A stretch of DNA of 64,000 bases from Verrucomicrobia bacterium LP2A (GTDB lineage Bacteria; Verrucomicrobiota; Verrucomicrobiia; Methylacidiphilales; Methylacidiphilaceae). The translations under genes were made by a program, and so were the position numbers. The stretch covers positions 372,001 to 436,000 of the forward strand of contig JAFS01000001.1 of NCBI GenBank assembly GCA_000526255.1, given 5' to 3'. Of this stretch, positions 1 to 64,000 are shown piece after piece. Every line of letters begins with the position of its first letter. Positions within the stretch are counted from its first letter, which is position 1. The notes under the pieces are model-generated. The model was not told the origin of the DNA, did not search any database, and worked only from the letters and a program-made list of their open reading frames with translations.

Positions 1-1
1 T

Positions 2-1435
2 CGCACGCTCTCGGCGCTCGATTTGATGCTCCTCGGGGTGGGAGCGATCGTGGGCGCAGGGATCTTCGTCCTCACCGGCGTCGCGGCAGCGACCGCGGCG
101 GGACCTGGCCTCTCTCTCTCCTTCGTGGTGGCGGGTCTTGCTTGTCTGTTTGCCGCTCTCTGCTACGCGGAGTTCGCTTCCGTGGTACCCACCGCCGGGA
201 GCGCCTACGCGTATGCCTCGCTGAGCATGGGAGAATTCGCAGGCTGGCTGACAGGGTGGAACCTGATCCTGGCTTACCTGCTGACCGGCGGGGTGGTGGC
301 GATCGGCTGGTCGGGCTATTTTCAGGAGCTCTTGTCGGGATTCGGGCTCTCCCTGCCTGCCCTCTTGGGCAAGGCCCCGCATGAAGGGGGGTTGCTCAAC
401 CTTCCGGCGGCGCTGATCGCCTTGGGCCTGAGCGGAGTTCTCGCCGTGGGAGCGCGGGAGAGCGCGCGCTTCAACCACTGGATCGTCGGAGTGAAGCTCG
501 TGGTGATCGGGCTCTTCCTGCTTGTCGCTGTGCGCCATATAAATCCGCAAAACTGGCATCCGCTGCTTCCCTTCGGCTGGAAGGGGGTGATGACAGGGGC
601 GGCACTCATCTTCTTCGCCTACGTCGGTTTCGACGCCGTTTCGACGGCGGCGGAGGAGGCGAAAGAGCCGCAGCGCGACCTGCCGCTGGGGATCCTGGGA
701 TCGCTCGTCGTCTGCACCCTGGTCTACATCTTGGTGGGCGTGGTCTTGACCGGAATCGTTCCGTACCGGCTTCTCAACGTCAAGGACCCGGTCGCTTTCG
801 CCCTGGTTCAGGTCGGGGAGCGGGTGGCCGCGAACTTCGTGGCCGTCGGGGCTATTGCCGGAATTACCTCCGCGCTCCTGGTGAACATGTACGGGCAGTC
901 CCGCGTCTTCTTCGCCATGTGCCGGGACGGCCTGCTACCAGGCTCCTTGGGCAAGATTCATCCGGTCTCCCGGACCCCGGCGCGCATGATCCTGCTCATC
1001 GGAGCCCTCGTTGCGGGAATCGCGGGCTTCCTGCCGATCGAAGCGGTCGCGGAGCTCACCAACATGGGGGCGCTGGCCGCCTTTATCGTCGTCGCCCTGG
1101 GAGCGCTCGTCCTCCGAAAGAAGAGGCCGGGGCTGCCGCGGCCGTTCCGGGTCCCGGCCATGCCGTGGAGCGCCTTGGCCGCGATCGGGTCTTGCGGCTA
1201 CCTGATGACCAACCTGAGCCGCAGAACCCTGGTCTGGTTCCTGGTCTGGATGGGCTTGGGCGCCCTCGTCTATCTCGTTTTCCTGTGGGGTCGTCCGGGC
1301 CGACCGGCCCACGCGGCCCTGACGCGGGGCGACACCGCTTTCGAGGAAGCGGTGCCCCACCCCGAGGGCATCTGGTTCGCGACGGGGGTGAGCCGAACGC
1401 AATCAACGGTGCGCGACGGCCTTTTGGGCGGCTAG
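2..1435 (+). CDS. APC-family amino acid permease, 5' end outside window
   Basis: Inner-membrane secondary transporter of the amino acid-polyamine-organocation superfamily, closest in pattern to the cationic amino acid transporter/YfnA group. The reading frame is open from base 2 and already encodes the family's first helix (DLMLLGVGAIVGAGIF, the glycine-rich substrate-backbone site), so the true start lies upstream of the window; the internal TTG at 23 is not a likely start. About a dozen hydrophobic segments follow, with the typical FFAYVGFDAVSTAAEE segment at about residue 205 and a helix pair near the C-terminus. Its last 33 bases overlap the convergent gene on the opposite strand. The substrate cannot be read from sequence; amino acid import or export is the family role. 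Confidence 0.9.
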   Translation, partial: RTLSALDLMLLGVGAIVGAGIFVLTGVAAATAAGPGLSLSFVVAGLACLFAALCYAEFASVVPTAGSAYAYASLSMGEFAGWLTGWNLILAYLLTGGVVAIGWSGYFQELLSGFGLSLPALLGKAPHEGGLLNLPAALIALGLSGVLAVGARESARFNHWIVGVKLVVIGLFLLVAVRHINPQNWHPLLPFGWKGVMTGAALIFFAYVGFDAVSTAAEEAKEPQRDLPLGILGSLVVCTLVYILVGVVLTGIVPYRLLNVKDPVAFALVQVGERVAANFVAVGAIAGITSALLVNMYGQSRVFFAMCRDGLLPGSLGKIHPVSRTPARMILLIGALVAGIAGFLPIEAVAELTNMGALAAFIVVALGALVLRKKRPGLPRPFRVPAMPWSALAAIGSCGYLMTNLSRRTLVWFLVWMGLGALVYLVFLWGRPGRPAHAALTRGDTAFEEAVPHPEGIWFATGVSRTQSTVRDGLLGG

Positions 1436-3022
1436 CGCTTGAAGGGCTCCGGAAACGGCGGCGTCCGGATGTTCCCGGCAGGGGAGCACGAGCAGGGCTT
1501 CCTTGGAAAGTTCGTCGGGCGGCTCAAACTGTTTGTCGAGAGAGGCGAGGTTCTCCAGTCGCGCGTCGGAGACGATCTCCGGTTCTTTCTCCCGTGCAAA
1601 AAGCCGATCCTTCCGGTCGGCTTCGTCGGCTTGCGCCTCCAGGAAGAAGAGGTCTGCTCCCGCTTGCCTGCAGAGCTCCTGGAGCCGCTTCCGCTCCTCC
1701 CGACGGGAGAAGGTAGCATCGAGAACAGAGCCCGAGTCCGTCCTGAGAATCTCTTCGGCGCGCCGGAGCAGCTCCCGGTAGGTCTTCTCGGAGAACTCCG
1801 GGGAATAGAGCCAGGAGCGCACCTCTTCGCTCGGCCTGCCTTCGGAGGGAAGCCCGGCGAGCTCCTTGCGCAGAGGATCCGAGGAGAGAAGCTTCCAGCC
1901 GAGAGCGGCGGCGAGTCCCGTCGCCAAGCTTGTCTTGCCGGATCCGATCCGGCCCATGACCGCAAGGATGGCCGGTCGGGAGCCGACGGTGGCATAGCGG
2001 AGCCCGAGGGCAAAGTAGCGTCGGGCGCGCAGCCGGCATGCCTCCTGCGCCTCCTGCGGAACCAGCGGATCGCGGGCGGTCATCGATTCGACCTTGCCCC
2101 GGACATAGGCTCGCTGGCAGCAGTAAAAGTCGGTCAACTCGAGCATCTCCGGATCGTCGAGCCGCCGCGCCATCTGCTCGAGGAAGTAGCGGCCCAGGTC
2201 CAAGTGGCCCTGGAAGGCGAGGTCCATCGCCAGAAAGGCCGCGTCGCTCGCTACGTCGACCGAGCGGAAGCGGTCGTTAAACTCGATCCGGTCGTAGATG
2301 CAGAGAGCTGCGGGCGAAATGTGGATGTGCTCGAGGTGGAGGTCGCCATGCCCGCTCTTGATCCATCCTTCGCGCACCCGCTGTTCGAAGAGCGCGGAGC
2401 GCTGCCGATAGAACTCATCGGTGAAGAAGCGGAGCGTTTCCCAGGTCGTCCGGTCGATCGTCTGGCCGATATCCCCCTCGGTCTGGGCAAAGTTCTCGTC
2501 GGAGGTGATCCGCAGCTTGTCGACCCGGCCCCAGTCGAGAACCGATGGCTCCGGCCGCTGTCCTCGATAGAACGTGGCCAGCCGCTCCGCGACCCGGTCG
2601 AGCTCGGGCTTACCAAACCGCCCCTGGAGGAGAAGGCGCTTGGCGAAGAACTCCTCGGAAAGCTGGGCCATGCGAACGGCATATTCGACGGGCTCTCCCT
2701 CCCCCGCGAAGCGGAGCGAGCCGTTCTCCCGGACGATCGGGATCACGCCCAGATAGGCTTCGGGGCAGAGCTCCCGGTTCAAGGCGACTTCCTGTTCGCA
2801 GAAGTGCTTCCGCCTTTCGAGGGTCGAGTAGTCGAGAAAGCCGAAGTTGACGGGTTTCTTGACCTTGTAGACGTAGGGCGGGACGACGAAGACGTACGAG
2901 GCATGGGTCTGGAGAAAGGCGACCCGCTCGGGATGGTGGGGATAGGAGTGTGGGTCGCGCAAAAAACCGAGCAGCTTTTCCGGGGAGACGCAATCGGGTC
3001 GAGGGGGTTCCTGGCTAGGCAT
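1403..3022 (-). CDS. Phosphotransferase-like / AAA P-loop ATPase fusion protein
   Basis: A 539-residue cytoplasmic protein with two halves. The N-terminal half (about 20-330) has the aminoglycoside/homoserine phosphotransferase-like fold, with the catalytic-loop motif SGHGDLHLEH near 220 followed by YDRIEFND. The C-terminal half (about 350-520) is a small P-loop kinase of the AAA_33 type with Walker A GRIGSGKTS. This architecture is widespread as an uncharacterised 'bifunctional aminoglycoside phosphotransferase/ATP-binding protein'; the substrate is unknown and antibiotic resistance should not be assumed. ATG at 3022; no strong ribosome site. The 3' end overlaps the permease gene by 33 bases (convergent). 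Confidence 0.85.
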   Translation of the reverse strand: MPSQEPPRPDCVSPEKLLGFLRDPHSYPHHPERVAFLQTHASYVFVVPPYVYKVKKPVNFGFLDYSTLERRKHFCEQEVALNRELCPEAYLGVIPIVRENGSLRFAGEGEPVEYAVRMAQLSEEFFAKRLLLQGRFGKPELDRVAERLATFYRGQRPEPSVLDWGRVDKLRITSDENFAQTEGDIGQTIDRTTWETLRFFTDEFYRQRSALFEQRVREGWIKSGHGDLHLEHIHISPAALCIYDRIEFNDRFRSVDVASDAAFLAMDLAFQGHLDLGRYFLEQMARRLDDPEMLELTDFYCCQRAYVRGKVESMTARDPLVPQEAQEACRLRARRYFALGLRYATVGSRPAILAVMGRIGSGKTSLATGLAAALGWKLLSSDPLRKELAGLPSEGRPSEEVRSWLYSPEFSEKTYRELLRRAEEILRTDSGSVLDATFSRREERKRLQELCRQAGADLFFLEAQADEADRKDRLFAREKEPEIVSDARLENLASLDKQFEPPDELSKEALLVLPCREHPDAAVSGALQALAAQKAVAHR

Positions 3023-3076
3023 AGATCAAGACTTCCTGTTATCTTCTTCGAGAACTTCTACCGGAAGATCGGGCGA

Positions 3077-5251
3077 ATGGCAAAACCAAGAGCGGCGGAA
3101 GGGGAGGGCTCGACCCCCCCAGATCGGCGGGAGAATTCCACCCTCCTCCTAGGGGAAACGGCTTGGGCGGCCCTTCCGGTAAGCTCCGGGAGATCTCTGT
3201 TTCGGATCGCCGTGGACACCGGGGGGACCTTCACCGACTTCGTCGCTCTTTGGGAAGGACAGCTCTTTTGCCGGAAGCTGCCCTCGACTCCTTCCGCCCC
3301 CGAAGAGGCTCTTTTGGAGGGGATTCGCGGCCTCCTCAAAGACCGGAGTCCCGGACAGATCGAGGTTGTGCATGGCACTACGGTCGGCACCAATGCGGTC
3401 TTGGAACGGAAGGGGGCGCGTACCGCGCTTTTGACTACCGAGGGCTTCGAGGATCTGCTCGAGATCGGACGGCAGAATCGGCCGAAGCTCTATGATCTGG
3501 GTCCGTCCAAGCCACCTCCTCTGGTCCCAGCCGAGCGGCGTTGGGGCGTACCGGAGCGAGTGGGGGTACGCGGCGATGTCCTGCTGCCGCTCGATTCGTC
3601 GGCGGTGCTGGAGATCGGGAAGCGCCTTCGGGAAGCCGGAGTGGAAAGTGTCGCGGTCGTCTACCTCTTCTCGTTTGCGCATCCTCAGCACGAAGAGGAG
3701 ACCGGGAGGCTGCTCCGGAATCTCGATCTGCCTATTTCTCTTTCCTGCCAGGTGCTGCCCGAGCATCGCGAATACGAGAGGATGTCGACGACCGTTCTCA
3801 ACGCCTACATCGCGCCGGTTCTGCACCGTTATCTCGGCCGCGCTAAAGAAGGGGTCGAGGACTTGGCAAAGAGCGGAGGGAGCGATGGCCCGAGATCGGT
3901 CTCGCTCTGGGTGATGCGGTCGAATGGGGGAGCGCTTTCCGCGAGGCAGGCGGAAGAGCAACCCGTTCAGACGGTGCTTTCCGGACCGGCGGGAGGGGTG
4001 GTCGCCGCCGCCGCCTGGGGAAGCCTGGTGGGTTTCCCGCGAGTCATCGCGTTCGACATGGGAGGAACGTCGACCGATGTCTGCCTCGTGGGGGCGGGCG
4101 AACTTCCCAACCGCGGCGGCAGCATCGGCGGCTATCCGATCGGGATCCCGCTTCTCCCCATTCAGACGGTCGCCGCTGGCGGAGGCTCGATCGCGAGGGT
4201 CGACGCGGGCGGCGCCCTTCGGGTAGGTCCCGAGAGCGCCGGCGCCGACCCCGGGCCGGTCTGCTACGGCCGAGGAGAGGGGATTACCGTAACCGACGCC
4301 CATCTCGCCCTCGGACGCTTCGGCTCGGGCGGGCTGCTGGGCGGGCAGATGCGTTTGGATGTCGCGCGGACCCGGGAATTTTGCGCCCGGTTTTGGCGGG
4401 ATCGCCTGGCTCCGCTCTGGAGCGGCCAAGCGGAGGAAGACCAGCCGGTGGAGAGGTTGGCGCAAGGGATCCTGGATGTGATCAATGTCCGCATGGCTCG
4501 GGCCATTCAGCTCGTTTCCGCAGAGAGCGGGAGAGATCCGCGCGATTTTCCTCTTCTCGCCTACGGCGGCGCTGGCGGGCTGCACGCCTGCGATCTGGCC
4601 GATGCCTTGGAGATCCCCCAGGCGCTCATTCCGCGGGATCCGGGCCTCTTCTCGGCGCTTGGTGGTCTCTTTTCGGATTTCTCCAGGGATTACGTCGAGA
4701 CGCTTCTCCGGCCGCAGGAGCGGATCGAAGAGGAGGATCTCAAGCGGATTTTCGACCGGCTAGCGGCTCGGGCGGAAGGCGAATTGGCCGCCGAGGGCTT
4801 TGCAAAGACCGAACGGACGCTCTCGTTCTTTCTCGACATGCGCTACGTTGGGCAGGGATTCGAGCTGACCATCCCGTACTCCGAAGAGTATGGCGGGCAG
4901 TTTCATCGCATGCATGAGCTCCGGTACGGTTACGCCGACTGGGGAAGAAAGACCGAGATCGTGGTACTCCGGGCGCAGGTCCGCATCATTCCCCGAAAGC
5001 CCTCCCTTGCTCCGGAGGAGGAGGCGGGGCCCGAACCCGGCAAGGAGAGCCTGCTCTACGAGCGACCGGTCTGGTTCTCCGGCGTGTCTTACCCGACCCG
5101 CTTCTATCAGAGGGAGCGGCTCCTCCCGGGAAACCGGATCGAAGGACCGGCCGTCATTCTCGAGTACAGCGGAACGACGGTCATGCCCCCGCCTTGGATG
5201 GCGCGAGTCGATCGCTACCGAGGCCTCGTCCTGACACGCCAGAGGCGATAG
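3077..5251 (+). CDS. Hydantoinase A / 5-oxoprolinase-type subunit (HyuA)
   Basis: ATP-dependent amidohydrolase A-type subunit of about 724 residues, with the N-terminal Hydant_A_N motif VDTGGTFTDF and the actin-like nucleotide-binding core (FDMGGTSTDVCLVG near residue 330, then YGGAGGLHACDLA). Family members open N-methylhydantoin or 5-oxoproline rings and normally work with a B subunit encoded next door; none is present here. The frame stays open far upstream, antisense to the neighbouring gene, so the start was chosen as the first ATG in the 54-base divergent gap. It leaves about 43 residues before the conserved core, so a later start is possible. Substrate not determinable. Confidence 0.85.
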   Translation: MAKPRAAEGEGSTPPDRRENSTLLLGETAWAALPVSSGRSLFRIAVDTGGTFTDFVALWEGQLFCRKLPSTPSAPEEALLEGIRGLLKDRSPGQIEVVHGTTVGTNAVLERKGARTALLTTEGFEDLLEIGRQNRPKLYDLGPSKPPPLVPAERRWGVPERVGVRGDVLLPLDSSAVLEIGKRLREAGVESVAVVYLFSFAHPQHEEETGRLLRNLDLPISLSCQVLPEHREYERMSTTVLNAYIAPVLHRYLGRAKEGVEDLAKSGGSDGPRSVSLWVMRSNGGALSARQAEEQPVQTVLSGPAGGVVAAAAWGSLVGFPRVIAFDMGGTSTDVCLVGAGELPNRGGSIGGYPIGIPLLPIQTVAAGGGSIARVDAGGALRVGPESAGADPGPVCYGRGEGITVTDAHLALGRFGSGGLLGGQMRLDVARTREFCARFWRDRLAPLWSGQAEEDQPVERLAQGILDVINVRMARAIQLVSAESGRDPRDFPLLAYGGAGGLHACDLADALEIPQALIPRDPGLFSALGGLFSDFSRDYVETLLRPQERIEEEDLKRIFDRLAARAEGELAAEGFAKTERTLSFFLDMRYVGQGFELTIPYSEEYGGQFHRMHELRYGYADWGRKTEIVVLRAQVRIIPRKPSLAPEEEAGPEPGKESLLYERPVWFSGVSYPTRFYQRERLLPGNRIEGPAVILEYSGTTVMPPPWMARVDRYRGLVLTRQRR

Positions 5252-5306
5252 CGGGGCGAGGGTCCTCGGGTTGCCGTCACCGCCTGACTTTGTTAAGATC
5301 CGAGCA

Positions 5307-6443
5307 ATGAGATCGCTCGTCGCTTGGCTCTGCGCTTTTCTGCTCGCCGCTTCCTTGCTTGCTCAACCCATCATCACCCAAGAAGAGGAGGAGCCAACTG
5401 GCAGGGCGGCGGAACAGCTCCGCAATGCGATCAAGCAGCCGATGATTTTCGCTGGTTCGTCACTGCGCGAATCCCTGGCCACCACGGTGAGTCCCGCAAT
5501 TTCTTCTTCTTCCTCCTACAACCCTTCGGGCTTTTCCCAATGGGAGGAGGATGCCTACGGGCTGAGGGTGGAGCAGCGGCCTTTGCAAGCTCTCTCTTTA
5601 CGCCTGATCCCGGAGGTGGGCTATCAGCGTGTTCAACAGCTCACGAGCGGGGAAGCGGGCTCAAATTGTGGGATCAGTGACAACCTCGACACGACCGGTC
5701 GTGTGGAGATGGCGTGGAAGCCAAGCCGCAAGGTGGAGGCGACCGGCTGGTGGCAGGACGGATGGCTGGAAAATTACTGGCAGAGCTCCTTCGCTCAAAA
5801 CAGCTCTTCGGGAGCCAACCTTCAATACCGGCCTTCCGCCGGGACACAATGCGCCTTGAGCTTCCCCCAGCAGCGGGGGAGCCGTAGTTCCGTGGTGGGC
5901 CTTAGCCGCTTTCAGGCCATCCAACAGGGGGGAGACTGGGGGCTCAGCCTTGAGCAGCGCCTAGGCGCGCTTCCGCTCTCCCTGTGGGGGAAGAGCTCGC
6001 TGCAGTGGAACGAGGGGACCGAGATCACCGGCTCCTATGGAGCGAGCGGACCCGAATTCGGAACCGGTGTCCGCCTGGAGCCGACCTCTGGCCAGTCTTG
6101 GAACGTGGGAGTTGGGGCATCACAGCTCGCATTTGCCGGAGGCGGAGGGCAGGAGTCGATCCAGTCCCTCTTCAACGAATGGAAGCAGGAGCTTTCGGAC
6201 GCGACGGCCTTTCAGATCGGCGCCAACTACCAGGATGCCAAATATCTGCCAGGGCTCGGCGATGGTTCTTATTCAGATCAGGGGAACCGGCTCTATCTCT
6301 CCGTCGGCCTGCAGGTGCGCCTCGCCCGGAACCTGGATGCGCGGCTCGACATGGCCTACCGGCTGGGGCAACCCGATCTTCGGACCGAGGTCCTGCAGAT
6401 CCCCGACCGCTGGCTCCTCTTTAGCCTTCAGGGGCATGTTTAG
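5307..6443 (+). CDS. Exported protein, probable outer-membrane barrel, unknown function
   Basis: About 378 residues. The chosen ATG gives a clean signal peptide (MRSLVAWLCAFLLAASLLAQ). The mature part has no recognisable domain. It alternates polar and aromatic residues in the way of outer-membrane beta strands, with many short W/Y/F-containing segments ending in 'LSLRLIPEVGY', 'SVGLQVRLARNLDARLDMAYRL' type strands. The last residue is Val rather than the classical Phe. An in-frame start at 5271 would put 12 residues before the signal peptide and is less likely. It lies 55 bases after the hydantoinase gene and could be co-transcribed. Function unknown. Confidence 0.6.
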   Translation: MRSLVAWLCAFLLAASLLAQPIITQEEEEPTGRAAEQLRNAIKQPMIFAGSSLRESLATTVSPAISSSSSYNPSGFSQWEEDAYGLRVEQRPLQALSLRLIPEVGYQRVQQLTSGEAGSNCGISDNLDTTGRVEMAWKPSRKVEATGWWQDGWLENYWQSSFAQNSSSGANLQYRPSAGTQCALSFPQQRGSRSSVVGLSRFQAIQQGGDWGLSLEQRLGALPLSLWGKSSLQWNEGTEITGSYGASGPEFGTGVRLEPTSGQSWNVGVGASQLAFAGGGGQESIQSLFNEWKQELSDATAFQIGANYQDAKYLPGLGDGSYSDQGNRLYLSVGLQVRLARNLDARLDMAYRLGQPDLRTEVLQIPDRWLLFSLQGHV

Positions 6444-6751
6444 AAAGTGGCCCGCAAATCCCATTTCCTTTGAGGTGGGATGAAAGCACCCAATGCATTT
6501 CCCTGATTATCATATATGGTTCAGGTGAATAACACATAACGTTTGCGCATCCTCCTCCTTAAAGAGGGTCTCAGGCCGCTAGTAATCCATCATTTGCAAA
6601 GGGCGGATCGAGGCGAAAGAATCGCGGAGCGGGCTTCCGGAATAAACAACCGGCTGATCGGGAACAGTGGTAGCCCGACAGGGGAGAAAGTTGCCCAGTT
6701 CAATCGCGCAATCAAGCGCCGCAGCGGCGCATCGGACGCCCTGGGATGGCC

Positions 6752-6811
6752 TACAAACCGCGAGTCTTGGCGGGAAGCTCACTCGCTTTGGTGGGTTGAG
6801 AGTGTCACTTA
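6752..6811 (+). repeat. IS200/IS605-like right-end relic, left copy
   Basis: Roughly 60 bases that recur at 10774-10833 in the same orientation at close to 88% identity by hand alignment. The order is a conserved leader (ACAAACCGCGAGTC), GGAAGCTCA, a stem-loop (CTCA..CGC / G[TC]G..TGAG arms), then GAGAGT.TCAC. This resembles the transposon right end, and the 3' end of the associated guide RNA, of IS200/IS605/IS1341 elements. No intact tnpA or tnpB is adjacent, so this is a relic if the assignment is right. Confidence 0.45.
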
Positions 6812-7383
6812 GGGTCAGTTTGGTGAAGCGTTCCAGATCGAAGACACTGTGGCATAGCTTGATCGCTGGTACGCGCGGAGGCTCTCTCGCTGCCAGAGAG
6901 ACTCATGCTTCTTTACCTCGTCCAGCATCGAATTTTCGTATTTCTTTCTCTCGGGGAAGCAGAGTGTCAGTTTCGTAAAATCTCGGTAAGGAAACCCGCG
7001 ACTTGGATGGGGAGAGGAATTGCGGTCGCAAGAGGCTGCCAGAGATCGCCATGACCATCGCCGCGTGCAGGATCCGACAGTGGCGATGACTGATCCGCTG
7101 GATCATGTCTTCGGTCTGAAATCCGAAATACCTCTTCCGCCGGATGAGCTACCCTGGCGGAAAGCTGTGTTTGCTCAGGCGCGCGCGCTAATAGGCACCC
7201 CGGTCAGTTTCCTGGAGCGGTCAACCTGCTGGGTTTTTGATTACAAGACGCGCTGGACATGGGCGGCATAAGGTGTCGCAAACCCAAGCCTACGATCTAC
7301 GGGGTGGCTGGCGTCAGGCTCGCCTTCCAACTTTACAGTCATTGCGGATCCCGCGCCCCTCCCTATGCGCCCCAATTTCGCTT

Positions 7384-7442
7384 AAGGGTGTAGCGAAAGG
7401 GATCTGGGGATTCCGCGAAGGGGGGGCTTCGGCTTCCCTTCC
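7384..7442 (+). repeat. Two-hairpin interspersed repeat, left copy
   Basis: Single-stranded leader AGGGTGTAGCGAAA, then hairpin 1 (GGGATC, loop TGGG, GATTCC; 7399-7414), then hairpin 2 with outer arms GAAGGG (7417-7422) and CCCTTC (7436-7441) around a CTTCGG core. The copy at 10063-10121 keeps the leader exactly, while both stems differ in sequence but still pair. Preservation of structure suggests it is selected as RNA or single-stranded DNA. Confidence 0.6.
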
Positions 7443-7799
7443 CGGCTTGCTCGGCTGCAACCCGCGTTCCTTCAAGCGGGAGAGGGCTAGGAGGGGCCAA
7501 GGGGCTAAACAAGTTTTGTCTGGCGAGGGTGTTCCTCCTGTCCTCCGAGTTGCTTGCGTCCGGGAGGCGGGCAAGGATGCGGGCCGTCCCCTGCGCATAA
7601 CGCCTCACAAGGCCGGGCGCGCTACCTGCAACGCAACCGAGCGCGTTCTGGGCAATGACGGGCGCGACTATTTTTTCGCAAATCAAACTTGAGCAAACCC
7701 AGAGGTAGCGGGATGATACAATCCCCTTGAGCGAGCGGTCCGGGTGGCTGGGCCAAGCGGCATGCGACCAATTAGTGAGGCAGAAGGACGGGACGAGGC

Positions 7800-10058
7800 A
7801 TGCCAAAGCTTACAACCAAGGGGAAGATGAAGAGGAAAGCAAAGAGTGATCTCTCGGCACTGCGGACGCTGCTGGCGACGGCCGCCTTCGCGGGGCTGGG
7901 ATTGGTTTCAGCTCGGGCGACGGTCTTTGGACCGCTCCAGTTGCCGGGGCATGGCAGCGTGGTCTACGGTGGGGCTAACGCGGTGGCGGGCTATGGAACC
8001 GGCGGCACCGGAACCATCAACGTCATTGGAGCCAACACGGTCATCAATTGGGGCAACAGCGGCGGGACTATCGGGACTCACCAGCTCGGGGGCTTCAACA
8101 TCGGCGGAAGTGCGAACCTCACCATAGCAACCGGGGGTAATTCGCTGCTGAACGTCGACGTGACGGGTAGCCCTTCGCAGATCTTTGGCATGCTCAGCGC
8201 GAATAGCGGTGGCTCGGTGTTCGTCGCCAATGCGAACGGGATCACGGTGGGACCGAACGCGACCATCATTTCCTCGGCGGGCTTGGGCCTGATCGCCGCG
8301 ACCGTCAATGCAGCGCAGTTCGCCAGCAACGGCACCATCCCGGTGAGCTTTGTGCAAGGGGGGAACTTGACCGTGCAGGGCAAACTGCAAGGGGTGGGTG
8401 GCTTCGTCCTGCTTGCGGGCTCGGGAGCGGTGAACGTCTCGCCGATCCCGACTGCTTCGGGAGCCTATTTTAAAATTAAAACGAGCAACGTGACCGTCGT
8501 TGGGGGAGTGGGTGGCACCGTTAGCGCGACTCCTAGTACCGCCCCGACGTACACTGCGAGCGACGCTGCGGGGAGCCCAACGCCTTCCGCGTCCGGGCTG
8601 ACGACCGTGACTCTCAATTTGGGCACCTCAGCGAACCCGTATAACATGACGGGCCTGACGGTTCTCGCTAACGGGAACATGGTCAATAACGGCGTGCTCG
8701 GCGGGTTATCAGGGTACCCAAACGCGCTCATCAGTAACGGCAACGGTGGCCAGCCCACGCTCCAATGGACGGGGACGCTCACCAACAACGGGACGATCAA
8801 GTCCAGCTTGGCTTCCGGGGCCTCCTTGGGTCGGGTCAACTTCTACGGCAATACCTCGGCCCCTCTTGCCTATGGCGGCCTAGTGAACAACGGGACGATC
8901 GCCATCAACTTCTCCACCACGCCGCTCTTTGTCCAACTTCCAGGGACGATCATCAACAACGCCGGAGCGACGATCTCCAACACGGGCGGGGTTGAGCTTT
9001 GGGCGGGTAACGTGAGTCTTCCGCTCTTCACCGGAGTGGGCGGTGCCGTGATCAACCATGGCACGATAGCTGCGTCTGGCCTGATCAGCCCCGTGGTGCT
9101 CAAGGCCTCTAACCCGAACCATGTGGGGCCGAATCCCGGCGGCGGAGTCTTTAGCGACGGATCGATCATCTTTGGCAGGGAGGCGGAGTTGGTGGTTGCG
9201 AGCTTGACCGGCAACGCCTTCCTGGGCGGCAGCGTGACGACTCCGAACGGCGCCGGATTGGCGAGTGTGTTTTTTCAATCCGGGCCGAATCCAGCCAATC
9301 TGTTCACGCTCGGAACGAACGTGATGGCAAACTATACACAGTTCAATGGCGGGAGCCTGACGGGTCCGGGAACGCTCACGACGGCCAACCTTGACCTGAA
9401 TGACTTCACGGGCAACGTCAATAACGTTACCTCGCCGACCAACTATCTGGCCAACGGCTTCCACCTGTCCAACGGGTCATTTGGGAACACGAACATCACC
9501 ATTAGCTTGCCGACGACGAGCCAGGGTGCGGTCGGGCGTCAGGTGGTCAACCTGAATGTGGCGGGCAACGCGACGATCAACTCTGGTACGACATCGACCT
9601 TCGTAAACGGAAGTGGGCGCTTTGGAATCCTCCCGCTGGAGGCGAACGACGCGAACAACGTGGACAGCAACCTGCTCGTTCAGGCGAGCGGCAATCTGAC
9701 GGTGAGCCCGAGCGCATCCGGGCCGGCGAACTACGCGTTCTCCAGCGGCGCGCTGGGTACTCCCGGCTTCGTCTTCCCAGGCGGGATTGTGCTAATCGCG
9801 GGGAAGACACTGACGTTAAACACGGTGGTCGACAATGGCTATGCCCCGAGCGCTGGCGCGGGCCAGGGGATCTTCTTCGATGCCCCGACGATCGTGGCCG
9901 GGCCTCCGGTGATCACCAATGGCAACGCCTGGGTGAACTTCAGCACGCAACCCTCGACCGTGCCGACGATCTACGGGGTGACTCCCGCGCCGCCGCCACC
10001 ACTGAACGCCTACACGATCACGCCGGATCCCTCGGCTTTTCATATCCGCTCCTTTTAG
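7800..10058 (+). CDS. Filamentous haemagglutinin-type secreted protein (TpsA-like)
   Basis: A 752-residue exported protein. After a basic N-region and signal peptide (to about residue 40) comes the two-partner-secretion/haemagglutination activity domain (about 45-200), with NTVINWGNSGG, FNIGGSANL, TGSPSQIFGML and VANANGITVG, the last corresponding to the NPNGI motif. The remainder is low-complexity, G/N/T/S-rich beta-helix repeats (recurring N-N-G-T-I units), ending in a proline-rich tail. TpsA proteins are exported through a TpsB outer-membrane pore and act in adhesion, but no TpsB gene is in the window and 752 residues is short. A second ATG at 7827 sits close behind AAGGGGAAG and could be the true start. 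It is flanked by repeats on both sides, suggesting acquisition. Confidence 0.75.
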   Translation: MPKLTTKGKMKRKAKSDLSALRTLLATAAFAGLGLVSARATVFGPLQLPGHGSVVYGGANAVAGYGTGGTGTINVIGANTVINWGNSGGTIGTHQLGGFNIGGSANLTIATGGNSLLNVDVTGSPSQIFGMLSANSGGSVFVANANGITVGPNATIISSAGLGLIAATVNAAQFASNGTIPVSFVQGGNLTVQGKLQGVGGFVLLAGSGAVNVSPIPTASGAYFKIKTSNVTVVGGVGGTVSATPSTAPTYTASDAAGSPTPSASGLTTVTLNLGTSANPYNMTGLTVLANGNMVNNGVLGGLSGYPNALISNGNGGQPTLQWTGTLTNNGTIKSSLASGASLGRVNFYGNTSAPLAYGGLVNNGTIAINFSTTPLFVQLPGTIINNAGATISNTGGVELWAGNVSLPLFTGVGGAVINHGTIAASGLISPVVLKASNPNHVGPNPGGGVFSDGSIIFGREAELVVASLTGNAFLGGSVTTPNGAGLASVFFQSGPNPANLFTLGTNVMANYTQFNGGSLTGPGTLTTANLDLNDFTGNVNNVTSPTNYLANGFHLSNGSFGNTNITISLPTTSQGAVGRQVVNLNVAGNATINSGTTSTFVNGSGRFGILPLEANDANNVDSNLLVQASGNLTVSPSASGPANYAFSSGALGTPGFVFPGGIVLIAGKTLTLNTVVDNGYAPSAGAGQGIFFDAPTIVAGPPVITNGNAWVNFSTQPSTVPTIYGVTPAPPPPLNAYTITPDPSAFHIRSF

Positions 10059-10062
10059 CCCT

Positions 10063-10121
10063 CAGGGTGTAGCGAAACGAGTCTATGGACTCAGAAAAGC
10101 GGGGCTTCGGGCTCCCCCGCG
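10063..10121 (+). repeat. Two-hairpin interspersed repeat, right copy
   Basis: Begins five bases after the haemagglutinin stop codon. It has the same leader (AGGGTGTAGCGAAA) as the left copy. Hairpin 1 is GAGTC, loop TATG, GACTC (10079-10092). Hairpin 2 has outer arms GCGGGG (10099-10104) and CCCCGC (10115-10120) around a CTTCGG core. The arms differ from the left copy with compensating changes. It could also end transcription of the haemagglutinin gene, though there is no T-tract. Confidence 0.6.
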
Positions 10122-10161
10122 CTTTCGGCGGCACGAGCCAGAGCGCAAAAATCCAATGATC

Positions 10162-10455
10162 CTAAAGCGGCAGGGTGTACTGCCAACCCGTCTCATACGG
10201 GCCGAACGATTTGGGAGACTGGCTGGACCCTTTGCAGGAGCCGCTCAAGCAAGCACAGGTCTCGGCGTACATCGCGAGACTGGGCTCGAGGATCCCGGGG
10301 TCGGGGTAAAGCTTGCGAAATCGGCCTTCGAGCCAGTCGCGGCAGATCGCCTGGAATGGGGAAGGGCTTCCTCCCAGCGCAGTTCCACCCAGAGGGGAGC
10401 CTCGCTGACCGCCATCGGATGCTGGCCAACTAGGCGCGCATTCTTCGGGAGGCAA
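10162..10455 (-). pseudogene. Possible decayed coding remnant
   Basis: The 97-codon minus-strand frame has a protein-like C-terminal half (WLEGRFRKLYPDPGILEPS, then two Cys in CACLSGSC and the end FGPYETGWQYTLPL) but a poor N-terminal part and no start context. Just beyond it, around 10430-10640 in another minus-strand phase, is a hydrophobic segment (MLGLLLASAALISLHA). Together they could be pieces of a degraded gene broken by frameshifts. I recognise no family, and chance open frames in GC-rich DNA are a real alternative. Confidence 0.25.
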
Positions 10456-10773
10456 AATTCCTCCCGCGAAAGGGGGTGGCGAAGGCGGGGCTCCTCAGGG
10501 AGAGCATTTCGGCGATCGAGAGTCCCAAGCTCGCGTTCGCATGGAGAGAGATGAGAGCCGCCGAGGCAAGCAGAAGGCCGAGCATGCTGGGCCATGGCTG
10601 AGTAGTCCGGAGTAAGAGGATGTCGGGTCTTGACGACGCTTCGATGAGGAGCTCTCCAAAGTAGCCTCGGTCGCGCTCCCCGTGGGTACGCATGCGCAAT
10701 GGCAGCCGATCGGGGGGGGGAAGGCGCTTCGGTCGGCCCGGAGAGCCAAAAGAGGGTCCGCCCCGGGAACGGC

Positions 10774-10833
10774 TCACAAACCGCGAGTCATGGCTGGAAG
10801 CTCATCGCTCTGGCGGGTTGAGAGTCTCACCTA
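10774..10833 (+). repeat. IS200/IS605-like right-end relic, right copy
   Basis: Second copy of the 6752-6811 element, with the stem CTCATCGC / GCGGGTTGAG around a TCTG loop and the end GAGAGTCTCAC. Its last bases coincide with the stop codon of the DUF202 gene, which reads toward it on the other strand. No transposase gene is next to it. Confidence 0.45.
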
Positions 10834-11205
10834 GAGCGTGATCCCGAGCGCCAGATAGAGCCCGAGCAGAATGCCGGCGCCGGCCAAGCAAGCTCCCAGG
10901 ATCGTGTCAAGGAGAACGAAGCTGCTCTTTTCCAGTTCTGGACTATCAATCTGCCGGGCATAGAGGCGGTAGCGGAGCGCCGCCATCCCGATCATGATGG
11001 CGCCGAGAGTCAGGAAAGCGAGCCCGATGAGCCTCGTCGCCGGCTCCGGGGCCGCCGGCGGCTGATTGAGCGCGAGTCGGAGATAATCCAGAAAGAGGGT
11101 AAACTTCTCGAGCAGGAACCCGAATGCCATGAGGCCGATGCTCGTCCGGACCCACGCGAGGAAGGTGCGTTCGTTGGCCGAGTGATCCCCGAAGTTCTTT
11201 CTCAT
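10831..11205 (-). CDS. DUF202 (YidH-like) inner-membrane protein
   Basis: Small membrane protein of 124 residues with three predicted helices. It opens with the DUF202 signature ([21 protein letters not shown]), followed by helices at about 63-83 and 100-122. Family members such as E. coli YidH are of unknown function. ATG start. The stop codon abuts the repeat relic at 10774-10833, so the relic may have replaced the original downstream sequence. It stands downstream of the aspartate aminotransferase gene on the same strand. Confidence 0.85.
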
Positions 11206-11292
11206 CGGAAACCGCCTGGCGCGCCCTTGGATTTAACCGCCATCCCCGCACCGGTCGATTCCGGAAACGAGCGGGATCGCGCTGCAGAGCAG

Positions 11293-12456
11293 CTACAAGC
11301 GCTTCAGGAAGCCGGCCAACCGCTCGACGCCTCGTTGCAGGCTCTCCATGTCCGTGGCATAGGAGAGGCGCACCGTCCGGTCGTCTCCGAACGCGACCCC
11401 CGGGATGGTCATGACCTTCTCTTCCTCGAGGAGACGCTCGGCGAACCGGGTGGAAGCGAGCTTGGTCTCCCCGATCTCGAGCAGGAGGTAGAAGGTACCC
11501 TGGGGGCGAATGAAGTTGACCTTGGGGAGGGAGCCGATCTGGGTCACCAGGTAATCCCGCCGGCGTTCGTACTCGTGGGTCATGGCCTGTACGCACTCTT
11601 GCGGTCCCCGGTAAGCGGCGAGCGCTCCCTTCTGCGCAAACGAGGTCACATTCGAGGTCGAATGGCTCTGGATGGCTTCCACCGCCGCCGCAGCCCAAGG
11701 AGGGCAGGCGACATAACCGAGCCGCCAGCCGGTCATCGCGTAGGCCTTGCTGAAGCCGTTGACCGTGAAGGTCAGCGGATAGAAGGCGGCGTCCAGGGAG
11801 GCGACGCTGCAGTGCTTCCGGTTGTCGAACAAGATCTTCTCGTAAATTTCGTCGGAGAGGATCAGAATATCCTCCTCGGCTGCGACGCGCGCCAGCGCCT
11901 CGAGCTCTTCCCCCGTATAGACCGATCCGGTGGGATTTCCCGGGCTGTTGAGGATGATCATCCGAGTCTTCGGAGTCATTGCGGCGGCGAATTCCTCCGG
12001 GGTGATCTTGAAGCCGTTTTCCAGCCGGGTGGGAACCACCACGGGCTCCCCGTCGGCGATCTTGACCATTTCCGGATAGCTCAACCAGTAGGGGGCGGGG
12101 ATGATCACCTCGTCTCCGGCATCCAAGGTTGCCAGCAGGACATTGAGACAGGCGTGCTTGGCTCCGCAGCTGACCGTGATCTGACTGGGCTCGTAGGAAA
12201 GGCCGTTGTCTGTCTTGAGCTTATCCGCGATCGCCTGCCGCAATTCGGGAATTCCCGAGGAAGGAGTGTACTTGGTAAATCCGGCATCCAGAGAACCCAT
12301 GGCCGCTGCCTTGATGAACTCCGGAGTGTCAAAGTCGGGCTCCCCCGACCCGAGGTTGATAATGTCTACGCCTTTTGCCTGCAGAGACTTTGCCTTGCTC
12401 CCCAAGGAAAGGGTGAGCGAGGGCGTAATGCGAGCGGCACGGGAAGATGGTTCCAT
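11293..12456 (-). CDS. aspC: Aspartate aminotransferase, class Ib
   Basis: PLP-dependent cytoplasmic aminotransferase of 387 residues interconverting aspartate/2-oxoglutarate and oxaloacetate/glutamate. Subclass Ib (thermophile/Bacillus-like) features are visible: NLGSGEPDFDTPE, PAPYWLSYPEMV, NSPGNPTGSVY and the Schiff-base lysine in GFSKAYAMTGWRLGY. Some members also use prephenate, which cannot be excluded. Length is as expected. It is followed on the same strand by the DUF202 gene and preceded by the NDK-like gene, with 36 bases between. Confidence 0.92.
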   Translation of the reverse strand: MEPSSRAARITPSLTLSLGSKAKSLQAKGVDIINLGSGEPDFDTPEFIKAAAMGSLDAGFTKYTPSSGIPELRQAIADKLKTDNGLSYEPSQITVSCGAKHACLNVLLATLDAGDEVIIPAPYWLSYPEMVKIADGEPVVVPTRLENGFKITPEEFAAAMTPKTRMIILNSPGNPTGSVYTGEELEALARVAAEEDILILSDEIYEKILFDNRKHCSVASLDAAFYPLTFTVNGFSKAYAMTGWRLGYVACPPWAAAAVEAIQSHSTSNVTSFAQKGALAAYRGPQECVQAMTHEYERRRDYLVTQIGSLPKVNFIRPQGTFYLLLEIGETKLASTRFAERLLEEEKVMTIPGVAFGDDRTVRLSYATDMESLQRGVERLAGFLKRL

Positions 12457-12492
12457 TGGGCCCTTTCGGTTGATTGACGGACGGCGATGCGG

Positions 12493-13662
12493 TTATCCGC
12501 CGTAGTATTCGGCGACCAGGGAGGAAAAGTCGTTCTCTCCTGGACGCAGAATTTGCATTTCGCGGTTGGCGCTCTCCGCCGAGTCGGAGGCGTGAGCGGC
12601 ATTGACCATGATGTTCTGGCCGAATTCGCGCCGGATCGATCCCGGCGGCGCCTTGGCGGGATCGGTCGGTCCGAGGACCTCGCGAATCCGCTGCACGGCA
12701 TCGATCCCCTCGTAGACCAGGATCAGGCATTTCTCCTTGCCGGGGAGCCGGCGCTCCGCTTCCGAGCAATCCTTGGGATGATGACCGGTCATGAACTGGA
12801 TGATCAGGTCGAACTGGTGATCCGCCGACTTCGGTCCAAGGAGGCGTCCAAGCTGCTCCTTCAAGCTGGCATCCACGGTGATGCCCAGAGCGGACTCGAG
12901 CAGCTCCTTTGCCTTGTCTCCCGTGGCTCCGGTCAGCTTCTCGCGCAGGACCGTCTGGACGGGGCCGTAGAATTCCTCGGCTTCGGCCACGCTCATCCGA
13001 TGAATCTTGATTGCGGTGATGGCGAGTCCCGTCTTCGAGAAAAGATCGATGACATTGCCCGGTCTTCCTCCCGGGAACCGGATGGTGTCGGGCTTGAGGA
13101 TCACGAGCGTCCGCTGGTGACGCGGATCCTGCAAGGTGGGGAGCGCCAAGGAGACGAGCCCCGCGTCGGCCGAGACATGCCGGCTCCAGAGGCGGAGCTT
13201 GGCCTTGGCTTCCTCCACGGTCGGAGCGGCCAGGACGGCCGGCTCGAAGTAGCGGACCGATCCATCCCGGGCGAAGACCAGATCGGCAAAGGTGTCGCGG
13301 ACCGTTTCCCCGCCGCTGCTCATTCGGCTGATGTTGCCGACCGCTTCCCGCGTGCGGGCGACCGCGTCGTTCCCCGCGAAGAGCAGGACCATGACCCGAT
13401 GCCGGAGCTTCGTTGCCGGGTCGGGAGCATAGTTTTCCAGGATGTAGTCTTGAATCAGCTGTTGAATCTGACGGTCCTGGGGATCGTTTTCGGTCACGAT
13501 CATCTTGGCGTACTCCCGGACCAGCTCGTGACTGGGAGCAAACATTGAGGCACCCACCAGATCGAGGCTCGTTCGGGTCAGTAATCGGGAGATGATCGCC
13601 CCTGTCCGCGATTTATGCAGCGAATAGGGGTTGATAATAACGTAACTCAGTTCACGTGCCAT
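12493..13662 (-). CDS. Two-domain nucleoside diphosphate kinase-like protein
   Basis: A 389-residue protein built from two NDK-fold modules. The C-terminal module (about 184-370) starts with RTLVILKPDTIRFP and carries the catalytic histidine in NAAHASDS (His357; canonical N-x-x-H-G-S-D-S), but has an extra stretch of about 60 residues inside it. The N-terminal module (about 4-158) follows the same layout (SYVIINPYS..., VMVLLFAGNDAV..., ETVRDTFADL...) but has no histidine at the equivalent place, so it looks inactive. NDKs phosphorylate NDPs using ATP, and the second module may do so. Start: the ATG at 13662 gives MARELSYVII at the module border; a GTG at 13704 is possible. It follows tsaD by 83 bases. 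Confidence 0.75.
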   Translation of the reverse strand: MARELSYVIINPYSLHKSRTGAIISRLLTRTSLDLVGASMFAPSHELVREYAKMIVTENDPQDRQIQQLIQDYILENYAPDPATKLRHRVMVLLFAGNDAVARTREAVGNISRMSSGGETVRDTFADLVFARDGSVRYFEPAVLAAPTVEEAKAKLRLWSRHVSADAGLVSLALPTLQDPRHQRTLVILKPDTIRFPGGRPGNVIDLFSKTGLAITAIKIHRMSVAEAEEFYGPVQTVLREKLTGATGDKAKELLESALGITVDASLKEQLGRLLGPKSADHQFDLIIQFMTGHHPKDCSEAERRLPGKEKCLILVYEGIDAVQRIREVLGPTDPAKAPPGSIRREFGQNIMVNAAHASDSAESANREMQILRPGENDFSSLVAEYYGG

Positions 13663-13745
13663 AAGAGAGGAAAAGGACAAACGATTGCGGCCTTCGGTCG
13701 GCACGACACCCTAAGCCGTTCTCCTTGGAGGCGTCAATGGGAATT

Positions 13746-14804
13746 TCACACGGCTAAGGGCAAGCCCGGGTCGATGTCTTCGCCGAGCGAGGCGGGGATT
13801 CCGGCTGCGCTCTTCAAGGCGGCTGCGGAAGCGATCATGACCGCATTGTCGGTACAAAGCGCGGAAGGTGCCATTCGGCAGGAAAGGCCGGCATCGCGGC
13901 ATCCTTCCTCCAAGCCCTCCCGTAAATGTCGATTCGCGAGCACGCCTCCTGATGCCGCCAAGGTCCGGAAGCCCCCTTCCCTCGCTGCCCAGAGTGCCTT
14001 TTCGCAAAGGGTCCGAACCACCGAATCCTGGAGCGAGGCGGCCACGTCGGAGAGAAAGAGGGGTTCGGACCGCCTTTCGGAATGTTGCTCGAGGAAGTAG
14101 CGGACGGCGGTCTTGACCCCGCTGAAGCTGAAACGGAGGTCGCCCGTTTCCGGAAAGCCGCGGGGAAAGCGAAACGCCTTGGGGTTGCCCTTGCTTGCCA
14201 ACCGTTCGATCTCGGGCCCTCCCGGGTAGGGCAGGCCGAGTAGGCGGGCAATCTTGTCGAGGGCCTCCCCAGCCGCGTCATCCGAGGTGGAGGATACGAT
14301 CCGATAGCGGTTCCATCCCTCCACGGCGGCCAGAAGCGTGTGGCCTCCGCTGGCGACGAGGCCAAGGAAGGGAAAGGGGATCGGCTCCGCGCCCTCGAGG
14401 AAAGGGGAAAAGAGGTGGCCTTCCAGATGATTGACGCCGAAGACAGGCAGGCCGAGGGAGGCTCCCATCGCTCGCGCGTAGGCGTTGCCGATGAGCAGGG
14501 ACGAGGCGAGCCCCGGCCCCTCGGTGACGGCGATTCCGCCGAGATCAAGGGGGGCGAGGTCCGTCCCCCCGAGAAGCTGCGCCACGAGAAGAGGCAGGTT
14601 GCGCGCATGCTCGCGCACCGCGAGCTCCGGCACGATTCCTCCGAACGGGCGATGGCGGTTGACCTGGCTTGTCAGAAGAGCGCCGATCACCCGTGTCCTG
14701 CCGGACCGCTCCTCGACGACGGCGACCCCCGTCTCGTCACAGGAGGTTTCGATGCCCAACCAGAGCAGCCTTTCGGCACGCTCGCTTTGACCGATTGCGT
14801 TCAC
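13746..14804 (-). CDS. tsaD: tRNA N6-adenosine threonylcarbamoyltransferase TsaD
   Basis: Transfers the threonylcarbamoyl group to A37 of ANN-decoding tRNAs, working with TsaB and TsaE. Motifs: GIETSCDETGVAV at the N-terminus, metal-binding histidines in VREHARNLP and NHLEGHLF, VASGGHTLL, and KIARLLGLPYPGGPEIE. About 352 residues, matching the family. No ATG lies near the conserved start; the GTG at 14804 gives 21 residues before WLGIETSCDE and is the best choice. The frame runs further upstream into non-homologous sequence. It lies 43 bases after the UDP-xylose synthase gene. Confidence 0.93.
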   Translation of the reverse strand: MNAIGQSERAERLLWLGIETSCDETGVAVVEERSGRTRVIGALLTSQVNRHRPFGGIVPELAVREHARNLPLLVAQLLGGTDLAPLDLGGIAVTEGPGLASSLLIGNAYARAMGASLGLPVFGVNHLEGHLFSPFLEGAEPIPFPFLGLVASGGHTLLAAVEGWNRYRIVSSTSDDAAGEALDKIARLLGLPYPGGPEIERLASKGNPKAFRFPRGFPETGDLRFSFSGVKTAVRYFLEQHSERRSEPLFLSDVAASLQDSVVRTLCEKALWAAREGGFRTLAASGGVLANRHLREGLEEGCRDAGLSCRMAPSALCTDNAVMIASAAALKSAAGIPASLGEDIDPGLPLAV

Positions 14805-14847
14805 GAAGAAGGGTAAGCCGAATACATTCCCCTGGATGGCCAGGCGG

Positions 14848-15846
14848 CTAGGACGAAGATCGTTCGGTGGCCTCCGGATGAGAGGGTTTCGCCGCTTCCT
14901 CCTTTCTCGCGTCCGGCCGATGGGTGCGGAACCATTCGATCGTTTCCCGCAGCCCCGTCTCCAGATCGACCCTCGGGAGCCAGCCAAGCTCCTTTCCCGC
15001 GCGGGAGATGTCCGGACGGCGCTGCTTCGGGTCGTCGACGGGGAGCGGTTTGTGCTCCAACCGTTCGGGGATGGCTGCCAGCCGGCAGATCAGCCGGGCG
15101 AACTCGAGAATGGAAAGCTCGGTCGGATTGCCGATGTTTACCGGATCGGCGCTCGGCGATTGCGAGAGAAGGAAGATCCCCTCGATCAAGTCGGCGCAGT
15201 AGCAGAAGCTGCGGGTCTGGGAGCCGTCGCCAAAAATGGTGAGCGGCTTTCCTTCCAGAGCTTGTCCGATGAAGGCCGGCACGACGCGGCCGTCGTGCAG
15301 CCGCATTCGCGGACCGTAGGTATTGAAGATGCGGACGATGTGGGTCTTCACCCCGTGATGCCGGTGGTAGGCCATCGTCAGCGCTTCAGCAAAGCGCTTT
15401 GCCTCGTCGTAGACGCCCCGGGGACCGATCGGGTTGACATTGCCCCAATATTCCTCCTTCTGGGGATGGACCAAGGGGTCACCGTAGATTTCCGAAGTGG
15501 AAGCCAGCAGGAATGACGCCCCCTTGGCCTTGGCCAGTCCCAAGGCGCGATAGGTGCCGAGCGCCCCCGCCTTCAGCGTCTGAATCGGAAGATTGAGATA
15601 GTCGACCGGGCTTGCCGGAGAGGCGAGATGGAAGATCTGATCGACCTTCCCGGGAATGTCGAGGAATTCCGAGACGTCTTGTGCGAGGAGGTCGAACTGG
15701 GGCTCGCGCTCGAGATGAGCCAGATTATTCGGATTTCCGGTCACGAAGTTATCGATCCCGAGAACCTGATATCCGGCGCGCAGAAGCCGATCGACGAGAT
15801 GACTCCCTAAGAACCCTGCAGCTCCAGTGACGACGGCGAAGGCCAT
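14848..15846 (-). CDS. UDP-glucuronate decarboxylase (UDP-xylose synthase), extended SDR
   Basis: NAD-dependent enzyme converting UDP-glucuronate to UDP-xylose, for cell-envelope polysaccharide. 332 residues. The Rossmann motif [11 protein letters not shown] starts at residue 7; STSEIYGDP and the decarboxylase-type block [14 protein letters not shown] contain the catalytic Tyr-x3-Lys; [10 protein letters not shown] and [11 protein letters not shown] follow. The NPIGPR..YDE.KR wording separates it from plain UDP-glucose epimerases. A polar, charged tail of about 20 residues ends the protein. It may share a transcript with tsaD and the NDK-like gene downstream. Confidence 0.88.
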
Positions 15847-15963
15847 GACGAGAGACTCTAAGGAGCTGTCGAAGAAAGTGCAAACTCGCGCGTTCGCTGG
15901 GAGAGCTTTTTGTCGGGATGGCCCTTCCCTCCGGCCGGGAGGGAGGGTGCATGCGGGCAGAAC

Positions 15964-17040
15964 CTATGCCGCCGCGCCTCGATCCTCTCCCGAGGCCAAC
16001 CGGGCGAAGGCCTGCAATTCCGCATGGGTTCCCAGCGCGATCAGCTCTTTGCCGGCGTCGAGCACGGTCTCCGCGGTGGGCCGAACGGAGAGGGAGCCGT
16101 CCGGCAACCGGCATCCGACGATTGTGACGTTGAAGCGGTTGCGTAGCTGGGCCTGCGCCAGCGTCTGACCAACCAGGCATGAGCCCTCCCGAAGCGGAAT
16201 CTGCTCCAGGAAGAGCTCGATTCCTCCCACGTGAGCGACTTCCCAGAGAAAATCGGCGACCGCCGGCCGAATGAGACAGGTAGTCATCCGGAAAGCGGCA
16301 AGCTGATAGGGCAGGACGACGCGGTCGGCCCCCGCCTTTTGGAGCTTCCGCTCCGATGATTCGTCGATCGCGCGTGCGACAATCTGCAATCGTGGGTTCA
16401 TCAAGCGCGCGGTGAGGACGATGAGCAGGTTTTCTGCATCGGAGCTGGCGCAAGCCACTAGCCCCTTCGCCTGCAAGATCCCGGCCGCCGTCAACACGCC
16501 TTCGTCCGAGGCCGTTCCCACGATCGTCGAGATTTCCAAGCTCTTGAGGCGCGAAAGGGCTGCGGAGTCGGTGTCGATGACGACCACCCGCAGACCCTGC
16601 TCGATCAGCTCCTGGGTGACATGGCGTCCCACCCGGCCGAAGCCGCAGACTAGATAGTGACCCGTCATCCCCCTCAACATTCGGCTTTCCCGGCGCGCTT
16701 CAAGAAAATCCCGCCATTCGCCGGAAGAGAGGTATTCGATCGCTGTCCCCGCCGCATAGGCCGCCAGCGCTCCCCCGCCGGCAATCAGTCCAATCGTAAA
16801 GAGCCGGCCGTGAGGGGAAAGGGGCTGGACCTCTCCAAAGCCCACGGTGCTGAGAGTAATGACGGTCATGTAGAGGGCGTCGAGGAGCGACATCCGCTCG
16901 ATCGTCCAGTAGCCGAGGGTGCCGAGGACCACGAGCAGGAGCAAAACGCTCAGTGCGCCTAAAAAATGATGAAAGGGGTGACGAACGGCCGGGTACAGGG
17001 GCGCCTGTCCCGAGGAGGCGGGGATCCGAGGAGCGGCCAT
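15964..17040 (-). CDS. TrkA-domain potassium channel
   Basis: Inner-membrane K+ channel subunit of 358 residues. Two transmembrane helices (about 26-46 and 80-100) flank a pore loop with selectivity filter TVGFGE (65-70; Phe for the usual Tyr, a known variant). A cytoplasmic RCK_N Rossmann domain follows from about 127 (HYLVCGFGRVGRHV), with the nucleotide-contact VIDTDS, and then an RCK_C domain (about 270-345). Such channels open on ligand or ion binding to the RCK ring; membrane-potential or pH control in an acidophile is a plausible but unproved role. Single gene, 77 bases downstream of rsfS on the same strand. Confidence 0.9.
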   Translation of the reverse strand: MAAPRIPASSGQAPLYPAVRHPFHHFLGALSVLLLLVVLGTLGYWTIERMSLLDALYMTVITLSTVGFGEVQPLSPHGRLFTIGLIAGGGALAAYAAGTAIEYLSSGEWRDFLEARRESRMLRGMTGHYLVCGFGRVGRHVTQELIEQGLRVVVIDTDSAALSRLKSLEISTIVGTASDEGVLTAAGILQAKGLVACASSDAENLLIVLTARLMNPRLQIVARAIDESSERKLQKAGADRVVLPYQLAAFRMTTCLIRPAVADFLWEVAHVGGIELFLEQIPLREGSCLVGQTLAQAQLRNRFNVTIVGCRLPDGSLSVRPTAETVLDAGKELIALGTHAELQAFARLASGEDRGAAA

Positions 17041-17117
17041 CGTCTATGGCGCCTCGCGGGCGGAAAAAGCTGCCGGAATCCGGCCGACCGAATCGAGGAT
17101 CATGGACGGTGGTGCGC

Positions 17118-17456
17118 TCAGACCATGGGCGCATCTCCCCAAAGGTGCTCGAGCTCGTAATGCGCCCGTTCCTTTTCCAGGAAGATGTGGACCAGGAGCG
17201 TCCCATAGTCGAGCACGACCCAGTGGCTGGCTGGCGAGCCTTGGAGCGAGCGGGGGTGGAGGCCGTGCGCCTTCTCGACCTCGCGTTCGAGAGAAGCGGC
17301 CAGCGCCTTCAGTTGGGGAGGGGAGGCGGCAGAGAAGACCAGGAAGAAATCGGTAAAGGCCGAAAGATTGCGAAGATCGAGAATGACGGGCGAGATTGCC
17401 TTGCCATCCAAAGCGACATCCCGGCAAAAGCGCGCCAAGGTAAGCGAGTCTTCCAT
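17118..17456 (-). CDS. rsfS: Ribosomal silencing factor RsfS
   Basis: 112-residue RsfS/Iojap-family protein that binds ribosomal protein uL14 and blocks subunit joining in starvation. The conserved block VILDLRNLSAFTDFFLVFSA (residues 24-43), HWVVLDYGTLLVHIF (78-92) and the C-terminal YELEHLWGDAP are clear. The ATG overlaps the nadD stop as TGATG, so the two genes are translationally coupled, a common pairing in bacteria. Confidence 0.93.
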   Translation of the reverse strand: MEDSLTLARFCRDVALDGKAISPVILDLRNLSAFTDFFLVFSAASPPQLKALAASLEREVEKAHGLHPRSLQGSPASHWVVLDYGTLLVHIFLEKERAHYELEHLWGDAPMV

Positions 17457-18079
17457 CACGCGGGGATCTTCTCGTAGAGATGTCGTTTGGCGATGTGAGC
17501 AGCCACCGGCCGAGGTACGAGATGGCCGATCGGAAGGCCGCTCTGCGCGCGGTCGCGGATCTCCGTTGAGGAGATGTCGACGAAATGAGGAGAGGGGAGC
17601 AGCGCCATCCCGTTTTCCGGAACGATCTTCCCATACCGGGGCCGCGGAACGATCAAGAAGGTCACGAGCTTGCCTAGGCGCGGGTAATCCTTCCACGAGG
17701 AAAGGCTTTTCGCCTGGTCCGAACCGATGATCCAGAACAGTTCCGCCGTCGGGAACCGGCGGCGCATCTCCTCTGCGGTGTCTACGGAATAGGACGGTCC
17801 CCCGCGCTCCAGCTCGCAATCGGAAAGAGAAAAGGAGGACCAGCCCCGGATGGCCCGGCGAATCATCGCAAGCCGCTCTTCTCCAGGGGCGACCGGGGGA
17901 TCCGACTTGTGCGGGGAGAGGGCGCAGGGAATGAAGACGACGCAATCAAGGTGCATCTGCTCGAGAGCATCCCAAGAGCTGATGAGGTGGCCGTGATGGA
18001 TCGGGTCGAAGCTGCCGCCGAAGAGGCCGAGACGGAGGGGGCACGGACGTTTTTGGGCCATTGAGTCGCCGTTACGCAT
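17456..18079 (-). CDS. nadD: Nicotinate-nucleotide adenylyltransferase NadD
   Basis: Makes nicotinic acid adenine dinucleotide from NaMN and ATP in NAD synthesis. About 207 residues. The nucleotidyltransferase motif LGLFGGSFDPIHHGHL lies near the N-terminus and the second motif SSTEIRDRAQSG near residue 170, both diagnostic. Two in-frame ATGs, 18079 and 18061, give starts 6 residues apart; neither has a strong ribosome site. Its stop codon overlaps rsfS. It is divergent from the tRNA-Pro gene. Confidence 0.93.
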   Translation of the reverse strand: MRNGDSMAQKRPCPLRLGLFGGSFDPIHHGHLISSWDALEQMHLDCVVFIPCALSPHKSDPPVAPGEERLAMIRRAIRGWSSFSLSDCELERGGPSYSVDTAEEMRRRFPTAELFWIIGSDQAKSLSSWKDYPRLGKLVTFLIVPRPRYGKIVPENGMALLPSPHFVDISSTEIRDRAQSGLPIGHLVPRPVAAHIAKRHLYEKIPA

Positions 18080-18135
18080 CGGAACTTGCTCTTGTTTCCG
18101 GAAATCTGTTAGCTTTTTTGTCGGATTCCGTCAAA

Positions 18136-18209
<74 letters not shown>

Positions 18210-18503
18210 TTTATCCCTCTTTCCGATGGAAAGGGAGCTTCCCCCGCAGATCGGCAGGGGGATTGGCTCGATCGGAGCTTTCCGGCGGAGAACGGGTTTT
18301 CTGGCGCCGTGACTCGCAAGCAGACGAGCAAGCCAGTCCGCCGCTTTGCCCGGGCTCGTGCCGTTACGCATTTCCTGGTTCTGTAGGCGAAGAACCGGAG
18401 CATCGGCCGATTTCGAGACGCTGGCGATTTTCGGGAAAGGAACGGTTCATTGCGCAGGCCGTGCAAGAGCGTTCTCTTTCGGCCTGGGGGGCGGAACCCG
18501 TCT

Positions 18504-19046
18504 TCAAGGAGAGGGTCTTTCGATCTCCCGCAGTACCTCCTCCGCGTGGGCCTCCGGGTTCACCTTTCCGTTGTGCCAGGCAATCTTGCCGTTTCGAATC
18601 AAAAAGGACTGCCGACTGGCGTGACCGTTCCGCTTCGCGACCCCGAAGGCGTCAACGATCTTCCCTTCCGGGTCGGCGAGCAGGGTGAAGGGGAGATGAT
18701 ACTTTTCGGCAAACCGCTTCTGGGCGGGAACCGCATCCATGCTCACCCCGAAGACCCGGACCCCGAGGTCGACGAACTTTTGGTAGGCGTCGCGCAGCCC
18801 ACAAGACTCTTTTGTACATCCCGGCGTGTCGGCCTTGGGGTAGAAGTAGAGAAGTACGGTCGCGTTCCGGGAGACTTCCACCAAGTCTACTTCATTCCCG
18901 TCCTGATCCGTTGCCGGCACGGTCGGTACGACCGCACCCACGGCGAGAGGTTCTGTCGCTAAGTTGACATTCACGAAAGAATAAAATGCGAAAAGAGTGA
19001 TGACACCAAGGACTTTCTTTGGGAAAAGGCTTGCCCGCGCTGGCAT
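18504..19046 (-). CDS. Exported Bcp/PrxQ-type peroxiredoxin
   Basis: Thiol peroxidase of 180 residues reducing H2O2 and organic peroxides. The peroxidatic and resolving cysteines are in DTPGCTKESCGLRD (Cys77 and Cys82, the C-x4-C spacing of the PrxQ/BCP group). The chosen ATG at 19046 gives an N-terminal hydrophobic segment (KKVLGVITLFAFYSFVNVNLA), so the protein is probably exported or membrane-anchored, unlike cytoplasmic E. coli Bcp. A long open frame continues upstream without homology. It is divergent from the coiled-coil gene at 19174. Confidence 0.88.
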   Translation of the reverse strand: MPARASLFPKKVLGVITLFAFYSFVNVNLATEPLAVGAVVPTVPATDQDGNEVDLVEVSRNATVLLYFYPKADTPGCTKESCGLRDAYQKFVDLGVRVFGVSMDAVPAQKRFAEKYHLPFTLLADPEGKIVDAFGVAKRNGHASRQSFLIRNGKIAWHNGKVNPEAHAEEVLREIERPSP

Positions 19047-19173
19047 AAGCCGCGCGGACGGAGGCGGCTTCCGCTGCCGGAGCCTGTGCCAGCACTGCGC
19101 CTTTACGAGGAGCAGGAGCGGCGGCTCAAAGAAGCGATTGACGAAAGCTTTTCCGCTGGTTTCCAATCCGAGC

Positions 19174-19626
19174 ATGAAGAAGAAAACCGTAATGGTCCTT
19201 GCCCTGGCCCTCTTGTCGGGAGGTCGTCTTCTCTCGGCAACTGAGCCAGCGACCGGGGGTGATGCACCCGCGACTCCTCCGGAGAATCCCCCGAGCAGTT
19301 GGCAGGAACGGCTGACTGACCTCCTGAAGCGAGATTCCGATCTGAACAAGAAGATCGATCAGATCGATCAGGCGATCCGGCAAAAGCATGACGATCTCGC
19401 CCGATCCCTCACCAAGGAATTGCAGAACGAACGGTCCGCGTTCCATCGGGATCTGCAGCAGATGAAAAGCTCGGTCCAATCGGGCATTCGTAACGCCGCC
19501 CAATCGCTGGGAAAGAGCGCCGGTCAGCTCAAGGACGAGGCGGCCAAGCTGCAAGAGGCTCTGGAGCGGGCGAGCCAGCCGCAGGCACCGGCGAGCGCGC
19601 CATCGGCTCCTCCCCCCAACCCCTGA
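19174..19626 (+). CDS. Small exported coiled-coil protein, unknown function
   Basis: 150 residues: signal peptide (MKKKTVMVLALALLSGGRLLSA), a short Pro/Thr-rich linker, a charged heptad-rich helix from about 45 to 132 (predicted coiled coil), and a Pro/Ala tail. No catalytic motif is seen. The chosen ATG gives the signal peptide directly; an upstream in-frame ATG at 18997 would place 59 unrelated residues ahead of it. It shares its upstream region with the peroxiredoxin gene (divergent). Confidence 0.65.
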   Translation: MKKKTVMVLALALLSGGRLLSATEPATGGDAPATPPENPPSSWQERLTDLLKRDSDLNKKIDQIDQAIRQKHDDLARSLTKELQNERSAFHRDLQQMKSSVQSGIRNAAQSLGKSAGQLKDEAAKLQEALERASQPQAPASAPSAPPPNP

Positions 19627-19645
19627 CCGAAAACCGCCGCGAACG

Positions 19646-20611
19646 CTACTCGCCGGGCCGCGTTGCGATGATGCTGTCGAGCGGCCGGGGGATTTGGCCG
19701 AGCTCCCAGAGAAGCCAACGGTAGCTTTTCTGTGGGTTCTTGTCCTTGGGGAGGAGGATCGCTCTCTGCACAAAATCGACCGCGCTGATCGTCAATGGCG
19801 ACCAGGAGAGCCTCCATCCCGCACCTTGAAGGGACTGAACTTGCGCCGCCGCATCCGGCGACTCATCGAGGAGCGCGTCGATGCCGGAGCCTAGGCCGGT
19901 TTCGGCCCGGGCCCGGCTCGATCTGCCCGCTCGACGGGCATCCGTGCTACCGACGGGGGAGGCGGCTGCTTTCCGAAAGAGGCTGCACTGCTGTAAGCGC
20001 CGGGGACCTTCGGAGCGAAAGCGGAGGATGATCATTTCGCCGGCGGTCTCCCAGAGAAGGAAGTCGGGAGCGGCCAGTTCCCAATACTTCCCTATGGCTC
20101 GCCAACCGGGGGGAATCTGGGGGTTGATTCCTACCCGGCCTCCGGGACGGTAACCCATGGCGTCGGAGGGCAGGATCCCCACGCGCGCCGGGTCGAGGTC
20201 GAGGATCAAAAAGGAGGACCAGCCTTGATTTGCTCCCTCCGGCAACCGCAGCTCCACCCGCCGAACCCAAGGACGGCTCGAACCGGAGGTTTCGTAGACA
20301 GCGACCCAATCGTTCCTCTCGATCCGATGGAAAGAGGCGCCAACGCTCGCTTCCAGTCGTGCGACGGTCGCCGGCTGAATCCGGAGGAGGTCGTCGATCC
20401 AGGAAAAGAGATCTCGGGCGTCCACCTGTCGGGCCGGACCTTCCTGGGTAACGGCGATGCCGGTGATCTCCGCCGCCGAGGCTGCGCTGCGCCGCATCGA
20501 GAGGTCGCCGTAGAAGACCAAAAGAATCAGCGCTGCCGGAGCGATCACCCGCTGCGCCGGTAGAAAGCGGCGCGCGCCGCAGGGAGCGGAGGCTCGGATG
20601 CGGTTCGTCAA
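19646..20611 (-). CDS. Membrane-anchored protein of unknown function, coupled to the His/Gly-rich gene
   Basis: 321 residues with one hydrophobic segment near the N-terminus (about 20-35: RVIAPAALILLVFYG), then a soluble domain with no family I recognise. The start appears to be TTG at 20611, overlapping the upstream gene's TGA as TTGA, with a very strong ribosome site (GGAGGAGG) about 8 bases ahead. The overlap and ribosome site imply translational coupling with the His/Gly-rich protein and a joint role. An ATG at 20497 would lose the membrane segment. Confidence 0.65.
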   Translation of the reverse strand: MTNRIRASAPCGARRFLPAQRVIAPAALILLVFYGDLSMRRSAASAAEITGIAVTQEGPARQVDARDLFSWIDDLLRIQPATVARLEASVGASFHRIERNDWVAVYETSGSSRPWVRRVELRLPEGANQGWSSFLILDLDPARVGILPSDAMGYRPGGRVGINPQIPPGWRAIGKYWELAAPDFLLWETAGEMIILRFRSEGPRRLQQCSLFRKAAASPVGSTDARRAGRSSRARAETGLGSGIDALLDESPDAAAQVQSLQGAGWRLSWSPLTISAVDFVQRAILLPKDKNPQKSYRWLLWELGQIPRPLDSIIATRPGE

Positions 20612-22209
20612 CGGTGTCCCCCTCCTCCCCCGTGAAATCCGCCGAAGCCCCCCATTCCACCATGAAAACCGCCCATTCCGCCATGAAAACCGCCCGGCAT
20701 CCCATGCATGCCGCCAAAGCCGCCCATTCCATGAATTCCGCCCGCGCCGATTGCCGCTCCATGGAAGAGGTGCGCGGAGCCCCCGACTCCGTGGAACATG
20801 CCCCCATGGGAAAGACCGGTCGCTCCGTGAAAGGCGCCGCCGTGAGCTAGGCCGGACGCTCCGTGAAATGCCCCTCCATGGGAGAGGCCGGATGCCCCGT
20901 GAAAGGCGCCTGCATGAGAAAGCCCGCCGGCTCCATGAAAGCCCCCGGCCGACTGAGGCAAGCCCGCGTGGCCAGCGAAACCACGAGCTCCGAGACCGCC
21001 CCCCCCGGCAAAGCCGTGGGCGTGAGCCGCGGAGCCCAAGTTGGAACCGTGGAGAGCCGCCGAGGTGACCGACCGGCCGGCGACGTCATGCACGCCCGGG
21101 CTGAAGAGATGTTGCGGATGCACGGCGGTTTGGGAGGGGAAACCTCCGTGCGCGATCGCGGAAGTGGGGTGGCCTCCGTGAGCTCCCGGGTGCAAGGAGC
21201 CCTGTCCGTGGGCGATCCCGCCCGCATGCGTCGCCCCGCCCGCCAGCGATCCGTGGCCGACACCATGTTGGGTTAGCCCATGGTGGGCGGCCGGGGCCGA
21301 GTGGCCTGGGTCGTGGGCGTGGGTTTGCGCCGCCTGGTGGTTGCTCGCCGTGCCGCCGTGTTGCTGCTGCTGCTGCTTTTGCTGTTGTGTGACATTATTT
21401 TGTTCCACGATCATCATGGGGAAAAACGGCCAGAAGCCCATGCCCCATAGGCCCATTCCCCACATCCCCCACATGCCGAAGCCTCCCCATCCCCAGTAGG
21501 GGTAGCCTCCATAGCCTCCGTAGCCTCCTCCGTAGGTGGTCGTTGCGTCCGTGTCGCCGACGAACGGATAGCCGCTACCCGAGCCGATCCCGGAATCTTC
21601 CACCGGAGGGTTCGTCGCCGGAACGTCGGGAGGAGGGACCGAAAAGTCTTCCGGGGAGAAGCCGGGTTGTTGGGCGGAGGGCGCCTGCTCCTGGGCCGCG
21701 AGCATGGTCCATCGCTCCTCGAGCAGGGCGATGCGTTGGCGAGCCGCTTCGTCCCACTGCCGGTCCTGGTTGATTTCGGTCAGGAAAGCTCTCCAGGAGG
21801 GTGCTGCGGAAGCGGGAAAGAGACTGTCGGAAGAGGGGAGGTTGAGGCGTGCGGCGGCTTGATCGGCCTCTGACTGGATCTGGTTGGCAAGGGTCGAGGC
21901 CCGATCCAGCAGCTCTCGGAACCGGGCGCTTGCCGTCTGGAGGAGGTCCGTGGGAATCCCTTGCGATTGGGTGGCGGCCTCTCCCTGCGCGAGCAGGCGT
22001 TCGAGCAGGAGCTTTTGCTGGACGAGCTCGCCGCGAAGCGCATCCACTTGGGGAAGTGAACGACCGAGAACGGCCTGAAAGTCCGTCACGACCGCCTTGC
22101 GCTCCTGGGCATCCTTGGCCGTTCTCGCCGCCCAGTTTCCGGCGGCTGCCAAGGTGCACACGACCAGCAGCAACGCCGCCCAGCCCTTCCAGCCAGACAA
22201 CTGCTTCAT
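20608..22209 (-). CDS. His/Gly-rich membrane-anchored repeat protein
   Basis: 533 residues. Signal anchor or signal peptide at 8-24; alpha-helical, coiled-coil-like region to about 175; Pro-rich linker; a G/Y stretch and a strikingly aromatic block (WGMWGMGLWGMGFWPFFP, about 245-262); a Q-run; then more than 250 residues rich in His and Gly, ending in 12-residue repeats of the type GGAFHGASGLSH and GGFHGGMGG. The His density suggests metal or proton binding at the cell surface or periplasm, but no family assignment is possible. The ribosome site GGGGGGAG sits 8 bases before the ATG. It starts 27 bases after fdhD on the same strand and overlaps the next gene by four bases. Confidence 0.7.
   Translation of the reverse strand: MKQLSGWKGWAALLLVVCTLAAAGNWAARTAKDAQERKAVVTDFQAVLGRSLPQVDALRGELVQQKLLLERLLAQGEAATQSQGIPTDLLQTASARFRELLDRASTLANQIQSEADQAAARLNLPSSDSLFPASAAPSWRAFLTEINQDRQWDEAARQRIALLEERWTMLAAQEQAPSAQQPGFSPEDFSVPPPDVPATNPPVEDSGIGSGSGYPFVGDTDATTTYGGGYGGYGGYPYWGWGGFGMWGMWGMGLWGMGFWPFFPMMIVEQNNVTQQQKQQQQQHGGTASNHQAAQTHAHDPGHSAPAAHHGLTQHGVGHGSLAGGATHAGGIAHGQGSLHPGAHGGHPTSAIAHGGFPSQTAVHPQHLFSPGVHDVAGRSVTSAALHGSNLGSAAHAHGFAGGGGLGARGFAGHAGLPQSAGGFHGAGGLSHAGAFHGASGLSHGGAFHGASGLAHGGAFHGATGLSHGGMFHGVGGSAHLFHGAAIGAGGIHGMGGFGGMHGMPGGFHGGMGGFHGGMGGFGGFHGGGGGHR
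20787..20966. repeat. 36-bp tandem repeat inside the His/Gly-rich gene
   Basis: Five in-phase units start at 20787, 20823, 20859, 20895 and 20931, each beginning CTCCGTG or a one- or two-base variant on the plus strand. Each encodes 12 residues of the GGAFHGASGLSH type on the minus strand. Spacing is exactly 36 bases, so copy number can change without a frameshift. Confidence 0.8.
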
Positions 22210-22236
22210 GGAAAACTCCCCCCCTGCCCAGAAGAA

Positions 22237-23118
22237 TTAAGCACTTCCCGCGATCCGTGGCAAACAAGGGGCGTCGGCGGCGATGATCCGGTCTTGGCCC
22301 GCATAGATGTTAAAACGCTCTCCCCGAAGAAATCCCACCAGCGTGAGCGAAAACTCCCTGGCAAGGCGTACGGCCAGGCTGCTGGGTGCAGAAACGGCGC
22401 AAAACAGCGGAAGCTCTGCCGCGAGCGCCTTTTGTAAAAGCTCGTAGCTGGCACGTCCGCTGACCAGGACGAGGCAGTCCGAAAGGGGAAGCCGGTTTTG
22501 GAGAAGAGCCCACCCAACAAGCTTGTCCATGGCATTGTGGCGGCCTACGTCCTCCCGCAAGGCGATCAGCTCTCCTTGCCTGGTAAAAAGGCCCGCCGCG
22601 TGGAGACCCCCGGTGGAGCGAAAGATCCCCTGCTGGGAGCCGAGCCTCCCCGGCAGAAGAGGCAGAAGGGGGGCCGGGATGGTCCACCGGAGGGACAGGG
22701 GCTGGCACCCGCGATCGCGAAGCGTCTCGAGCGAAGCGCGTCCGCAGACGCCACAGGCGCTCGTCGTCAGAAAATGGCGTTCGAGGCCGCCGAAGTCGGG
22801 CAGGCGGTCCGCGGCCAGATCGACCGTGACGATATTGTAGAGCTGTTCCTCCTCCCTCGCTCGATCGACGCAGTAGGAGATCGAGCGGATGGATCGGGCA
22901 TCGCGGACGATTCCTTCTCCGTAGAGGAACCCGGCGGCGAGCTCGAAGTCCGAGCCCGGAGTGCGCATCGTGATGGCCACGACCCGCTCGTCGCGTCCGG
23001 CGCGAAGACGAATCTCCAAGGGTTCCTCCACCGCGACCGAATCGGTGCGGCGGAGCAAGCTTGCTTTCTCCCAAGTCCAGAGCTCGATGCTCGCTTTGCT
23101 GGCGGGCCGGATCCCCAT
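22237..23118 (-). CDS. fdhD: Formate dehydrogenase accessory sulfurtransferase FdhD
   Basis: Carries sulfur from the cysteine desulfurase to the molybdenum or tungsten bis-MGD cofactor of formate dehydrogenase. 293 residues from the ATG at 23118. Motifs: EEPLEIRLRAG, the persulfide cysteines in TTSACGVCGRAS (Cys122 and Cys125), STGGLHAAGLF, EDVGRHNAMDKLVG and SGRASYELLQKA. A TTG 12 codons upstream is a less likely start. In a methylotroph the client enzyme would be the formate dehydrogenase ending methanol oxidation; that enzyme is not in the window. Confidence 0.93.
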   Translation of the reverse strand: MGIRPASKASIELWTWEKASLLRRTDSVAVEEPLEIRLRAGRDERVVAITMRTPGSDFELAAGFLYGEGIVRDARSIRSISYCVDRAREEEQLYNIVTVDLAADRLPDFGGLERHFLTTSACGVCGRASLETLRDRGCQPLSLRWTIPAPLLPLLPGRLGSQQGIFRSTGGLHAAGLFTRQGELIALREDVGRHNAMDKLVGWALLQNRLPLSDCLVLVSGRASYELLQKALAAELPLFCAVSAPSSLAVRLAREFSLTLVGFLRGERFNIYAGQDRIIAADAPCLPRIAGSA

Positions 23119-23417
23119 CCGGCCACTATACGCCCGTCGAGAGAAGCGGAGCAATGGCGAGCAAGGGCGGCCGGGCTCCAGAAGGGGAAGGATCCAATTT
23201 CGGAACGAGGTCTGGCTGGACGCGGAGAGGGAGCTCTGGGTCCCTCCGCAGCGCCAAGTGGGGGGCCGGGCGGGACGGCCTGGGCGATCGTCCGGGATGA
23301 GCTGCCCGCGGATCTTGTCTACGCGATGGTGCGCGTTGAGGACGTGATCCTATCCGTTGAAGACGGGGGTTTCCGGTGAGTCGGCCGCCTACCGATCCCA
23401 AGAGAACAAAGGGAAGC

Positions 23418-23851
23418 GGCGCTGGAAGATAAGCCGGATTCTGTTCCTGGAAATTACCCTTTCCAGGTGACCGTCATTTCTCTACCCATCGCGCTACGGC
23501 GATCGGTCCGCGACGGCAAGCCGTCGCGGTGCGGCCCAACCCGAGGTGTGCCCAAACGCTCGACGCGGTAGCGCCCGAGCTTTCGGGCGGCCAGGGAGCC
23601 GGCACCTCTGTTTGGCCTTGCGCCGCGGGGGGTTTATCGTGCCTCGGCCGTTGCCGGTGCCGAGCGGTGGGCTCTTACCCCGCCGTTTCACCCTTGCCGC
23701 ATCATGCGATGCGGCGGTCTCTTCTCTGTGACACTTTCCGTCCCGAGCGGCTTTCGCACGCTCGGGCCCGCGGTTTCCCGCGGCCCGCTTCCCTGGTGGC
23801 GTCCGGACTTTCCTCTCCGCGGAGTGCGGAGCGACAGTCTCTTCCAGCGCC
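23418..23851 (-). ncRNA. rnpB: RNase P RNA, bacterial type A
   Basis: Catalytic RNA of RNase P, which matures tRNA 5' ends. Read on the minus strand, the conserved 5' block GAGGAAAGTCCGGACGCCAC and the 3' block ACAGAATCCGGCTTAT are both present. The ends form a perfect 12-bp P1 helix: GGCGCTGGAAGA (23851-23840) with TCTTCCAGCGCC (23429-23418). Length of about 434 nt is normal for the A-type RNA. It lies alone between fdhD and the HAD hydrolase gene. Confidence 0.96.
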
Positions 23852-23901
23852 AAGGATAAGTAATCTGCTTGGGGGGGCGGCGTCAATCGCCGTGATCGGC
23901 T

Positions 23902-24522
23902 TCAGTCCAAGGAGAGGGAAAGTCCCGCCAGCGCCGCTTTCGTCGTCGCATAGCCCCTGTGACAGATCCCTTCGATGCCCAGCCTCCGGGCTACGTCGAC
24001 GAACATCGGACGGTCCTCGATATAGGCGCATTGCGGCGGGGGAGTCTGCGAGACGTCGAGCGCCAACCGAAAGATCTCCTCGTCGGGCTTCCGTAGGTGA
24101 ACGAAGGACGAGACGATGAAGTAGTCGATGAAGGAGGCCAGATCGAAGGCTTGAATCCGGTGGACCTGAAGCTCCCTTCCTTCGTTGCTCAACACCGCCA
24201 CCTTGAGCCCGTGCTTCGCCTTGAGCTTCTGCACAAGCTCGATCATCTCCGGAAAGGGATAGGATTGAGCGAACATGAACTTCCGGAATTCCTGCATCGT
24301 GAAGGGCCGGCTCTGGTAGAAGACGATCCGTTCCAAATAGCCGTCGAGGGTCAGCTTCCCGACTTCATAGGTGTCGAAGGTCAGGTGATGCCGTTCTTCC
24401 ATCTCTTGAGCATTCAAGCCGAATGCTTCCGCGGCCTTCTTCCGGCATGCGGTATCCCATCCGTTGGAAAGGAGGACTCCCCCGAGATCCAAAAAAAGTG
24501 TGGTGATCGGAGCGCTGCTCAT
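23902..24522 (-). CDS. HAD-superfamily hydrolase, subfamily IA
   Basis: 206-residue phosphatase-like protein. Motif I is FLDLGGVLLS (the catalytic first Asp is present, though the second is Gly in D-L-G-G-V, common in this subgroup); motif II is VAVLSNEG; motif III is the Lys in LRKPDEEIF; motif IV is CAYIEDRPMFVDVA. The cap domain is between about 20 and 95. The substrate is unknown; related proteins act on sugar phosphates or FMN. ATG at 24522, 11 bases after the MFS gene on the same strand. Confidence 0.85.
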   Translation of the reverse strand: MSSAPITTLFLDLGGVLLSNGWDTACRKKAAEAFGLNAQEMEERHHLTFDTYEVGKLTLDGYLERIVFYQSRPFTMQEFRKFMFAQSYPFPEMIELVQKLKAKHGLKVAVLSNEGRELQVHRIQAFDLASFIDYFIVSSFVHLRKPDEEIFRLALDVSQTPPPQCAYIEDRPMFVDVARRLGIEGICHRGYATTKAALAGLSLSLD

Positions 24523-24533
24523 AGGAATAGGCG

Positions 24534-25823
24534 TCACTCTTTCGTGTTTCCGTCCGGTTGGCAAGTGGGAAGCCGCTTCTTCCGATCCTGCCGGGGGGTG
24601 CCGGTTGCGCGGCTCCCGTCGCATCGCCGGAAGCTCCAAACGGCAATCCCGACGGTGCCGAAGGCGCAGAGGCCCGTGCCGAGCAAGATCGTGGCCGGAG
24701 CCCCCCAGAAGCGGGAGACGAGCGCGGCGAAGAGGCTCCCGATGGGGAAGAGGCCTTGAAAGAGAAATGTGGCGATTCCGACTACTCGTCCACGCAGTTC
24801 TCGGACCGCATGCTCTTGGAGGAACGCATTCCCTGCCGAAAGGAAGACGACCAGTCCCAATCCCGCCAGCCCGAGCAGCGCCGTCGAGAAGAGGAACGAG
24901 CGGGAGAGGGAAAAGCAGGCTGCCGAAAGGAGGAAGAGCCCGAGGCCGCCGAAGACGAGCCGGGGGAGCGGAAGGGTGCGCACGAGGCTGGTCGCCGCCA
25001 GGCTGCCCAAGAGGGATCCGGCACCGCTTGCGGAAATCAAGATCCCCAGCCCCTTGGGGCCGCTGTGGAGAATGCTTTCGGCAAAAAAGGGGAGCAACAC
25101 TGTGTACGACCAACCGAAGACCGTCACGAGGCCGATCAAGGAGGCCTGGCCGAGGAGGGGCTTCCTTGCCGCGATGTAGCGGACGCCCTCCCGAAGGGAG
25201 TGGAGCAGGGGCCTTTCGGAAGGGCGTCGCATCGGAGAGGATACCCGGAGGAGACAGCCGAGGGAGACGAGGTAGGAAAGAGCGTTGGTCCAGAAACAGG
25301 CGGCCACACCGAGCGAGGGGATCACGAAGGCGGCGACGGCCGGGCCGATCAAACGCGCTCCGTTGAAGAGCACTGAGTTCCAAGCGACTGCGGCGCGAAT
25401 TTCCTCCTCCGGCGCGACGTCGAGAAAGAGGGCTTGCCGGGCGGGAAGCTCGAAGGAGCCGGCAAGGCCGAGGGCAAAGACGAGGAGGCCCAGAGTCGGG
25501 AGAGAGAGGAGATGGAGGAAGGCAAGGAGGCCGAGAGTCGAAGCGAGAAGCAGAGCCGCGATTTGGGCGAGGATCACGATCCTCCTTCGCGCGAACCGAT
25601 CCGCCATGGCGCCGGCGGGAAGGGAAAAGAGGAGCAGGGGAAGGGAGCCGGCACAAGCGAAAAGGCCCAGCCAAAATGGCGATCCGGTCATCTGGTAGAC
25701 GAGCCATCCTTGGCCTACGTTGTGGACCCAGCTGCCGAGGAAGGAGGAAGCCTGTCCGAAGAAGAGCATCCGGAAGGGGGCGGAGCGAAAAGGGGCCATC
25801 TGCGGAAAAATCTTCATAGGCAT
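24534..25823 (-). CDS. MFS transporter, EntS/drug-efflux-like
   Basis: Inner-membrane transporter of about 429 residues with 12 predicted helices. The block SFLGSWVHNVGQGWLVYQMTG followed by PAGAMADRFARRRI fits the MFS_3 (enterobactin exporter EntS/macrolide efflux) group. Two near-adjacent starts exist (25823 and 25817); the N-terminus KIFPQMAPFRSAPFRMLFFG begins the first helix either way. The substrate is not predictable. It is divergent from the XoxF-like gene, with 173 bases between, and probably co-transcribed with the HAD hydrolase. Confidence 0.85.
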   Translation of the reverse strand: MPMKIFPQMAPFRSAPFRMLFFGQASSFLGSWVHNVGQGWLVYQMTGSPFWLGLFACAGSLPLLLFSLPAGAMADRFARRRIVILAQIAALLLASTLGLLAFLHLLSLPTLGLLVFALGLAGSFELPARQALFLDVAPEEEIRAAVAWNSVLFNGARLIGPAVAAFVIPSLGVAACFWTNALSYLVSLGCLLRVSSPMRRPSERPLLHSLREGVRYIAARKPLLGQASLIGLVTVFGWSYTVLLPFFAESILHSGPKGLGILISASGAGSLLGSLAATSLVRTLPLPRLVFGGLGLFLLSAACFSLSRSFLFSTALLGLAGLGLVVFLSAGNAFLQEHAVRELRGRVVGIATFLFQGLFPIGSLFAALVSRFWGAPATILLGTGLCAFGTVGIAVWSFRRCDGSRATGTPRQDRKKRLPTCQPDGNTKE

Positions 25824-25996
25824 GCGCCTGCCACTCGATAAAATGCGCTGAGTTTTGTTCGAGGAAAGACCGCCTGGCTCTGCAAGAAGATCGGAGCGAC
25901 GGCCGGGCCGCGCGAGCGCCGCGTCGCGCCGCCAAGCAGCGGTTCCGATGCGCGATGCGATTGGGGAAGAGGGGAAGGAGTGGAGGAGGAGCAAGG

Positions 25997-27844
25997 ATGG
26001 GGATCGAACAGTGGACGAGGGGAAGGCAGAGAGGCCATGGGTGCGGTTTTCGGACGAGTTGGATATACCCGCTGACCATCCTTCTGGCCATGCCGTTCTC
26101 GTTGTGGGCTAATGAGGAGCTGCTGCGGCTGGGAGCCGATCCCGGTCAATGGCCGATGCAGGCGAAGAATTACGCGGCGACGCGATACAGCGAGCTTGAT
26201 CAGATCAACGCGAGGACGGTCGAACGGTTGCGCGTGGCCTGGAGCTTTTCCACCGGCGCTCTTCGCGGTCACGAAGGGGGGCCGCTGGTCGTCGGTGGCA
26301 TCATGTACGTTCACTCTCCCTTTCCAAACACCGTCTATGCTCTCGACCTGGCGAAGAAGCCGTATGCGATCCTGTGGAAGTATACGCCGGAACAAAAGCC
26401 GACGGCGGTCACGGAGGCTTGTTATGATACCGTCAACCGGGGGGTCGCTTATGGGATGGGGAAGATCTTTCTCGGAGCCTTGGATGGAGAGTTGATCGCC
26501 TTGGATGCGCACACCGGGGCGGAAGTATGGAAGGCGAAACAGGGCGAGATCGGTCGTGGAGAGACGATCACCGGAGCCCCAATCGTGATCAAGGACATGG
26601 TCTTGGTCGGAATCTCCGGGGGCGAGTTCGGCGTCCGGGGGCGGGTCAACGCGTACGACGCGAACACCGGCAAGCCGCGTTGGGTGGCGTACAGTCAAGG
26701 GCCGGACGACGATGTCTTGCTCGAGGGCAATTTCAACAAGGAATGTCCGCGCCATGGCGGAGAAGGGGAGGGGACGCGATCCTGGCCCGGAGAGCAGTGG
26801 AAGCTGGGAGGAGGCACTACCTGGGGCTGGTTCAGCTACGATCCGGATCTCGACCTCTTCCACTATGGGTCCGGCAACCCGGGCTCCTGGAACCCCGACG
26901 AGAGAAAGGGAGGAGACAACAAGTGGGCCTGCACGCTCTGGGGGCGTAGGCCGGCGACGGGAATGGCCCGCTGGGCCTACCAGATGACTCCCTGGGACTC
27001 GTGGGGCTACGACGGGACGAGCGAGCTTGTCCTGGTCGATCTGCGGATCGGGAGCACGCTGCGCAAATGCGCCGTTCATTTCGACAAGAACGGTTATGCC
27101 TACACGGTCGACCGAGGAACCGGGGAGCTGCTCTCGGCTGCGCCATTCGTCTACGTGAACTGGGCCAAGGGAATCAGCCGAGGGGATGACCGTCCGATCG
27201 AAGTCCCGGAGAAGAGGGCGAAGGCAGGTGTGGACATCAAGGGAGTCTGCCCATCGGCCATGGGTGGAAAGAATCAGCAGCCTGCGGCCTACGACCCGGA
27301 GACCCATCTTTTCTACGTCGGGACAAACAATCTCTGCATGGATATCCTGGCCACGGAGGTCCGCTACATTTCGGGCAGCCCCTACATCGGAGCCGACCTG
27401 AAGATCTACTCCGGCCACGAGGGCCAGGACAAATACTATGGCGAATTCATCGCCTGGGATCCGGTGAAAGCGAGGCGGGCTTGGGAAATCCAGGAGAGGT
27501 TTCCAGTCTGTAGCGGCGCTTTGGCGACCTCCGGCGGCCTGGTGTTCTACGGAACTCTCGACGGCTGGTTCAAAGCCGTCGATGCCCGGACCGGGGTCGT
27601 TTTGTGGCAGCAGAAGCTCGGCTCGGGCATCGTCGGAAGCCCGATCGCCTTTCTCGGACCGGACAACAAGGAATACGTGGCCGTCTATTCCGGGATCGGC
27701 GGCTGGTTTGGCTTGCCGGTCGCCCTCGATTTGCCCAAGGGTGATCCACGAGCGGCCATGGGGGCTGCGGGAGCGGCCTACGATTCTGGCCTCCCGGAAT
27801 CGACAACCCCGGGAGGGGAGCTCGTCGTCTTCGGCCTGGAGTAG
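25997..27844 (+). CDS. XoxF-like PQQ-dependent dehydrogenase with altered active site
   Basis: Periplasmic eight-bladed propeller quinoprotein, 615 residues. The start is fixed by GGAGGAGGAG just ahead of the ATG. Signal peptide ends near SLWA-NEEL (38/39). XoxF (lanthanide methanol dehydrogenase) signatures are clear: HSPFPNTVYALDL, GISGGEFGVRG (metal ligand Glu210), SGNPGSWNP (Asn294), DRGTGELL (Arg373) and CPSAMGGKNQQPAAYDP. By alignment to known XoxF, the catalytic Asp in W-D-Y-D is Gly337, while the lanthanide-specific Asp339 is kept. The vicinal disulfide over PQQ is Cys142-Tyr143 instead of Cys-Cys. A conserved P-V-W-S-G Trp is Cys505. The stacking Trp in TTWGWFSYDP remains. No xoxG or xoxJ is adjacent. 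It is probably a divergent paralogue; activity on methanol is doubtful. Confidence 0.88.
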   Translation: MGIEQWTRGRQRGHGCGFRTSWIYPLTILLAMPFSLWANEELLRLGADPGQWPMQAKNYAATRYSELDQINARTVERLRVAWSFSTGALRGHEGGPLVVGGIMYVHSPFPNTVYALDLAKKPYAILWKYTPEQKPTAVTEACYDTVNRGVAYGMGKIFLGALDGELIALDAHTGAEVWKAKQGEIGRGETITGAPIVIKDMVLVGISGGEFGVRGRVNAYDANTGKPRWVAYSQGPDDDVLLEGNFNKECPRHGGEGEGTRSWPGEQWKLGGGTTWGWFSYDPDLDLFHYGSGNPGSWNPDERKGGDNKWACTLWGRRPATGMARWAYQMTPWDSWGYDGTSELVLVDLRIGSTLRKCAVHFDKNGYAYTVDRGTGELLSAAPFVYVNWAKGISRGDDRPIEVPEKRAKAGVDIKGVCPSAMGGKNQQPAAYDPETHLFYVGTNNLCMDILATEVRYISGSPYIGADLKIYSGHEGQDKYYGEFIAWDPVKARRAWEIQERFPVCSGALATSGGLVFYGTLDGWFKAVDARTGVVLWQQKLGSGIVGSPIAFLGPDNKEYVAVYSGIGGWFGLPVALDLPKGDPRAAMGAAGAAYDSGLPESTTPGGELVVFGLE

Positions 27845-27930
27845 GCGGCCGGTCGGCGGCGGAGCGGCATTCCCGCGGCGCCCGCTTCGGAGCTCGTTGC
27901 GAAGCGCACCATCCGGAGTAGGTTATTTCC

Positions 27931-28302
27931 ATGAAGACAGTCCTGACGAATGAGCGCTGCACCGCCTGCCGGAAAGATGCTCCCCGGCTGACGGACGCCG
28001 AGGTGGCGGAACTCCAGCACAAGGTGCCTCAGTGGACGGTCGGGCAGAGGGATGGCATGCCGATCCTGGAAAGAGTCTTTTCCTTTCCCGACTTCGCCGA
28101 AGCGCTACGCTTCGGCCGGTTGGTCGGCGAGCTCGCCGAGCAAGAGGGGCACCATCCGGCTATCCTGACCGAGTGGGGGAAGGTGACGGTGAGCTGGTGG
28201 ACTCACAAGATCCGCGGACTGCATCGGAATGACTTTGTCATGGCGGCAAAGACAGGTGCCCTCTACGAGGCCGAGGTCGGGCGCTCCACCGGGAAAGAAT
28301 GA
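27931..28302 (+). CDS. phhB: Pterin-4a-carbinolamine dehydratase
   Basis: Recycles 4a-hydroxytetrahydrobiopterin produced by aromatic amino acid hydroxylases; some bacterial homologues instead assist RubisCO or tRNA-queuosine related steps. 123 residues with the active-site block EQEGHHPAILTEWGKVTVSW and THKIRGLHRNDFVMAAK. An N-terminal C-x2-C pair (CTACRKDAP) is an extra. It lies 86 bases after the XoxF-like gene on the same strand and is followed by a strong terminator. No phenylalanine hydroxylase gene is in the window. Confidence 0.9.
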   Translation: MKTVLTNERCTACRKDAPRLTDAEVAELQHKVPQWTVGQRDGMPILERVFSFPDFAEALRFGRLVGELAEQEGHHPAILTEWGKVTVSWWTHKIRGLHRNDFVMAAKTGALYEAEVGRSTGKE

Positions 28303-28320
28303 GGCGGAACGGGTGAAACG

Positions 28321-28350
28321 AAAGAGCCTTCCCGTTCGGGAAGGCTCTTT
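28321..28350. terminator. Bidirectional intrinsic terminator
   Basis: Perfect 13-bp stem (AAAGAGCCTTCCC, loop GTTC, GGGAAGGCTCTTT), with A-run and T-run at the two ends. It lies between phhB (+) and the hydroxyacid dehydrogenase gene (-), both of which read into it. Confidence 0.92.
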
Positions 28351-28375
28351 TGTTGGGACGCCTCGTTCGCCTGAG

Positions 28376-29278
28376 CTACGCGGGAATCTCGCGAGCTTTC
28401 CGGTCGAGGAAGGTGAGCTCGGAGATGGCCGACTTGTCGAGTTCGCCGGAGCCGAGCTTGACCAGCCGGTCGTACTGACACTTCGTGGCATCGGCGAGCG
28501 CGATATGGAGGCCCAGCTCGCGCGCGAGCCCCAAGGCGATTCCCGAATCCTTGGCGGCATGCTCCGCCGAGAAGAAGCAGCTATGCTCCCGGTTTTGCAT
28601 GTCCTCGCCATCGGTCTGTAGCACCCGCGAAGCGGCTCCAGTCTGGCTAAAGACGGTGCGGATCATGTCGAGATCGAGCCCGAGAGCATGCGCCAGACCC
28701 AACCCTTCGGCCAGCCCTAGGGTATTGATGTTCATGACCATGTTTACCAAGGCCTTGACCTGGGCCGCCTTGCCCGCGCTTCCGGCGTAGGTGAGGGCCG
28801 TGCTCAGCGCATCGAGGATCGGCTTGACTTTCTGGAAGACGGCTTCCTTGCCGCCGACCATGAGGTAAAGCTTTCCTTCCCGGGCTTGCGGGATGCTCGA
28901 TGCCATGCAGCCTTCCAGGCTCGAGGCTCCTACCTTCTCGACGATCTTTTCTACCTCGACATGCACCTTCGGGCTGACGGTCGCGCAGTTGATGAAGGTC
29001 TTTCCGGCAACCTTGCCTCGCAGGAGATTGTCTGCAGGAGATTCAAAAATGCCGAGCTGCGCCTTATCATCGGTGACGACCGTGAAGATGATGTCGGCGA
29101 GCTCCGAGACCTGAGCGAGAGTCGAGCAGGCCGTTGCGCCGATTTCGGGCGCGAGCTCCTTGGCCGACTCCGCTCGCACGTCATAGACCGCCGTGACATT
29201 GAATTTCTTATCGTGCAGGCAACGGGCCATGTTGGCTCCCATCCGCCCGACCCCAACAAAACCGATCTTATCGCTCAT
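28376..29278 (-). CDS. NAD(P)-dependent beta-hydroxyacid dehydrogenase family protein
   Basis: 300-residue member of the 3-hydroxyisobutyrate/tartronate-semialdehyde reductase family. The Rossmann motif GFVGVGRMGANMA is at 6-18 and the catalytic Lys is probably Lys175 in GKAAQVKALVNMV. The usual substrate motif D-A-P-V-S-G-G is here EGCMASS (122-128), and the usual D-x-S-T-x-x-P reads NCATVSP. The substrate may therefore differ from glyoxylate-pathway acids. The start ATG at 29278 has GGAGGAAG directly upstream; a TTG four codons earlier is less likely. Confidence 0.85.
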   Translation of the reverse strand: MSDKIGFVGVGRMGANMARCLHDKKFNVTAVYDVRAESAKELAPEIGATACSTLAQVSELADIIFTVVTDDKAQLGIFESPADNLLRGKVAGKTFINCATVSPKVHVEVEKIVEKVGASSLEGCMASSIPQAREGKLYLMVGGKEAVFQKVKPILDALSTALTYAGSAGKAAQVKALVNMVMNINTLGLAEGLGLAHALGLDLDMIRTVFSQTGAASRVLQTDGEDMQNREHSCFFSAEHAAKDSGIALGLARELGLHIALADATKCQYDRLVKLGSGELDKSAISELTFLDRKAREIPA

Positions 29279-29803
29279 TGCTTCCTCCAATTTCCAAGAA
29301 GTTTTTCTCTCCGATTCGTCTCCAAGAGCAAGCCAAGCTTACGCCTGGGAGGCCCGGGAGAACCATAGACCACTCACTCCGTTCGCTCAAGAGCGCTCCT
29401 CCGGCCTGTCCGCGCCGCCCTCCCGAACCCAAGACACAATCCCACGCTTCCACCGCGATCCTCGGGCCCATCCGGTCGAGGCTTTCCCGCAGACCTGCTT
29501 TCGGCCGCCGAGCGCCAGAGCGAGATTCCATTTAGACAGCTCTCGTGATGAGAATCAAGCTCCTCTCGATCGGAGGGTGAGACGAATTCCCGGGCAGGCG
29601 AACTCCTCGGGCGTCAAATCGCGCAAGGATGGGAGATTACTCTCCCTCTTGGAAGCCCTGCCCGTGACCGAGCCGCAGCGGCTCCGGGCTGGAATGGGCC
29701 ATCGCATCACTTGTTTCCCGAAACCAAGGGAACGAGCGCTCTTCTAGCCGGTCGGCGCAAATAGGACCGGGATGGGAACTTGTCGGTCTACATCCCCTGC
29801 CGA
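29279..29803. other. Intergenic region without a recognisable gene
   Basis: 525 bases between two minus-strand genes. I see no convincing coding frame. A perfect 6-bp hairpin (GAGCCG CAG CGGCTC, 29670-29684) is present but lacks a T-tract. The part nearest 29279 should hold the promoter of the dehydrogenase gene. Confidence 0.6.
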
Positions 29804-31192
29804 TTAAATGTGCAGAGGGCGGTTTTCGGCGACCAGGGCGGCTTCCCCGATCATTTCGGAAAGGGTCGGGTGCGGATGAATGGCCTCGTGGAGCTCCGCG
29901 GAGCTCCCCTCGCAGGCGATCGTCACGGAGAGCTCCGCAACGAGCTCGCTCGCATCCGCACCGAGGATATGGGCCCCAAGAATTTCGCCATGGGGCTCGG
30001 AGAAAAGGATCTTGACGAAGCCGGTCGAATCACCGGAAGCCATCGCCTTGCCATTTGCCGTATAGGGGTATCGGCCGACGCGAAACGCCAATTTCTGCTC
30101 CCGCGCCTGCTCCTCGGTCAGACCGAGCATGGCCACCTGGGGCTGGGAATAGACGCAGGAGGGGAAGACCCCGACCCGGGAAGGGACCTTTCCGGGAACG
30201 AAGATTCCCTCGATCGCTTCGAGTCCTTCCCGGAAAGCGACGTGGGCCAGGAGGGGAGGGCCGATGATGTCGCCCGCGGCGAAGACGCCGGGGTAGGAGG
30301 TCTCGTAGCGCGTATCGACCTTCACGAAGCCTCCTTCGCGCTCCAGGTTGACACCGGGAGCAAGGCATGAGTCGATGTTGGGCTCCACACCGATAGCTAC
30401 GAGGACTGAGGAGACTTCGAGCTGCTGCCGGATCTTACCGGCGATTTCCAGGACGACGCTCTTCTCTCCGATCCGCGCGGATTCCACCTTGGCGGAGGTC
30501 AGGATCTGGATGCCCCGCTTGGCGAGATCGCGGGCCAATGCCTTGGCCACCTCCCCGTCGCAGCCGGGCAGGAGCCCGGGCAAGAGCTCGACGACGGTGA
30601 CCCGGCTTCCGAAGACCGAGTAGAAGTAGGCGAATTCGACCCCGATCGCTCCCCCTCCGATGATCGCGATCGATTCGGGGCGCTCGGTCGAGGCCAGCGC
30701 TTGCCGGCTGGTCAGGACGCGCTCCCCCTGCACGGGCAGGAAGGGCAGGGTTTTCGGACGACAGCCGGTCGCAAAAAGGATCTGCTTAGCCGCCAACACC
30801 TCTTCCTCGCCCCCGTGGACGAGCCGGACCTTCCGATTGGGAAGGAGCGCTCCTCGCCCCCGAAAGAGCGTTACGCCGCGAGCTTCGAAGAGATGGTCGA
30901 CCCCCCTGGCCATCCGATCCGCCACCGAGCGGCTTCGGGCGATGACGGCAGGGAAGTTGAAATCGTGCCCGCTCGATCGGAGCCCGAACTCCTCGGCTCT
31001 CCGGAAGAGGTCGAAGACTTCCGCACTCTTGAGGAGCGCCTTGCTGGGGATGCACCCCCAGTTGCCGCAAGTGCCGCCGAGCTCTTCCTGCTCGACGCAG
31101 GCGACCCTTTGTCCGAGCTGAGCCGCCCGAAGCGCGGCGACATAGCCCGCAGGTCCTCCACCGAGGACAATCAGGTCGTAAAAATCCGGCAT
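29804..31192 (-). CDS. lpdA: Dihydrolipoyl dehydrogenase (E3)
   Basis: FAD flavoprotein reoxidising dihydrolipoamide with NAD+ for 2-oxoacid dehydrogenase complexes. 462 residues. FAD motif VLGGGPAGYVAALRAAQLG, redox disulfide in GGTCGNWGCIPSKALL, NAD motif IIGGGAIGVEFAYF, second FAD motif VFAAGDI, and active-site His in EAIHPHPTLSE. Its ATG lies 3 bases after the E2 stop codon, so E2 and E3 are one operon. A single E3 may also serve other complexes. Confidence 0.96.
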   Translation of the reverse strand: MPDFYDLIVLGGGPAGYVAALRAAQLGQRVACVEQEELGGTCGNWGCIPSKALLKSAEVFDLFRRAEEFGLRSSGHDFNFPAVIARSRSVADRMARGVDHLFEARGVTLFRGRGALLPNRKVRLVHGGEEEVLAAKQILFATGCRPKTLPFLPVQGERVLTSRQALASTERPESIAIIGGGAIGVEFAYFYSVFGSRVTVVELLPGLLPGCDGEVAKALARDLAKRGIQILTSAKVESARIGEKSVVLEIAGKIRQQLEVSSVLVAIGVEPNIDSCLAPGVNLEREGGFVKVDTRYETSYPGVFAAGDIIGPPLLAHVAFREGLEAIEGIFVPGKVPSRVGVFPSCVYSQPQVAMLGLTEEQAREQKLAFRVGRYPYTANGKAMASGDSTGFVKILFSEPHGEILGAHILGADASELVAELSVTIACEGSSAELHEAIHPHPTLSEMIGEAALVAENRPLHI

Positions 31193-31195
31193 AGC

Positions 31196-32443
31196 TTAAA
31201 GCAAGAGACCGAGCGGTCGTTCGAGCAAGCCTTTGATCTCCCGAAGAAAGCGGGCACCCAGCGCTCCGTCGACGATGCGGTGATCGCACGAAGCGACCAA
31301 GCGGACGCGATGCCCCACGACGATCCGGTCTTGGTCGTCGACCACGGGCTTTTTGGTCAACGCCCCGACGGCGAGAATCAAGGCTTGGGGAGGGTTGATG
31401 ATCGCGGCGAACGATTCGATGCCGTACATGCCCAAATTCGACAGGGTCAGGGTCCCGCCCGAATATTCCTCCGGCTTGAGCTTTCGCTCTCGTGCCCGTC
31501 CGGCCAGTTCCTTTCCCTCGCGAGCGAGCTCGCGGAGCGACTTGTCTTGCGCACTCCGGATGACGGGAGTGATGAGACCGTCGGACACGGCGACGGCCAC
31601 TGCGAGATGAACGGCTGCGAACTGACGGATTCCCTTTCCTTCCCAGGAGGCGTTTACTTCCGGAACCCGTCGGGCCGCTTCCGCCGTCGCCTTGAGAAAG
31701 AAATCATTGATGCTCAGCTTTTCCTCCGAGGGCAGAGCGGCCAGGGCTTCGTTGATCTCGGCTCGGAGGGCGAGCAGGGGGGAGGCATCGATCTCGATTT
31801 CCAGGTAATAATGGGGAATCGAAGTTTTGCTGGCCAGGAGACGAGCGCCGATCTGCTCCCGCATGAGGGAGAGCGGCAGCAGCCGTTCTTCGCCCAGGGA
31901 AGCTTGAGCGGGGGCGGCGGGTGCTGCGAGGGGGGAACCAGCGAGGGCGTGAAGGACGTCTTGCTTGACGATGCGTCCCCCCGGTCCGCTCCCCGACAGC
32001 GTCGAGAGCGGCAGCCCTCCCTCAGCCGCGATCTTCCTGGCCAGGGGAGAGGCCTTGACGCGGCTTCCTTCCTCCGCAGATGCGTTACCGGCCGGGGACG
32101 GGCCGGTCTTCTCCGGAGGGCGGGACTCAGGAACGCCGGCGGGACGGGGTTGCGCGGGGAGAGAGGAGGCCGGCGAGGACGGGAGAAGGCTTTCAATCGG
32201 CTCTCCGGCGGAACCGACGATAGCGATGGGGGTGTTCACCGCGGCCCGGTCGCCTTCGTGGATCAGGATCTTCCGCAGCACCCCCGACTCGAAGGCTTCC
32301 AAGTCCATCACCGCCTTGTCCGTTTCCACCTCGGCGATGACCTCTCCCTCTTCGATCGGATCGCCTTCCTTCTTCCGCCACGCGACAAGACGACCCTCCG
32401 CCATCGACGGACTCAACTGCGGCATCGTGAGTTGCTTTGCCAT
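31196..32443 (-). CDS. pdhC: Pyruvate dehydrogenase E2, dihydrolipoamide acetyltransferase
   Basis: Core acetyltransferase of the pyruvate dehydrogenase complex, 415 residues. One lipoyl domain (1-80; lipoylated Lys43 in EVETDKAVMDLE), a Pro/Ala linker, a peripheral-subunit-binding domain (about 125-165; ASPLARKIAAEGGLPL), a second linker, and the catalytic domain with DHRIVDGALGARFL near the C-terminus. It is of the pyruvate type rather than the oxoglutarate type, judging from the MPQLSPSMAEG start. The frame is open 19 codons further upstream, but ATG 32443 fits the domain edge. The E1 genes are about 8 kb away on the same strand. Confidence 0.94.
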   Translation of the reverse strand: MAKQLTMPQLSPSMAEGRLVAWRKKEGDPIEEGEVIAEVETDKAVMDLEAFESGVLRKILIHEGDRAAVNTPIAIVGSAGEPIESLLPSSPASSLPAQPRPAGVPESRPPEKTGPSPAGNASAEEGSRVKASPLARKIAAEGGLPLSTLSGSGPGGRIVKQDVLHALAGSPLAAPAAPAQASLGEERLLPLSLMREQIGARLLASKTSIPHYYLEIEIDASPLLALRAEINEALAALPSEEKLSINDFFLKATAEAARRVPEVNASWEGKGIRQFAAVHLAVAVAVSDGLITPVIRSAQDKSLRELAREGKELAGRARERKLKPEEYSGGTLTLSNLGMYGIESFAAIINPPQALILAVGALTKKPVVDDQDRIVVGHRVRLVASCDHRIVDGALGARFLREIKGLLERPLGLLL

Positions 32444-32704
32444 ATCTCGTACGGATAAATCGGCTTCCGTGCGGGGCACGCCCGCTCTTCGTCTGCGCAC
32501 CGTAGGGATAGCTGAGACGGAGGGTCAAGTACTTTTCCGTGTCTCTGGTCTTCCGAGCGGAAGGGAAGCCTGCGGCACCAAGGGGCAGCAGAAAGGTTGC
32601 CAGAGGAACGCGGCCGATGTGAAATCCAAGGAGAGCGGTGCATTGCGCAGGCGGCGTGCGGGCGCAGGCCGCCCGCTCGCGAGCCGGAGGAGAAACGAAA
32701 GACG

Positions 32705-33868
32705 ATGCTGACTAGGGTGGAATTGGGGCAACGGCTCCGGCGGAGCCGCGAAAGCGCCGGGTTGAGCCAGAAGGAAGCGGCGAGCGAGCTGGGACTGCCC
32801 CGCCCCGCCATCTCGCAGATCGAGGCGGGGAAACGCGGACTCGACAGCCTGGAGCTGGTCCGGTTGGCTCGGATCTACGGCAAGCCGGTCTCCTGGTTCT
32901 TGGAGCCGGGCACGAGCGCCAATCCCCTCGAGGTCGTCGCGAACCTCGACCATTTCTCCAAGGCGGATCAAGACGTGCTCTTCCGCTTCGTCCGTTTCTG
33001 CGAGGAGTACGGATGGATCGAGGCGGAGCTCGAGACCTCTCCCGCCTCCCCGTTGCCAGATTATGAGGCGGCGGGCGATCCGGCGGACGAGGGAGAGGCG
33101 GCACGTCAAGGCGAGACGGTGGCGGAGGCGGAGCGGAGGAGGCTCGGGCTGGGAGGAATCTGCGGAGAAGGGATCGGCGCCTTGCTCGACCGGCTGGGTA
33201 TTCGACTTTCCGTTCGCCATCTGCCTGCTTGCCGGGTGCAAGGGGCCTTTCTCTTCCATCCGCGCGTGGGTGCGGCTATCTTCGGCAACACGGCCTGCGG
33301 CAACGGCTGGCTGCCGCTGATCCTGGCGGAGGAGTACGGCCACCTCCTCTTCGATCGCCGATTGGGCGGGTCGATTCACGGGGTCGCTTCGGACGAACCG
33401 AAGTCGCTCCTTGATTTGAGATCGATCCGCGCGCGCCGCTTCGCGTTCTCCTTCGTTCTCCCGGCGCCCGAGTTGCGAAAAGCTCTTCCCTTCGATCTCG
33501 GGATGCGGCTGGAGGCCGGCCATCGCCTTGGGGTTCCGGACCTTTTGCTGCTGCAGCAGCTCTTCCGCTGTCCGGCGGAGGTGCTGGGGGAACGGTTGGA
33601 GCAGTTGGGCTGGGTCCGCCCGGGGCTGACGGAGCGCCTCGGCTCCGTCCGTTGGAGCGAATGGAGCCGGAAATGGGACGGAAGGAGAAAGGAGCCGGAG
33701 CCGCTCGATCAGCCCTATCCCAGCCGCTTCCTGCGTCTGGTCCTCGAGGGCTACAAGAAAGGGGTCGTGACGCGGGAGCGATTGGCGAGCCTGCTCGACT
33801 GGGAGCGGATTCAGGCGGGGCGTTTCCTGTCCTGGCTGGATCGGTGCGCGCGGCTCGACCTCTGCTGA
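32705..33868 (+). CDS. XRE-family regulator with degenerate ImmA/IrrE-like domain
   Basis: 387 residues. The N-terminal helix-turn-helix (about 5-60; LGQRLRRSRESAGLSQKEAA, then PAISQIEAGKRGLDSLELVRLA) is a clear XRE/Cro domain. The middle (about 150-260) resembles the DUF955/ImmA-IrrE metallopeptidase fold found in short-chain-fatty-acid and phage-type regulators, but the H-E-x-x-H helix reads ILAEEYGHLLF: Glu209 replaces the first His. The domain may have lost zinc-peptidase activity and serve as a sensor. The ATG has CGGAGGAG about 13 bases upstream. It stands alone, divergent from the E2 gene. Confidence 0.75.
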   Translation: MLTRVELGQRLRRSRESAGLSQKEAASELGLPRPAISQIEAGKRGLDSLELVRLARIYGKPVSWFLEPGTSANPLEVVANLDHFSKADQDVLFRFVRFCEEYGWIEAELETSPASPLPDYEAAGDPADEGEAARQGETVAEAERRRLGLGGICGEGIGALLDRLGIRLSVRHLPACRVQGAFLFHPRVGAAIFGNTACGNGWLPLILAEEYGHLLFDRRLGGSIHGVASDEPKSLLDLRSIRARRFAFSFVLPAPELRKALPFDLGMRLEAGHRLGVPDLLLLQQLFRCPAEVLGERLEQLGWVRPGLTERLGSVRWSEWSRKWDGRRKEPEPLDQPYPSRFLRLVLEGYKKGVVTRERLASLLDWERIQAGRFLSWLDRCARLDLC

Positions 33869-33941
33869 GCGCATCCTTGCCTATCGAGTGGACGGGAGCG
33901 TATGGTTTACAAGGGGAGCGTCGAGGGTCGGCGCGCAAACG

Positions 33942-35492
33942 ATGAGGAAGGTTGGCGGCTTAGTTCTCGTCGGGATGGCTGCGGGAATAGGGATGTTGGT
34001 CGCGTCGTCCTTGCTGCCGGCGGCTGCGAGAGCGGCCCAGGCATCTCCGCAAGACCGTTTCCTGGAAGCCTACGTGACGCTGCGGGAGGCCGATCGGCTG
34101 GCCGCCGCCAAGGATTATTCCGGAGCGAGTCGCGGTTATCAGCAGGCTCTTTCGCAGCTCTCCGAGATCCGTCGCTATTATCCGGATTGGGAGCCGGCGG
34201 TCATTCGTTACCGGCTCCGCTATGCAACGGAGCGGCTGACCGTCGTCGGGAAAAAGACAACTCCGGCCCAGCAGGGCTCTCCGCCCCTCCCTACGGAAGG
34301 AGGTTCGGGACGGGCACCCGCAGACCTCCGAGAACTGGTCACGCTCAAGACGCGAATCGCCGATCTCCAGGCGGCGCTTACGCGCTCCCAGGGGCAAAGA
34401 GACCTACTCTTCGCCGACCTCTCCCGCTTGCGAAAGGCCGTTCCGGACCGAGCGCCGGGTCCCGACGGCTCGCGCCTGACGGAACGAGAAGAGGTGGAGC
34501 GACTGGCCAACCGCTTAGAGCAAAGTGTGAGCCAGTCGCTCGACACACTGGGCGACCTCCAAAAGGAAAACCGCTCTCTCCAAACCGTTCTCGCCCGATT
34601 GCGGCAGCAAATCGCCACTCTTCCGGCCACCCCCAAGCCGTCACCCCATCCGCTCGAGTCGAGCGATCAGGCGGCGTTGCGGCAAGAAAACCTTCTTCTC
34701 CGCGCGGAACTGGCCGACCTCTCCGATCAGGCCAAGCGGCTGGAAGCCGAAAAGCGACAGATTTTGACTGAGTTTCGCCGGGAATTCCGGCAGAGCACCG
34801 AAACGGAGACGATGGCCCCGCGCGTGCGGTCCGAAGCCGCGACCGCATTGGTCCGAAGCCGGAGCTCGGTCGCGCCCCGGGGTTCGGCGGCTTCCGCCTC
34901 CTTGCGGGAGAGTGTCGACGCCACGAGCTCCCTCCCCGTCGAGGAACTCAGGCGGCTGCTCAACGAGGCGGCGCAGCGTTATAGCCAGGGGCGCCTTTCG
35001 GAGGCGGCTGATCTCTACGAACAGATCCTGGACACGGAGGTGCGCAACACCACCGCTTGGTGCAATCTCGGGGTGGTCCGGTTTGCGCAAAAGCGGTATG
35101 CCCAGGCGGTAGAGGCGCTGCGTAAAGCGATCGAGCTCCATCCGGCGGATCCCTATCCCTATGCGGTGCTCGGCATGGCCTATTATCGGACCGGATCCTA
35201 TCTCCTCGCCGCAAACGTCTTGGAGCGGGCAGTGGCGATCGACGAAAACAATGCTCGCATCCGTCGAGAGCTCGGCTTGGCCTACGCGGCGAGCGGAAAA
35301 AACCTCGCAGCAAAGCGGGAGCTGCTCAAGGCCTTGACCCTCAACCCGTCCGACGGGGAGAGCCACTTCAACCTGGCGCTCCTCTACGCTTCCGAGGTTC
35401 CTCCCGAAAAGAAGAAGGCCCGCTCGCACTATCGCTCGGCGTTGGCGTTGGGCATGGCCAAGGATGTCGCCCTGGAGAGTGCCCTCCACTAA
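33942..35492 (+). CDS. Exported coiled-coil / TPR protein
   Basis: 516 residues: signal peptide or anchor (MRKVGGLVLVGMAAGIGMLVASSLLPAAARA), a helical region at 30-95, a long coiled-coil (about 135-290), and at least three TPR units (about 350-470; NTTAWCNLGVVRFAQKRYAQAVEALRKAIELHP is the clearest). Such proteins act as scaffolds in envelope complexes. Nothing indicates a specific partner. A 5' extension to 33888 is open but spoils the signal peptide. Confidence 0.8.
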   Translation: MRKVGGLVLVGMAAGIGMLVASSLLPAAARAAQASPQDRFLEAYVTLREADRLAAAKDYSGASRGYQQALSQLSEIRRYYPDWEPAVIRYRLRYATERLTVVGKKTTPAQQGSPPLPTEGGSGRAPADLRELVTLKTRIADLQAALTRSQGQRDLLFADLSRLRKAVPDRAPGPDGSRLTEREEVERLANRLEQSVSQSLDTLGDLQKENRSLQTVLARLRQQIATLPATPKPSPHPLESSDQAALRQENLLLRAELADLSDQAKRLEAEKRQILTEFRREFRQSTETETMAPRVRSEAATALVRSRSSVAPRGSAASASLRESVDATSSLPVEELRRLLNEAAQRYSQGRLSEAADLYEQILDTEVRNTTAWCNLGVVRFAQKRYAQAVEALRKAIELHPADPYPYAVLGMAYYRTGSYLLAANVLERAVAIDENNARIRRELGLAYAASGKNLAAKRELLKALTLNPSDGESHFNLALLYASEVPPEKKKARSHYRSALALGMAKDVALESALH

Positions 35493-35516
35493 CCGCGCTT
35501 TGTGAGGCGTTGCCGC

Positions 35517-38500
35517 CTATCGGGCGGCCGATTCCCCGCAAGCTGACGATTCGGAGAGAAGCCGCTCTGCCTGCGCGCGCGCCTCCTCCATCTTGCCGTA
35601 TCGGAGCTCGCGGTATCCCCGCACCGACTCGGGCAGTCGTAGGATCGCGAGCCATCGGTGATACTCGGAGGGTGAGGAGAAACCGAAGCGTTCGAGGAGC
35701 TCGCAATACCAGTCGCGGAAGGCCCGCTCCTTCCGGTGCCATCCGACGAGGATCCGGCGCAGGAACTTGGCTCGCCGCATCAGCCGGAGCATCCAGTCGC
35801 GCGACTCCATCCGGAAGCGGAGGCGGAGCGGTCCGAGGATGAACTCCGGGCGGGTCATGTGTCGATAGACGAGGCGATCCCCACGCGCGGGATCGACCCG
35901 AAAATGCTCCCGGTCTCTCTCTTGCTTTGCTTTCGAGGTCAGCAGGCGAGCGACCTCGACTTCGTCCTTGACCGCCATCACGCGGTGCGCGTTCCAGATC
36001 GCCGCCTTGGTGGCCGCCATTCCGAATTGAGCCGAATCCTTCGCGGCGACCGCTCGGACGAGCGTGACGTACCGCTCGGCATAAGCGGCGTTCTCATAGT
36101 GGAAGAGATCCCGAATTCGAACGATGAAGTCGCGCAGGTCCGATTCCCCTAGAGGGAGGCCGGCGATGCCCCGGGTAATGCACTGCCAGAGGCGTTGGCC
36201 GAGCTCCTTCCCGAGCGGGCCGTCTTGTTCCAGATCCTCCAGGCTCTTCGCAATCTCCCGCTGAGGGGTGGCGGGCTCGGAGGGGCGCGAAAACTCTTCC
36301 GGATGCTCGGCGAGGTAGCGGCCGAAGAGGAAGGCTCTCCAATTGGTGGAGGCGGACCCCCCCATCGTCTGTTGGATGGCCCATTCCAAGCTTTCCTGCG
36401 AGAGAGGGAGCTCCCCCCGCTGGAAGGCGATCCCGACGAGAATGATGTTTGCGTAAAGCTTGGTGCCGAAGATCCGTTCGCCGAGAGCGGAAACCTCGCA
36501 GGAGAAAAAGCGGCGCGGGTTGGTCGTCTGCCGGATCCGTTCTTCGAGCTCTCGGACGCAAAAGTCGTCCCGGCCGAGCAAGCCCAGCACGGTCGGCGTC
36601 TTGGAAGAATTTAGGATGACGCCCGTCCGATCGGGCGTGCCGACCCGCAGTCGACCGGAGCCATCGAGGGCTCGGGCGGTTTCGAGTGGATCGAGGCCCA
36701 AGATCAGGTCGACATCGCCATAGAGGGGAATGGCCGTCGTGGGCGGCGCTCCCTCGCTCCGGTAGACGATATGCGAGTAGACGGCCCCGTTTCGAATCGC
36801 CAGGCCGTTCCGATCGCAAAAGAGGACCTGATACCCTTCGCGATGCCCGGCGCGAACGAGCACGGCAGCCGTGCTGGCGATGCCCATCCCACCTACCCCC
36901 GTCAGGAAAAGACGGTGGGTTCCGGCGAGCCCTCGGGGGGAGGGAGCCGGGAGAGTATCGAAGGCGAGAGAGTCGAGGACCGAGCTTGCCCCGCTGCCGC
37001 GCACCACCGTGACCTCCTCGAAGGCGGGGCAGGCGTAGAGCTTCGTGCAGGCACCGTCCGCGACGCACCAGGAAAGGTCGGTTTGCACCTTCCGGCCAAA
37101 GTCGGTCTCGGTAAAGGTCAGTCCCGGACAGCCGGTGCTCGTCGTGCAGGCCAGGCAATATTCGCAGACTTCCGGGGTGATGTGGATGTAGCGTTTTTGG
37201 GGCAGGAAGCCCTTCTTTCGAATCTCCTCGCGCTCCCGGCGGGTTTCCCGGCGATGGGTCAGAATCCCACACTCCTTGTCCGCGATGATAACCTTGACCC
37301 CATCCCGGAGAACCGCTTGTTCCAGCAACGCCCGATACTGGTCGCGCAAGCCTGGGTTGATGCGGATGACCTCACAGCGCCCTTCGGCGGTGATCGCTTC
37401 CACGACCTTATCGATGTTCTGCGTGAAGGTCGGGTTTCCCAGCAGATCCTTTTCCAGGCCCGGGGTCGTCTGGTGACCGGTCATGGCCGTGGTGCGATTG
37501 TCGAGAATGATGTAGGCGAGATCCTGTCGATTCTTGATCGAATTAGAGATCGCAATCTGACCCGAGTGGAAGAAGGTCGAGTCGCCCATGAAGACGACCT
37601 GCTTGTTGCGAATGAACGGGTCGATGCCCAGTCCGGTTCCTCCGCCCAGGCCCATCCCGCTGTAATTGTGCATGAGCGGCTTGGTCGGCTCGAACATCAG
37701 CATCGTGTAGCACCCGGTGTCTCCGTGAAAGACGAGATCGACCGGCTCCCGCCGGTGCTGGCGCCGCATGTAATCGGGATCGCGGAAATCCCGCTGGATC
37801 TCCAGGAAGACCGACGCCGAGTCCCGATGGGGACATCCCGGGCAGAAGGTCGGAGTCCTCGCGGGAAGCTGCCAGGAAGGACCCGAGGCCTTTTGGAGAC
37901 GGTCGAGGCAGGCGCGCGCCGCCTTTTGTCGGGAGGGGTTACCCTCGGGAGCCAACAGAGGGCCGAGCCGCTCGACAAGCAGGGAGGGGTGGAGTCCTCC
38001 ATGGGCGGGAATGCCCGGCAGATTCCCGGGAAGGGTCTTGCCCCACACCTTTTGAAGGACGCCGGCCTGTTGCAGGGCGAGGCAGATCGCCTCCTCCAGG
38101 AACGGACGGCGTTCCTCGACGACGACGAGCTCTTCTACTTCGCCGGCGAAGCGGAGGACGATTTGCGGGTTGATGGGATAGGTGAGCCCAAGCTTGAGAA
38201 CGGGAATCTCGCTCAAGAGTCCCAGCTCCTGTAGGGCCTGTTCGAGATACGCGGCGGCCATCCCGGAGCTGACGAGGCCGTATCGGTGCCGATTCCGCGA
38301 AGCGCGAAGAGGTGAAATCCGGTCGACCTCCCATTCCTCGGCCGCAGCCCAGAGGCGGCGGTATCTGGCTGCGAGATCTTCCTCCCGTCGGCCCGTCCTC
38401 GGGGGAAGAAGGACCCGCGACTCGTAGTCGATCGTCGCCGTGTCGAGCGCCACGGGGTTGAGCGAGTTGACTCGGGGAAAGTGGTTGTGGCGGACTCGGA

Positions 38501-39089
38501 CCGAGCCGCCCCCGTCCGCCTGATTGGTCGTCACCAGGTAGGTTGTGTAGAGGCCGGCTCTCCGGGAGAGTTGGAAGCCGATGTCGATCCAATCCTTGAG
38601 CTCTTGGAGCGTGGCCGGCTCGAGCACGGGCATATGCAGATGCTGCGAGAGGTAACGGGAGTCGGCGGGAACCTGGGTGGAGTCGTTCCAGGGATCGTCG
38701 CCAACGATGACGAGGCAGCCGCCTTCCGGATGCGCCCCGCTCAGATTCCCGAGGGCGAGCGCGTCGGCGGCCACATGAAGTCCGACGCTTTTCATGACGG
38801 CCACGGCGCGCAGGCCGAGCATTTGGGAGCCGTTGAGCATCGCGGCGGCCAGGGCCTCGTTGTTGGCGAGGGTAGCCTGCATGCCATGGGCCTGGAAAAG
38901 GCCGGCAATGGCCTCGACCGTATCGAAGATGCCGGAGACGGGGGAACCGGGATAGCCGGTCCACAGGTGCGTGCCGCCCTCGGTTTCGAGAAGCCCTTTC
39001 ACCATCGCCTCGTTTCCGGTGAAGACTTCGCAGCCGTCTTCCTGAAGGAAACGGGGATCGGCGGCGGAGATCACGCTTTTGGTCGCCAT
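35517..39089 (-). CDS. Indolepyruvate:ferredoxin oxidoreductase, fused subunits
   Basis: TPP- and iron-sulfur enzyme oxidising aryl pyruvates from aromatic amino acids to acyl-CoA, reducing ferredoxin. About 1190 residues, the size of the single-chain bacterial form (IorA plus IorB). Order: pyrimidine-binding domain (GTHLWTGYPGSPVSGIFD near the N-terminus), TPP domain (CPGCPHRDSAS; GDSTFFHSGQIAISNS...NRTTAMTGHQ), ferredoxin-like cluster region (CEYCLACTTSTGCPG), gamma-type domain (LTGVGGMGIASTAAVL), and a C-terminal domain (DUF6537-like). The start ATG at 39089 has GAGGGA upstream; ATG 39101 is the alternative. The enzyme is oxygen-sensitive in anaerobes, while long fused forms occur in aerobes. 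Confidence 0.92.
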   Translation of the reverse strand: MATKSVISAADPRFLQEDGCEVFTGNEAMVKGLLETEGGTHLWTGYPGSPVSGIFDTVEAIAGLFQAHGMQATLANNEALAAAMLNGSQMLGLRAVAVMKSVGLHVAADALALGNLSGAHPEGGCLVIVGDDPWNDSTQVPADSRYLSQHLHMPVLEPATLQELKDWIDIGFQLSRRAGLYTTYLVTTNQADGGGSVRVRHNHFPRVNSLNPVALDTATIDYESRVLLPPRTGRREEDLAARYRRLWAAAEEWEVDRISPLRASRNRHRYGLVSSGMAAAYLEQALQELGLLSEIPVLKLGLTYPINPQIVLRFAGEVEELVVVEERRPFLEEAICLALQQAGVLQKVWGKTLPGNLPGIPAHGGLHPSLLVERLGPLLAPEGNPSRQKAARACLDRLQKASGPSWQLPARTPTFCPGCPHRDSASVFLEIQRDFRDPDYMRRQHRREPVDLVFHGDTGCYTMLMFEPTKPLMHNYSGMGLGGGTGLGIDPFIRNKQVVFMGDSTFFHSGQIAISNSIKNRQDLAYIILDNRTTAMTGHQTTPGLEKDLLGNPTFTQNIDKVVEAITAEGRCEVIRINPGLRDQYRALLEQAVLRDGVKVIIADKECGILTHRRETRREREEIRKKGFLPQKRYIHITPEVCEYCLACTTSTGCPGLTFTETDFGRKVQTDLSWCVADGACTKLYACPAFEEVTVVRGSGASSVLDSLAFDTLPAPSPRGLAGTHRLFLTGVGGMGIASTAAVLVRAGHREGYQVLFCDRNGLAIRNGAVYSHIVYRSEGAPPTTAIPLYGDVDLILGLDPLETARALDGSGRLRVGTPDRTGVILNSSKTPTVLGLLGRDDFCVRELEERIRQTTNPRRFFSCEVSALGERIFGTKLYANIILVGIAFQRGELPLSQESLEWAIQQTMGGSASTNWRAFLFGRYLAEHPEEFSRPSEPATPQREIAKSLEDLEQDGPLGKELGQRLWQCITRGIAGLPLGESDLRDFIVRIRDLFHYENAAYAERYVTLVRAVAAKDSAQFGMAATKAAIWNAHRVMAVKDEVEVARLLTSKAKQERDREHFRVDPARGDRLVYRHMTRPEFILGPLRLRFRMESRDWMLRLMRRAKFLRRILVGWHRKERAFRDWYCELLERFGFSSPSEYHRWLAILRLPESVRGYRELRYGKMEEARAQAERLLSESSACGESAAR

Positions 39090-39253
39090 CGAGTCCCTCA
39101 TTCCATAGAGAGAGTTGGGCCTTCTGTAAACGCTGAAGTTCCGGCCCTGAGGAGCCGGCATTCCCCTTGGGGGCTTCGGGGCCGGGAGGTGATCTGCGAA
39201 AAGGGGGGAAGAACCGGCGTGCGCGGCTTGGTCCCCGGCGGTAGAATGGATGC

Positions 39254-39601
39254 ATGAGCGATCTCCTCTTCCTCCTGGCTCCGGGATTCCAGGACGGGGA
39301 AGGAGCGCCCTACTACTGTCCCCACTGCGCGATCTTCGAGGGGCTGCTCGCCCTCTACCCGAAGCTCGGAGAGGTTCTCGCCGTCCGCCGCGTGGACTAT
39401 CCCCGGCCCCGGCCCGAAATCGCCGATCTGCTGGGAGAAGCGCATCAGTCTTGCCCGGTCCTGATCCTCCGGAGGGAGCTTCCTGTCGCCTGCTCGGACC
39501 TCCCTTGGCAAGAAGCTAAGGGCCGCCTCTTCCTGGACGAGCCACCAGCGATCGGGAACTACCTTTCGCGAGCCTACGGAACTCCTCGTCCGCACAGTTG
39601 A
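39254..39601 (+). CDS. DUF3088 family protein
   Basis: 115 residues, cytoplasmic, thioredoxin-like in outline: the N-terminal segment LLAPGFQDGEGAPYYCPHCAIFEGLL carries a C-x2-C pair (YYCPHC), followed by the block RRVDYPRPRPEIADLLGEAHQSCPVLIL typical of DUF3088. The function of the family is unknown; the CPHC pair suggests redox or metal binding. It is divergent from the oxidoreductase gene, with 164 bases between. Confidence 0.8.
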   Translation: MSDLLFLLAPGFQDGEGAPYYCPHCAIFEGLLALYPKLGEVLAVRRVDYPRPRPEIADLLGEAHQSCPVLILRRELPVACSDLPWQEAKGRLFLDEPPAIGNYLSRAYGTPRPHS

Positions 39602-39642
39602 GCGTTGCTTTGGGAGGAGGTCGACCCGAGAAGCTGGCGATC

Positions 39643-40302
39643 CTACGAAGCCGTGGCGCGCTGCGGATAGGGGCAGAGGTCCCGCAGCTCGCAATCGGGG
39701 CACCTGGGGTTGCGCGCGGGGCAGACCGCCCGGCCGTGGGCCTGCAGCAGGTGGCAAAAGGCGACCTGGTCCGGGGTGGGCACGAGCGCGAGGAGATCGG
39801 CCTCGATCTTGTCGGGATCCTTGTTGTTGGTGAGCCCGAGTCTTCCCGAGACCCGGCCAACATGGGTGTCGACGCCGATCGCGGGTTGGCCGAAGGCATT
39901 GCCAAGAACGATGTTCGCCGTCTTCCGGCCCACGCCGGGGAGGGTGAGAAGATCCATGAGCCGGTCGGGAACCTCTCCGCCGAACCGCTCGACGAGTGCG
40001 CGGCAGGCCCTTTGGATCGCGCGGGTCTTGTTGCGATAGAAGTTGATCTTTCTGAGCTCCTCCTGGAGCCGCTCCTCGGGCACGGCGGCCCACTCGGCAG
40101 CGGTCCGATACTTGCGGAAGAGGGGAGCCGCGACCGTATTGACGAGCTCATCCCGGGCCTGCGCCGCCAAGATCAGGGCCACCAGGAGCTCGAGCGGATT
40201 GGAAAAGGAGAGGGCGAGCTTGGCCTCCGGGTAGAGGCGGCGGAGAATGCGGAGAATCTCGGCGACCCGGCGCCGCTTTGCTTCGGTTGATTCCATCCCC
40301 AT
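39643..40302 (-). CDS. nth: Endonuclease III
   Basis: DNA glycosylase/AP lyase removing oxidised pyrimidines. 219 residues. Helix-hairpin-helix LTLPGVGRKTANIVLG with catalytic Lys127, catalytic Asp145 in VDTHVGRVS, and the [4Fe-4S] loop Cys194, 201, 204, 210 (C-x6-C-x2-C-x5-C). The active-site segment reads LILAAQARD where most homologues have S-x-Q-T/A-T-D, so Arg replaces Thr. It lies 32 bases downstream of pdhB on the same strand and could share its transcript. Confidence 0.94.
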   Translation of the reverse strand: MGMESTEAKRRRVAEILRILRRLYPEAKLALSFSNPLELLVALILAAQARDELVNTVAAPLFRKYRTAAEWAAVPEERLQEELRKINFYRNKTRAIQRACRALVERFGGEVPDRLMDLLTLPGVGRKTANIVLGNAFGQPAIGVDTHVGRVSGRLGLTNNKDPDKIEADLLALVPTPDQVAFCHLLQAHGRAVCPARNPRCPDCELRDLCPYPQRATAS

Positions 40303-40334
40303 TCCGACGGCCCGGACGGACCGATCCCAGCCCG

Positions 40335-41309
40335 TTAGCCCAGGACTTGGCGTGCCGCGGCGATGATCCTCTCTCCATTCGGAAGGACTTTGGCCTCGAG
40401 CGAGCCATTATAGGGCTGCGGGATATCCAGCCCGGTCACCCGGAGGATCGGAGCATCGAGCCAGTCGAAGAGGCGGTGTTGGACATCGTAGGCAATCTGG
40501 GCACCCCAGCCGGCGAACGGTTTGTTCTCCTCGACGATCACCAGCCGATTGGTCTTCTGGACCGATTGCGCGATCCGGACGAAATCGTAGGGCTTGATCG
40601 TTCTCAGATCGATGACCTCGGCTTCCTTGCCTTCCGCGCCGAGCACCTCCGCCGCCGAAAGGGCGGCGTGCGTCGCATAGCCGCCGCTGACGATCGTCAG
40701 GTCGGAGCCTTCCCGGCAGACCCGCGCTTGCCCGATCGGGGTGAGACACTCTCCGTCGGGAACCTCACCTTCCATCCCGTATAGCCGCTCCCCCTCGAAA
40801 AAGAAGACGGGGTTGTTCGAGCGGATTGAACTCTTGAGCAGCCCCTTGGCGTCATCCGGAAAGGCCGGGCTCACCACCGTGAGAGCAGGGACTCCCGCAA
40901 ACCAGCTTTCCGGGCAGTGAGAGTGGGTCGCGCCGATCTGCGTGCCGCCGCCGCTCGGCCCGCGGATGACCATCGGAAGGTTGAACTGCCCGCCGGACAT
41001 GAATCGAAGGGAGCCGACATTGTTGACCAACTGGTCGAAGGCGACGAAGGAGAAGCTCCAATTCATGAACTCGACGATGGGACGCAGCCCGTAAAGAGCC
41101 GCCCCCACCGCAAGCCCAGAAAAGGCGGCTTCGCTGATGGGCGTGTCGAGAACGCGCTTGGCGCCGAAGCGCTGGAGAAGCCCTTGGGAGACCTTGAAGG
41201 CGCCCTGGTACTCTGCGACCTCCTCCCCGATGAGAAAGACCGAAGGATCACGCTCCATCTCCTCAGCCATGGCCTGGTTCAGGGCTTGACGATAGGTGAT
41301 CTTAGCCAT
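40335..41309 (-). CDS. pdhB: Pyruvate dehydrogenase E1 beta subunit
   Basis: 324-residue transketolase-type subunit that completes the TPP site and couples to E2. It opens KITYRQALNQAMAEEM, with the LIGEEVAEYQGAFKVSQGL block, the DTPISEAAFSGLAVGAAL block, and the C-terminal EVIDLRTIKPYD and VEENKPFAGWGAQIAY. ATG 41309 lies 8 bases after pdhA, so the pair is translationally close. Confidence 0.95.
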   Translation of the reverse strand: MAKITYRQALNQAMAEEMERDPSVFLIGEEVAEYQGAFKVSQGLLQRFGAKRVLDTPISEAAFSGLAVGAALYGLRPIVEFMNWSFSFVAFDQLVNNVGSLRFMSGGQFNLPMVIRGPSGGGTQIGATHSHCPESWFAGVPALTVVSPAFPDDAKGLLKSSIRSNNPVFFFEGERLYGMEGEVPDGECLTPIGQARVCREGSDLTIVSGGYATHAALSAAEVLGAEGKEAEVIDLRTIKPYDFVRIAQSVQKTNRLVIVEENKPFAGWGAQIAYDVQHRLFDWLDAPILRVTGLDIPQPYNGSLEAKVLPNGERIIAAARQVLG

Positions 41310-41317
41310 GGCAGGAT

Positions 41318-42376
41318 TTAGATGTCGCTATAGCGCGGCCGCAGAATCGGGTCAATCTGGTCTTCGGGAGAAAACAGGAGAGAGAAGGCAAGATCGAGAT
41401 CGGGTTCGGGGCTCTCCTCCGCGAAGGTGAGCGCGTCCTGAGCTTCAGCCCGAGCCTCCCCATCGATCTGCTTGGCCAGGGCGTCCAAGAGAACCTGGCG
41501 CTCCTCGAGCTTTTCCCGATAGAGCAGGATCGGATCGCGCTTTTTCCACTCCTCGATCTCCTGCTTGGTCCGATAGGTGTCGGGATCGGACATCGAGTGC
41601 CCCCGGTACCGGTAGGTACTGACTTCCAGCAGGGTCGGAAGATGCTCCGTTCGCGCCAGGCTGACCGCTTCCGCTACCTTCTTGCGCACGTCTTCGACAT
41701 CCATCCCATTGGCGGTCCGGCCGGCTAGGTCGAAGGCCGATGCCCGATTGACCAAGGGTAGTCCGGCAGAGGAGCGCGAAACGCTCGTCCCCATGGCATA
41801 GTCGTTGTTTTCGATCAGGAAGACGATCGGGAGCTTCCACAAGGAAACCAAGTTGAGGGTCTCCGCAAAGACCCCTTGGTTTACGGCTCCTTCGCCGAGG
41901 AAGCAGAGGGTGATCCCCCCGGTGTTCTCATATTGCTGGGCGAAGGCGAGGCCGGCTGCGAGGGCGGTATGAGCCCCCACGATCGCATGTCCTCCGTAGA
42001 AATGGTTCGCACGGTGGAAGAGATGCATCGATCCCCCCATCCCCCGCGAGCAGCCGGTCTTTTTTCCCAACAGCTCCGCCATGCAGGCTCGAGCCGGGGT
42101 CCCGCGGGCCAAGGCGATCCCGTGGTCCCGGTAAGCGGTGATCACGGCGTCGCGCGGTTCCAGAGCCGCAAGGGCGCCCACCGCAACCGCCTCCTGCCCG
42201 ATGTAGAGGTGGCAGAATCCCTTGATCTCAGCTCGCATGAAGGCCTGAGCCGATTTTTCCTCGAAGCGGCGGATGCGAACCATCTGGCGGTAGAGATCGA
42301 TTTGGATCTCGGCGCTCAGGGACGACGCGGGCGCTTTCGGCTCCGCAACGGCTACACCAGGACCTTCCGCTACCAT
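41318..42376 (-). CDS. pdhA: Pyruvate dehydrogenase E1 alpha subunit
   Basis: 352-residue TPP-binding subunit decarboxylating pyruvate. The TPP motif is GEGAVNQGVFAETLNLVSLW...IENNDYAMGT (161-196), and the phosphorylation-loop equivalent is STYRYRGHSMSDPDTYRTKQEI. The start ATG has AGGAGAG ahead. It is first in the pdhA-pdhB block; E2 and E3 are separate, 8-12 kb downstream on the same strand. Confidence 0.95.
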   Translation of the reverse strand: MVAEGPGVAVAEPKAPASSLSAEIQIDLYRQMVRIRRFEEKSAQAFMRAEIKGFCHLYIGQEAVAVGALAALEPRDAVITAYRDHGIALARGTPARACMAELLGKKTGCSRGMGGSMHLFHRANHFYGGHAIVGAHTALAAGLAFAQQYENTGGITLCFLGEGAVNQGVFAETLNLVSLWKLPIVFLIENNDYAMGTSVSRSSAGLPLVNRASAFDLAGRTANGMDVEDVRKKVAEAVSLARTEHLPTLLEVSTYRYRGHSMSDPDTYRTKQEIEEWKKRDPILLYREKLEERQVLLDALAKQIDGEARAEAQDALTFAEESPEPDLDLAFSLLFSPEDQIDPILRPRYSDI

Positions 42377-42507
42377 AATCTCTCCTGCCTCCTTGTTTCG
42401 AACGGCGATTCGCCGGTGCCCTCTTGCCGCCGTGCGCAAACCGCCGCTCCTCTTGCGCTTTCCTCCTCTACAAAGCATATTTCGGACCCATTGGCAATGA
42501 GCCGGCG

Positions 42508-43908
42508 ATGATTCCCGCACGAAAGACGCAGATTCCGGGACCCCGCTCCTCGGAGCTTTGCCGCCGGCTGCAGCGGTGGGAGTCCCGGAACGTGACCTTC
42601 CTTTCAGCGGACTTTCCCATCTTTTGGGAGCGCGCGGAAGGGGTGAACATCTGGGACGTCGACGGAAACCGCTACATCGACCTGACGGCGGGATTCGGCG
42701 TGGCGGCCCTGGGATACTCCGTTCCCAGGGTCGCCGTCGCTGGCGCGGAGCAACTGGAGCGGCTTCCTCTCGGCTTGGGGGACGTTCATCCCTCCGCAGC
42801 AAAGGCGAAGCTTTTGGAGGCGCTTTCCCGGCTGACCTTCGAGGCTTGGGGTAGGGGGGAGGCCAAGTCGATTCTCGGCTGCTCGGGCAGCGATGCCGTG
42901 GAAGCGGCGATGAAGACCGCATGCCTGGCGACGGGTCGCCCGCATCTGATCGCTTTCCAGGGGAGCTATCATGGGCTGGCCTACGGGGCGATGGAGGCGA
43001 CCGAGCTGGGCGATTTTCGCAAGCCTTTCTTGGAGCAGATGGCCGGGCGGGTCCGCTTCTTGCCCTTCCCGAACTGCTGGCGGTGTCCCTGGGGCAAGGG
43101 CGGGCGTCCTTCGTCGGAATGCGATCCGGGTTGCCGTTCCGCTCTGGCCGGCGAGCTGAAGGCGGCCTTCTCGAGCCGGTCCATAGGAGCCATTCTCGTC
43201 GAGCCGATGCTCGGACGGGGAGGCATGGTCCCGCCCCCCGATTGGTTTTTGCCGCTCCTTCGCGAGGTGGCGGACGAGGAGGGAGCTCTTCTGATTCTCG
43301 ATGAGATCTTTACCGGATTTTTTCGAACCGGGCCACGGTTCGCCTGCGAACGATGGAAGGTGGTGCCCGATCTGCTCTGCGTGGGGAAGCCGCTTGGAGG
43401 CGGCTTCCCGATATCGGCCTGCATCGGCCCAAGGAAAGTGATGGACGCGTGGCCGGAATCGGATGGAGAGGCGCTTCACACGAGTACTTTCCTCGGAAGT
43501 CCTCTCGGCTGCCGAATGGCCTGCGCTTTTTTGGAGGAGATCGAGGAGAGGCGGCCGGGGTTGGCCGTGGAAGAAAAAGGTGGACGGCTACTGGCCGGGC
43601 TGCGCGATCTGACCTTTCCGGAGTCGCCCCTGCGGAACGCGCGTGGGTCCGGGCTCTTCGTGGGTGTGGAGGTGATGGGCGAAGGGGGTAGGCCGAGTGC
43701 CGCTTTAGCCGGAAGGCTGATCACCGCGTTGTTGCAAGCGGGCGTGATTCTGCTGGCAGGCGGCCCCGATCGTCATGTGCTCTCCTTTACTCCCCCGCTG
43801 GTCATAACCTGGGAGGATCTGGACTGGTCGCTCACGGCCCTTCGCGCCATCCTGGGGCGGCTGGCCGCTCAGCCGGGCTCCTTGCCGCGGTCCATGTCGA
43901 AGCTGTAG
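42508..43908 (+). CDS. Class III PLP aminotransferase (ornithine/GABA type)
   Basis: 466 residues. DVDGNRYIDLTAGFGVAALG, CSGSDAVEAAMKTA, FQGSYHGLAYGAM, the cofactor Asp in ILDEIFTGFFRTG, and Schiff-base Lys294 in CVGKPLGGGFPIS are visible. Between them lies a cysteine cluster (Cys190, 193, 205, 209) of the YRCPFG type also seen in archaeal-like members. The exact substrate (acetylornithine, GABA, 2-aminoadipate or similar) cannot be fixed. It is divergent from pdhA; the 3' end overlaps the Dabb gene by 40 bases on the other strand. Confidence 0.85.
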   Translation: MIPARKTQIPGPRSSELCRRLQRWESRNVTFLSADFPIFWERAEGVNIWDVDGNRYIDLTAGFGVAALGYSVPRVAVAGAEQLERLPLGLGDVHPSAAKAKLLEALSRLTFEAWGRGEAKSILGCSGSDAVEAAMKTACLATGRPHLIAFQGSYHGLAYGAMEATELGDFRKPFLEQMAGRVRFLPFPNCWRCPWGKGGRPSSECDPGCRSALAGELKAAFSSRSIGAILVEPMLGRGGMVPPPDWFLPLLREVADEEGALLILDEIFTGFFRTGPRFACERWKVVPDLLCVGKPLGGGFPISACIGPRKVMDAWPESDGEALHTSTFLGSPLGCRMACAFLEEIEERRPGLAVEEKGGRLLAGLRDLTFPESPLRNARGSGLFVGVEVMGEGGRPSAALAGRLITALLQAGVILLAGGPDRHVLSFTPPLVITWEDLDWSLTALRAILGRLAAQPGSLPRSMSKL

Positions 43909-44180
43909 CGAACGACCCGCTTAGCATGTGCATCGAGAATCTGCCTTTCGAACTGATAGTAGATCGCGTTGCGCTGCACGAATGCGAGCTTCTCGAGCGA
44001 GTCGATGTCGAAGGAGAGGAAAAGGGAGAAGGGATCGGCGGAATCGAGGTTTCGGCCTACGCGCAGGTTGTGAATGTCCGGAAGCTTAAGCAGCAGGATC
44101 CGAATCTCGATCAAGAGCTGGTCTTGCTGGGCCGAAGAAGTGGAAGGGAGCGTTTCCAGAAAGCAGATGTGATGAATCAT
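43869..44180 (-). CDS. Dabb (stress-responsive alpha/beta barrel) domain protein
   Basis: 103-residue ferredoxin-like barrel protein. It starts MIHHICFLETLP in the manner of the family (hydrophobic strand straight after the start), then SSAQQDQLLIEIRILLLKLPDIHNLRVGRNL and the closing strand LFLSFDIDSLEKLAF. Function unknown; family members are small dimeric proteins. An upstream ATG at 44225 would add a 15-residue tail. Its 3' end overlaps the aminotransferase gene. Confidence 0.8.
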   Translation of the reverse strand: MIHHICFLETLPSTSSAQQDQLLIEIRILLLKLPDIHNLRVGRNLDSADPFSLFLSFDIDSLEKLAFVQRNAIYYQFERQILDAHAKRVVRYSFDMDRGKEPG

Positions 44181-44270
44181 GACAGACTTGGTTATCGGTG
44201 GCGCCGCAAGGATCGAATGGTCCACTAAGCATAGCGGAAGCGCAAAGGTAAATTTCCTCGACAGGGGCGC

Positions 44271-44975
44271 ATGGCGGCAGCAAAGCTTTCCTTGATGTTT
44301 CGTAAGCTCTTAAAAAGAGTGGAGCCAGCGAAAACTTCATCCGGTACTGGTCGTTCCGAGAAGTCCTCGCCGATCGAGAGTGCCCCTCCTTGCCAGAAGC
44401 CTTCCCCGGCCCGGCCTTTGCCTGCGTCCACGCCATCGCCTCTTCCCTCCTCGCCGGCGGCAGCGGAGGAGGGGATCGAAGCGGCGGGAACGAGCTCCGA
44501 GTTGCTTGCGATCGGCGCCGGCCGGGTCGTTGCGTCGACCCCCGCTCTACCGGAACCGTCGAAACGCGTCCAAGAGGCGAGCTTCCTCGGGACCGGGGTG
44601 CAGCTACGGGGAGCGCTTGCCTTTTCTGGCGGGCTTGTCCTCAACTGCGGCTTTTTGGGGACAGTTTACGCCCCGGAGGGGATCGTTCGGATCGGTTCCG
44701 AAGCGGACGTGCGGGCGGACATCAAAGCGATGGACCTGCAGGTGGAAGGGAAGGTCCGAGGCAACCTTTCGGTCCGAAATTCGCTTGAATTGCGGAACGG
44801 TGCGGACGTGCAAGGGAGCATTCGATGCCTGCGCTTGCAGATCGCCGAAGAGGCCCTCTTTCGAGGCCCGTGCGAATGCTTCCGTCCGGAACCGAACCAG
44901 CCGGAGAAGATATTCCGTTGGCCGGATCTGTACGGCTTCTTTACGACCGCGCGGGTAGCCTCGGTGCGGATCTGA
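44271..44975 (+). CDS. Bactofilin-like cytoskeletal protein
   Basis: About 234 residues. A disordered Pro/Ser-rich N-terminal third (to about 100) is followed by a bactofilin right-handed beta-helix core (about 105-205; GTGVQLRGALAFSGGLVLNCGFLGTVYAPEGIVRIGSEADVRADIKAMDLQVEGKVRGNLSVRNSL is the repeat-bearing part). Bactofilins polymerise without nucleotide and organise the cell envelope. A later ATG at 44295 is also possible. It is divergent from the Dabb gene. Confidence 0.8.
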   Translation: MAAAKLSLMFRKLLKRVEPAKTSSGTGRSEKSSPIESAPPCQKPSPARPLPASTPSPLPSSPAAAEEGIEAAGTSSELLAIGAGRVVASTPALPEPSKRVQEASFLGTGVQLRGALAFSGGLVLNCGFLGTVYAPEGIVRIGSEADVRADIKAMDLQVEGKVRGNLSVRNSLELRNGADVQGSIRCLRLQIAEEALFRGPCECFRPEPNQPEKIFRWPDLYGFFTTARVASVRI

Positions 44976-45010
44976 ATCGGGGAAACGGGCCGCAAGACCG
45001 CGAAAGCGCC

Positions 45011-45901
45011 TCAACGAGGCCGCGCGCAAAGAGGGCGTCCGACGATCTCCTCCAGCACGGTGAGCGGGGATAGCTCGGGCCGCCGCAGGGCCGCCCGCGG
45101 CAGGTGAAAGGTCTGTTCGAGCAAATACTGGCCGGAATCCACCGCATGCAGCGCCTGGTCGGTAAAGCACATCCAGGTTGTCTGTGGAGGAAAAGCAAAC
45201 GGCTCCTGCGGACTCTGCCGCTGATATTCGCTATCGAGCTTGCCCTGATCGTGGAGGCCGAGCATGTAGTGGTCGTAGAGGCTGCGGTATCCCTTGGTGA
45301 CTCCGGTCAGGGAGAGCAGGAAGCGGGAGGCGGGAATCGGGGAAGCGACGCGGGAGGCAAACCGCTGGGCGTACTCCCGAAAACCTTCTCCAATTCGCCA
45401 GCAGCGCGGCTTGCCCTCCGGGTTGACATTGCTGAAAACCCGCAGGATCCGCCGTCCCCCCGTCGGGCGGGAAGGGAAGGCGTCGACATGAAGCCGGGTG
45501 TCATCCTTTCGGTAGGAGGAGGATCTGCCCGCGATCTCGATCGGCCGAAAACTCGTCCTCGCCTGCATCAGAGAGGCGGCATAGGTCGGGAAGAGGTTCA
45601 GCAGAAGCTCGCGGGTGCTGTCCGCGTAGCGGCGGAGCATTTGCGAAAGGGCGGCCTTCTCCGTTTCGCTCCCGCTGACTCCCCAGATCTTGCCGGTTTC
45701 CCGCTCAAAGCCGATGTTCTTCGCCCCGCCCGAGCTCCATGTGGGCCGAAGAAACGCCTCTTCCTCCGGCAAGAGGGCGAAGGCGAGGTGGGGAAAGTAG
45801 AGGACCCGCCCCTCTTCCAGGTTGTCGATCGCCCGATCCTGTGCCTCCGCAGGAACGGCCTGCGTCCAGGAGTCTCCGGGCAGCTCGATGATCGAGTTCA
45901 T
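45011..45901 (-). CDS. Kdo hydroxylase family protein (KdoO-like)
   Basis: 296-residue Fe(II)/2-oxoglutarate-dependent oxygenase acting on 3-deoxy-D-manno-octulosonic acid of lipopolysaccharide (Pfam Kdo_hydroxylase). Conserved block DDTRLHVDAFPSRPTGGRRILRVFSNVNP contains the metal-binding H-x-D (His138, Asp140); a later His is in QALHAVDSGQ. Hydroxylated Kdo is more resistant to acid hydrolysis, so the gene fits an acidophile; that link is an inference. It is 39 bases downstream of the 67-residue gene on the same strand. Confidence 0.85.
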   Translation of the reverse strand: MNSIIELPGDSWTQAVPAEAQDRAIDNLEEGRVLYFPHLAFALLPEEEAFLRPTWSSGGAKNIGFERETGKIWGVSGSETEKAALSQMLRRYADSTRELLLNLFPTYAASLMQARTSFRPIEIAGRSSSYRKDDTRLHVDAFPSRPTGGRRILRVFSNVNPEGKPRCWRIGEGFREYAQRFASRVASPIPASRFLLSLTGVTKGYRSLYDHYMLGLHDQGKLDSEYQRQSPQEPFAFPPQTTWMCFTDQALHAVDSGQYLLEQTFHLPRAALRRPELSPLTVLEEIVGRPLCARPR

Positions 45902-45940
45902 GGTCCCATCAAGAGCGATTCACGGAAAAGATCCGGGCAG

Positions 45941-46144
45941 CTACCGGCTCTTTTTGAGGATCGGCAAGCCCGTCCGATCGCTCTCGGAGACGATGTAGCC
46001 CTTCGGAAGGGCGTCGATCGCTCCCTCACGCGGCTGGCCGGAGAAGAAATAGAGAGTCACTTTATGGCCGTTGCGCAGGGTCTGCTCGCGGGCATGCAGA
46101 TAATAGGTTTTTCCGGACTTTTTGCTAACGACATGGAACGGCAT
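45941..46144 (-). CDS. Conserved small protein, unknown function
   Basis: 67 residues, basic, no signal peptide: FHVVSKKSGKTYYLHARE, LRNGHKVTLYFFSGQ, GAIDALPKGYIVSESDRTG, ending PILKKSR. The start is supported by GGAGGAAG 5 bases ahead of the ATG. A predicted small beta fold with a Lys-rich end could bind nucleic acid. I believe similar short proteins occur in other bacteria, but I cannot name the family. It follows the L28 gene by 47 bases. Confidence 0.7.
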   Translation of the reverse strand: MPFHVVSKKSGKTYYLHAREQTLRNGHKVTLYFFSGQPREGAIDALPKGYIVSESDRTGLPILKKSR

Positions 46145-46174
46145 CGATCTTCCTCCTCTGCATTATCCCCTTAT

Positions 46175-46200
46175 TCGCTTACTGTAGTCGCTTACTGTAG
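46175..46200. repeat. 13-bp tandem duplication at the rpmB stop codon
   Basis: TCGCTTACTGTAG occurs twice head to tail (46175-46187 and 46188-46200). The second unit includes the stop codon and last codon of L28. It is probably a simple slippage duplication. Confidence 0.85.
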
Positions 46201-46458
46201 AATTCCCGCTTCCCGAAGGGTCGCATAGGCTCCCTTCTTGCTCAGCGTCTTGAGCCCTCGGGCCGAAAGCCGCAAGGAAACCCATCGACCGAGCTCCGGG
46301 ACAAAAAGCTTCTTTCTCCGCAGGTTGGGGAAAAAGGTTCGGGGCGTGTTTGCGGTCACGTGGGTACCGATGCCCCCTTGCTTCTTCGGCTTACCCTTGC
46401 GCCGGATCGCGCGACCGCGAGCCGGACGCTGACCGAGAATACAACATTGGCGAGCCAT
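46192..46458 (-). CDS. rpmB: 50S ribosomal protein L28
   Basis: 88 residues. MARQCCILGQRPARGRAI, then THVTANTPRTFFPNLRRKKLFVPELGRWVSLRLSARGLKTL is the L28 core. The N-terminus has two adjacent cysteines (CC) where zinc-binding L28 has a spaced pair. It starts 14 bases after S18 ends. Confidence 0.95.
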   Translation of the reverse strand: MARQCCILGQRPARGRAIRRKGKPKKQGGIGTHVTANTPRTFFPNLRRKKLFVPELGRWVSLRLSARGLKTLSKKGAYATLREAGILQ

Positions 46459-46472
46459 GGAACCTTTCTCAG

Positions 46473-46700
46473 CTACTTTAGGAGCAGCACGTTACGTGCT
46501 CTTTTAATTTCCTGCGTTAACTTTCTATGAAGCTTAGCAGGCATCCCCGTGATCCGTCTAGGAAGAATGCGCCCGCTTTCCGTCGTGAACTTGCGCAGGA
46601 GATCGGTGTTGCGAAAGTCGATGGCTTCCGCATTGATGTCGACCCTTCGTCGGCTTTCCGTGCTCGAACGACGGCTGCGGCCTTTTCTCTTTTTTTTCAT
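46473..46700 (-). CDS. rpsR: 30S ribosomal protein S18
   Basis: 75 residues. Basic start [13 protein letters not shown], then [43 protein letters not shown], the S18 signature. The frame is open upstream to 46943 but without homology. Clustered with rpmB rather than with rpsF/rplI as in many bacteria. Confidence 0.95.
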
Positions 46701-46735
46701 TGCATCTATTCCAACCTTTGACCCAACCTTTTGCT

Positions 46736-47416
46736 TCAGTCTCCGGGAGACTCTCGTTCCTCGGACGATTCTTCCTCTTCCTCGCTCCCGGCTTCCGCGC
46801 CCTCGCCGAACTGAGGAACCGATTCCCACCGGCGCTCGAACCGGCTCTGCATCTCTACATGGCGCTGACATTCCACGCTGAAGCGCGCGTGGGGGACCGC
46901 CTCCAGCCGTTGCAGCGGGATCGGTTTGCCCGACATTTCGCAAACCCCGTAGCTTCCCGTTTGAATCCGCTTGATGGCTTCCTCGACCTCGTAGAGTGCA
47001 TCTTGTTCTTGCGAAAGCAAGCTCAAGGCAAAATCCTTATCGTAAGCCTCGGTTCCCGCATCCGCTTGATGCATTCCGAATCCGCTCGCTTCGCTGCCTT
47101 CCGGACGAACGCGCAGGGAGTCCTGAGCGATGCCCTGCATCTGCTCGAGAATGTCGTCGCGCAACTCGACGAGCCTCTGTTTCTGCTTTTCCAGGAAAGC
47201 CTGTCGGCGCTTCGGCAGAAGATCCGCCAAGGTGAGCGCCGCCCGCGCCTCAAGAGCTTCTTTTTTTGCTTCGCCTCCAGCAAGCGGCCCCTCAGGGCCG
47301 GTTTTCTTGGCGTTCACCTTCTTTGCGGAGGAGGCGGTCGTGGGCGACCCTGCGCTCGTTTCTTCGAGCTTCCCCGTCGTCTCCTTCGAGCTCTTCCTGC
47401 TGCTTTTCCCAGGCAT
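46736..47416 (-). CDS. DksA/TraR-family protein with incomplete zinc site
   Basis: 226 residues. A Lys/Ser/Thr-rich N-terminal tail (1-60), a helical coiled-coil part (62-150), the DksA-type segment [34 protein letters not shown], and an acidic tail (E-rich, 205-226). The four-cysteine zinc site keeps Cys159 and Cys183 but has Ser162 and Ser180 at the other two places, so it probably does not bind zinc in the normal way. Family members bind RNA polymerase through the secondary channel. It is 35 bases upstream of S18 on the same strand. Confidence 0.85.
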
Positions 47417-47676
47417 AGCGCCGGACAATATGCGAAGGAGTGCTGTCTTTGCCAAGGACTTTTTCCTGAATCCAGGTCTTGCCGCGCTTTTTCTCGCCCC
47501 GCTGCAGAGGGGCCTGAAGGGGTGGGGACTTGTTGTCCCCCGGACTCCGGTAAATTCTGTCAGCAGGCGGCGTGGCAAGAAGCTGCCCGTGCTCCCTTCT
47601 CATGGGGTGTACCGGGCTCGAAGCCTGCGGCCTCGTTTTCCTGGGATGGAGGATCTCAAACGAGTATCTTGACCCG

Positions 47677-50424
47677 ATGCGTCCGGAGCGGATCTTTCTC
47701 GGGTGGGACCGGCCTCTTGCCGCGCAGGCGGCCGAATGGCTTTTCGAAAGATGCGAAAGAGGTCTCTGCCCCGATCTGTCCCGCTGGCTCGTGATCGTTC
47801 CCACGCGGGAGTCGGGAAGGATTCTGAGGGGGGCGCTCCGATCGGGCAGACCAGAAGGATTTCTCGCTCCCCGCGTTGTGACTCCCATGGAGGTCTACGA
47901 GCGGAGCCGAGGCGTTTCCGAAAAGTGGGCCGGTCCAACGGCGCGGCTTTGGGCGTGGACGCAACTGCTTCTTTCGGAGCAGGGCGCGGATTGTTCTCTC
48001 TTTGCCGGCGAGCCTGCGGAGAGGAATTTTGCCTGGGCCCTGGGCCTCTCCCGAAGCCTCTGCGAGGCGCAGGACCTCCTTTCCGAAGGAGGTTTGACCT
48101 TTTCCACCGCCCGGGAGGCGGCTGGGCATTTCGAACCGGAACTTTGGCTCCGATTGGCGCAATGGGAGGAGCGGTATCGAGCGATTTTGGCCGGCGCGGG
48201 CTTGCGGGATCCCATGGAAGGCCGACTCGAAGCTCTCGATAAGGCCTCCACGGATTTCGAAGGCGATTCGGTGGCTCTCGTCGGCTGCCCCGATCCTCAT
48301 CCGCTAGCGCTACGCCTGCTTCGAACGGCCCTGCCTGATCGGGACTGCTCGGTGTTGATCCATGCTCCCGAAGCGGTCTCCGGCGGTTTCGACGCATGGG
48401 GCGAGCCCGATCCAGCCTTTTGGCAGAGCAGGTGCTTGCCGTTCCTGCCCGCCACCCGGATCTATGCGGAGGAGGGAGAGGTTGCCCGCCGAACGGCGGA
48501 TCTGGTGGCGGCGAATCAGTTCCGGGAGGCGGTCACGATCGGCGTCTGCGACTCCCGACTGCTTCCCTATCTGCGCCTCTCTCTGGAGGAGAGGGGGATT
48601 CCCGCGTTCGATCCGGGTGGAGCTCCCGCGCACGGGTCGGGCTGGCCCTCGCTCCTCGCCGATCTCCGCGAGCTCCTGCGGGAGAAGAGCATCGGTCCGT
48701 TTCGCCGGCTGCTTTGCCACCCTGCGGCGGCGGCCTGGCTGGGCCTCCCGGAAGACGGATCTCGCCGCCGGGTCCTGCTCGAAAGGCTTGACCGGGCTGC
48801 ATCCTGGACGCTGGCGAAGGATTTCGAGTCGGCGGCGCGGCGGGAACCGGCCCTCGCGCCTTTTGCCGAGAAGGCAAAACGATTTCTCTCCGAGGCGAGG
48901 GAGCAGCCTCTTGCCACGATCCGCGTTCTTTTCGAAGAGCTCTTCCGCCGGCAAGGCGGCGGAGATGGTCTCCGCGCCCTTTCGGACGAGCTGGCGTCTG
49001 CGTTGGAGGAGATGGAGGCTTTCGGCGCTTCGTCAACGCGGCCCTTGGATGCTGCGGAAGCCCTCGATCTTCTGGCCAACCGGCTCGCTAGACAATCGCT
49101 TCCCGAAGAGCGTCCCGAAGAGGCGGTCGAGATCCGGGGTTGGCTCGAGCTTCTCTGGGATGATGCGCCCCACCTCGTTCTGGCCGGTTTTCAAGAAGGC
49201 TCGGTTCCCGAATCGGTCGCCCATGACTTTTTGCTCCCGGCCACTCTGCGGGAGCGGCTCGGCCTGCGGACCAATGCCCAGAGGGAGGCGAGGGATTCCT
49301 ATCTCTTCGAGGCGCTCGTTGAGCAACGGAGAGGACGGGGCAGGGTCGATCTCCTGGCCTGCCGCTTCAGCCGGGAGGGGGAGCCTCTTTTCCCTTCCCG
49401 GCTTCTCTTCCGCTGTTCGCCCTTGGAGCTGCCCGGCCGCGTGCGGCGCATGCTGGAGGCGCGCGATTCGCCACTGCGTCGCCAGCCTGCGGCGAAGGAC
49501 TCGTTTCGGCTGCAGATCGGCCCATTGCGCTGGGAGGGAGAGAAGAGGCTCTCGATCACAGCCTTACGGGATTACCTGGCTTGTCCCTTCTTCTTCTTCC
49601 TCCGTCGCGTCAGGAGATGGGAAGCGGTCGAGGGGCCGCCCGAGGAGCTCGACGCGCGGGAGTTCGGCGCCCTGCTCCACGACGTCCTGTCCGATTTCGG
49701 ACGGGAGGAGGCCATGAAGCGGTGCGATCGGAGCGAGAAGATCGAGGAGCGCTTGCACACCCTTTTCTCCCGCCGCCTGCGACAGCGCTTTCCCGAAGGA
49801 TTGCCCCCGGCTGTCGCGCTTCAGGCCAGGGCTCTCGAGGGAAGGTTGTCGGGATTCGCGCGTGCTCAGGCCGACGAGGTGAGGCGAGGGTGGACGACGA
49901 TCTCGGTCGAGGAGGGGATTTCGTCTTCGATCGGAGGTTGGGAGATCGAGGGAAGGATCGATCGGGTCGATCGAGATGCGGAGGGGAGAGTGCGCATTCT
50001 CGACTTCAAGAGCGCGGAGCGAGCCCCGAACCCGCGGCCTGCCCATCTGCGCGCGGCCACCGGCAGCGACGGCCCTGCGCCGGCCCTCTTTGATTGGCGG
50101 GGAAAGCGGTTTCGGTGGAGAGATTTGCAGCTCCCCCTCTACGCCGCGGCCTGGCGCCGTAAGAATCCCGCGTTTTCCAATCTCGAGGTCGCCTACTTCG
50201 CCCTCCCGAAGCATCGGGCGGAGGCGGGCATACAGGCATGGAAGGAGTGGAGCCAAGAGCTGGAAACGGAAGCGGAGTCGTGCGCCGCGCGGATTGTGCA
50301 GGCCATCGAGGAAGGGCTCTTCTGGCCGCCTGCGGATGCGCCCGAGTGGGAGCGGGAGCCATGGCAAAGCTGGTTTGACGGTCGTCCTGGAGAGATCGTC
50401 TCCCCGCTCCTTGCGTCCAGCTAG
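47677..50424 (+). CDS. addB: AddB-like PD-(D/E)XK nuclease subunit
   Basis: 915-residue partner of the helicase-nuclease that resects DNA double-strand breaks for RecA. The N-terminal inactive helicase-like region begins with RWLVIVPTRESGRILRGAL. The C-terminal nuclease (about 620-900) has ITALRDYLACPFFFFLRRVRRWE, IEGRIDRVDR and the catalytic DFKSAE. ATG 47677 was chosen because homology begins there; an extension to 47572 is open. The next gene starts 7 bases after it, as expected for addB-addA. Confidence 0.88.
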   Translation: MRPERIFLGWDRPLAAQAAEWLFERCERGLCPDLSRWLVIVPTRESGRILRGALRSGRPEGFLAPRVVTPMEVYERSRGVSEKWAGPTARLWAWTQLLLSEQGADCSLFAGEPAERNFAWALGLSRSLCEAQDLLSEGGLTFSTAREAAGHFEPELWLRLAQWEERYRAILAGAGLRDPMEGRLEALDKASTDFEGDSVALVGCPDPHPLALRLLRTALPDRDCSVLIHAPEAVSGGFDAWGEPDPAFWQSRCLPFLPATRIYAEEGEVARRTADLVAANQFREAVTIGVCDSRLLPYLRLSLEERGIPAFDPGGAPAHGSGWPSLLADLRELLREKSIGPFRRLLCHPAAAAWLGLPEDGSRRRVLLERLDRAASWTLAKDFESAARREPALAPFAEKAKRFLSEAREQPLATIRVLFEELFRRQGGGDGLRALSDELASALEEMEAFGASSTRPLDAAEALDLLANRLARQSLPEERPEEAVEIRGWLELLWDDAPHLVLAGFQEGSVPESVAHDFLLPATLRERLGLRTNAQREARDSYLFEALVEQRRGRGRVDLLACRFSREGEPLFPSRLLFRCSPLELPGRVRRMLEARDSPLRRQPAAKDSFRLQIGPLRWEGEKRLSITALRDYLACPFFFFLRRVRRWEAVEGPPEELDAREFGALLHDVLSDFGREEAMKRCDRSEKIEERLHTLFSRRLRQRFPEGLPPAVALQARALEGRLSGFARAQADEVRRGWTTISVEEGISSSIGGWEIEGRIDRVDRDAEGRVRILDFKSAERAPNPRPAHLRAATGSDGPAPALFDWRGKRFRWRDLQLPLYAAAWRRKNPAFSNLEVAYFALPKHRAEAGIQAWKEWSQELETEAESCAARIVQAIEEGLFWPPADAPEWEREPWQSWFDGRPGEIVSPLLASS

Positions 50425-50431
50425 GAAGGAT

Positions 50432-53400
50432 ATGGCGGAGGACCTTCCAATCGCCCGAAGCTGCCTGATTCGCGCTTCCGCCGGAACGGGGAAGACCGAA
50501 GCTCTGGCAAGAAGGTTCGTCGATCTGCTTCGCTGCGGCGTCGATCCGCGCCGGATCGTCGCGGTGACCTTTACACGGAGAGCCGCCTCCGAAATCCTCG
50601 ATCGGGTCTTGGTGAAGCTCGTCGAGCAAGCGCAAGCCGACGCGGCAGGCCCGGGCGCAAATCCCGGGGGCTTCTTCCGCAATGCGCTCGCTTCGCTCCA
50701 GTCCTTTCTCGCCGATCTGCCGCGGCTGAATCTGCGGACGATCGATAGCCTCTTCCAGCGGATCGTCCGCGTCTGTCCCATGGAGCTCGGGCTTTCCGAA
50801 GACTTCGAGCTGATGGACGAGTTCGAGGCCGGGGAGCTGCGCCGCTCGCTGCTCGCGCACATGCTCCGGGAGGATGGGAAGGCCGGAGTGAGGCTTGCAG
50901 AGGCGATCGACCTGCTGGCCGAGGGGGAGGAGGGGAAGAGCGTCTGGGCCGTTCTCGATCGGCTGATCGCCCGCTTTGGCGATGTGTATGCGGAGGAGCC
51001 CAGGCGGGAGCGATGGGGGGGGGAGGCGCTCTGTCGATCGCTCCTTCCCGGCTGGCGGGAGACGGATGGCGAGCGCCTTTGGGAGGAGATCGCACGGAAG
51101 CTGGCGATCCTCGACTCGCGGAGGGCTGAGGAATGGGAGAAGCTCCGTCCGCTCCTTTTGGCCTACCAAGGGAACGGAACGGGGGATCGGGTGATCCAGA
51201 ATATCTTGGAGAGCTACGATCCCGAATCGGGCTGTTGCGGGGAGTTTTACTTTCAGAGAAAGAAGATCGTCCCGGACGCAGAGACGGGCCGGTTGTTCGG
51301 CCGGCTGGCCCGCTTCTGGCTCCAGAACGGCCTGGAAGCCGCCTGCCGACGGACGCGGGGGCTCGCCTCGATCTTGGCCGAGTTCCATGCGCGTTACCGG
51401 GTCGCTCTTCGTCGCCAGGGGCGCATCGCCTTCAGCGACGCGCCGAGGCTTCTTCGGGAGCTGGGAGCGACGGGCGGGGGCATGGATCAGGATGCCTGGC
51501 TGCGGATTGCCTTTCGGCTCGACTCTCAGTGGGACCATTGGCTCTTCGACGAATTTCAGGATACCAGTCGTGCGCAGTGGCAGGCTTTGCAGCTCTTGGT
51601 GGAAGAGACGATTCAATCGACGGAGGGGGCGAGGACTTTTTTTTGCGTCGGGGACGCGAAGCAGTCGATCTACGGATGGCGGGGAGGGGACCGGAAACTC
51701 TTCGAGGAGATCGCTTCCCGGTACGCTGGCGGCGTCGCGATCGAACGATTGGCGGTTTCCTATCGCTCGCGGCCCGCCGTGATCGACTTGGTCAATCGGG
51801 TCTTTGGCGACAAGGCGGCTCTCGAAGGACTCTACGGAAAGGCGGGGATTGCTTGGACGAAGGAGTGGGAGCCGCACGCCTCGGCATTGGAGGGCAGCAC
51901 CGGATACAGCTGCTATCTCGAGGCTGGGGCGGGTCCCGGAGAGCCTTTGCGGAGCGAGGGAGGGGTCGAGGAGAGCGGACAGGAGGACGAAGAAGGGCTC
52001 GCTTCGCCCGTAGGCCCGGCGCTGGCTCGCGTGATGCGCGAAATCATCCGCCCAGCCGAGCGGGGGCTTTCCTGCGCGGTTCTCGTCCAGACCAACGGGT
52101 GGGCACGCCGCCTCGCGAGCCGGTTGCGGAAGGAGCGGGTCGGTTCGGTCTTCCTGGAAGGGGAAATTTTTCCCGGCGCGGACAACCAGCTCGGACGGCT
52201 CGTGGCAGCCGCCCTACAGAGCCTCGTCCATCCCGGGGACTCGCTCGCCCGAGGGTGGTTGGACTCCTCCCCTCTCGGCGATCGCTTCCGCCGGGAATGG
52301 GAAGAGACCGGTTGGCGCATCCTCCACGAGAAGGGGTTTGCGGGCGTGGTCACCGAGATCCTCGGGCGATTGCCCGGGACTCCGGACGCTTTTGCGAAGG
52401 AACGGCAGGGCCTGCTTCGAGAGATGGCGTGTCGGTTCGACCAGTCCGGCTCCCGCGACATCGAGCGGTTTCTCCGCTTTTGGCGGGAGCAGCCCGTCCG
52501 CCTCCCGGAGACGACCGGTACCATCCAGGTCATGACGGTCCATAAGGCAAAAGGGTTGGGGTTCGATGTCGTGGTCGTCGCCGAGCTCGATCGTCCGATC
52601 CGCCTGCGAAGTGGCCTTCTCGAGGTGGAGACCCCGGAAGGGGCGGCGGGGCTGCTCCTGGCTCCAGGGAAAGCGATCGCGGGTAAAATCCCAGGGCTCG
52701 CGAAGGCGAGGGCGAAGGCGTGGGAGGAAGAGCTCTTCGAGCGACTCTGCGTGCTCTACGTCGCCTTGACTCGGGCGCGACGAGAGCTCTACGTCCTCGC
52801 AGAGGCTCCGCGGCTCGCACCTCGGGCGGGGTCGGCGGGCTTGGGCGCTCCCACCCATCGGGATCTCTTGCGTCGTGCGCTCGCGGGCGGAGAGCCGCGC
52901 CCTCTTTGGGAGAAGAGCGGAATTGATCTCTGGTTCGAGCGCGGAACCCGCTCTGCCCCCGAGGCCGCCGTGCGCGTGCCCCTGGAGGAAGAGTCCGAGC
53001 GGCCTGGGTCTCTCCGGTTTCCGCCGCGCTCCGTCCTCTCGATCCCGACGGCACCATCGCGCTCTGGGGAGGAGAGGGCGCCGACGGGATCCTGGGTTCC
53101 CGCCCGGGCGGCGGCGCGGGAATGGGGCAGTCACGTCCACGAGTGGCTCGCCCGGATCGAGAGGGCCGACGAGTCGACTCAAGAGTCCCTGCGGAATGGC
53201 GCCGCCTCCGCCCCTGAGGGAGTGGCCCGGGATGCGATTCGGGCAGCACTCGCTTGCCTCGAAAGCGAGGTGTTGGAAGAAGTATTTGCTCCGCCTGCCG
53301 GCACGGTCATCTGGCGGGAGAAGGCATTCGAAGCCCGCGTGTCAGACTGCTGGGTCAGCGGGATCTTCGACCGGGTTCACCTCTTTCCCGGACCGGACGG

Positions 53401-53623
53401 CAAGCCCGATTCCGCGATTCTGTACGACTTCAAGACCGACCGCGAGTCGGCCGAGCTCGGCGAGGAGGGGCTCATCGCCCGCTATCGAGAGCAGATCAGG
53501 CTCTATCGGGCGGCGCTTGCCCAGATGACCTCTCTTCCGATCGACCAGATACAGGCGATTCTCGTCTGGATCGGACCACAGCGCCGGATCGAAGTCTCCG
53601 ACTCGTCGGCCAGGATGACCTGA
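50432..53623 (+). CDS. addA: AddA-like UvrD-family helicase-nuclease
   Basis: 1063-residue motor and nuclease subunit. Walker A RASAGTGKTEAL (14-25), motif Ia VAVTFTRRAASEI, Walker B DEFQDTS, motif III GDAKQSIYGWRGGD, motif IV SYRSRP, motif V MTVHKAKGLGFDVVVV, motif VI YVALTRARRELYV; C-terminal nuclease with GSHVHEWLARIE, GIFDRVHLF and YDFKTDR. The ATG has AGGAAGGA immediately ahead. It forms an operon with addB. Confidence 0.92.
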   Translation: MAEDLPIARSCLIRASAGTGKTEALARRFVDLLRCGVDPRRIVAVTFTRRAASEILDRVLVKLVEQAQADAAGPGANPGGFFRNALASLQSFLADLPRLNLRTIDSLFQRIVRVCPMELGLSEDFELMDEFEAGELRRSLLAHMLREDGKAGVRLAEAIDLLAEGEEGKSVWAVLDRLIARFGDVYAEEPRRERWGGEALCRSLLPGWRETDGERLWEEIARKLAILDSRRAEEWEKLRPLLLAYQGNGTGDRVIQNILESYDPESGCCGEFYFQRKKIVPDAETGRLFGRLARFWLQNGLEAACRRTRGLASILAEFHARYRVALRRQGRIAFSDAPRLLRELGATGGGMDQDAWLRIAFRLDSQWDHWLFDEFQDTSRAQWQALQLLVEETIQSTEGARTFFCVGDAKQSIYGWRGGDRKLFEEIASRYAGGVAIERLAVSYRSRPAVIDLVNRVFGDKAALEGLYGKAGIAWTKEWEPHASALEGSTGYSCYLEAGAGPGEPLRSEGGVEESGQEDEEGLASPVGPALARVMREIIRPAERGLSCAVLVQTNGWARRLASRLRKERVGSVFLEGEIFPGADNQLGRLVAAALQSLVHPGDSLARGWLDSSPLGDRFRREWEETGWRILHEKGFAGVVTEILGRLPGTPDAFAKERQGLLREMACRFDQSGSRDIERFLRFWREQPVRLPETTGTIQVMTVHKAKGLGFDVVVVAELDRPIRLRSGLLEVETPEGAAGLLLAPGKAIAGKIPGLAKARAKAWEEELFERLCVLYVALTRARRELYVLAEAPRLAPRAGSAGLGAPTHRDLLRRALAGGEPRPLWEKSGIDLWFERGTRSAPEAAVRVPLEEESERPGSLRFPPRSVLSIPTAPSRSGEERAPTGSWVPARAAAREWGSHVHEWLARIERADESTQESLRNGAASAPEGVARDAIRAALACLESEVLEEVFAPPAGTVIWREKAFEARVSDCWVSGIFDRVHLFPGPDGKPDSAILYDFKTDRESAELGEEGLIARYREQIRLYRAALAQMTSLPIDQIQAILVWIGPQRRIEVSDSSARMT

Positions 53624-53641
53624 AAAGCATCTGTTCTCCGC

Positions 53642-54460
53642 TCACCGATACCAGGCTTGCCAGACGACCCGGAGGGTTCCCAGCGGGGGTGTGGAGGTCG
53701 CCTCTCCGAGGTTGTGATAGTACCACCAGATTTTGTTCCCCTCGATCCGGTATCCCTTCGGAGTCACCTGAAGAATCTTGTTGGCGAGAAATTGCGGGAA
53801 AGCAGCGGGAGGAGGAGCTCCGGGCCCGATCTGGGGAGAGAGTCCGAACGCCGGGCTATTCGCCTCATGCGCCAGATAGGCGCTGAAAAGGCGTCCCAGG
53901 TCGACGACGATCCAGTAGTTGATGATCGGCGGCCTCCAGCCGGTGGGCTGGATCAGATCCTCGAGCGAATCGATCTTCTGGTTCGGATCGACGGGAAGGA
54001 CCTGCTGCAGAGATTCAATTTCCACGCGGACCCTTTGTCCGCTTGGGAAATGGAGAGGGACCCAGTAGCGGTTCTCCCGTTTCTCCACGGGAATCGGGAC
54101 GCCGTTGGCCTTCGCGCGGAAAGCGAGGTAGGGAAGGTGAGCTGGCTCTTGTTGAAAGAGGGAGATCTCTCCCGCCGCCCCCCAGTTGACACATTCCCAG
54201 ACGCCTTGATAGCGGATCTGCGGATGGACCGCCTCGCCGGGGCGGCTTGGCGTCGAGAGGAGAAGGGTGTAGTAGCGCCGGACGCTGACGAGCTGCACGG
54301 TGGAGTTGTCCGCCGAGGCCGAGGCGCCCGGAAGTCCCAAAAAGAGGACCGCAGACAGGAGGAGAAGCCGACCCGCGAAGGAACGTCCCGCCTTGGAGGC
54401 TCTTGTGGCGAGTCGCGGGAGAATCTTTCGGCCGTTCCTCCCCAAGATGGGACCTTTCAA
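53642..54460 (-). CDS. Exported protein of unknown function
   Basis: 272 residues. Basic start, then a signal peptide core (AGRLLLLSAVLFLGLPGASASA, to about 49). The mature part contains many aromatic residues (RYQGVWECVNWG, NYWIVVDLG, KIWWYYHNLG, RVVWQAWYR at the end). I recognise no domain. It is convergent with addA (18 bases between stops) and follows the malic enzyme gene by 9 bases on the same strand, so the two may be co-transcribed. Confidence 0.65.
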   Translation of the reverse strand: MKGPILGRNGRKILPRLATRASKAGRSFAGRLLLLSAVLFLGLPGASASADNSTVQLVSVRRYYTLLLSTPSRPGEAVHPQIRYQGVWECVNWGAAGEISLFQQEPAHLPYLAFRAKANGVPIPVEKRENRYWVPLHFPSGQRVRVEIESLQQVLPVDPNQKIDSLEDLIQPTGWRPPIINYWIVVDLGRLFSAYLAHEANSPAFGLSPQIGPGAPPPAAFPQFLANKILQVTPKGYRIEGNKIWWYYHNLGEATSTPPLGTLRVVWQAWYR

Positions 54461-54469
54461 TCCGGGATC

Positions 54470-55882
54470 TCAGGCGCGAGCGACCCCGTCCTTCTCCGCC
54501 GCCTGGGCCACCGCCTGGGCCACGTGCTTGGTGACGTCTCGATTGAATACGCTCGGGATGATGTATTCGGGGGCGACAGCCGATGGGGGGATGCACGAGG
54601 CGATCGCCTCGGCCGCCGCAAGCTTCATTCCTTCCGTGATCCGGGAGGCACGCACGGAGAGGGCGCCCTGAAAGACTCCGGGGAAGGCCAGGACGTTGTT
54701 GATCTGGTTGGGATAATCGCTTCGCCCCGTGGCCACGATCTGCGCGTATTGCGCCGCTTCTTCCGGCATGACCTCGGGAGTTGGGTTGGCGAGCGCGAAG
54801 ACGGTTCGCGGCTCGCTCATTCCCCGCAGATCCTCGGAGGAGATTCGGCCTCCGGAGGAGACGCCGATGAAGACATCGGCTCCCTTGAGGGCATCCCGCA
54901 CCGTTCCCGCAATGCCGTCCGGGTTCGTCTGCGCAACCAACCAGTGCTTGATGGGCGTGAGATTCGATCGGCCGGAATGAAGGGTTCCGCTTCGGTCGCA
55001 AACGACGATCTTCCGACAGCCGACCTTGAGAAGCATCTTCGCCACCGCGACGCCGGCCGCCCCCGCGCCCAGGATGACGTAGCGCTGCGCGGGCAACTCC
55101 CGTCCGAGCAGACGGGCGCTGTTGATCAGGGCGGCGAGCACCACGATGGCCGTGCCATGCTGATCGTCGTGGAAGACAGGGATATCCACCCGCTCCTGGA
55201 GCTTCTCCTCGATTTCGAAGCAGCGGGGTGCGGAGATGTCCTCCAGGTTGATTCCTCCGAAGCCGACAGCGATCCGGGCGACAGTGTCGACGATCTCCTC
55301 TGGCTCCCGCGTGGCGAGGCAGATGGGGTAGGCGTGGACCTGGCCGAATTCGCGGAAGAGCATCGCCTTCCCTTCCATGACTGGCATCGCGGCCGCAGGC
55401 CCAATATCGCCAAGGCCGAGAACTGCGGAACCGTCGCTCACCACAGCCACCGAGCTGCTCTTGATCGTCAGCTCGTAGACGAGCTCGGGTCGAGCGGCAA
55501 TCGCTTCGCACACACGGGCGACTCCGGGAGTGTAGGCCATCGACAAGGTGTCGCGGTTGGTCAGAGGGATCTTGTTCTCGACATGGATCTTGCCGCCTTG
55601 GTGAAGCAAGAAGACACGGTCGGATGCGGCCAGGACCGTGACCTGCGGCAGCTTGGCGACTTTCTCCTCGAGCTGCTTCGCATGCTCCTCGCTCCGCGCA
55701 TTGACGGTGATCTCCCGGATCATCTGGCCCGATTGGACCGAGACGATGTCCATCGCTCCGAGATCCCCTCCATTGTCACTGAGCACGCGGATGACGTCCG
55801 CCAACATCCCGATCTTGTTGGGATAGGAAAGGCGCAGAAGGAAGCTGTGGCTGGCGGATGGATTAAGCGATTCCGGCTTCAT
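54470..55882 (-). CDS. NAD(P)-dependent malic enzyme with N-terminal ACT domain
   Basis: Oxidative decarboxylation of malate to pyruvate. 470 residues. ACT regulatory domain at about 14-88 ([23 protein letters not shown]), then the malic enzyme domain: [46 protein letters not shown] and the Rossmann motif [15 protein letters not shown]. The ACT domain suggests control by an amino acid or other small ligand. Its start overlaps the end of the DUF123 gene by 20 bases. Confidence 0.93.
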
Positions 55883-56438
55883 AAGAAAAGGTCTCCAAGA
55901 GGAATAAAACAGCCTCTTTTAAGGCCTGCCGTTCTTCGGCGCACGTTCTTTCTTGCTCCGGGCTTCCCGGCGGAAGGGACGGGCGGGGCTTCGCGGACAG
56001 CAAAACCAAGTGGGCGGGGCATTTCCGCCGGCAATCCGAGGAGCCGAATCCGGGTACCGGGAACGAGGCGTTCGGCAACTGGCCGAGCCGCTGGCTCCAG
56101 CGACATTCCCGAGGGGACTCTCCCATTGCGAAGGCGAGGGCAATCGGTCGGGCGTAGCGGAGCAGGTAGTCGATATGCCAGCGGAGTGCGGCGCCTGTGC
56201 GCAGATGGCGGGTGAGGCGCCCGCGAATCCCGCCCGGCCCGCAGGCCGACCCGCAGTAGGCATAGACGCCTCGGTGCAGGGGAAAGGCGCCGAGGCTGCC
56301 GACCGGCAGCCTCCTCTGGCCGCGGAGCAGAGCCAGAACGAGCAGGTAAGATCCGGGGTCGCGTGGAAGGCTCGTTCTGTTTCCAAGCCGGCCCGCTGCG
56401 TCGAGCCAGATCCAGGTCAGGGTCGGGGAGGCTGCCAT
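55863..56438 (-). CDS. DUF123 (GIY-YIG-like) protein
   Basis: 191 residues. The family pattern is complete: PGSYLLVLAL, GVYAYCGSACGPGGIRGRLTRHLR, LRWHIDYLL, ECRWSQRL, and VPGFGSSDCRRKCPAHL. Related to GIY-YIG nucleases and in some organisms fused to endonuclease III, so a DNA repair role is plausible. A tail of about 45 residues follows. ATG 56438 was preferred over 56492, which overlaps the divergent ROK gene. Its 3' end overlaps the malic enzyme start. Confidence 0.85.
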   Translation of the reverse strand: MAASPTLTWIWLDAAGRLGNRTSLPRDPGSYLLVLALLRGQRRLPVGSLGAFPLHRGVYAYCGSACGPGGIRGRLTRHLRTGAALRWHIDYLLRYARPIALAFAMGESPRECRWSQRLGQLPNASFPVPGFGSSDCRRKCPAHLVLLSAKPRPSLPPGSPEQERTCAEERQALKEAVLFLLETFSYEAGIA

Positions 56439-56490
56439 CGAGCCAAAGCTTGGAAGCGATCGGGGAAAGTCGCAAGATCCGACTCCGGCC

Positions 56491-57429
56491 ATGAGCAATC
56501 CGCCGCGGTTTCGCGTGGGCGTCGATCTGGGGGGGACCAAGATCGAGATCCTTGCCCTGGATCGGGAAGAAAGAGAGCTGGTTCGCCGGCGGATTCCCAC
56601 CCCGACGGGCGGATACGAGGCAATTCTCGAAGCGGTGCGTTGGCTCGTGAGGGGAGTGGAAGAAGAGCTGGGCTTGGCGGGAGTGCCCATCGGGGTCGCT
56701 TCGCCCGGCACCTTGTCGGAACCTGGCGGCCTGCTCAAGAACTCCAATACCGTCTGCCTTTGCGGCCGGGCGCTGCGAGCCGACCTGGAGCGGTGCCTGG
56801 CCCGGCCCGTCCGGGTCGCCAACGATGCCAACTGCTTTGCCCTCTCCGAGGCCTCCGACGGCGCGGCGCAGGGGGAGGCCGTCGTCTTCGGCGTCATTTT
56901 AGGTACGGGGGTGGGGGGCGGTGTCGTGATCGACGGAAAGATTCTTTCGGGGGCCAACGGGATCGCGGGAGAGTGGGGACACAATCCTTTGCCTTGGCCC
57001 CAGGCCGAAGAGCTTCCCGGTCCGGAATGCTACTGCGGAAGGCGCGGCTGCATCGAAACCTTCCTTTCCGGTCCCGGATTGGCGTCGGATTACCAGAGGG
57101 TGGCCGGGATGCGGCTCAAGCCAGACGAGATCGTCGGGCGCGCCGCCGCCGGGGACCCGAGCTGCGAGGCGGCGCTCCGACGCTACGAAGATCGACTGGC
57201 TCGGGGGCTCGCCCACGTGATCAATCTGCTCGATCCCGGAGTGATCGTCCTGGGAGGGGGGCTTTCCAACGTCGAGCGGCTCTATCGCCGCATCCCCCTT
57301 CTTTGGAGCCGATGGGTCTTTTCGGACCGGGTCCTGACGAAGCTTGCCGCCCCGCGTCACGGCGACTCGAGCGGGGTACGGGGCGCGGCCCGGTTGTGGG
57401 AGGCGGGCGGTTCCCCGCCTCCCAGATAG
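56491..57429 (+). CDS. ROK-family sugar kinase (glucokinase/fructokinase)
   Basis: 312 residues. ATP-binding DLGGTKIEIL near the start, ANDANCFALSEA, GTGVGGGVVIDG, EWGHNPLPWP with the catalytic region, and the ROK signature with zinc-binding cysteines CYCGRRGCIETFLSGP. The GEWGHNPLPW wording is typical of fructokinase Mak-type ROK proteins, but hexose specificity is not certain. It is convergent with pgi, with 9 bases between stop codons, pointing to one carbohydrate region. Confidence 0.9.
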   Translation: MSNPPRFRVGVDLGGTKIEILALDREERELVRRRIPTPTGGYEAILEAVRWLVRGVEEELGLAGVPIGVASPGTLSEPGGLLKNSNTVCLCGRALRADLERCLARPVRVANDANCFALSEASDGAAQGEAVVFGVILGTGVGGGVVIDGKILSGANGIAGEWGHNPLPWPQAEELPGPECYCGRRGCIETFLSGPGLASDYQRVAGMRLKPDEIVGRAAAGDPSCEAALRRYEDRLARGLAHVINLLDPGVIVLGGGLSNVERLYRRIPLLWSRWVFSDRVLTKLAAPRHGDSSGVRGAARLWEAGGSPPPR

Positions 57430-57438
57430 CGCCACGGC

Positions 57439-59085
57439 TCAGAGCCGGGCGCGCACGAGGCGGAGGAGACGCTCGGTCGACGAATCGTGAGGCTTGCGGG
57501 CGGGCTCCCCGCTCAGCTCGGGCAGGAGGATCTGGGCGAGCTGCTTGCCGAGCTCGACCCCCCACTGGTCGAAGGAGTCGATGTTCCAGATCGTCCCCTG
57601 GACGAAGATCTTGTGTTCGTAGAGAGCGATCAGGCTGCCGAGCGTGCGGGGGGTCAGCTTGCGAAAGAGGAAGGTGTTGGAAGGCCGGTTGCCTTCGAAC
57701 GTCCGGTGGGGGATGAGCCGGGCGATATCGTCGGCCGCAAGTCCCGCCGCCTCCATCTCTCCGCGCACCTCGTCCGCGGTCTTTCCCCGGAGGAGCGCCT
57801 CGGTTTGCGCCAGGCAGTTGGCCAGCAGCATCCGGTGGTGCTCGTCGGAGGGTCCCAGGGGGTTATGGCTCTGGGCGGGCACGAGAAAATCGGCGGGGAC
57901 GAGCTTAGTGCCCTGATGGAGGAGCTGGAAAAAGGCGTGCTGCCCGTTGGTTCCCGGGGCGCCCCAGAGGATCGGACCCGTGGTCACGGCAACGGGAGAG
58001 CCATCCTTTTGGACGTGCTTCCCATTGCTCTCCATGTCGGCCTGCTGCAGGTAGGCCGGGAGAAAGGCGAGGTACTGGTCGTACGGAAAGACCGCGTGGG
58101 TCGATGCCTGGAAAAAGTTGTTGTACCAGAAACCCAGAAGGCCCATGAGGACCGGGATGTTCTGTTCGAGGGGAGCGGTGCGGAAGTGCTCGTCCACCAC
58201 GTGCGCCCCGGCCAGGAGCTCCTCGAAATGGTCCATCCCGATGGCGAGCACGATCGAGAGGCCGATCGCGGACCAGAGGGAGTAGCGACCGCCGACCCAA
58301 TCCCAGAAGGGAAACATGTTCTTCTTGTCGATCCCGAATTCGACGACCGCTTTTTCGTTGGTCGAGATCGCGACGAAGTGCTTGGCCACCGCCTGGGGAT
58401 CCTTCGCCCGCTCGAGAAACCAGGCGCGGGCCGATCGAGCGTTGGTCAGCGTCTCGAGCGTTCCGAAGGTCTTCGAGGAGATGAGGAAGAGTGTTGTCTC
58501 CGGGTTGAGGCCGCGAAGGGCTTCGACCAGATGCGTTCCATCGATGTTGGAAACGAAGTGGAGCTGGAGCGAGGAGTGGTAGGGCCGAAGAGCCTGGGTC
58601 ACCATGACCGGGCCCAGGTCGGATCCGCCGATGCCGATGTTCACGATGTCGCGGATCGGCTCGCCCGTGTAGCCGCGCCACCGTCCCCCGCGGACGGCTT
58701 CGCTGAACTCCCTCATCTGGTCAAGAACGGCATGCACCTCGGGCATCACGTCCTTGCCGTCGACGAGGACCGAGCTTCCCCGAGGCTTGCGGAGGGCGGT
58801 ATGGAGAACCGCCCGCCGCTCGGAGACATTGATCTTTTCCCCCGCAAACATCTTCTCGATCCAGAGGGGCAGCTCCGCCTCTCGGGCCATCTCCAGCAGA
58901 AGGGCCAGGGTTTCGTTCGTGATCCGGTTCTTCGAGTAGTCGAAGACGATCTCCTCCAGGGAAAGGGAGAACCTTTCGGATCGCCCGGGATCTTCCCGGA
59001 AGAGATCCCGCAGATGGAGCGGACGGACCTTGGCGTAGTGTTCCTCTAGCTTGCGCCAGGCGGGCAAAGCGGTGGGAGAGCTCAT
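57439..59085 (-). CDS. pgi: Glucose-6-phosphate isomerase
   Basis: Interconverts glucose-6-P and fructose-6-P. 548 residues, the usual length. [55 protein letters not shown] (signature 1), and [14 protein letters not shown] (signature 2) are all present. ATG 59085 starts at the family's N-terminus; the frame is open upstream without homology. Confidence 0.96.
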
Positions 59086-59505
59086 AGGGCGTGGGTAGTG
59101 TGGATGGAGACGGGCAGGTTTTTTGCGATTCGCAGACTGGATCGGCTCGAACCATTCTCTTCGAGCCGGCCGACTCTCGTATAAAGTATAAAGGAGCCGA
59201 TAAGACCTCTCAGTAACAGGCTGGCTTGGCCGGGCGCAAGCCGATTCGGTCGGGGCGCTGGGACAAAAACGGGGGGCCTTGCTTTCGGGGAGCGGCTTTG
59301 CCATGCTTTCGGGCGAGCGGACGGGCGAGGAGGAGGAACGGTTCTTTGCCCGGCCTGGATGGCTCTCTGCGGGTGCCTGCGGTCGTCTTCCGGGCTCCGC
59401 AATCGTCAAAGGCGGCGAAACCCTTGGCTAAGAGGGGCCGGAGTGCAGATCCGCCGGAAGGCGAGCCTGGTTGCGTTGGGATGGGTCAGACCCGAGTGGC
59501 ACGAG
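59086..59505. other. Divergent promoter region of pgi and treY
   Basis: 420 bases with no convincing gene. On the minus strand there is a TATACT/TATAC pair at about 59178-59192, standing out in GC-rich DNA and possibly the -10 box of the pgi promoter; I find no well-spaced -35 box. The treY frame is open from 59359, but homology starts at 59506. Confidence 0.4.
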
Positions 59506-62298
59506 ATGCGCATTCCTCAATCCACCTACCGCCTTCAACTACGAAAAGAGCTGGGATTTGCCTCGCTCGAGCCTGTCGTGGCCTATCTCGACGAACTCGG
59601 AATCGGGGACATCTACGCCTCGCCGATTACGCGGGCGCGGACGGGCAGCAGCCATGGCTACGATGTCGTCGATCCGGGGGAGCTCAATCCGGAGTTGGGC
59701 TCCGTCGAATCCTTTGCCCACCTCATGGAGAATATCCAAGGACGGGGGATGGGATGGCTGCAGGATGTGGTCCCCAACCACATGGCTTACGACAAGGAAA
59801 ACCGCTTCTTGATGGACGTCTTCGAGAACGGCCCTCATTCCGAGTTTTACGAATTCTTCGACATCGAGTGGAACCATCCCTATCCGACGCTGCGGGGCCG
59901 GGTGCTCGCACCGTTTCTCGGGCCCCACTACGGCGAGGCGCTCCAAAAGGGGGAGATCCGCTTGTCCTTCGAGCAAGGCACCTTCTGGGTCTCCTATTTC
60001 GATCACCGCTTCCCCCTCCGCATCGAAAGCTACGAGACGGTGCTTGCGCAAGTGCAGCAGCAGATCCGCAACCGCTTGGAGCGCCGGGATCCCGATTATC
60101 TCAAGCTTCTCGGAGTCATCTACACCGTGCGCAATCTCGACTCGGCGGAGAGTTCGGAGGAGAGAGCCGATCAGGTGACCTTCGTCAAAGGGGTCTTGGA
60201 AGAGCTCTATCAAAAGAACGGCTTCATTCGGAGCTCGGTCGACCGGAGCCTGGATCGGATCTCGCCCGCGGTGCCCAACCCGCAGTCGCTGGCACTCCTG
60301 GATGAGATCCTCTCCGAGCAGCACTTCCGCTTCGCCCACTGGCGCGTGGCTTCCGAGGAGATCAACTACCGGCGATTCTTCACGGTCAACGATCTCATCT
60401 CGGTCCGGATCGAGCGGGAGGAGGTCTTCGCGCGAGTTCATCGGCTGATTCGACGCCTGGTCGCCGAAGGCAAGATTACCGGGCTTCGCATCGATCACAT
60501 CGACGGGCTCTACCGTCCTCGCGCCTACCTGGAAACCCTGCGAAAAGCGCTCCCCGAGACCTATACGGTGGTGGAGAAGATCCTCAGGTTTGGCAGAGAA
60601 GAGCTTCCGAAGGATTGGCCGGTGGAAGGCACCACCGGTTACGACTTCCTGGCTATGGTGACGCAGCTCTTCTGTCCAAAGAAGAACGCCGCCGCATTTA
60701 CGCGCTGCTACGAGGATTTCCTCCGGCTCGAGCAGAATTACGACCGGCTCCTGCGCGAAAAGAAGCGGTTTGTGATCGGCCGCCGCCTTGCGGGGGATCT
60801 CGAACGAATCGCTCTGATGATGCACTCGCTCTGCGCCCGTCTCTGGTTTGGCCCGGACGTGACGATCTATGCGGTTCGCAGGGCCCTGGTCGAAGTGCTT
60901 TCCTGCTTTCCGGTCTACCGCTCGTATGTCGACGCGGAGGGACCGGGCGTGGAGGATCGGAAGTGGATCGACGAAGCGATCCAGACCGCGGAAGAGAACC
61001 TGCCGCAGCTCACGAGCGAGCTCGAATTCATCCGGCGCTTCCTCTTCGGCGAGATGCCTCACGAGCTCGCCGAGGAGGATAGGACGCAGGCGCTCGACTT
61101 TGTCCTCCGTTTTCAGCAGCTGAGCGGTCCTCTGATGGCGAAGGGATTGGAAGATTGCCAGTTCTACGTCTACAATCGGCTCCTTTCCCTCAACGAGGTC
61201 GGCAGCGACCCCTCGCGCTTCGGGATCGAAGCGGAGGAGCTCCATCGCTTCCTCCAGGATCGCTGGCTCCACTGGCCCCACACCCTCAACGCGACGATGA
61301 CTCACGACGCGAAGCGCGGAGAGGACGCGCGCGCCCGCTTGAACGTACTCGGCGAACTTCCCGAGGAGTGGGAGATCCTTCTCTCGCGTTGGAGCAAGAT
61401 GAACGCAGGAAAGAAGACGAGGATTGGCGATCTTCCCGTTCCCGACGCCAATGCGGAATATCTCATCTACCAAGCGCTCCTGGGAAGTTGGCCGTGGAAG
61501 AGCGAGGAGAGGGAGGAGTTCCGCGAGCGCTTCAAGGCCTACTTCGTCAAGGCGAGCCGGGAGGCGCGAAGCTTCTCGGGCTGGCAGAAACCCAACCGCC
61601 TTTACGAAGAGAAGTGCTGCGCCTTCATCGATCGAATTCTCGATGAGAAGGAAGGAAAGGAATTCCTTGCGGCCTTTCTCCCCTTCCAGCGGAAGATCGC
61701 CTGGTATGGCGTGTACAATGCGCTTTCGCAGGTCGTGTTGAAAGTGGCCGCACCCGGCGTTCCCGACTGTTACCAAGGGACGGAGCTATGGGATCTCTCC
61801 TTTGTCGATCCCGACAACCGCAGGCCGGTCGATTTCGAGCTGAGGCGCAAGTTGCTCGCCGAAATCCGTCAGGAAGCGCATCGGCCGGACTACCGGAGAG
61901 GGCTGCTCGCGCAGCCGGAGGAAGGGAAGATCAAGCTCTTCGTCACCCATAAGGCACTTCAGGCGCGGCGGCTTGCTCCGGAGCTCTTCCGCTCCGGGAG
62001 CTATGAGCCTCTCTCCTTTGCCGGGGCGAAGGCCGAGCATGGCTTCGGCTTTCGCCGCTCCTGGGGGACGCAGCAGCTGATTGCGATCGTTCCCCGCTTC
62101 GTCACGACGCTCTCCTCTCCCGAGGAAGTGCCGATCGGCTCAGCGACTTGGGACGACACCTCGGCCCTGCTTCCCGAATCGCTTGCCGCTTCCTGGCGCT
62201 GCGCCTTCACCGGAAGCCCTCGCCGTTGGGAGGGACGGGTGCCGCTCTCCGAGGCGATGGCCGAGCTTCCCGTTGCACTCTGGATTTCGGAGGGCTGA
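59506..62298 (+). CDS. treY: Maltooligosyl trehalose synthase
   Basis: Converts the reducing-end alpha-1,4 bond of maltooligosaccharides into a trehalose alpha-1,1 bond. 930 residues of the GH13 family. IPQSTYRLQL at the start, VVPNHMAYDKENRFLMDVFENG, nucleophile in GLRIDHIDGL, VVEKILRFGREELP, GTTGYDFLAM, and the diagnostic CYQGTELWDLSFVDPDNRRPVDF near the C-terminus. Acts before TreZ. Trehalose is a compatible solute protecting against osmotic and acid stress. Confidence 0.95.
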   Translation: MRIPQSTYRLQLRKELGFASLEPVVAYLDELGIGDIYASPITRARTGSSHGYDVVDPGELNPELGSVESFAHLMENIQGRGMGWLQDVVPNHMAYDKENRFLMDVFENGPHSEFYEFFDIEWNHPYPTLRGRVLAPFLGPHYGEALQKGEIRLSFEQGTFWVSYFDHRFPLRIESYETVLAQVQQQIRNRLERRDPDYLKLLGVIYTVRNLDSAESSEERADQVTFVKGVLEELYQKNGFIRSSVDRSLDRISPAVPNPQSLALLDEILSEQHFRFAHWRVASEEINYRRFFTVNDLISVRIEREEVFARVHRLIRRLVAEGKITGLRIDHIDGLYRPRAYLETLRKALPETYTVVEKILRFGREELPKDWPVEGTTGYDFLAMVTQLFCPKKNAAAFTRCYEDFLRLEQNYDRLLREKKRFVIGRRLAGDLERIALMMHSLCARLWFGPDVTIYAVRRALVEVLSCFPVYRSYVDAEGPGVEDRKWIDEAIQTAEENLPQLTSELEFIRRFLFGEMPHELAEEDRTQALDFVLRFQQLSGPLMAKGLEDCQFYVYNRLLSLNEVGSDPSRFGIEAEELHRFLQDRWLHWPHTLNATMTHDAKRGEDARARLNVLGELPEEWEILLSRWSKMNAGKKTRIGDLPVPDANAEYLIYQALLGSWPWKSEEREEFRERFKAYFVKASREARSFSGWQKPNRLYEEKCCAFIDRILDEKEGKEFLAAFLPFQRKIAWYGVYNALSQVVLKVAAPGVPDCYQGTELWDLSFVDPDNRRPVDFELRRKLLAEIRQEAHRPDYRRGLLAQPEEGKIKLFVTHKALQARRLAPELFRSGSYEPLSFAGAKAEHGFGFRRSWGTQQLIAIVPRFVTTLSSPEEVPIGSATWDDTSALLPESLAASWRCAFTGSPRRWEGRVPLSEAMAELPVALWISEG

Positions 62299-62358
62299 TC
62301 GCTCGGGCCTCATTGCTGCCGGAGCGAGCGAAGCGGAACGGTAGCGAAAGCAGAGGCT

Positions 62359-62377
62359 AGGTTCCTGGAGGAAACCT
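62359..62377. terminator. Possible hairpin between convergent treY and treZ
   Basis: AGGTTCC and GGAAACCT arms around TGGA, with one bulged A, in the 91-base gap between the two stop codons. No T-tract follows on either side, so intrinsic termination is uncertain. Confidence 0.3.
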
Positions 62378-62389
62378 GCTCCCAAAACG

Positions 62390-64000
62390 TCAGCCTGTTG
62401 CGTAGAGGACGACGCTGCGAGGAGCGAGGACGAGGCGGCTTCCGGGCTCCAGGCGACTCGGAGTCATTGCGGACGTCCCGAGCCAGCGCGGCTCTTCGCT
62501 GTCGAAAAGCTTTTCGGCGGGGGGCAAATCGTCTTCGATCCCGATCGACTGCGCCGCGGGAGAAAAGTTGAAGAAAACATCGGCGCGCGCCACCGGGCTC
62601 CGGCGCCGGAAGCGGAGGAGGCCCGTCGCTTCGTCCGCCTCGGCGGCGATCTCGACCGATTCTCGGGGCTGGAGGATGGGAAAACGCCCGCGCAGGGTGA
62701 GAAGCTCCCGGTGGAGCTCCCAGAGGACACCGTGGCTTCCGGAATGACGGCGCTCCCATTCGAGGATGGCCGAGGAAAAGGTCGCCTCCGCTGCGGGGTC
62801 GGGGATCTCCACCCCCGTCACGTCATGGAAGGCGGCAAACTCGCGCCTGCGACCGCTCCGCACGGCTTCCCGAAGCTCCGGATCTTCGTGGTCGACGAAA
62901 TAGGGAAAGGGACGGCGCTCTCCGTATTCCTCGCCCATGAAGAGAAGGGGGAGAAAGCCTGAAAGCAGGAGGGCGGCAGCGGCGAGCTTCTGAGCGGGGA
63001 AATCGACCAGATCGGAGAGTCGATCCCCATACGCCCGGTTGCCAACCTGGTCGTGATTCTGAGCGAAGACGACAAGCTGATAGGGTTCGATCCCCTCGGG
63101 AAGTGCCCCGTGGCGCCGCTGCCGGTAGGTGGAGAATCGTCCGTCGAGCACATATCCCTGGGAAAAGGATTTGGCGAGATCGTTCACACCCTGGAAGTCG
63201 ACGTAGTAGGCCTGCTTCTCTCCCGTCAGAAGACTATGGAGTGCATGATGGAAGTCGTCACACCACTGCGCGGGCAGGCCCAAGCCGGCCAAGCGGGGTC
63301 GAACCAGACGCGGGTCATTGCGGTCGGTCTCGGCGAAGAGTGCGAGCGGCCTGCCGAGCTCCCGCTCCCATTCGCGCGTCCGTAGTGCGAGCTCTTCGAG
63401 GAAGGGGAAGGCCGATTCGTCATGAATGGCGTGGACCGCGTCGAGCCGGAGGGCATCGATGTGGAACTCGGCAAACCATCGGCGCGCATTCTCGAGGAAG
63501 TAGCTCCGGACCTCGTCGCTCCCGGCTCCGTCGAAGTTGATCGCGGCTCCCCAGGGCGTGCGGTAGCTGTCGGTAAAATAGGGGCCAAACTGGGCGAGAT
63601 AGTTGCCCTCCGGTCCGAGATGGTTGTAGACCACATCGAGGACCACCGCGAGCCCGGCCTCGTGGCAACCGTTGACCAGCGTCTTGAGGCCGCGGATGCC
63701 GCCGTAGGAGTTCTGCACCGCGAAGGGGTAGACGCCGTCGTAGCCCCAGTTGCGCCTGCCGGGGAAGTGGGCGACGGGCATGAGCTCGATCGCGCGAATC
63801 CCCAGCTCGCGTAGTTCCGGAAGCCTGGGAAGAATCGCGGCAAAGCTTCCTTCCGGCGTAAAGGTGCCGACATGGAGCTCGTAGAGAACATAATCGGGCA
63901 GGGCGAGTCCTTGCCAAGAAAGATCCGTCCAGGGAAAGGCCTCGTCCACGACCTCCGAAGGGCCGTGTACCCCTTGGGGTTGGCTGCGGCTCGCGGGATC
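62390..64000 (-). CDS. treZ: Malto-oligosyltrehalose trehalohydrolase, 5' end outside window
   Basis: Hydrolyses maltooligosyl trehalose to release trehalose. The frame is open through base 64000 and encodes D-P-A-S-R-S-Q-P-Q-G-V-H-G-P-S-E-V before VDEAFPW, matching internal TreZ sequence, so the N-terminal part with the CBM48-like domain lies beyond the window. Visible GH13 motifs: VVLDVVYNHLGPEGNYL, nucleophile in ALRLDAVHAIHD, acid/base Glu in LFAETDRND, and AQNHDQVGNRAYGDRL. About 537 of an expected 580-600 residues are present. Convergent with treY. Confidence 0.94.
   Translation of the reverse strand, partial: DPASRSQPQGVHGPSEVVDEAFPWTDLSWQGLALPDYVLYELHVGTFTPEGSFAAILPRLPELRELGIRAIELMPVAHFPGRRNWGYDGVYPFAVQNSYGGIRGLKTLVNGCHEAGLAVVLDVVYNHLGPEGNYLAQFGPYFTDSYRTPWGAAINFDGAGSDEVRSYFLENARRWFAEFHIDALRLDAVHAIHDESAFPFLEELALRTREWERELGRPLALFAETDRNDPRLVRPRLAGLGLPAQWCDDFHHALHSLLTGEKQAYYVDFQGVNDLAKSFSQGYVLDGRFSTYRQRRHGALPEGIEPYQLVVFAQNHDQVGNRAYGDRLSDLVDFPAQKLAAAALLLSGFLPLLFMGEEYGERRPFPYFVDHEDPELREAVRSGRRREFAAFHDVTGVEIPDPAAEATFSSAILEWERRHSGSHGVLWELHRELLTLRGRFPILQPRESVEIAAEADEATGLLRFRRRSPVARADVFFNFSPAAQSIGIEDDLPPAEKLFDSEEPRWLGTSAMTPSRLEPGSRLVLAPRSVVLYATG

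Follow-up and report, generated by a model that had tools for sequence, protein, structure and literature searches.

A XoxF2 protein of Methylacidimicrobium that lacks the catalytic aspartate is probably a retained pseudoenzyme

Background

Is a XoxF-type protein without its catalytic aspartate still a methanol dehydrogenase? The question is raised by one gene in a stretch of 64,000 nucleotides (here called the window; G000:C1:372001-436000) from a 2.47-Mb Methylacidimicrobium genome. An original prediction, made from the letters of this DNA, had described the product of this gene as a XoxF homologue with an altered active site. The genus serves as a model in lanthanide biology, and the presence of 'two methanol dehydrogenases' has repeatedly been taken as metabolic flexibility. 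In PMC8546591, PMC8498564 and PMC12482762 the XoxF2 of this genus is treated as a methanol dehydrogenase. No remark on the missing aspartate was found in the passages searched, and an earlier report in supplements or subscription papers is possible.

Results

Identity and fold

The mature part of the 615-aa protein aligns end to end with the XoxF2 of strain SolV (4MAE; E 2.8e-286; 67% identity). Its N-terminus NEELL corresponds to residue 1 of 4MAE, and subtraction of 38 from the residue number gives the SolV numbering. The profile of the PQQ-dependent methanol/ethanol dehydrogenase family (TIGR03075) is matched with 630 bits at a cut-off of 480. An AlphaFold2 model (pLDDT 83, pTM 0.88) superposes on 4MAE with TM 0.91/0.97 and an rmsd of 1.7, and together with the alignment this confirms the whole-length homology to XoxF that had been seen by eye. 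In the protein tree, the orthologues of seven Methylacidimicrobium genomes form one clade (SH-aLRT 100), which is sister to the XoxF2 of Methylacidiphilum (SH-aLRT 95); by descent, the protein encoded in the window thus belongs to the XoxF2 clade. Membership in the Acido-empty-quinoprotein group A (TIGR04528) was rejected, as the score of 283 bits lies below the cut-off of 650. By its name, this family has a quinoprotein fold and is regarded as free of PQQ, whereas the window XoxF2 keeps most PQQ contacts.

Active site

Compared with SolV XoxF2 (4MAE, 6FKW), the window protein shares the clade, the whole fold, the ligands Glu172, Asn256 and Asp301 and the stacking Trp238 (here Trp276), but differs by the exchanges Asp299 to Gly, Cys105 to Tyr, Arg326 to Lys and Asp388 to Asn. 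The 4MAE alignment is ungapped at Gly337, and neither a misalignment nor another Asp in register could explain the missing residue. In PMC9291206, the equivalent Asp (303 in MxaF) is called the catalytic aspartate, and PMC11845868 counts the residue at the Asp299 position as one of four lanthanide ligands provided by the protein. Since Asp299 is both base and metal ligand, the exchange to Gly removes both functions and the metal site is altered, too. The MxaF variant Asp303Glu (1H4J) folded and was crystallised; it says little on Gly337, because Glu retains the carboxylate.

The original prediction had thus identified Gly337, the loss of the Cys-Cys pair and the remaining residues Asp339, Glu210, Asn294 and stacking Trp correctly. 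It had, however, named the wrong arginine: Arg373 was listed as retained, but the position of the active-site Arg is occupied by Lys364 in all seven orthologues. This Arg, by alignment SolV residue 326, is Arg354 in 6DAM and Arg331 in MxaF and belongs to the second shell (PMC8028316). The predicted exchange of a conserved Trp for Cys505 is present in the window, but is confined to one subclade with three of the seven orthologues. The features of the gene and its surroundings are compiled in Table 1.

Table 1. Features of the xoxF2 locus (window coordinates; SolV numbering refers to the XoxF2 of 4MAE)
Feature	Position	Strand	Basis or remark
HAD hydrolase, conserved neighbour	23902..24519	-	gene-order comparison
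MFS transporter ORF, divergent, conserved neighbour	24534..25994	-	translation probably begins at an internal ATG
Conserved block GATAAAATGCGCTGAGTTTTGTTCG, promoter candidate	25837..25861		alignment of 7 upstream regions; function inferred
Shine-Dalgarno GGAGGAGG ahead of ATG 25997	25982..25989	+	GAGGAG core
xoxF2-clade PQQ dehydrogenase homologue, candidate pseudoenzyme	25997..27844	+	intact ORF, 615 aa
Signal peptide, residues 1-38	25997..26110	+	cleavage site inferred from alignment
Cys142-Tyr143 replacing vicinal Cys104-Cys105 disulfide over PQQ	26420..26425	+	alignment; Tyr143 (TAT, 26423-26425) aligns with SolV Cys105
Glu210, metal ligand kept (SolV Glu172)	26624..26626	+	alignment
Asn294, metal ligand kept (SolV Asn256)	26876..26878	+	alignment
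Gly337 (GGC) replacing catalytic and metal-ligand Asp299	27005..27007	+	4MAE alignment
Asp339, lanthanide-specific ligand kept (SolV Asp301)	27011..27013	+	alignment
Lys364 replacing active-site Arg326	27086..27088	+	alignment; PMC8028316
Cys505 replacing near-invariant Trp467	27509..27511	+	only 3/7 orthologues
86-bp gap where Methylacidiphilum has xoxJ and xoxGJ (cytochrome cGJ)	27845..27930	+	partner-gene loss site
phhB-type pterin-4a-carbinolamine dehydratase, conserved downstream neighbour	27931..28302	+	gene-order comparison
NAD-binding 3-hydroxyisobutyrate dehydrogenase (HIBDH)-like protein, conserved neighbour	28376..29278	-	gene-order comparison

Distribution of the substitutions

All seven XoxF2 orthologues comprise 615 aa without internal stop and are 82-96% identical. 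Gly337 and Tyr143 are fixed in each of them, the residues being constant while the codons vary silently (GGC/GGA and TAT/TAC). The substitutions are hence not specific for one assembly, and the concordance of seven genomes rules out a sequencing error or a pseudogene of a single assembly. Eight pocket residues are likewise kept in all seven (Glu93, Arg148, Ser207, Glu210, Trp276, Asn294, Asp339, Trp570), including the combination Asp339, Glu210 and Asn294, which is the lanthanide-site signature of XoxF.

Both Asp299 and the Cys pair are intact in 85 of 85 non-redundant relatives (none carries the substitutions), which belong to varied XoxF and PQQ-ADH clades of Verrucomicrobiota, Acidobacteriota, Methylomirabilota, Gemmatimonadota, Pseudomonadota and others and which, having been retrieved with patterns from the window XoxF2, sample its neighbourhood and not all PQQ enzymes. 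From marine archaea, quinoproteins that likewise lack the disulfide have been reported (PMC11845868). The 85 include five XoxF2 proteins of Methylacidiphilum and one of a third genus, which are normal at both sites, as is XoxF1 of Methylacidimicrobium (seven copies in six genomes). A search for the motif W-G-[YF]-D-G in 289 Verrucomicrobiota genomes yielded only two Methylacidimicrobium matches and one unrelated protein, which looks by eye like an S9-type peptidase.

A XoxF-like group of Gemmatimonadota (L069, L070, L073, L081, L083, L098) has Lys at the position of the active-site Arg and Asn in a GGKNQQ motif, with the Asp intact. The occurrence of the Lys/Asn pair in this group and in Methylacidimicrobium XoxF2 suggests that the two positions may covary. 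Lys364 and Asn426 were dismissed as markers of inactivity; Lys364 alone is not diagnostic, since these six relatives combine Lys with an intact Asp.

Selection

For the seven XoxF2 genes an omega of 0.058 was obtained (IQ-TREE, MG+F3X4), compared with 0.044 for XoxF1 of Methylacidimicrobium and 0.011 for XoxF2 of Methylacidiphilum; these values are averages across sites, and synonymous sites are biased in the GC-rich xoxF genes. The 97 columns that are near-invariant among the relatives fall into 89 which are kept in all seven XoxF2, four which are changed in all seven (N74T, C143Y, A316G, D337G) and four which are mixed, W505C among them. In the tree, the stem of Methylacidimicrobium XoxF2 is long (0.44 versus 0.18 in the Methylacidiphilum sister) and the inner branches are short, which fits a single burst of change followed by constraint. 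Between the genomes G000 and G005, XoxF2 is 87% identical, and its functional neighbours lpd and HAD are 86% identical each. The GAGGAG core upstream of the start is present in 7/7 orthologues, and the conserved block is located in the intergenic region between xoxF2 and the divergent MFS gene. The original prediction had disfavoured decay and had proposed dN/dS as a check; an omega far below 1, full-length frames in all seven genomes and the conserved ribosome site and upstream block bear this out.

Gene order and expression

The xoxF2 locus is ancestral, with the same neighbours as in Methylacidiphilum, and a recent horizontal gain was rejected because of these syntenic flanks. The order in Methylacidiphilum (G007) is HAD, MFS, xoxF2, xoxJ, xoxGJ, phhB, HIBDH-like, lpd; in G008, xoxF2 is also followed by xoxJ and xoxGJ. 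By contrast, the window and the loci of G003, G004 and G005 show HAD, MFS, xoxF2, phhB, HIBDH-like, lpd, and xoxJ and xoxGJ are absent between xoxF2 and phhB in these four Methylacidimicrobium loci. For the remaining three genomes, the contigs cover the left flank, where MFS adjoins xoxF2, but not the phhB side.

The XoxF1 of genome G005 is identical to the enzyme of M. thermophilum AP8 (7O6Z) in 590 of 590 residues, and its xoxF2 (L005) is therefore the xoxF2 of AP8. Transcription of the latter was 85-fold below xoxF1 at maximum growth rate (PMC7907005).

The XoxF1 system

The original prediction had also called for a search for a second, normal xoxF; XoxF1 with intact Asp and Cys pair is present in six of the seven genomes. 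A normal xoxF1-xoxJ-xoxG operon lies away from the xoxF2 locus in G000, the genome of the window, and in G004. Within G000, XoxG is best matched by the protein of this operon, and PqqC is encoded. The AP8 XoxF1 (7O6Z) stems from the same organism group and has the same fold as the window XoxF2 at about 50% identity; unlike the latter, it keeps the CC pair, WDYD and Arg and has xoxJ and xoxG. It is highly expressed (PMC8546591).

Directly upstream of xoxF1, a sigma-54 response regulator and a HAMP sensor kinase are encoded (L110:10583-15920 (-), L114:9130-11959 (-)), and a TonB receptor was also seen upstream in L110. Relatives of the kinase have 74-93% identity in the other six Methylacidimicrobium genomes and about 34% in the sister genera. 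The kinase/regulator pair is a candidate for a lanthanide-responsive regulator.

Discussion

The XoxF2 of Methylacidimicrobium is annotated as a spare methanol enzyme, but has probably become catalytically 'dead' and been kept for a different task. We consider it probable, though far from certain, that it is a displaced XoxF2 which became a pseudoenzyme in the stem of the genus and was selectively retained for a role other than methanol oxidation, probably in cofactor binding or regulation. Methanol oxidation by an ancestral verrucomicrobial xoxF2 would have passed to the XoxF1-XoxJ-XoxG operon in the Methylacidimicrobium stem. The displaced protein would then have lost its partners xoxJ-xoxGJ, the catalytic Asp (Asp299Gly) and the vicinal disulfide (Cys105Tyr), and strong purifying selection would since have preserved it as an exported protein of the eight-bladed PQQ-dehydrogenase fold. 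We infer no or very little methanol dehydrogenase activity, since with Asp299 gone a base that could take the proton from the alcohol is missing, as is a dedicated cytochrome that would accept the electrons. Any residual activity might proceed via another base, e.g. Glu210; a Glu equivalent to this residue has been proposed as base in related enzymes.

The evidence for the loss of methanol oxidation is convergent but indirect: it comprises the missing base and ligand, the disulfide, the partner genes, the replacement enzyme and the low expression. The evidence that XoxF2 is still in use is good, given omega, intact frames, the conserved ribosome site and upstream block, and the neighbour-like identity. 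The original view that methanol oxidation is lost or changed is therefore well supported by genus-wide fixation, purifying selection, the conserved locus and the loss of the electron-acceptor genes. Its suggestion that the protein may still bind metal and PQQ is plausible in that most pocket residues are kept, but is weakened by the loss of one of four metal ligands, of the Arg and of the disulfide. As XoxF2 lacks two of the sequence features that mark XoxF methanol dehydrogenases and its partner genes are missing, the name methanol dehydrogenase should be withheld until activity has been assayed.

The main rival to a pseudoenzyme is a PQQ enzyme that is still active but whose chemistry has changed. 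It would bind PQQ and lanthanide and oxidise another substrate (a bulkier alcohol or an aldehyde), with Glu210 or Lys364 as base, and would pass its electrons to the XoxG encoded in the XoxF1 operon. The eight conserved pocket residues from Glu93 to Trp570, the purifying selection, the presence of PqqC and the one XoxG left in the genome would suit such an enzyme. However, the catalytic Asp is invariant in all 85 relatives despite their varied clades, dedicated acceptor and chaperone genes are gone from the locus and the pocket is further eroded by W505C in one subclade, and we regard this reading as unlikely. The current literature view, a fully functional alternative methanol dehydrogenase for other conditions, e.g. 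other lanthanides, is stated as a possibility in PMC7907005, PMC8498564 and PMC12482762. It agrees with the kept Asp301 signature, but catalytic Asp, vicinal disulfide, active-site Arg and the adjacent xoxJ/xoxGJ are all missing, which makes it very improbable. Least probable of all is a decaying paralogue, i.e. an early pseudogene without function, for which the low transcription in AP8 (PMC7907005), the replacement of two residues that are invariant elsewhere, the missing partner genes and the longer stem branch might be put forward. Decay is largely refuted by omega, and there is no frameshift or stop in seven genomes; 89 of 97 near-invariant columns, the Shine-Dalgarno sequence and the upstream block are kept, and XoxF2 diverges no faster than lpd and HAD.

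What a retained pseudoenzyme would do can only be guessed on precedent. The Glu/Asn/Asp ligands and most PQQ contacts might allow binding of PQQ and lanthanide, and the protein could serve in the periplasm, at low abundance, as a sensor or regulator whose signal might reach the two-component system encoded next to xoxF1. In Methylorubrum extorquens, XoxF influences regulation via sensor kinases (Skovran 2011, cited in PMC9291206; PMC11845868). By analogy, a regulatory or cofactor-sensing role is proposed here, which would suit the low abundance; the Methylorubrum protein is, however, also an active enzyme, whereas the window XoxF2 is without the catalytic residue. More specifically, a catalytically dead XoxF might be dedicated to sensing lanthanide or PQQ as a periplasmic receptor and so control the xoxF1 system of Methylacidimicrobium, an idea that we hold only tentatively and judge rather doubtful. 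Published searches found no lanmodulin and no proteobacterial-type lanthanide uptake genes in Methylacidimicrobium.

If XoxF2 is a pseudoenzyme, conclusions on metabolic flexibility and surveys which count xoxF2 as a methanol dehydrogenase need correction. In that case the genus would also provide a natural mutant of the catalytic Asp, in which the part played by Asp299 in catalysis and in metal binding could be dissected, and a way to ask whether sensing by XoxF is separable, a question raised since mxa expression in Methylorubrum was found to need XoxF.

Further observations on the xoxF1 genes

Two XoxF1 copies with 97% mutual identity are present in G000; for strain LP2A, PMC8498564 reports two copies with 96% identity. 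Close to the active site, the G000 copies XoxF1a and XoxF1b (L002, L003) differ in WDYDA versus WDYDG and in YYNTGNPG versus YCNTGNPG. The second copy (711351-713120 (-); L111 = G000:C1:703001-721000) lies without a neighbouring xoxJ or xoxG and adjoins an ORF which by eye resembles a group II intron reverse transcriptase, with near-identical ORF stretches to either side of it. The XoxJ of Methylacidimicrobium (539 aa; L110:6742-8361 (-), L114:5291-6910 (-)) carries a long C-terminal ankyrin-repeat domain after the MoxJ-like domain, with matches to Pfam Ank families that reach E values of about 1e-37 in L110, whereas the XoxJ of Methylacidiphilum has 290 aa and is without the ankyrin-repeat domain.
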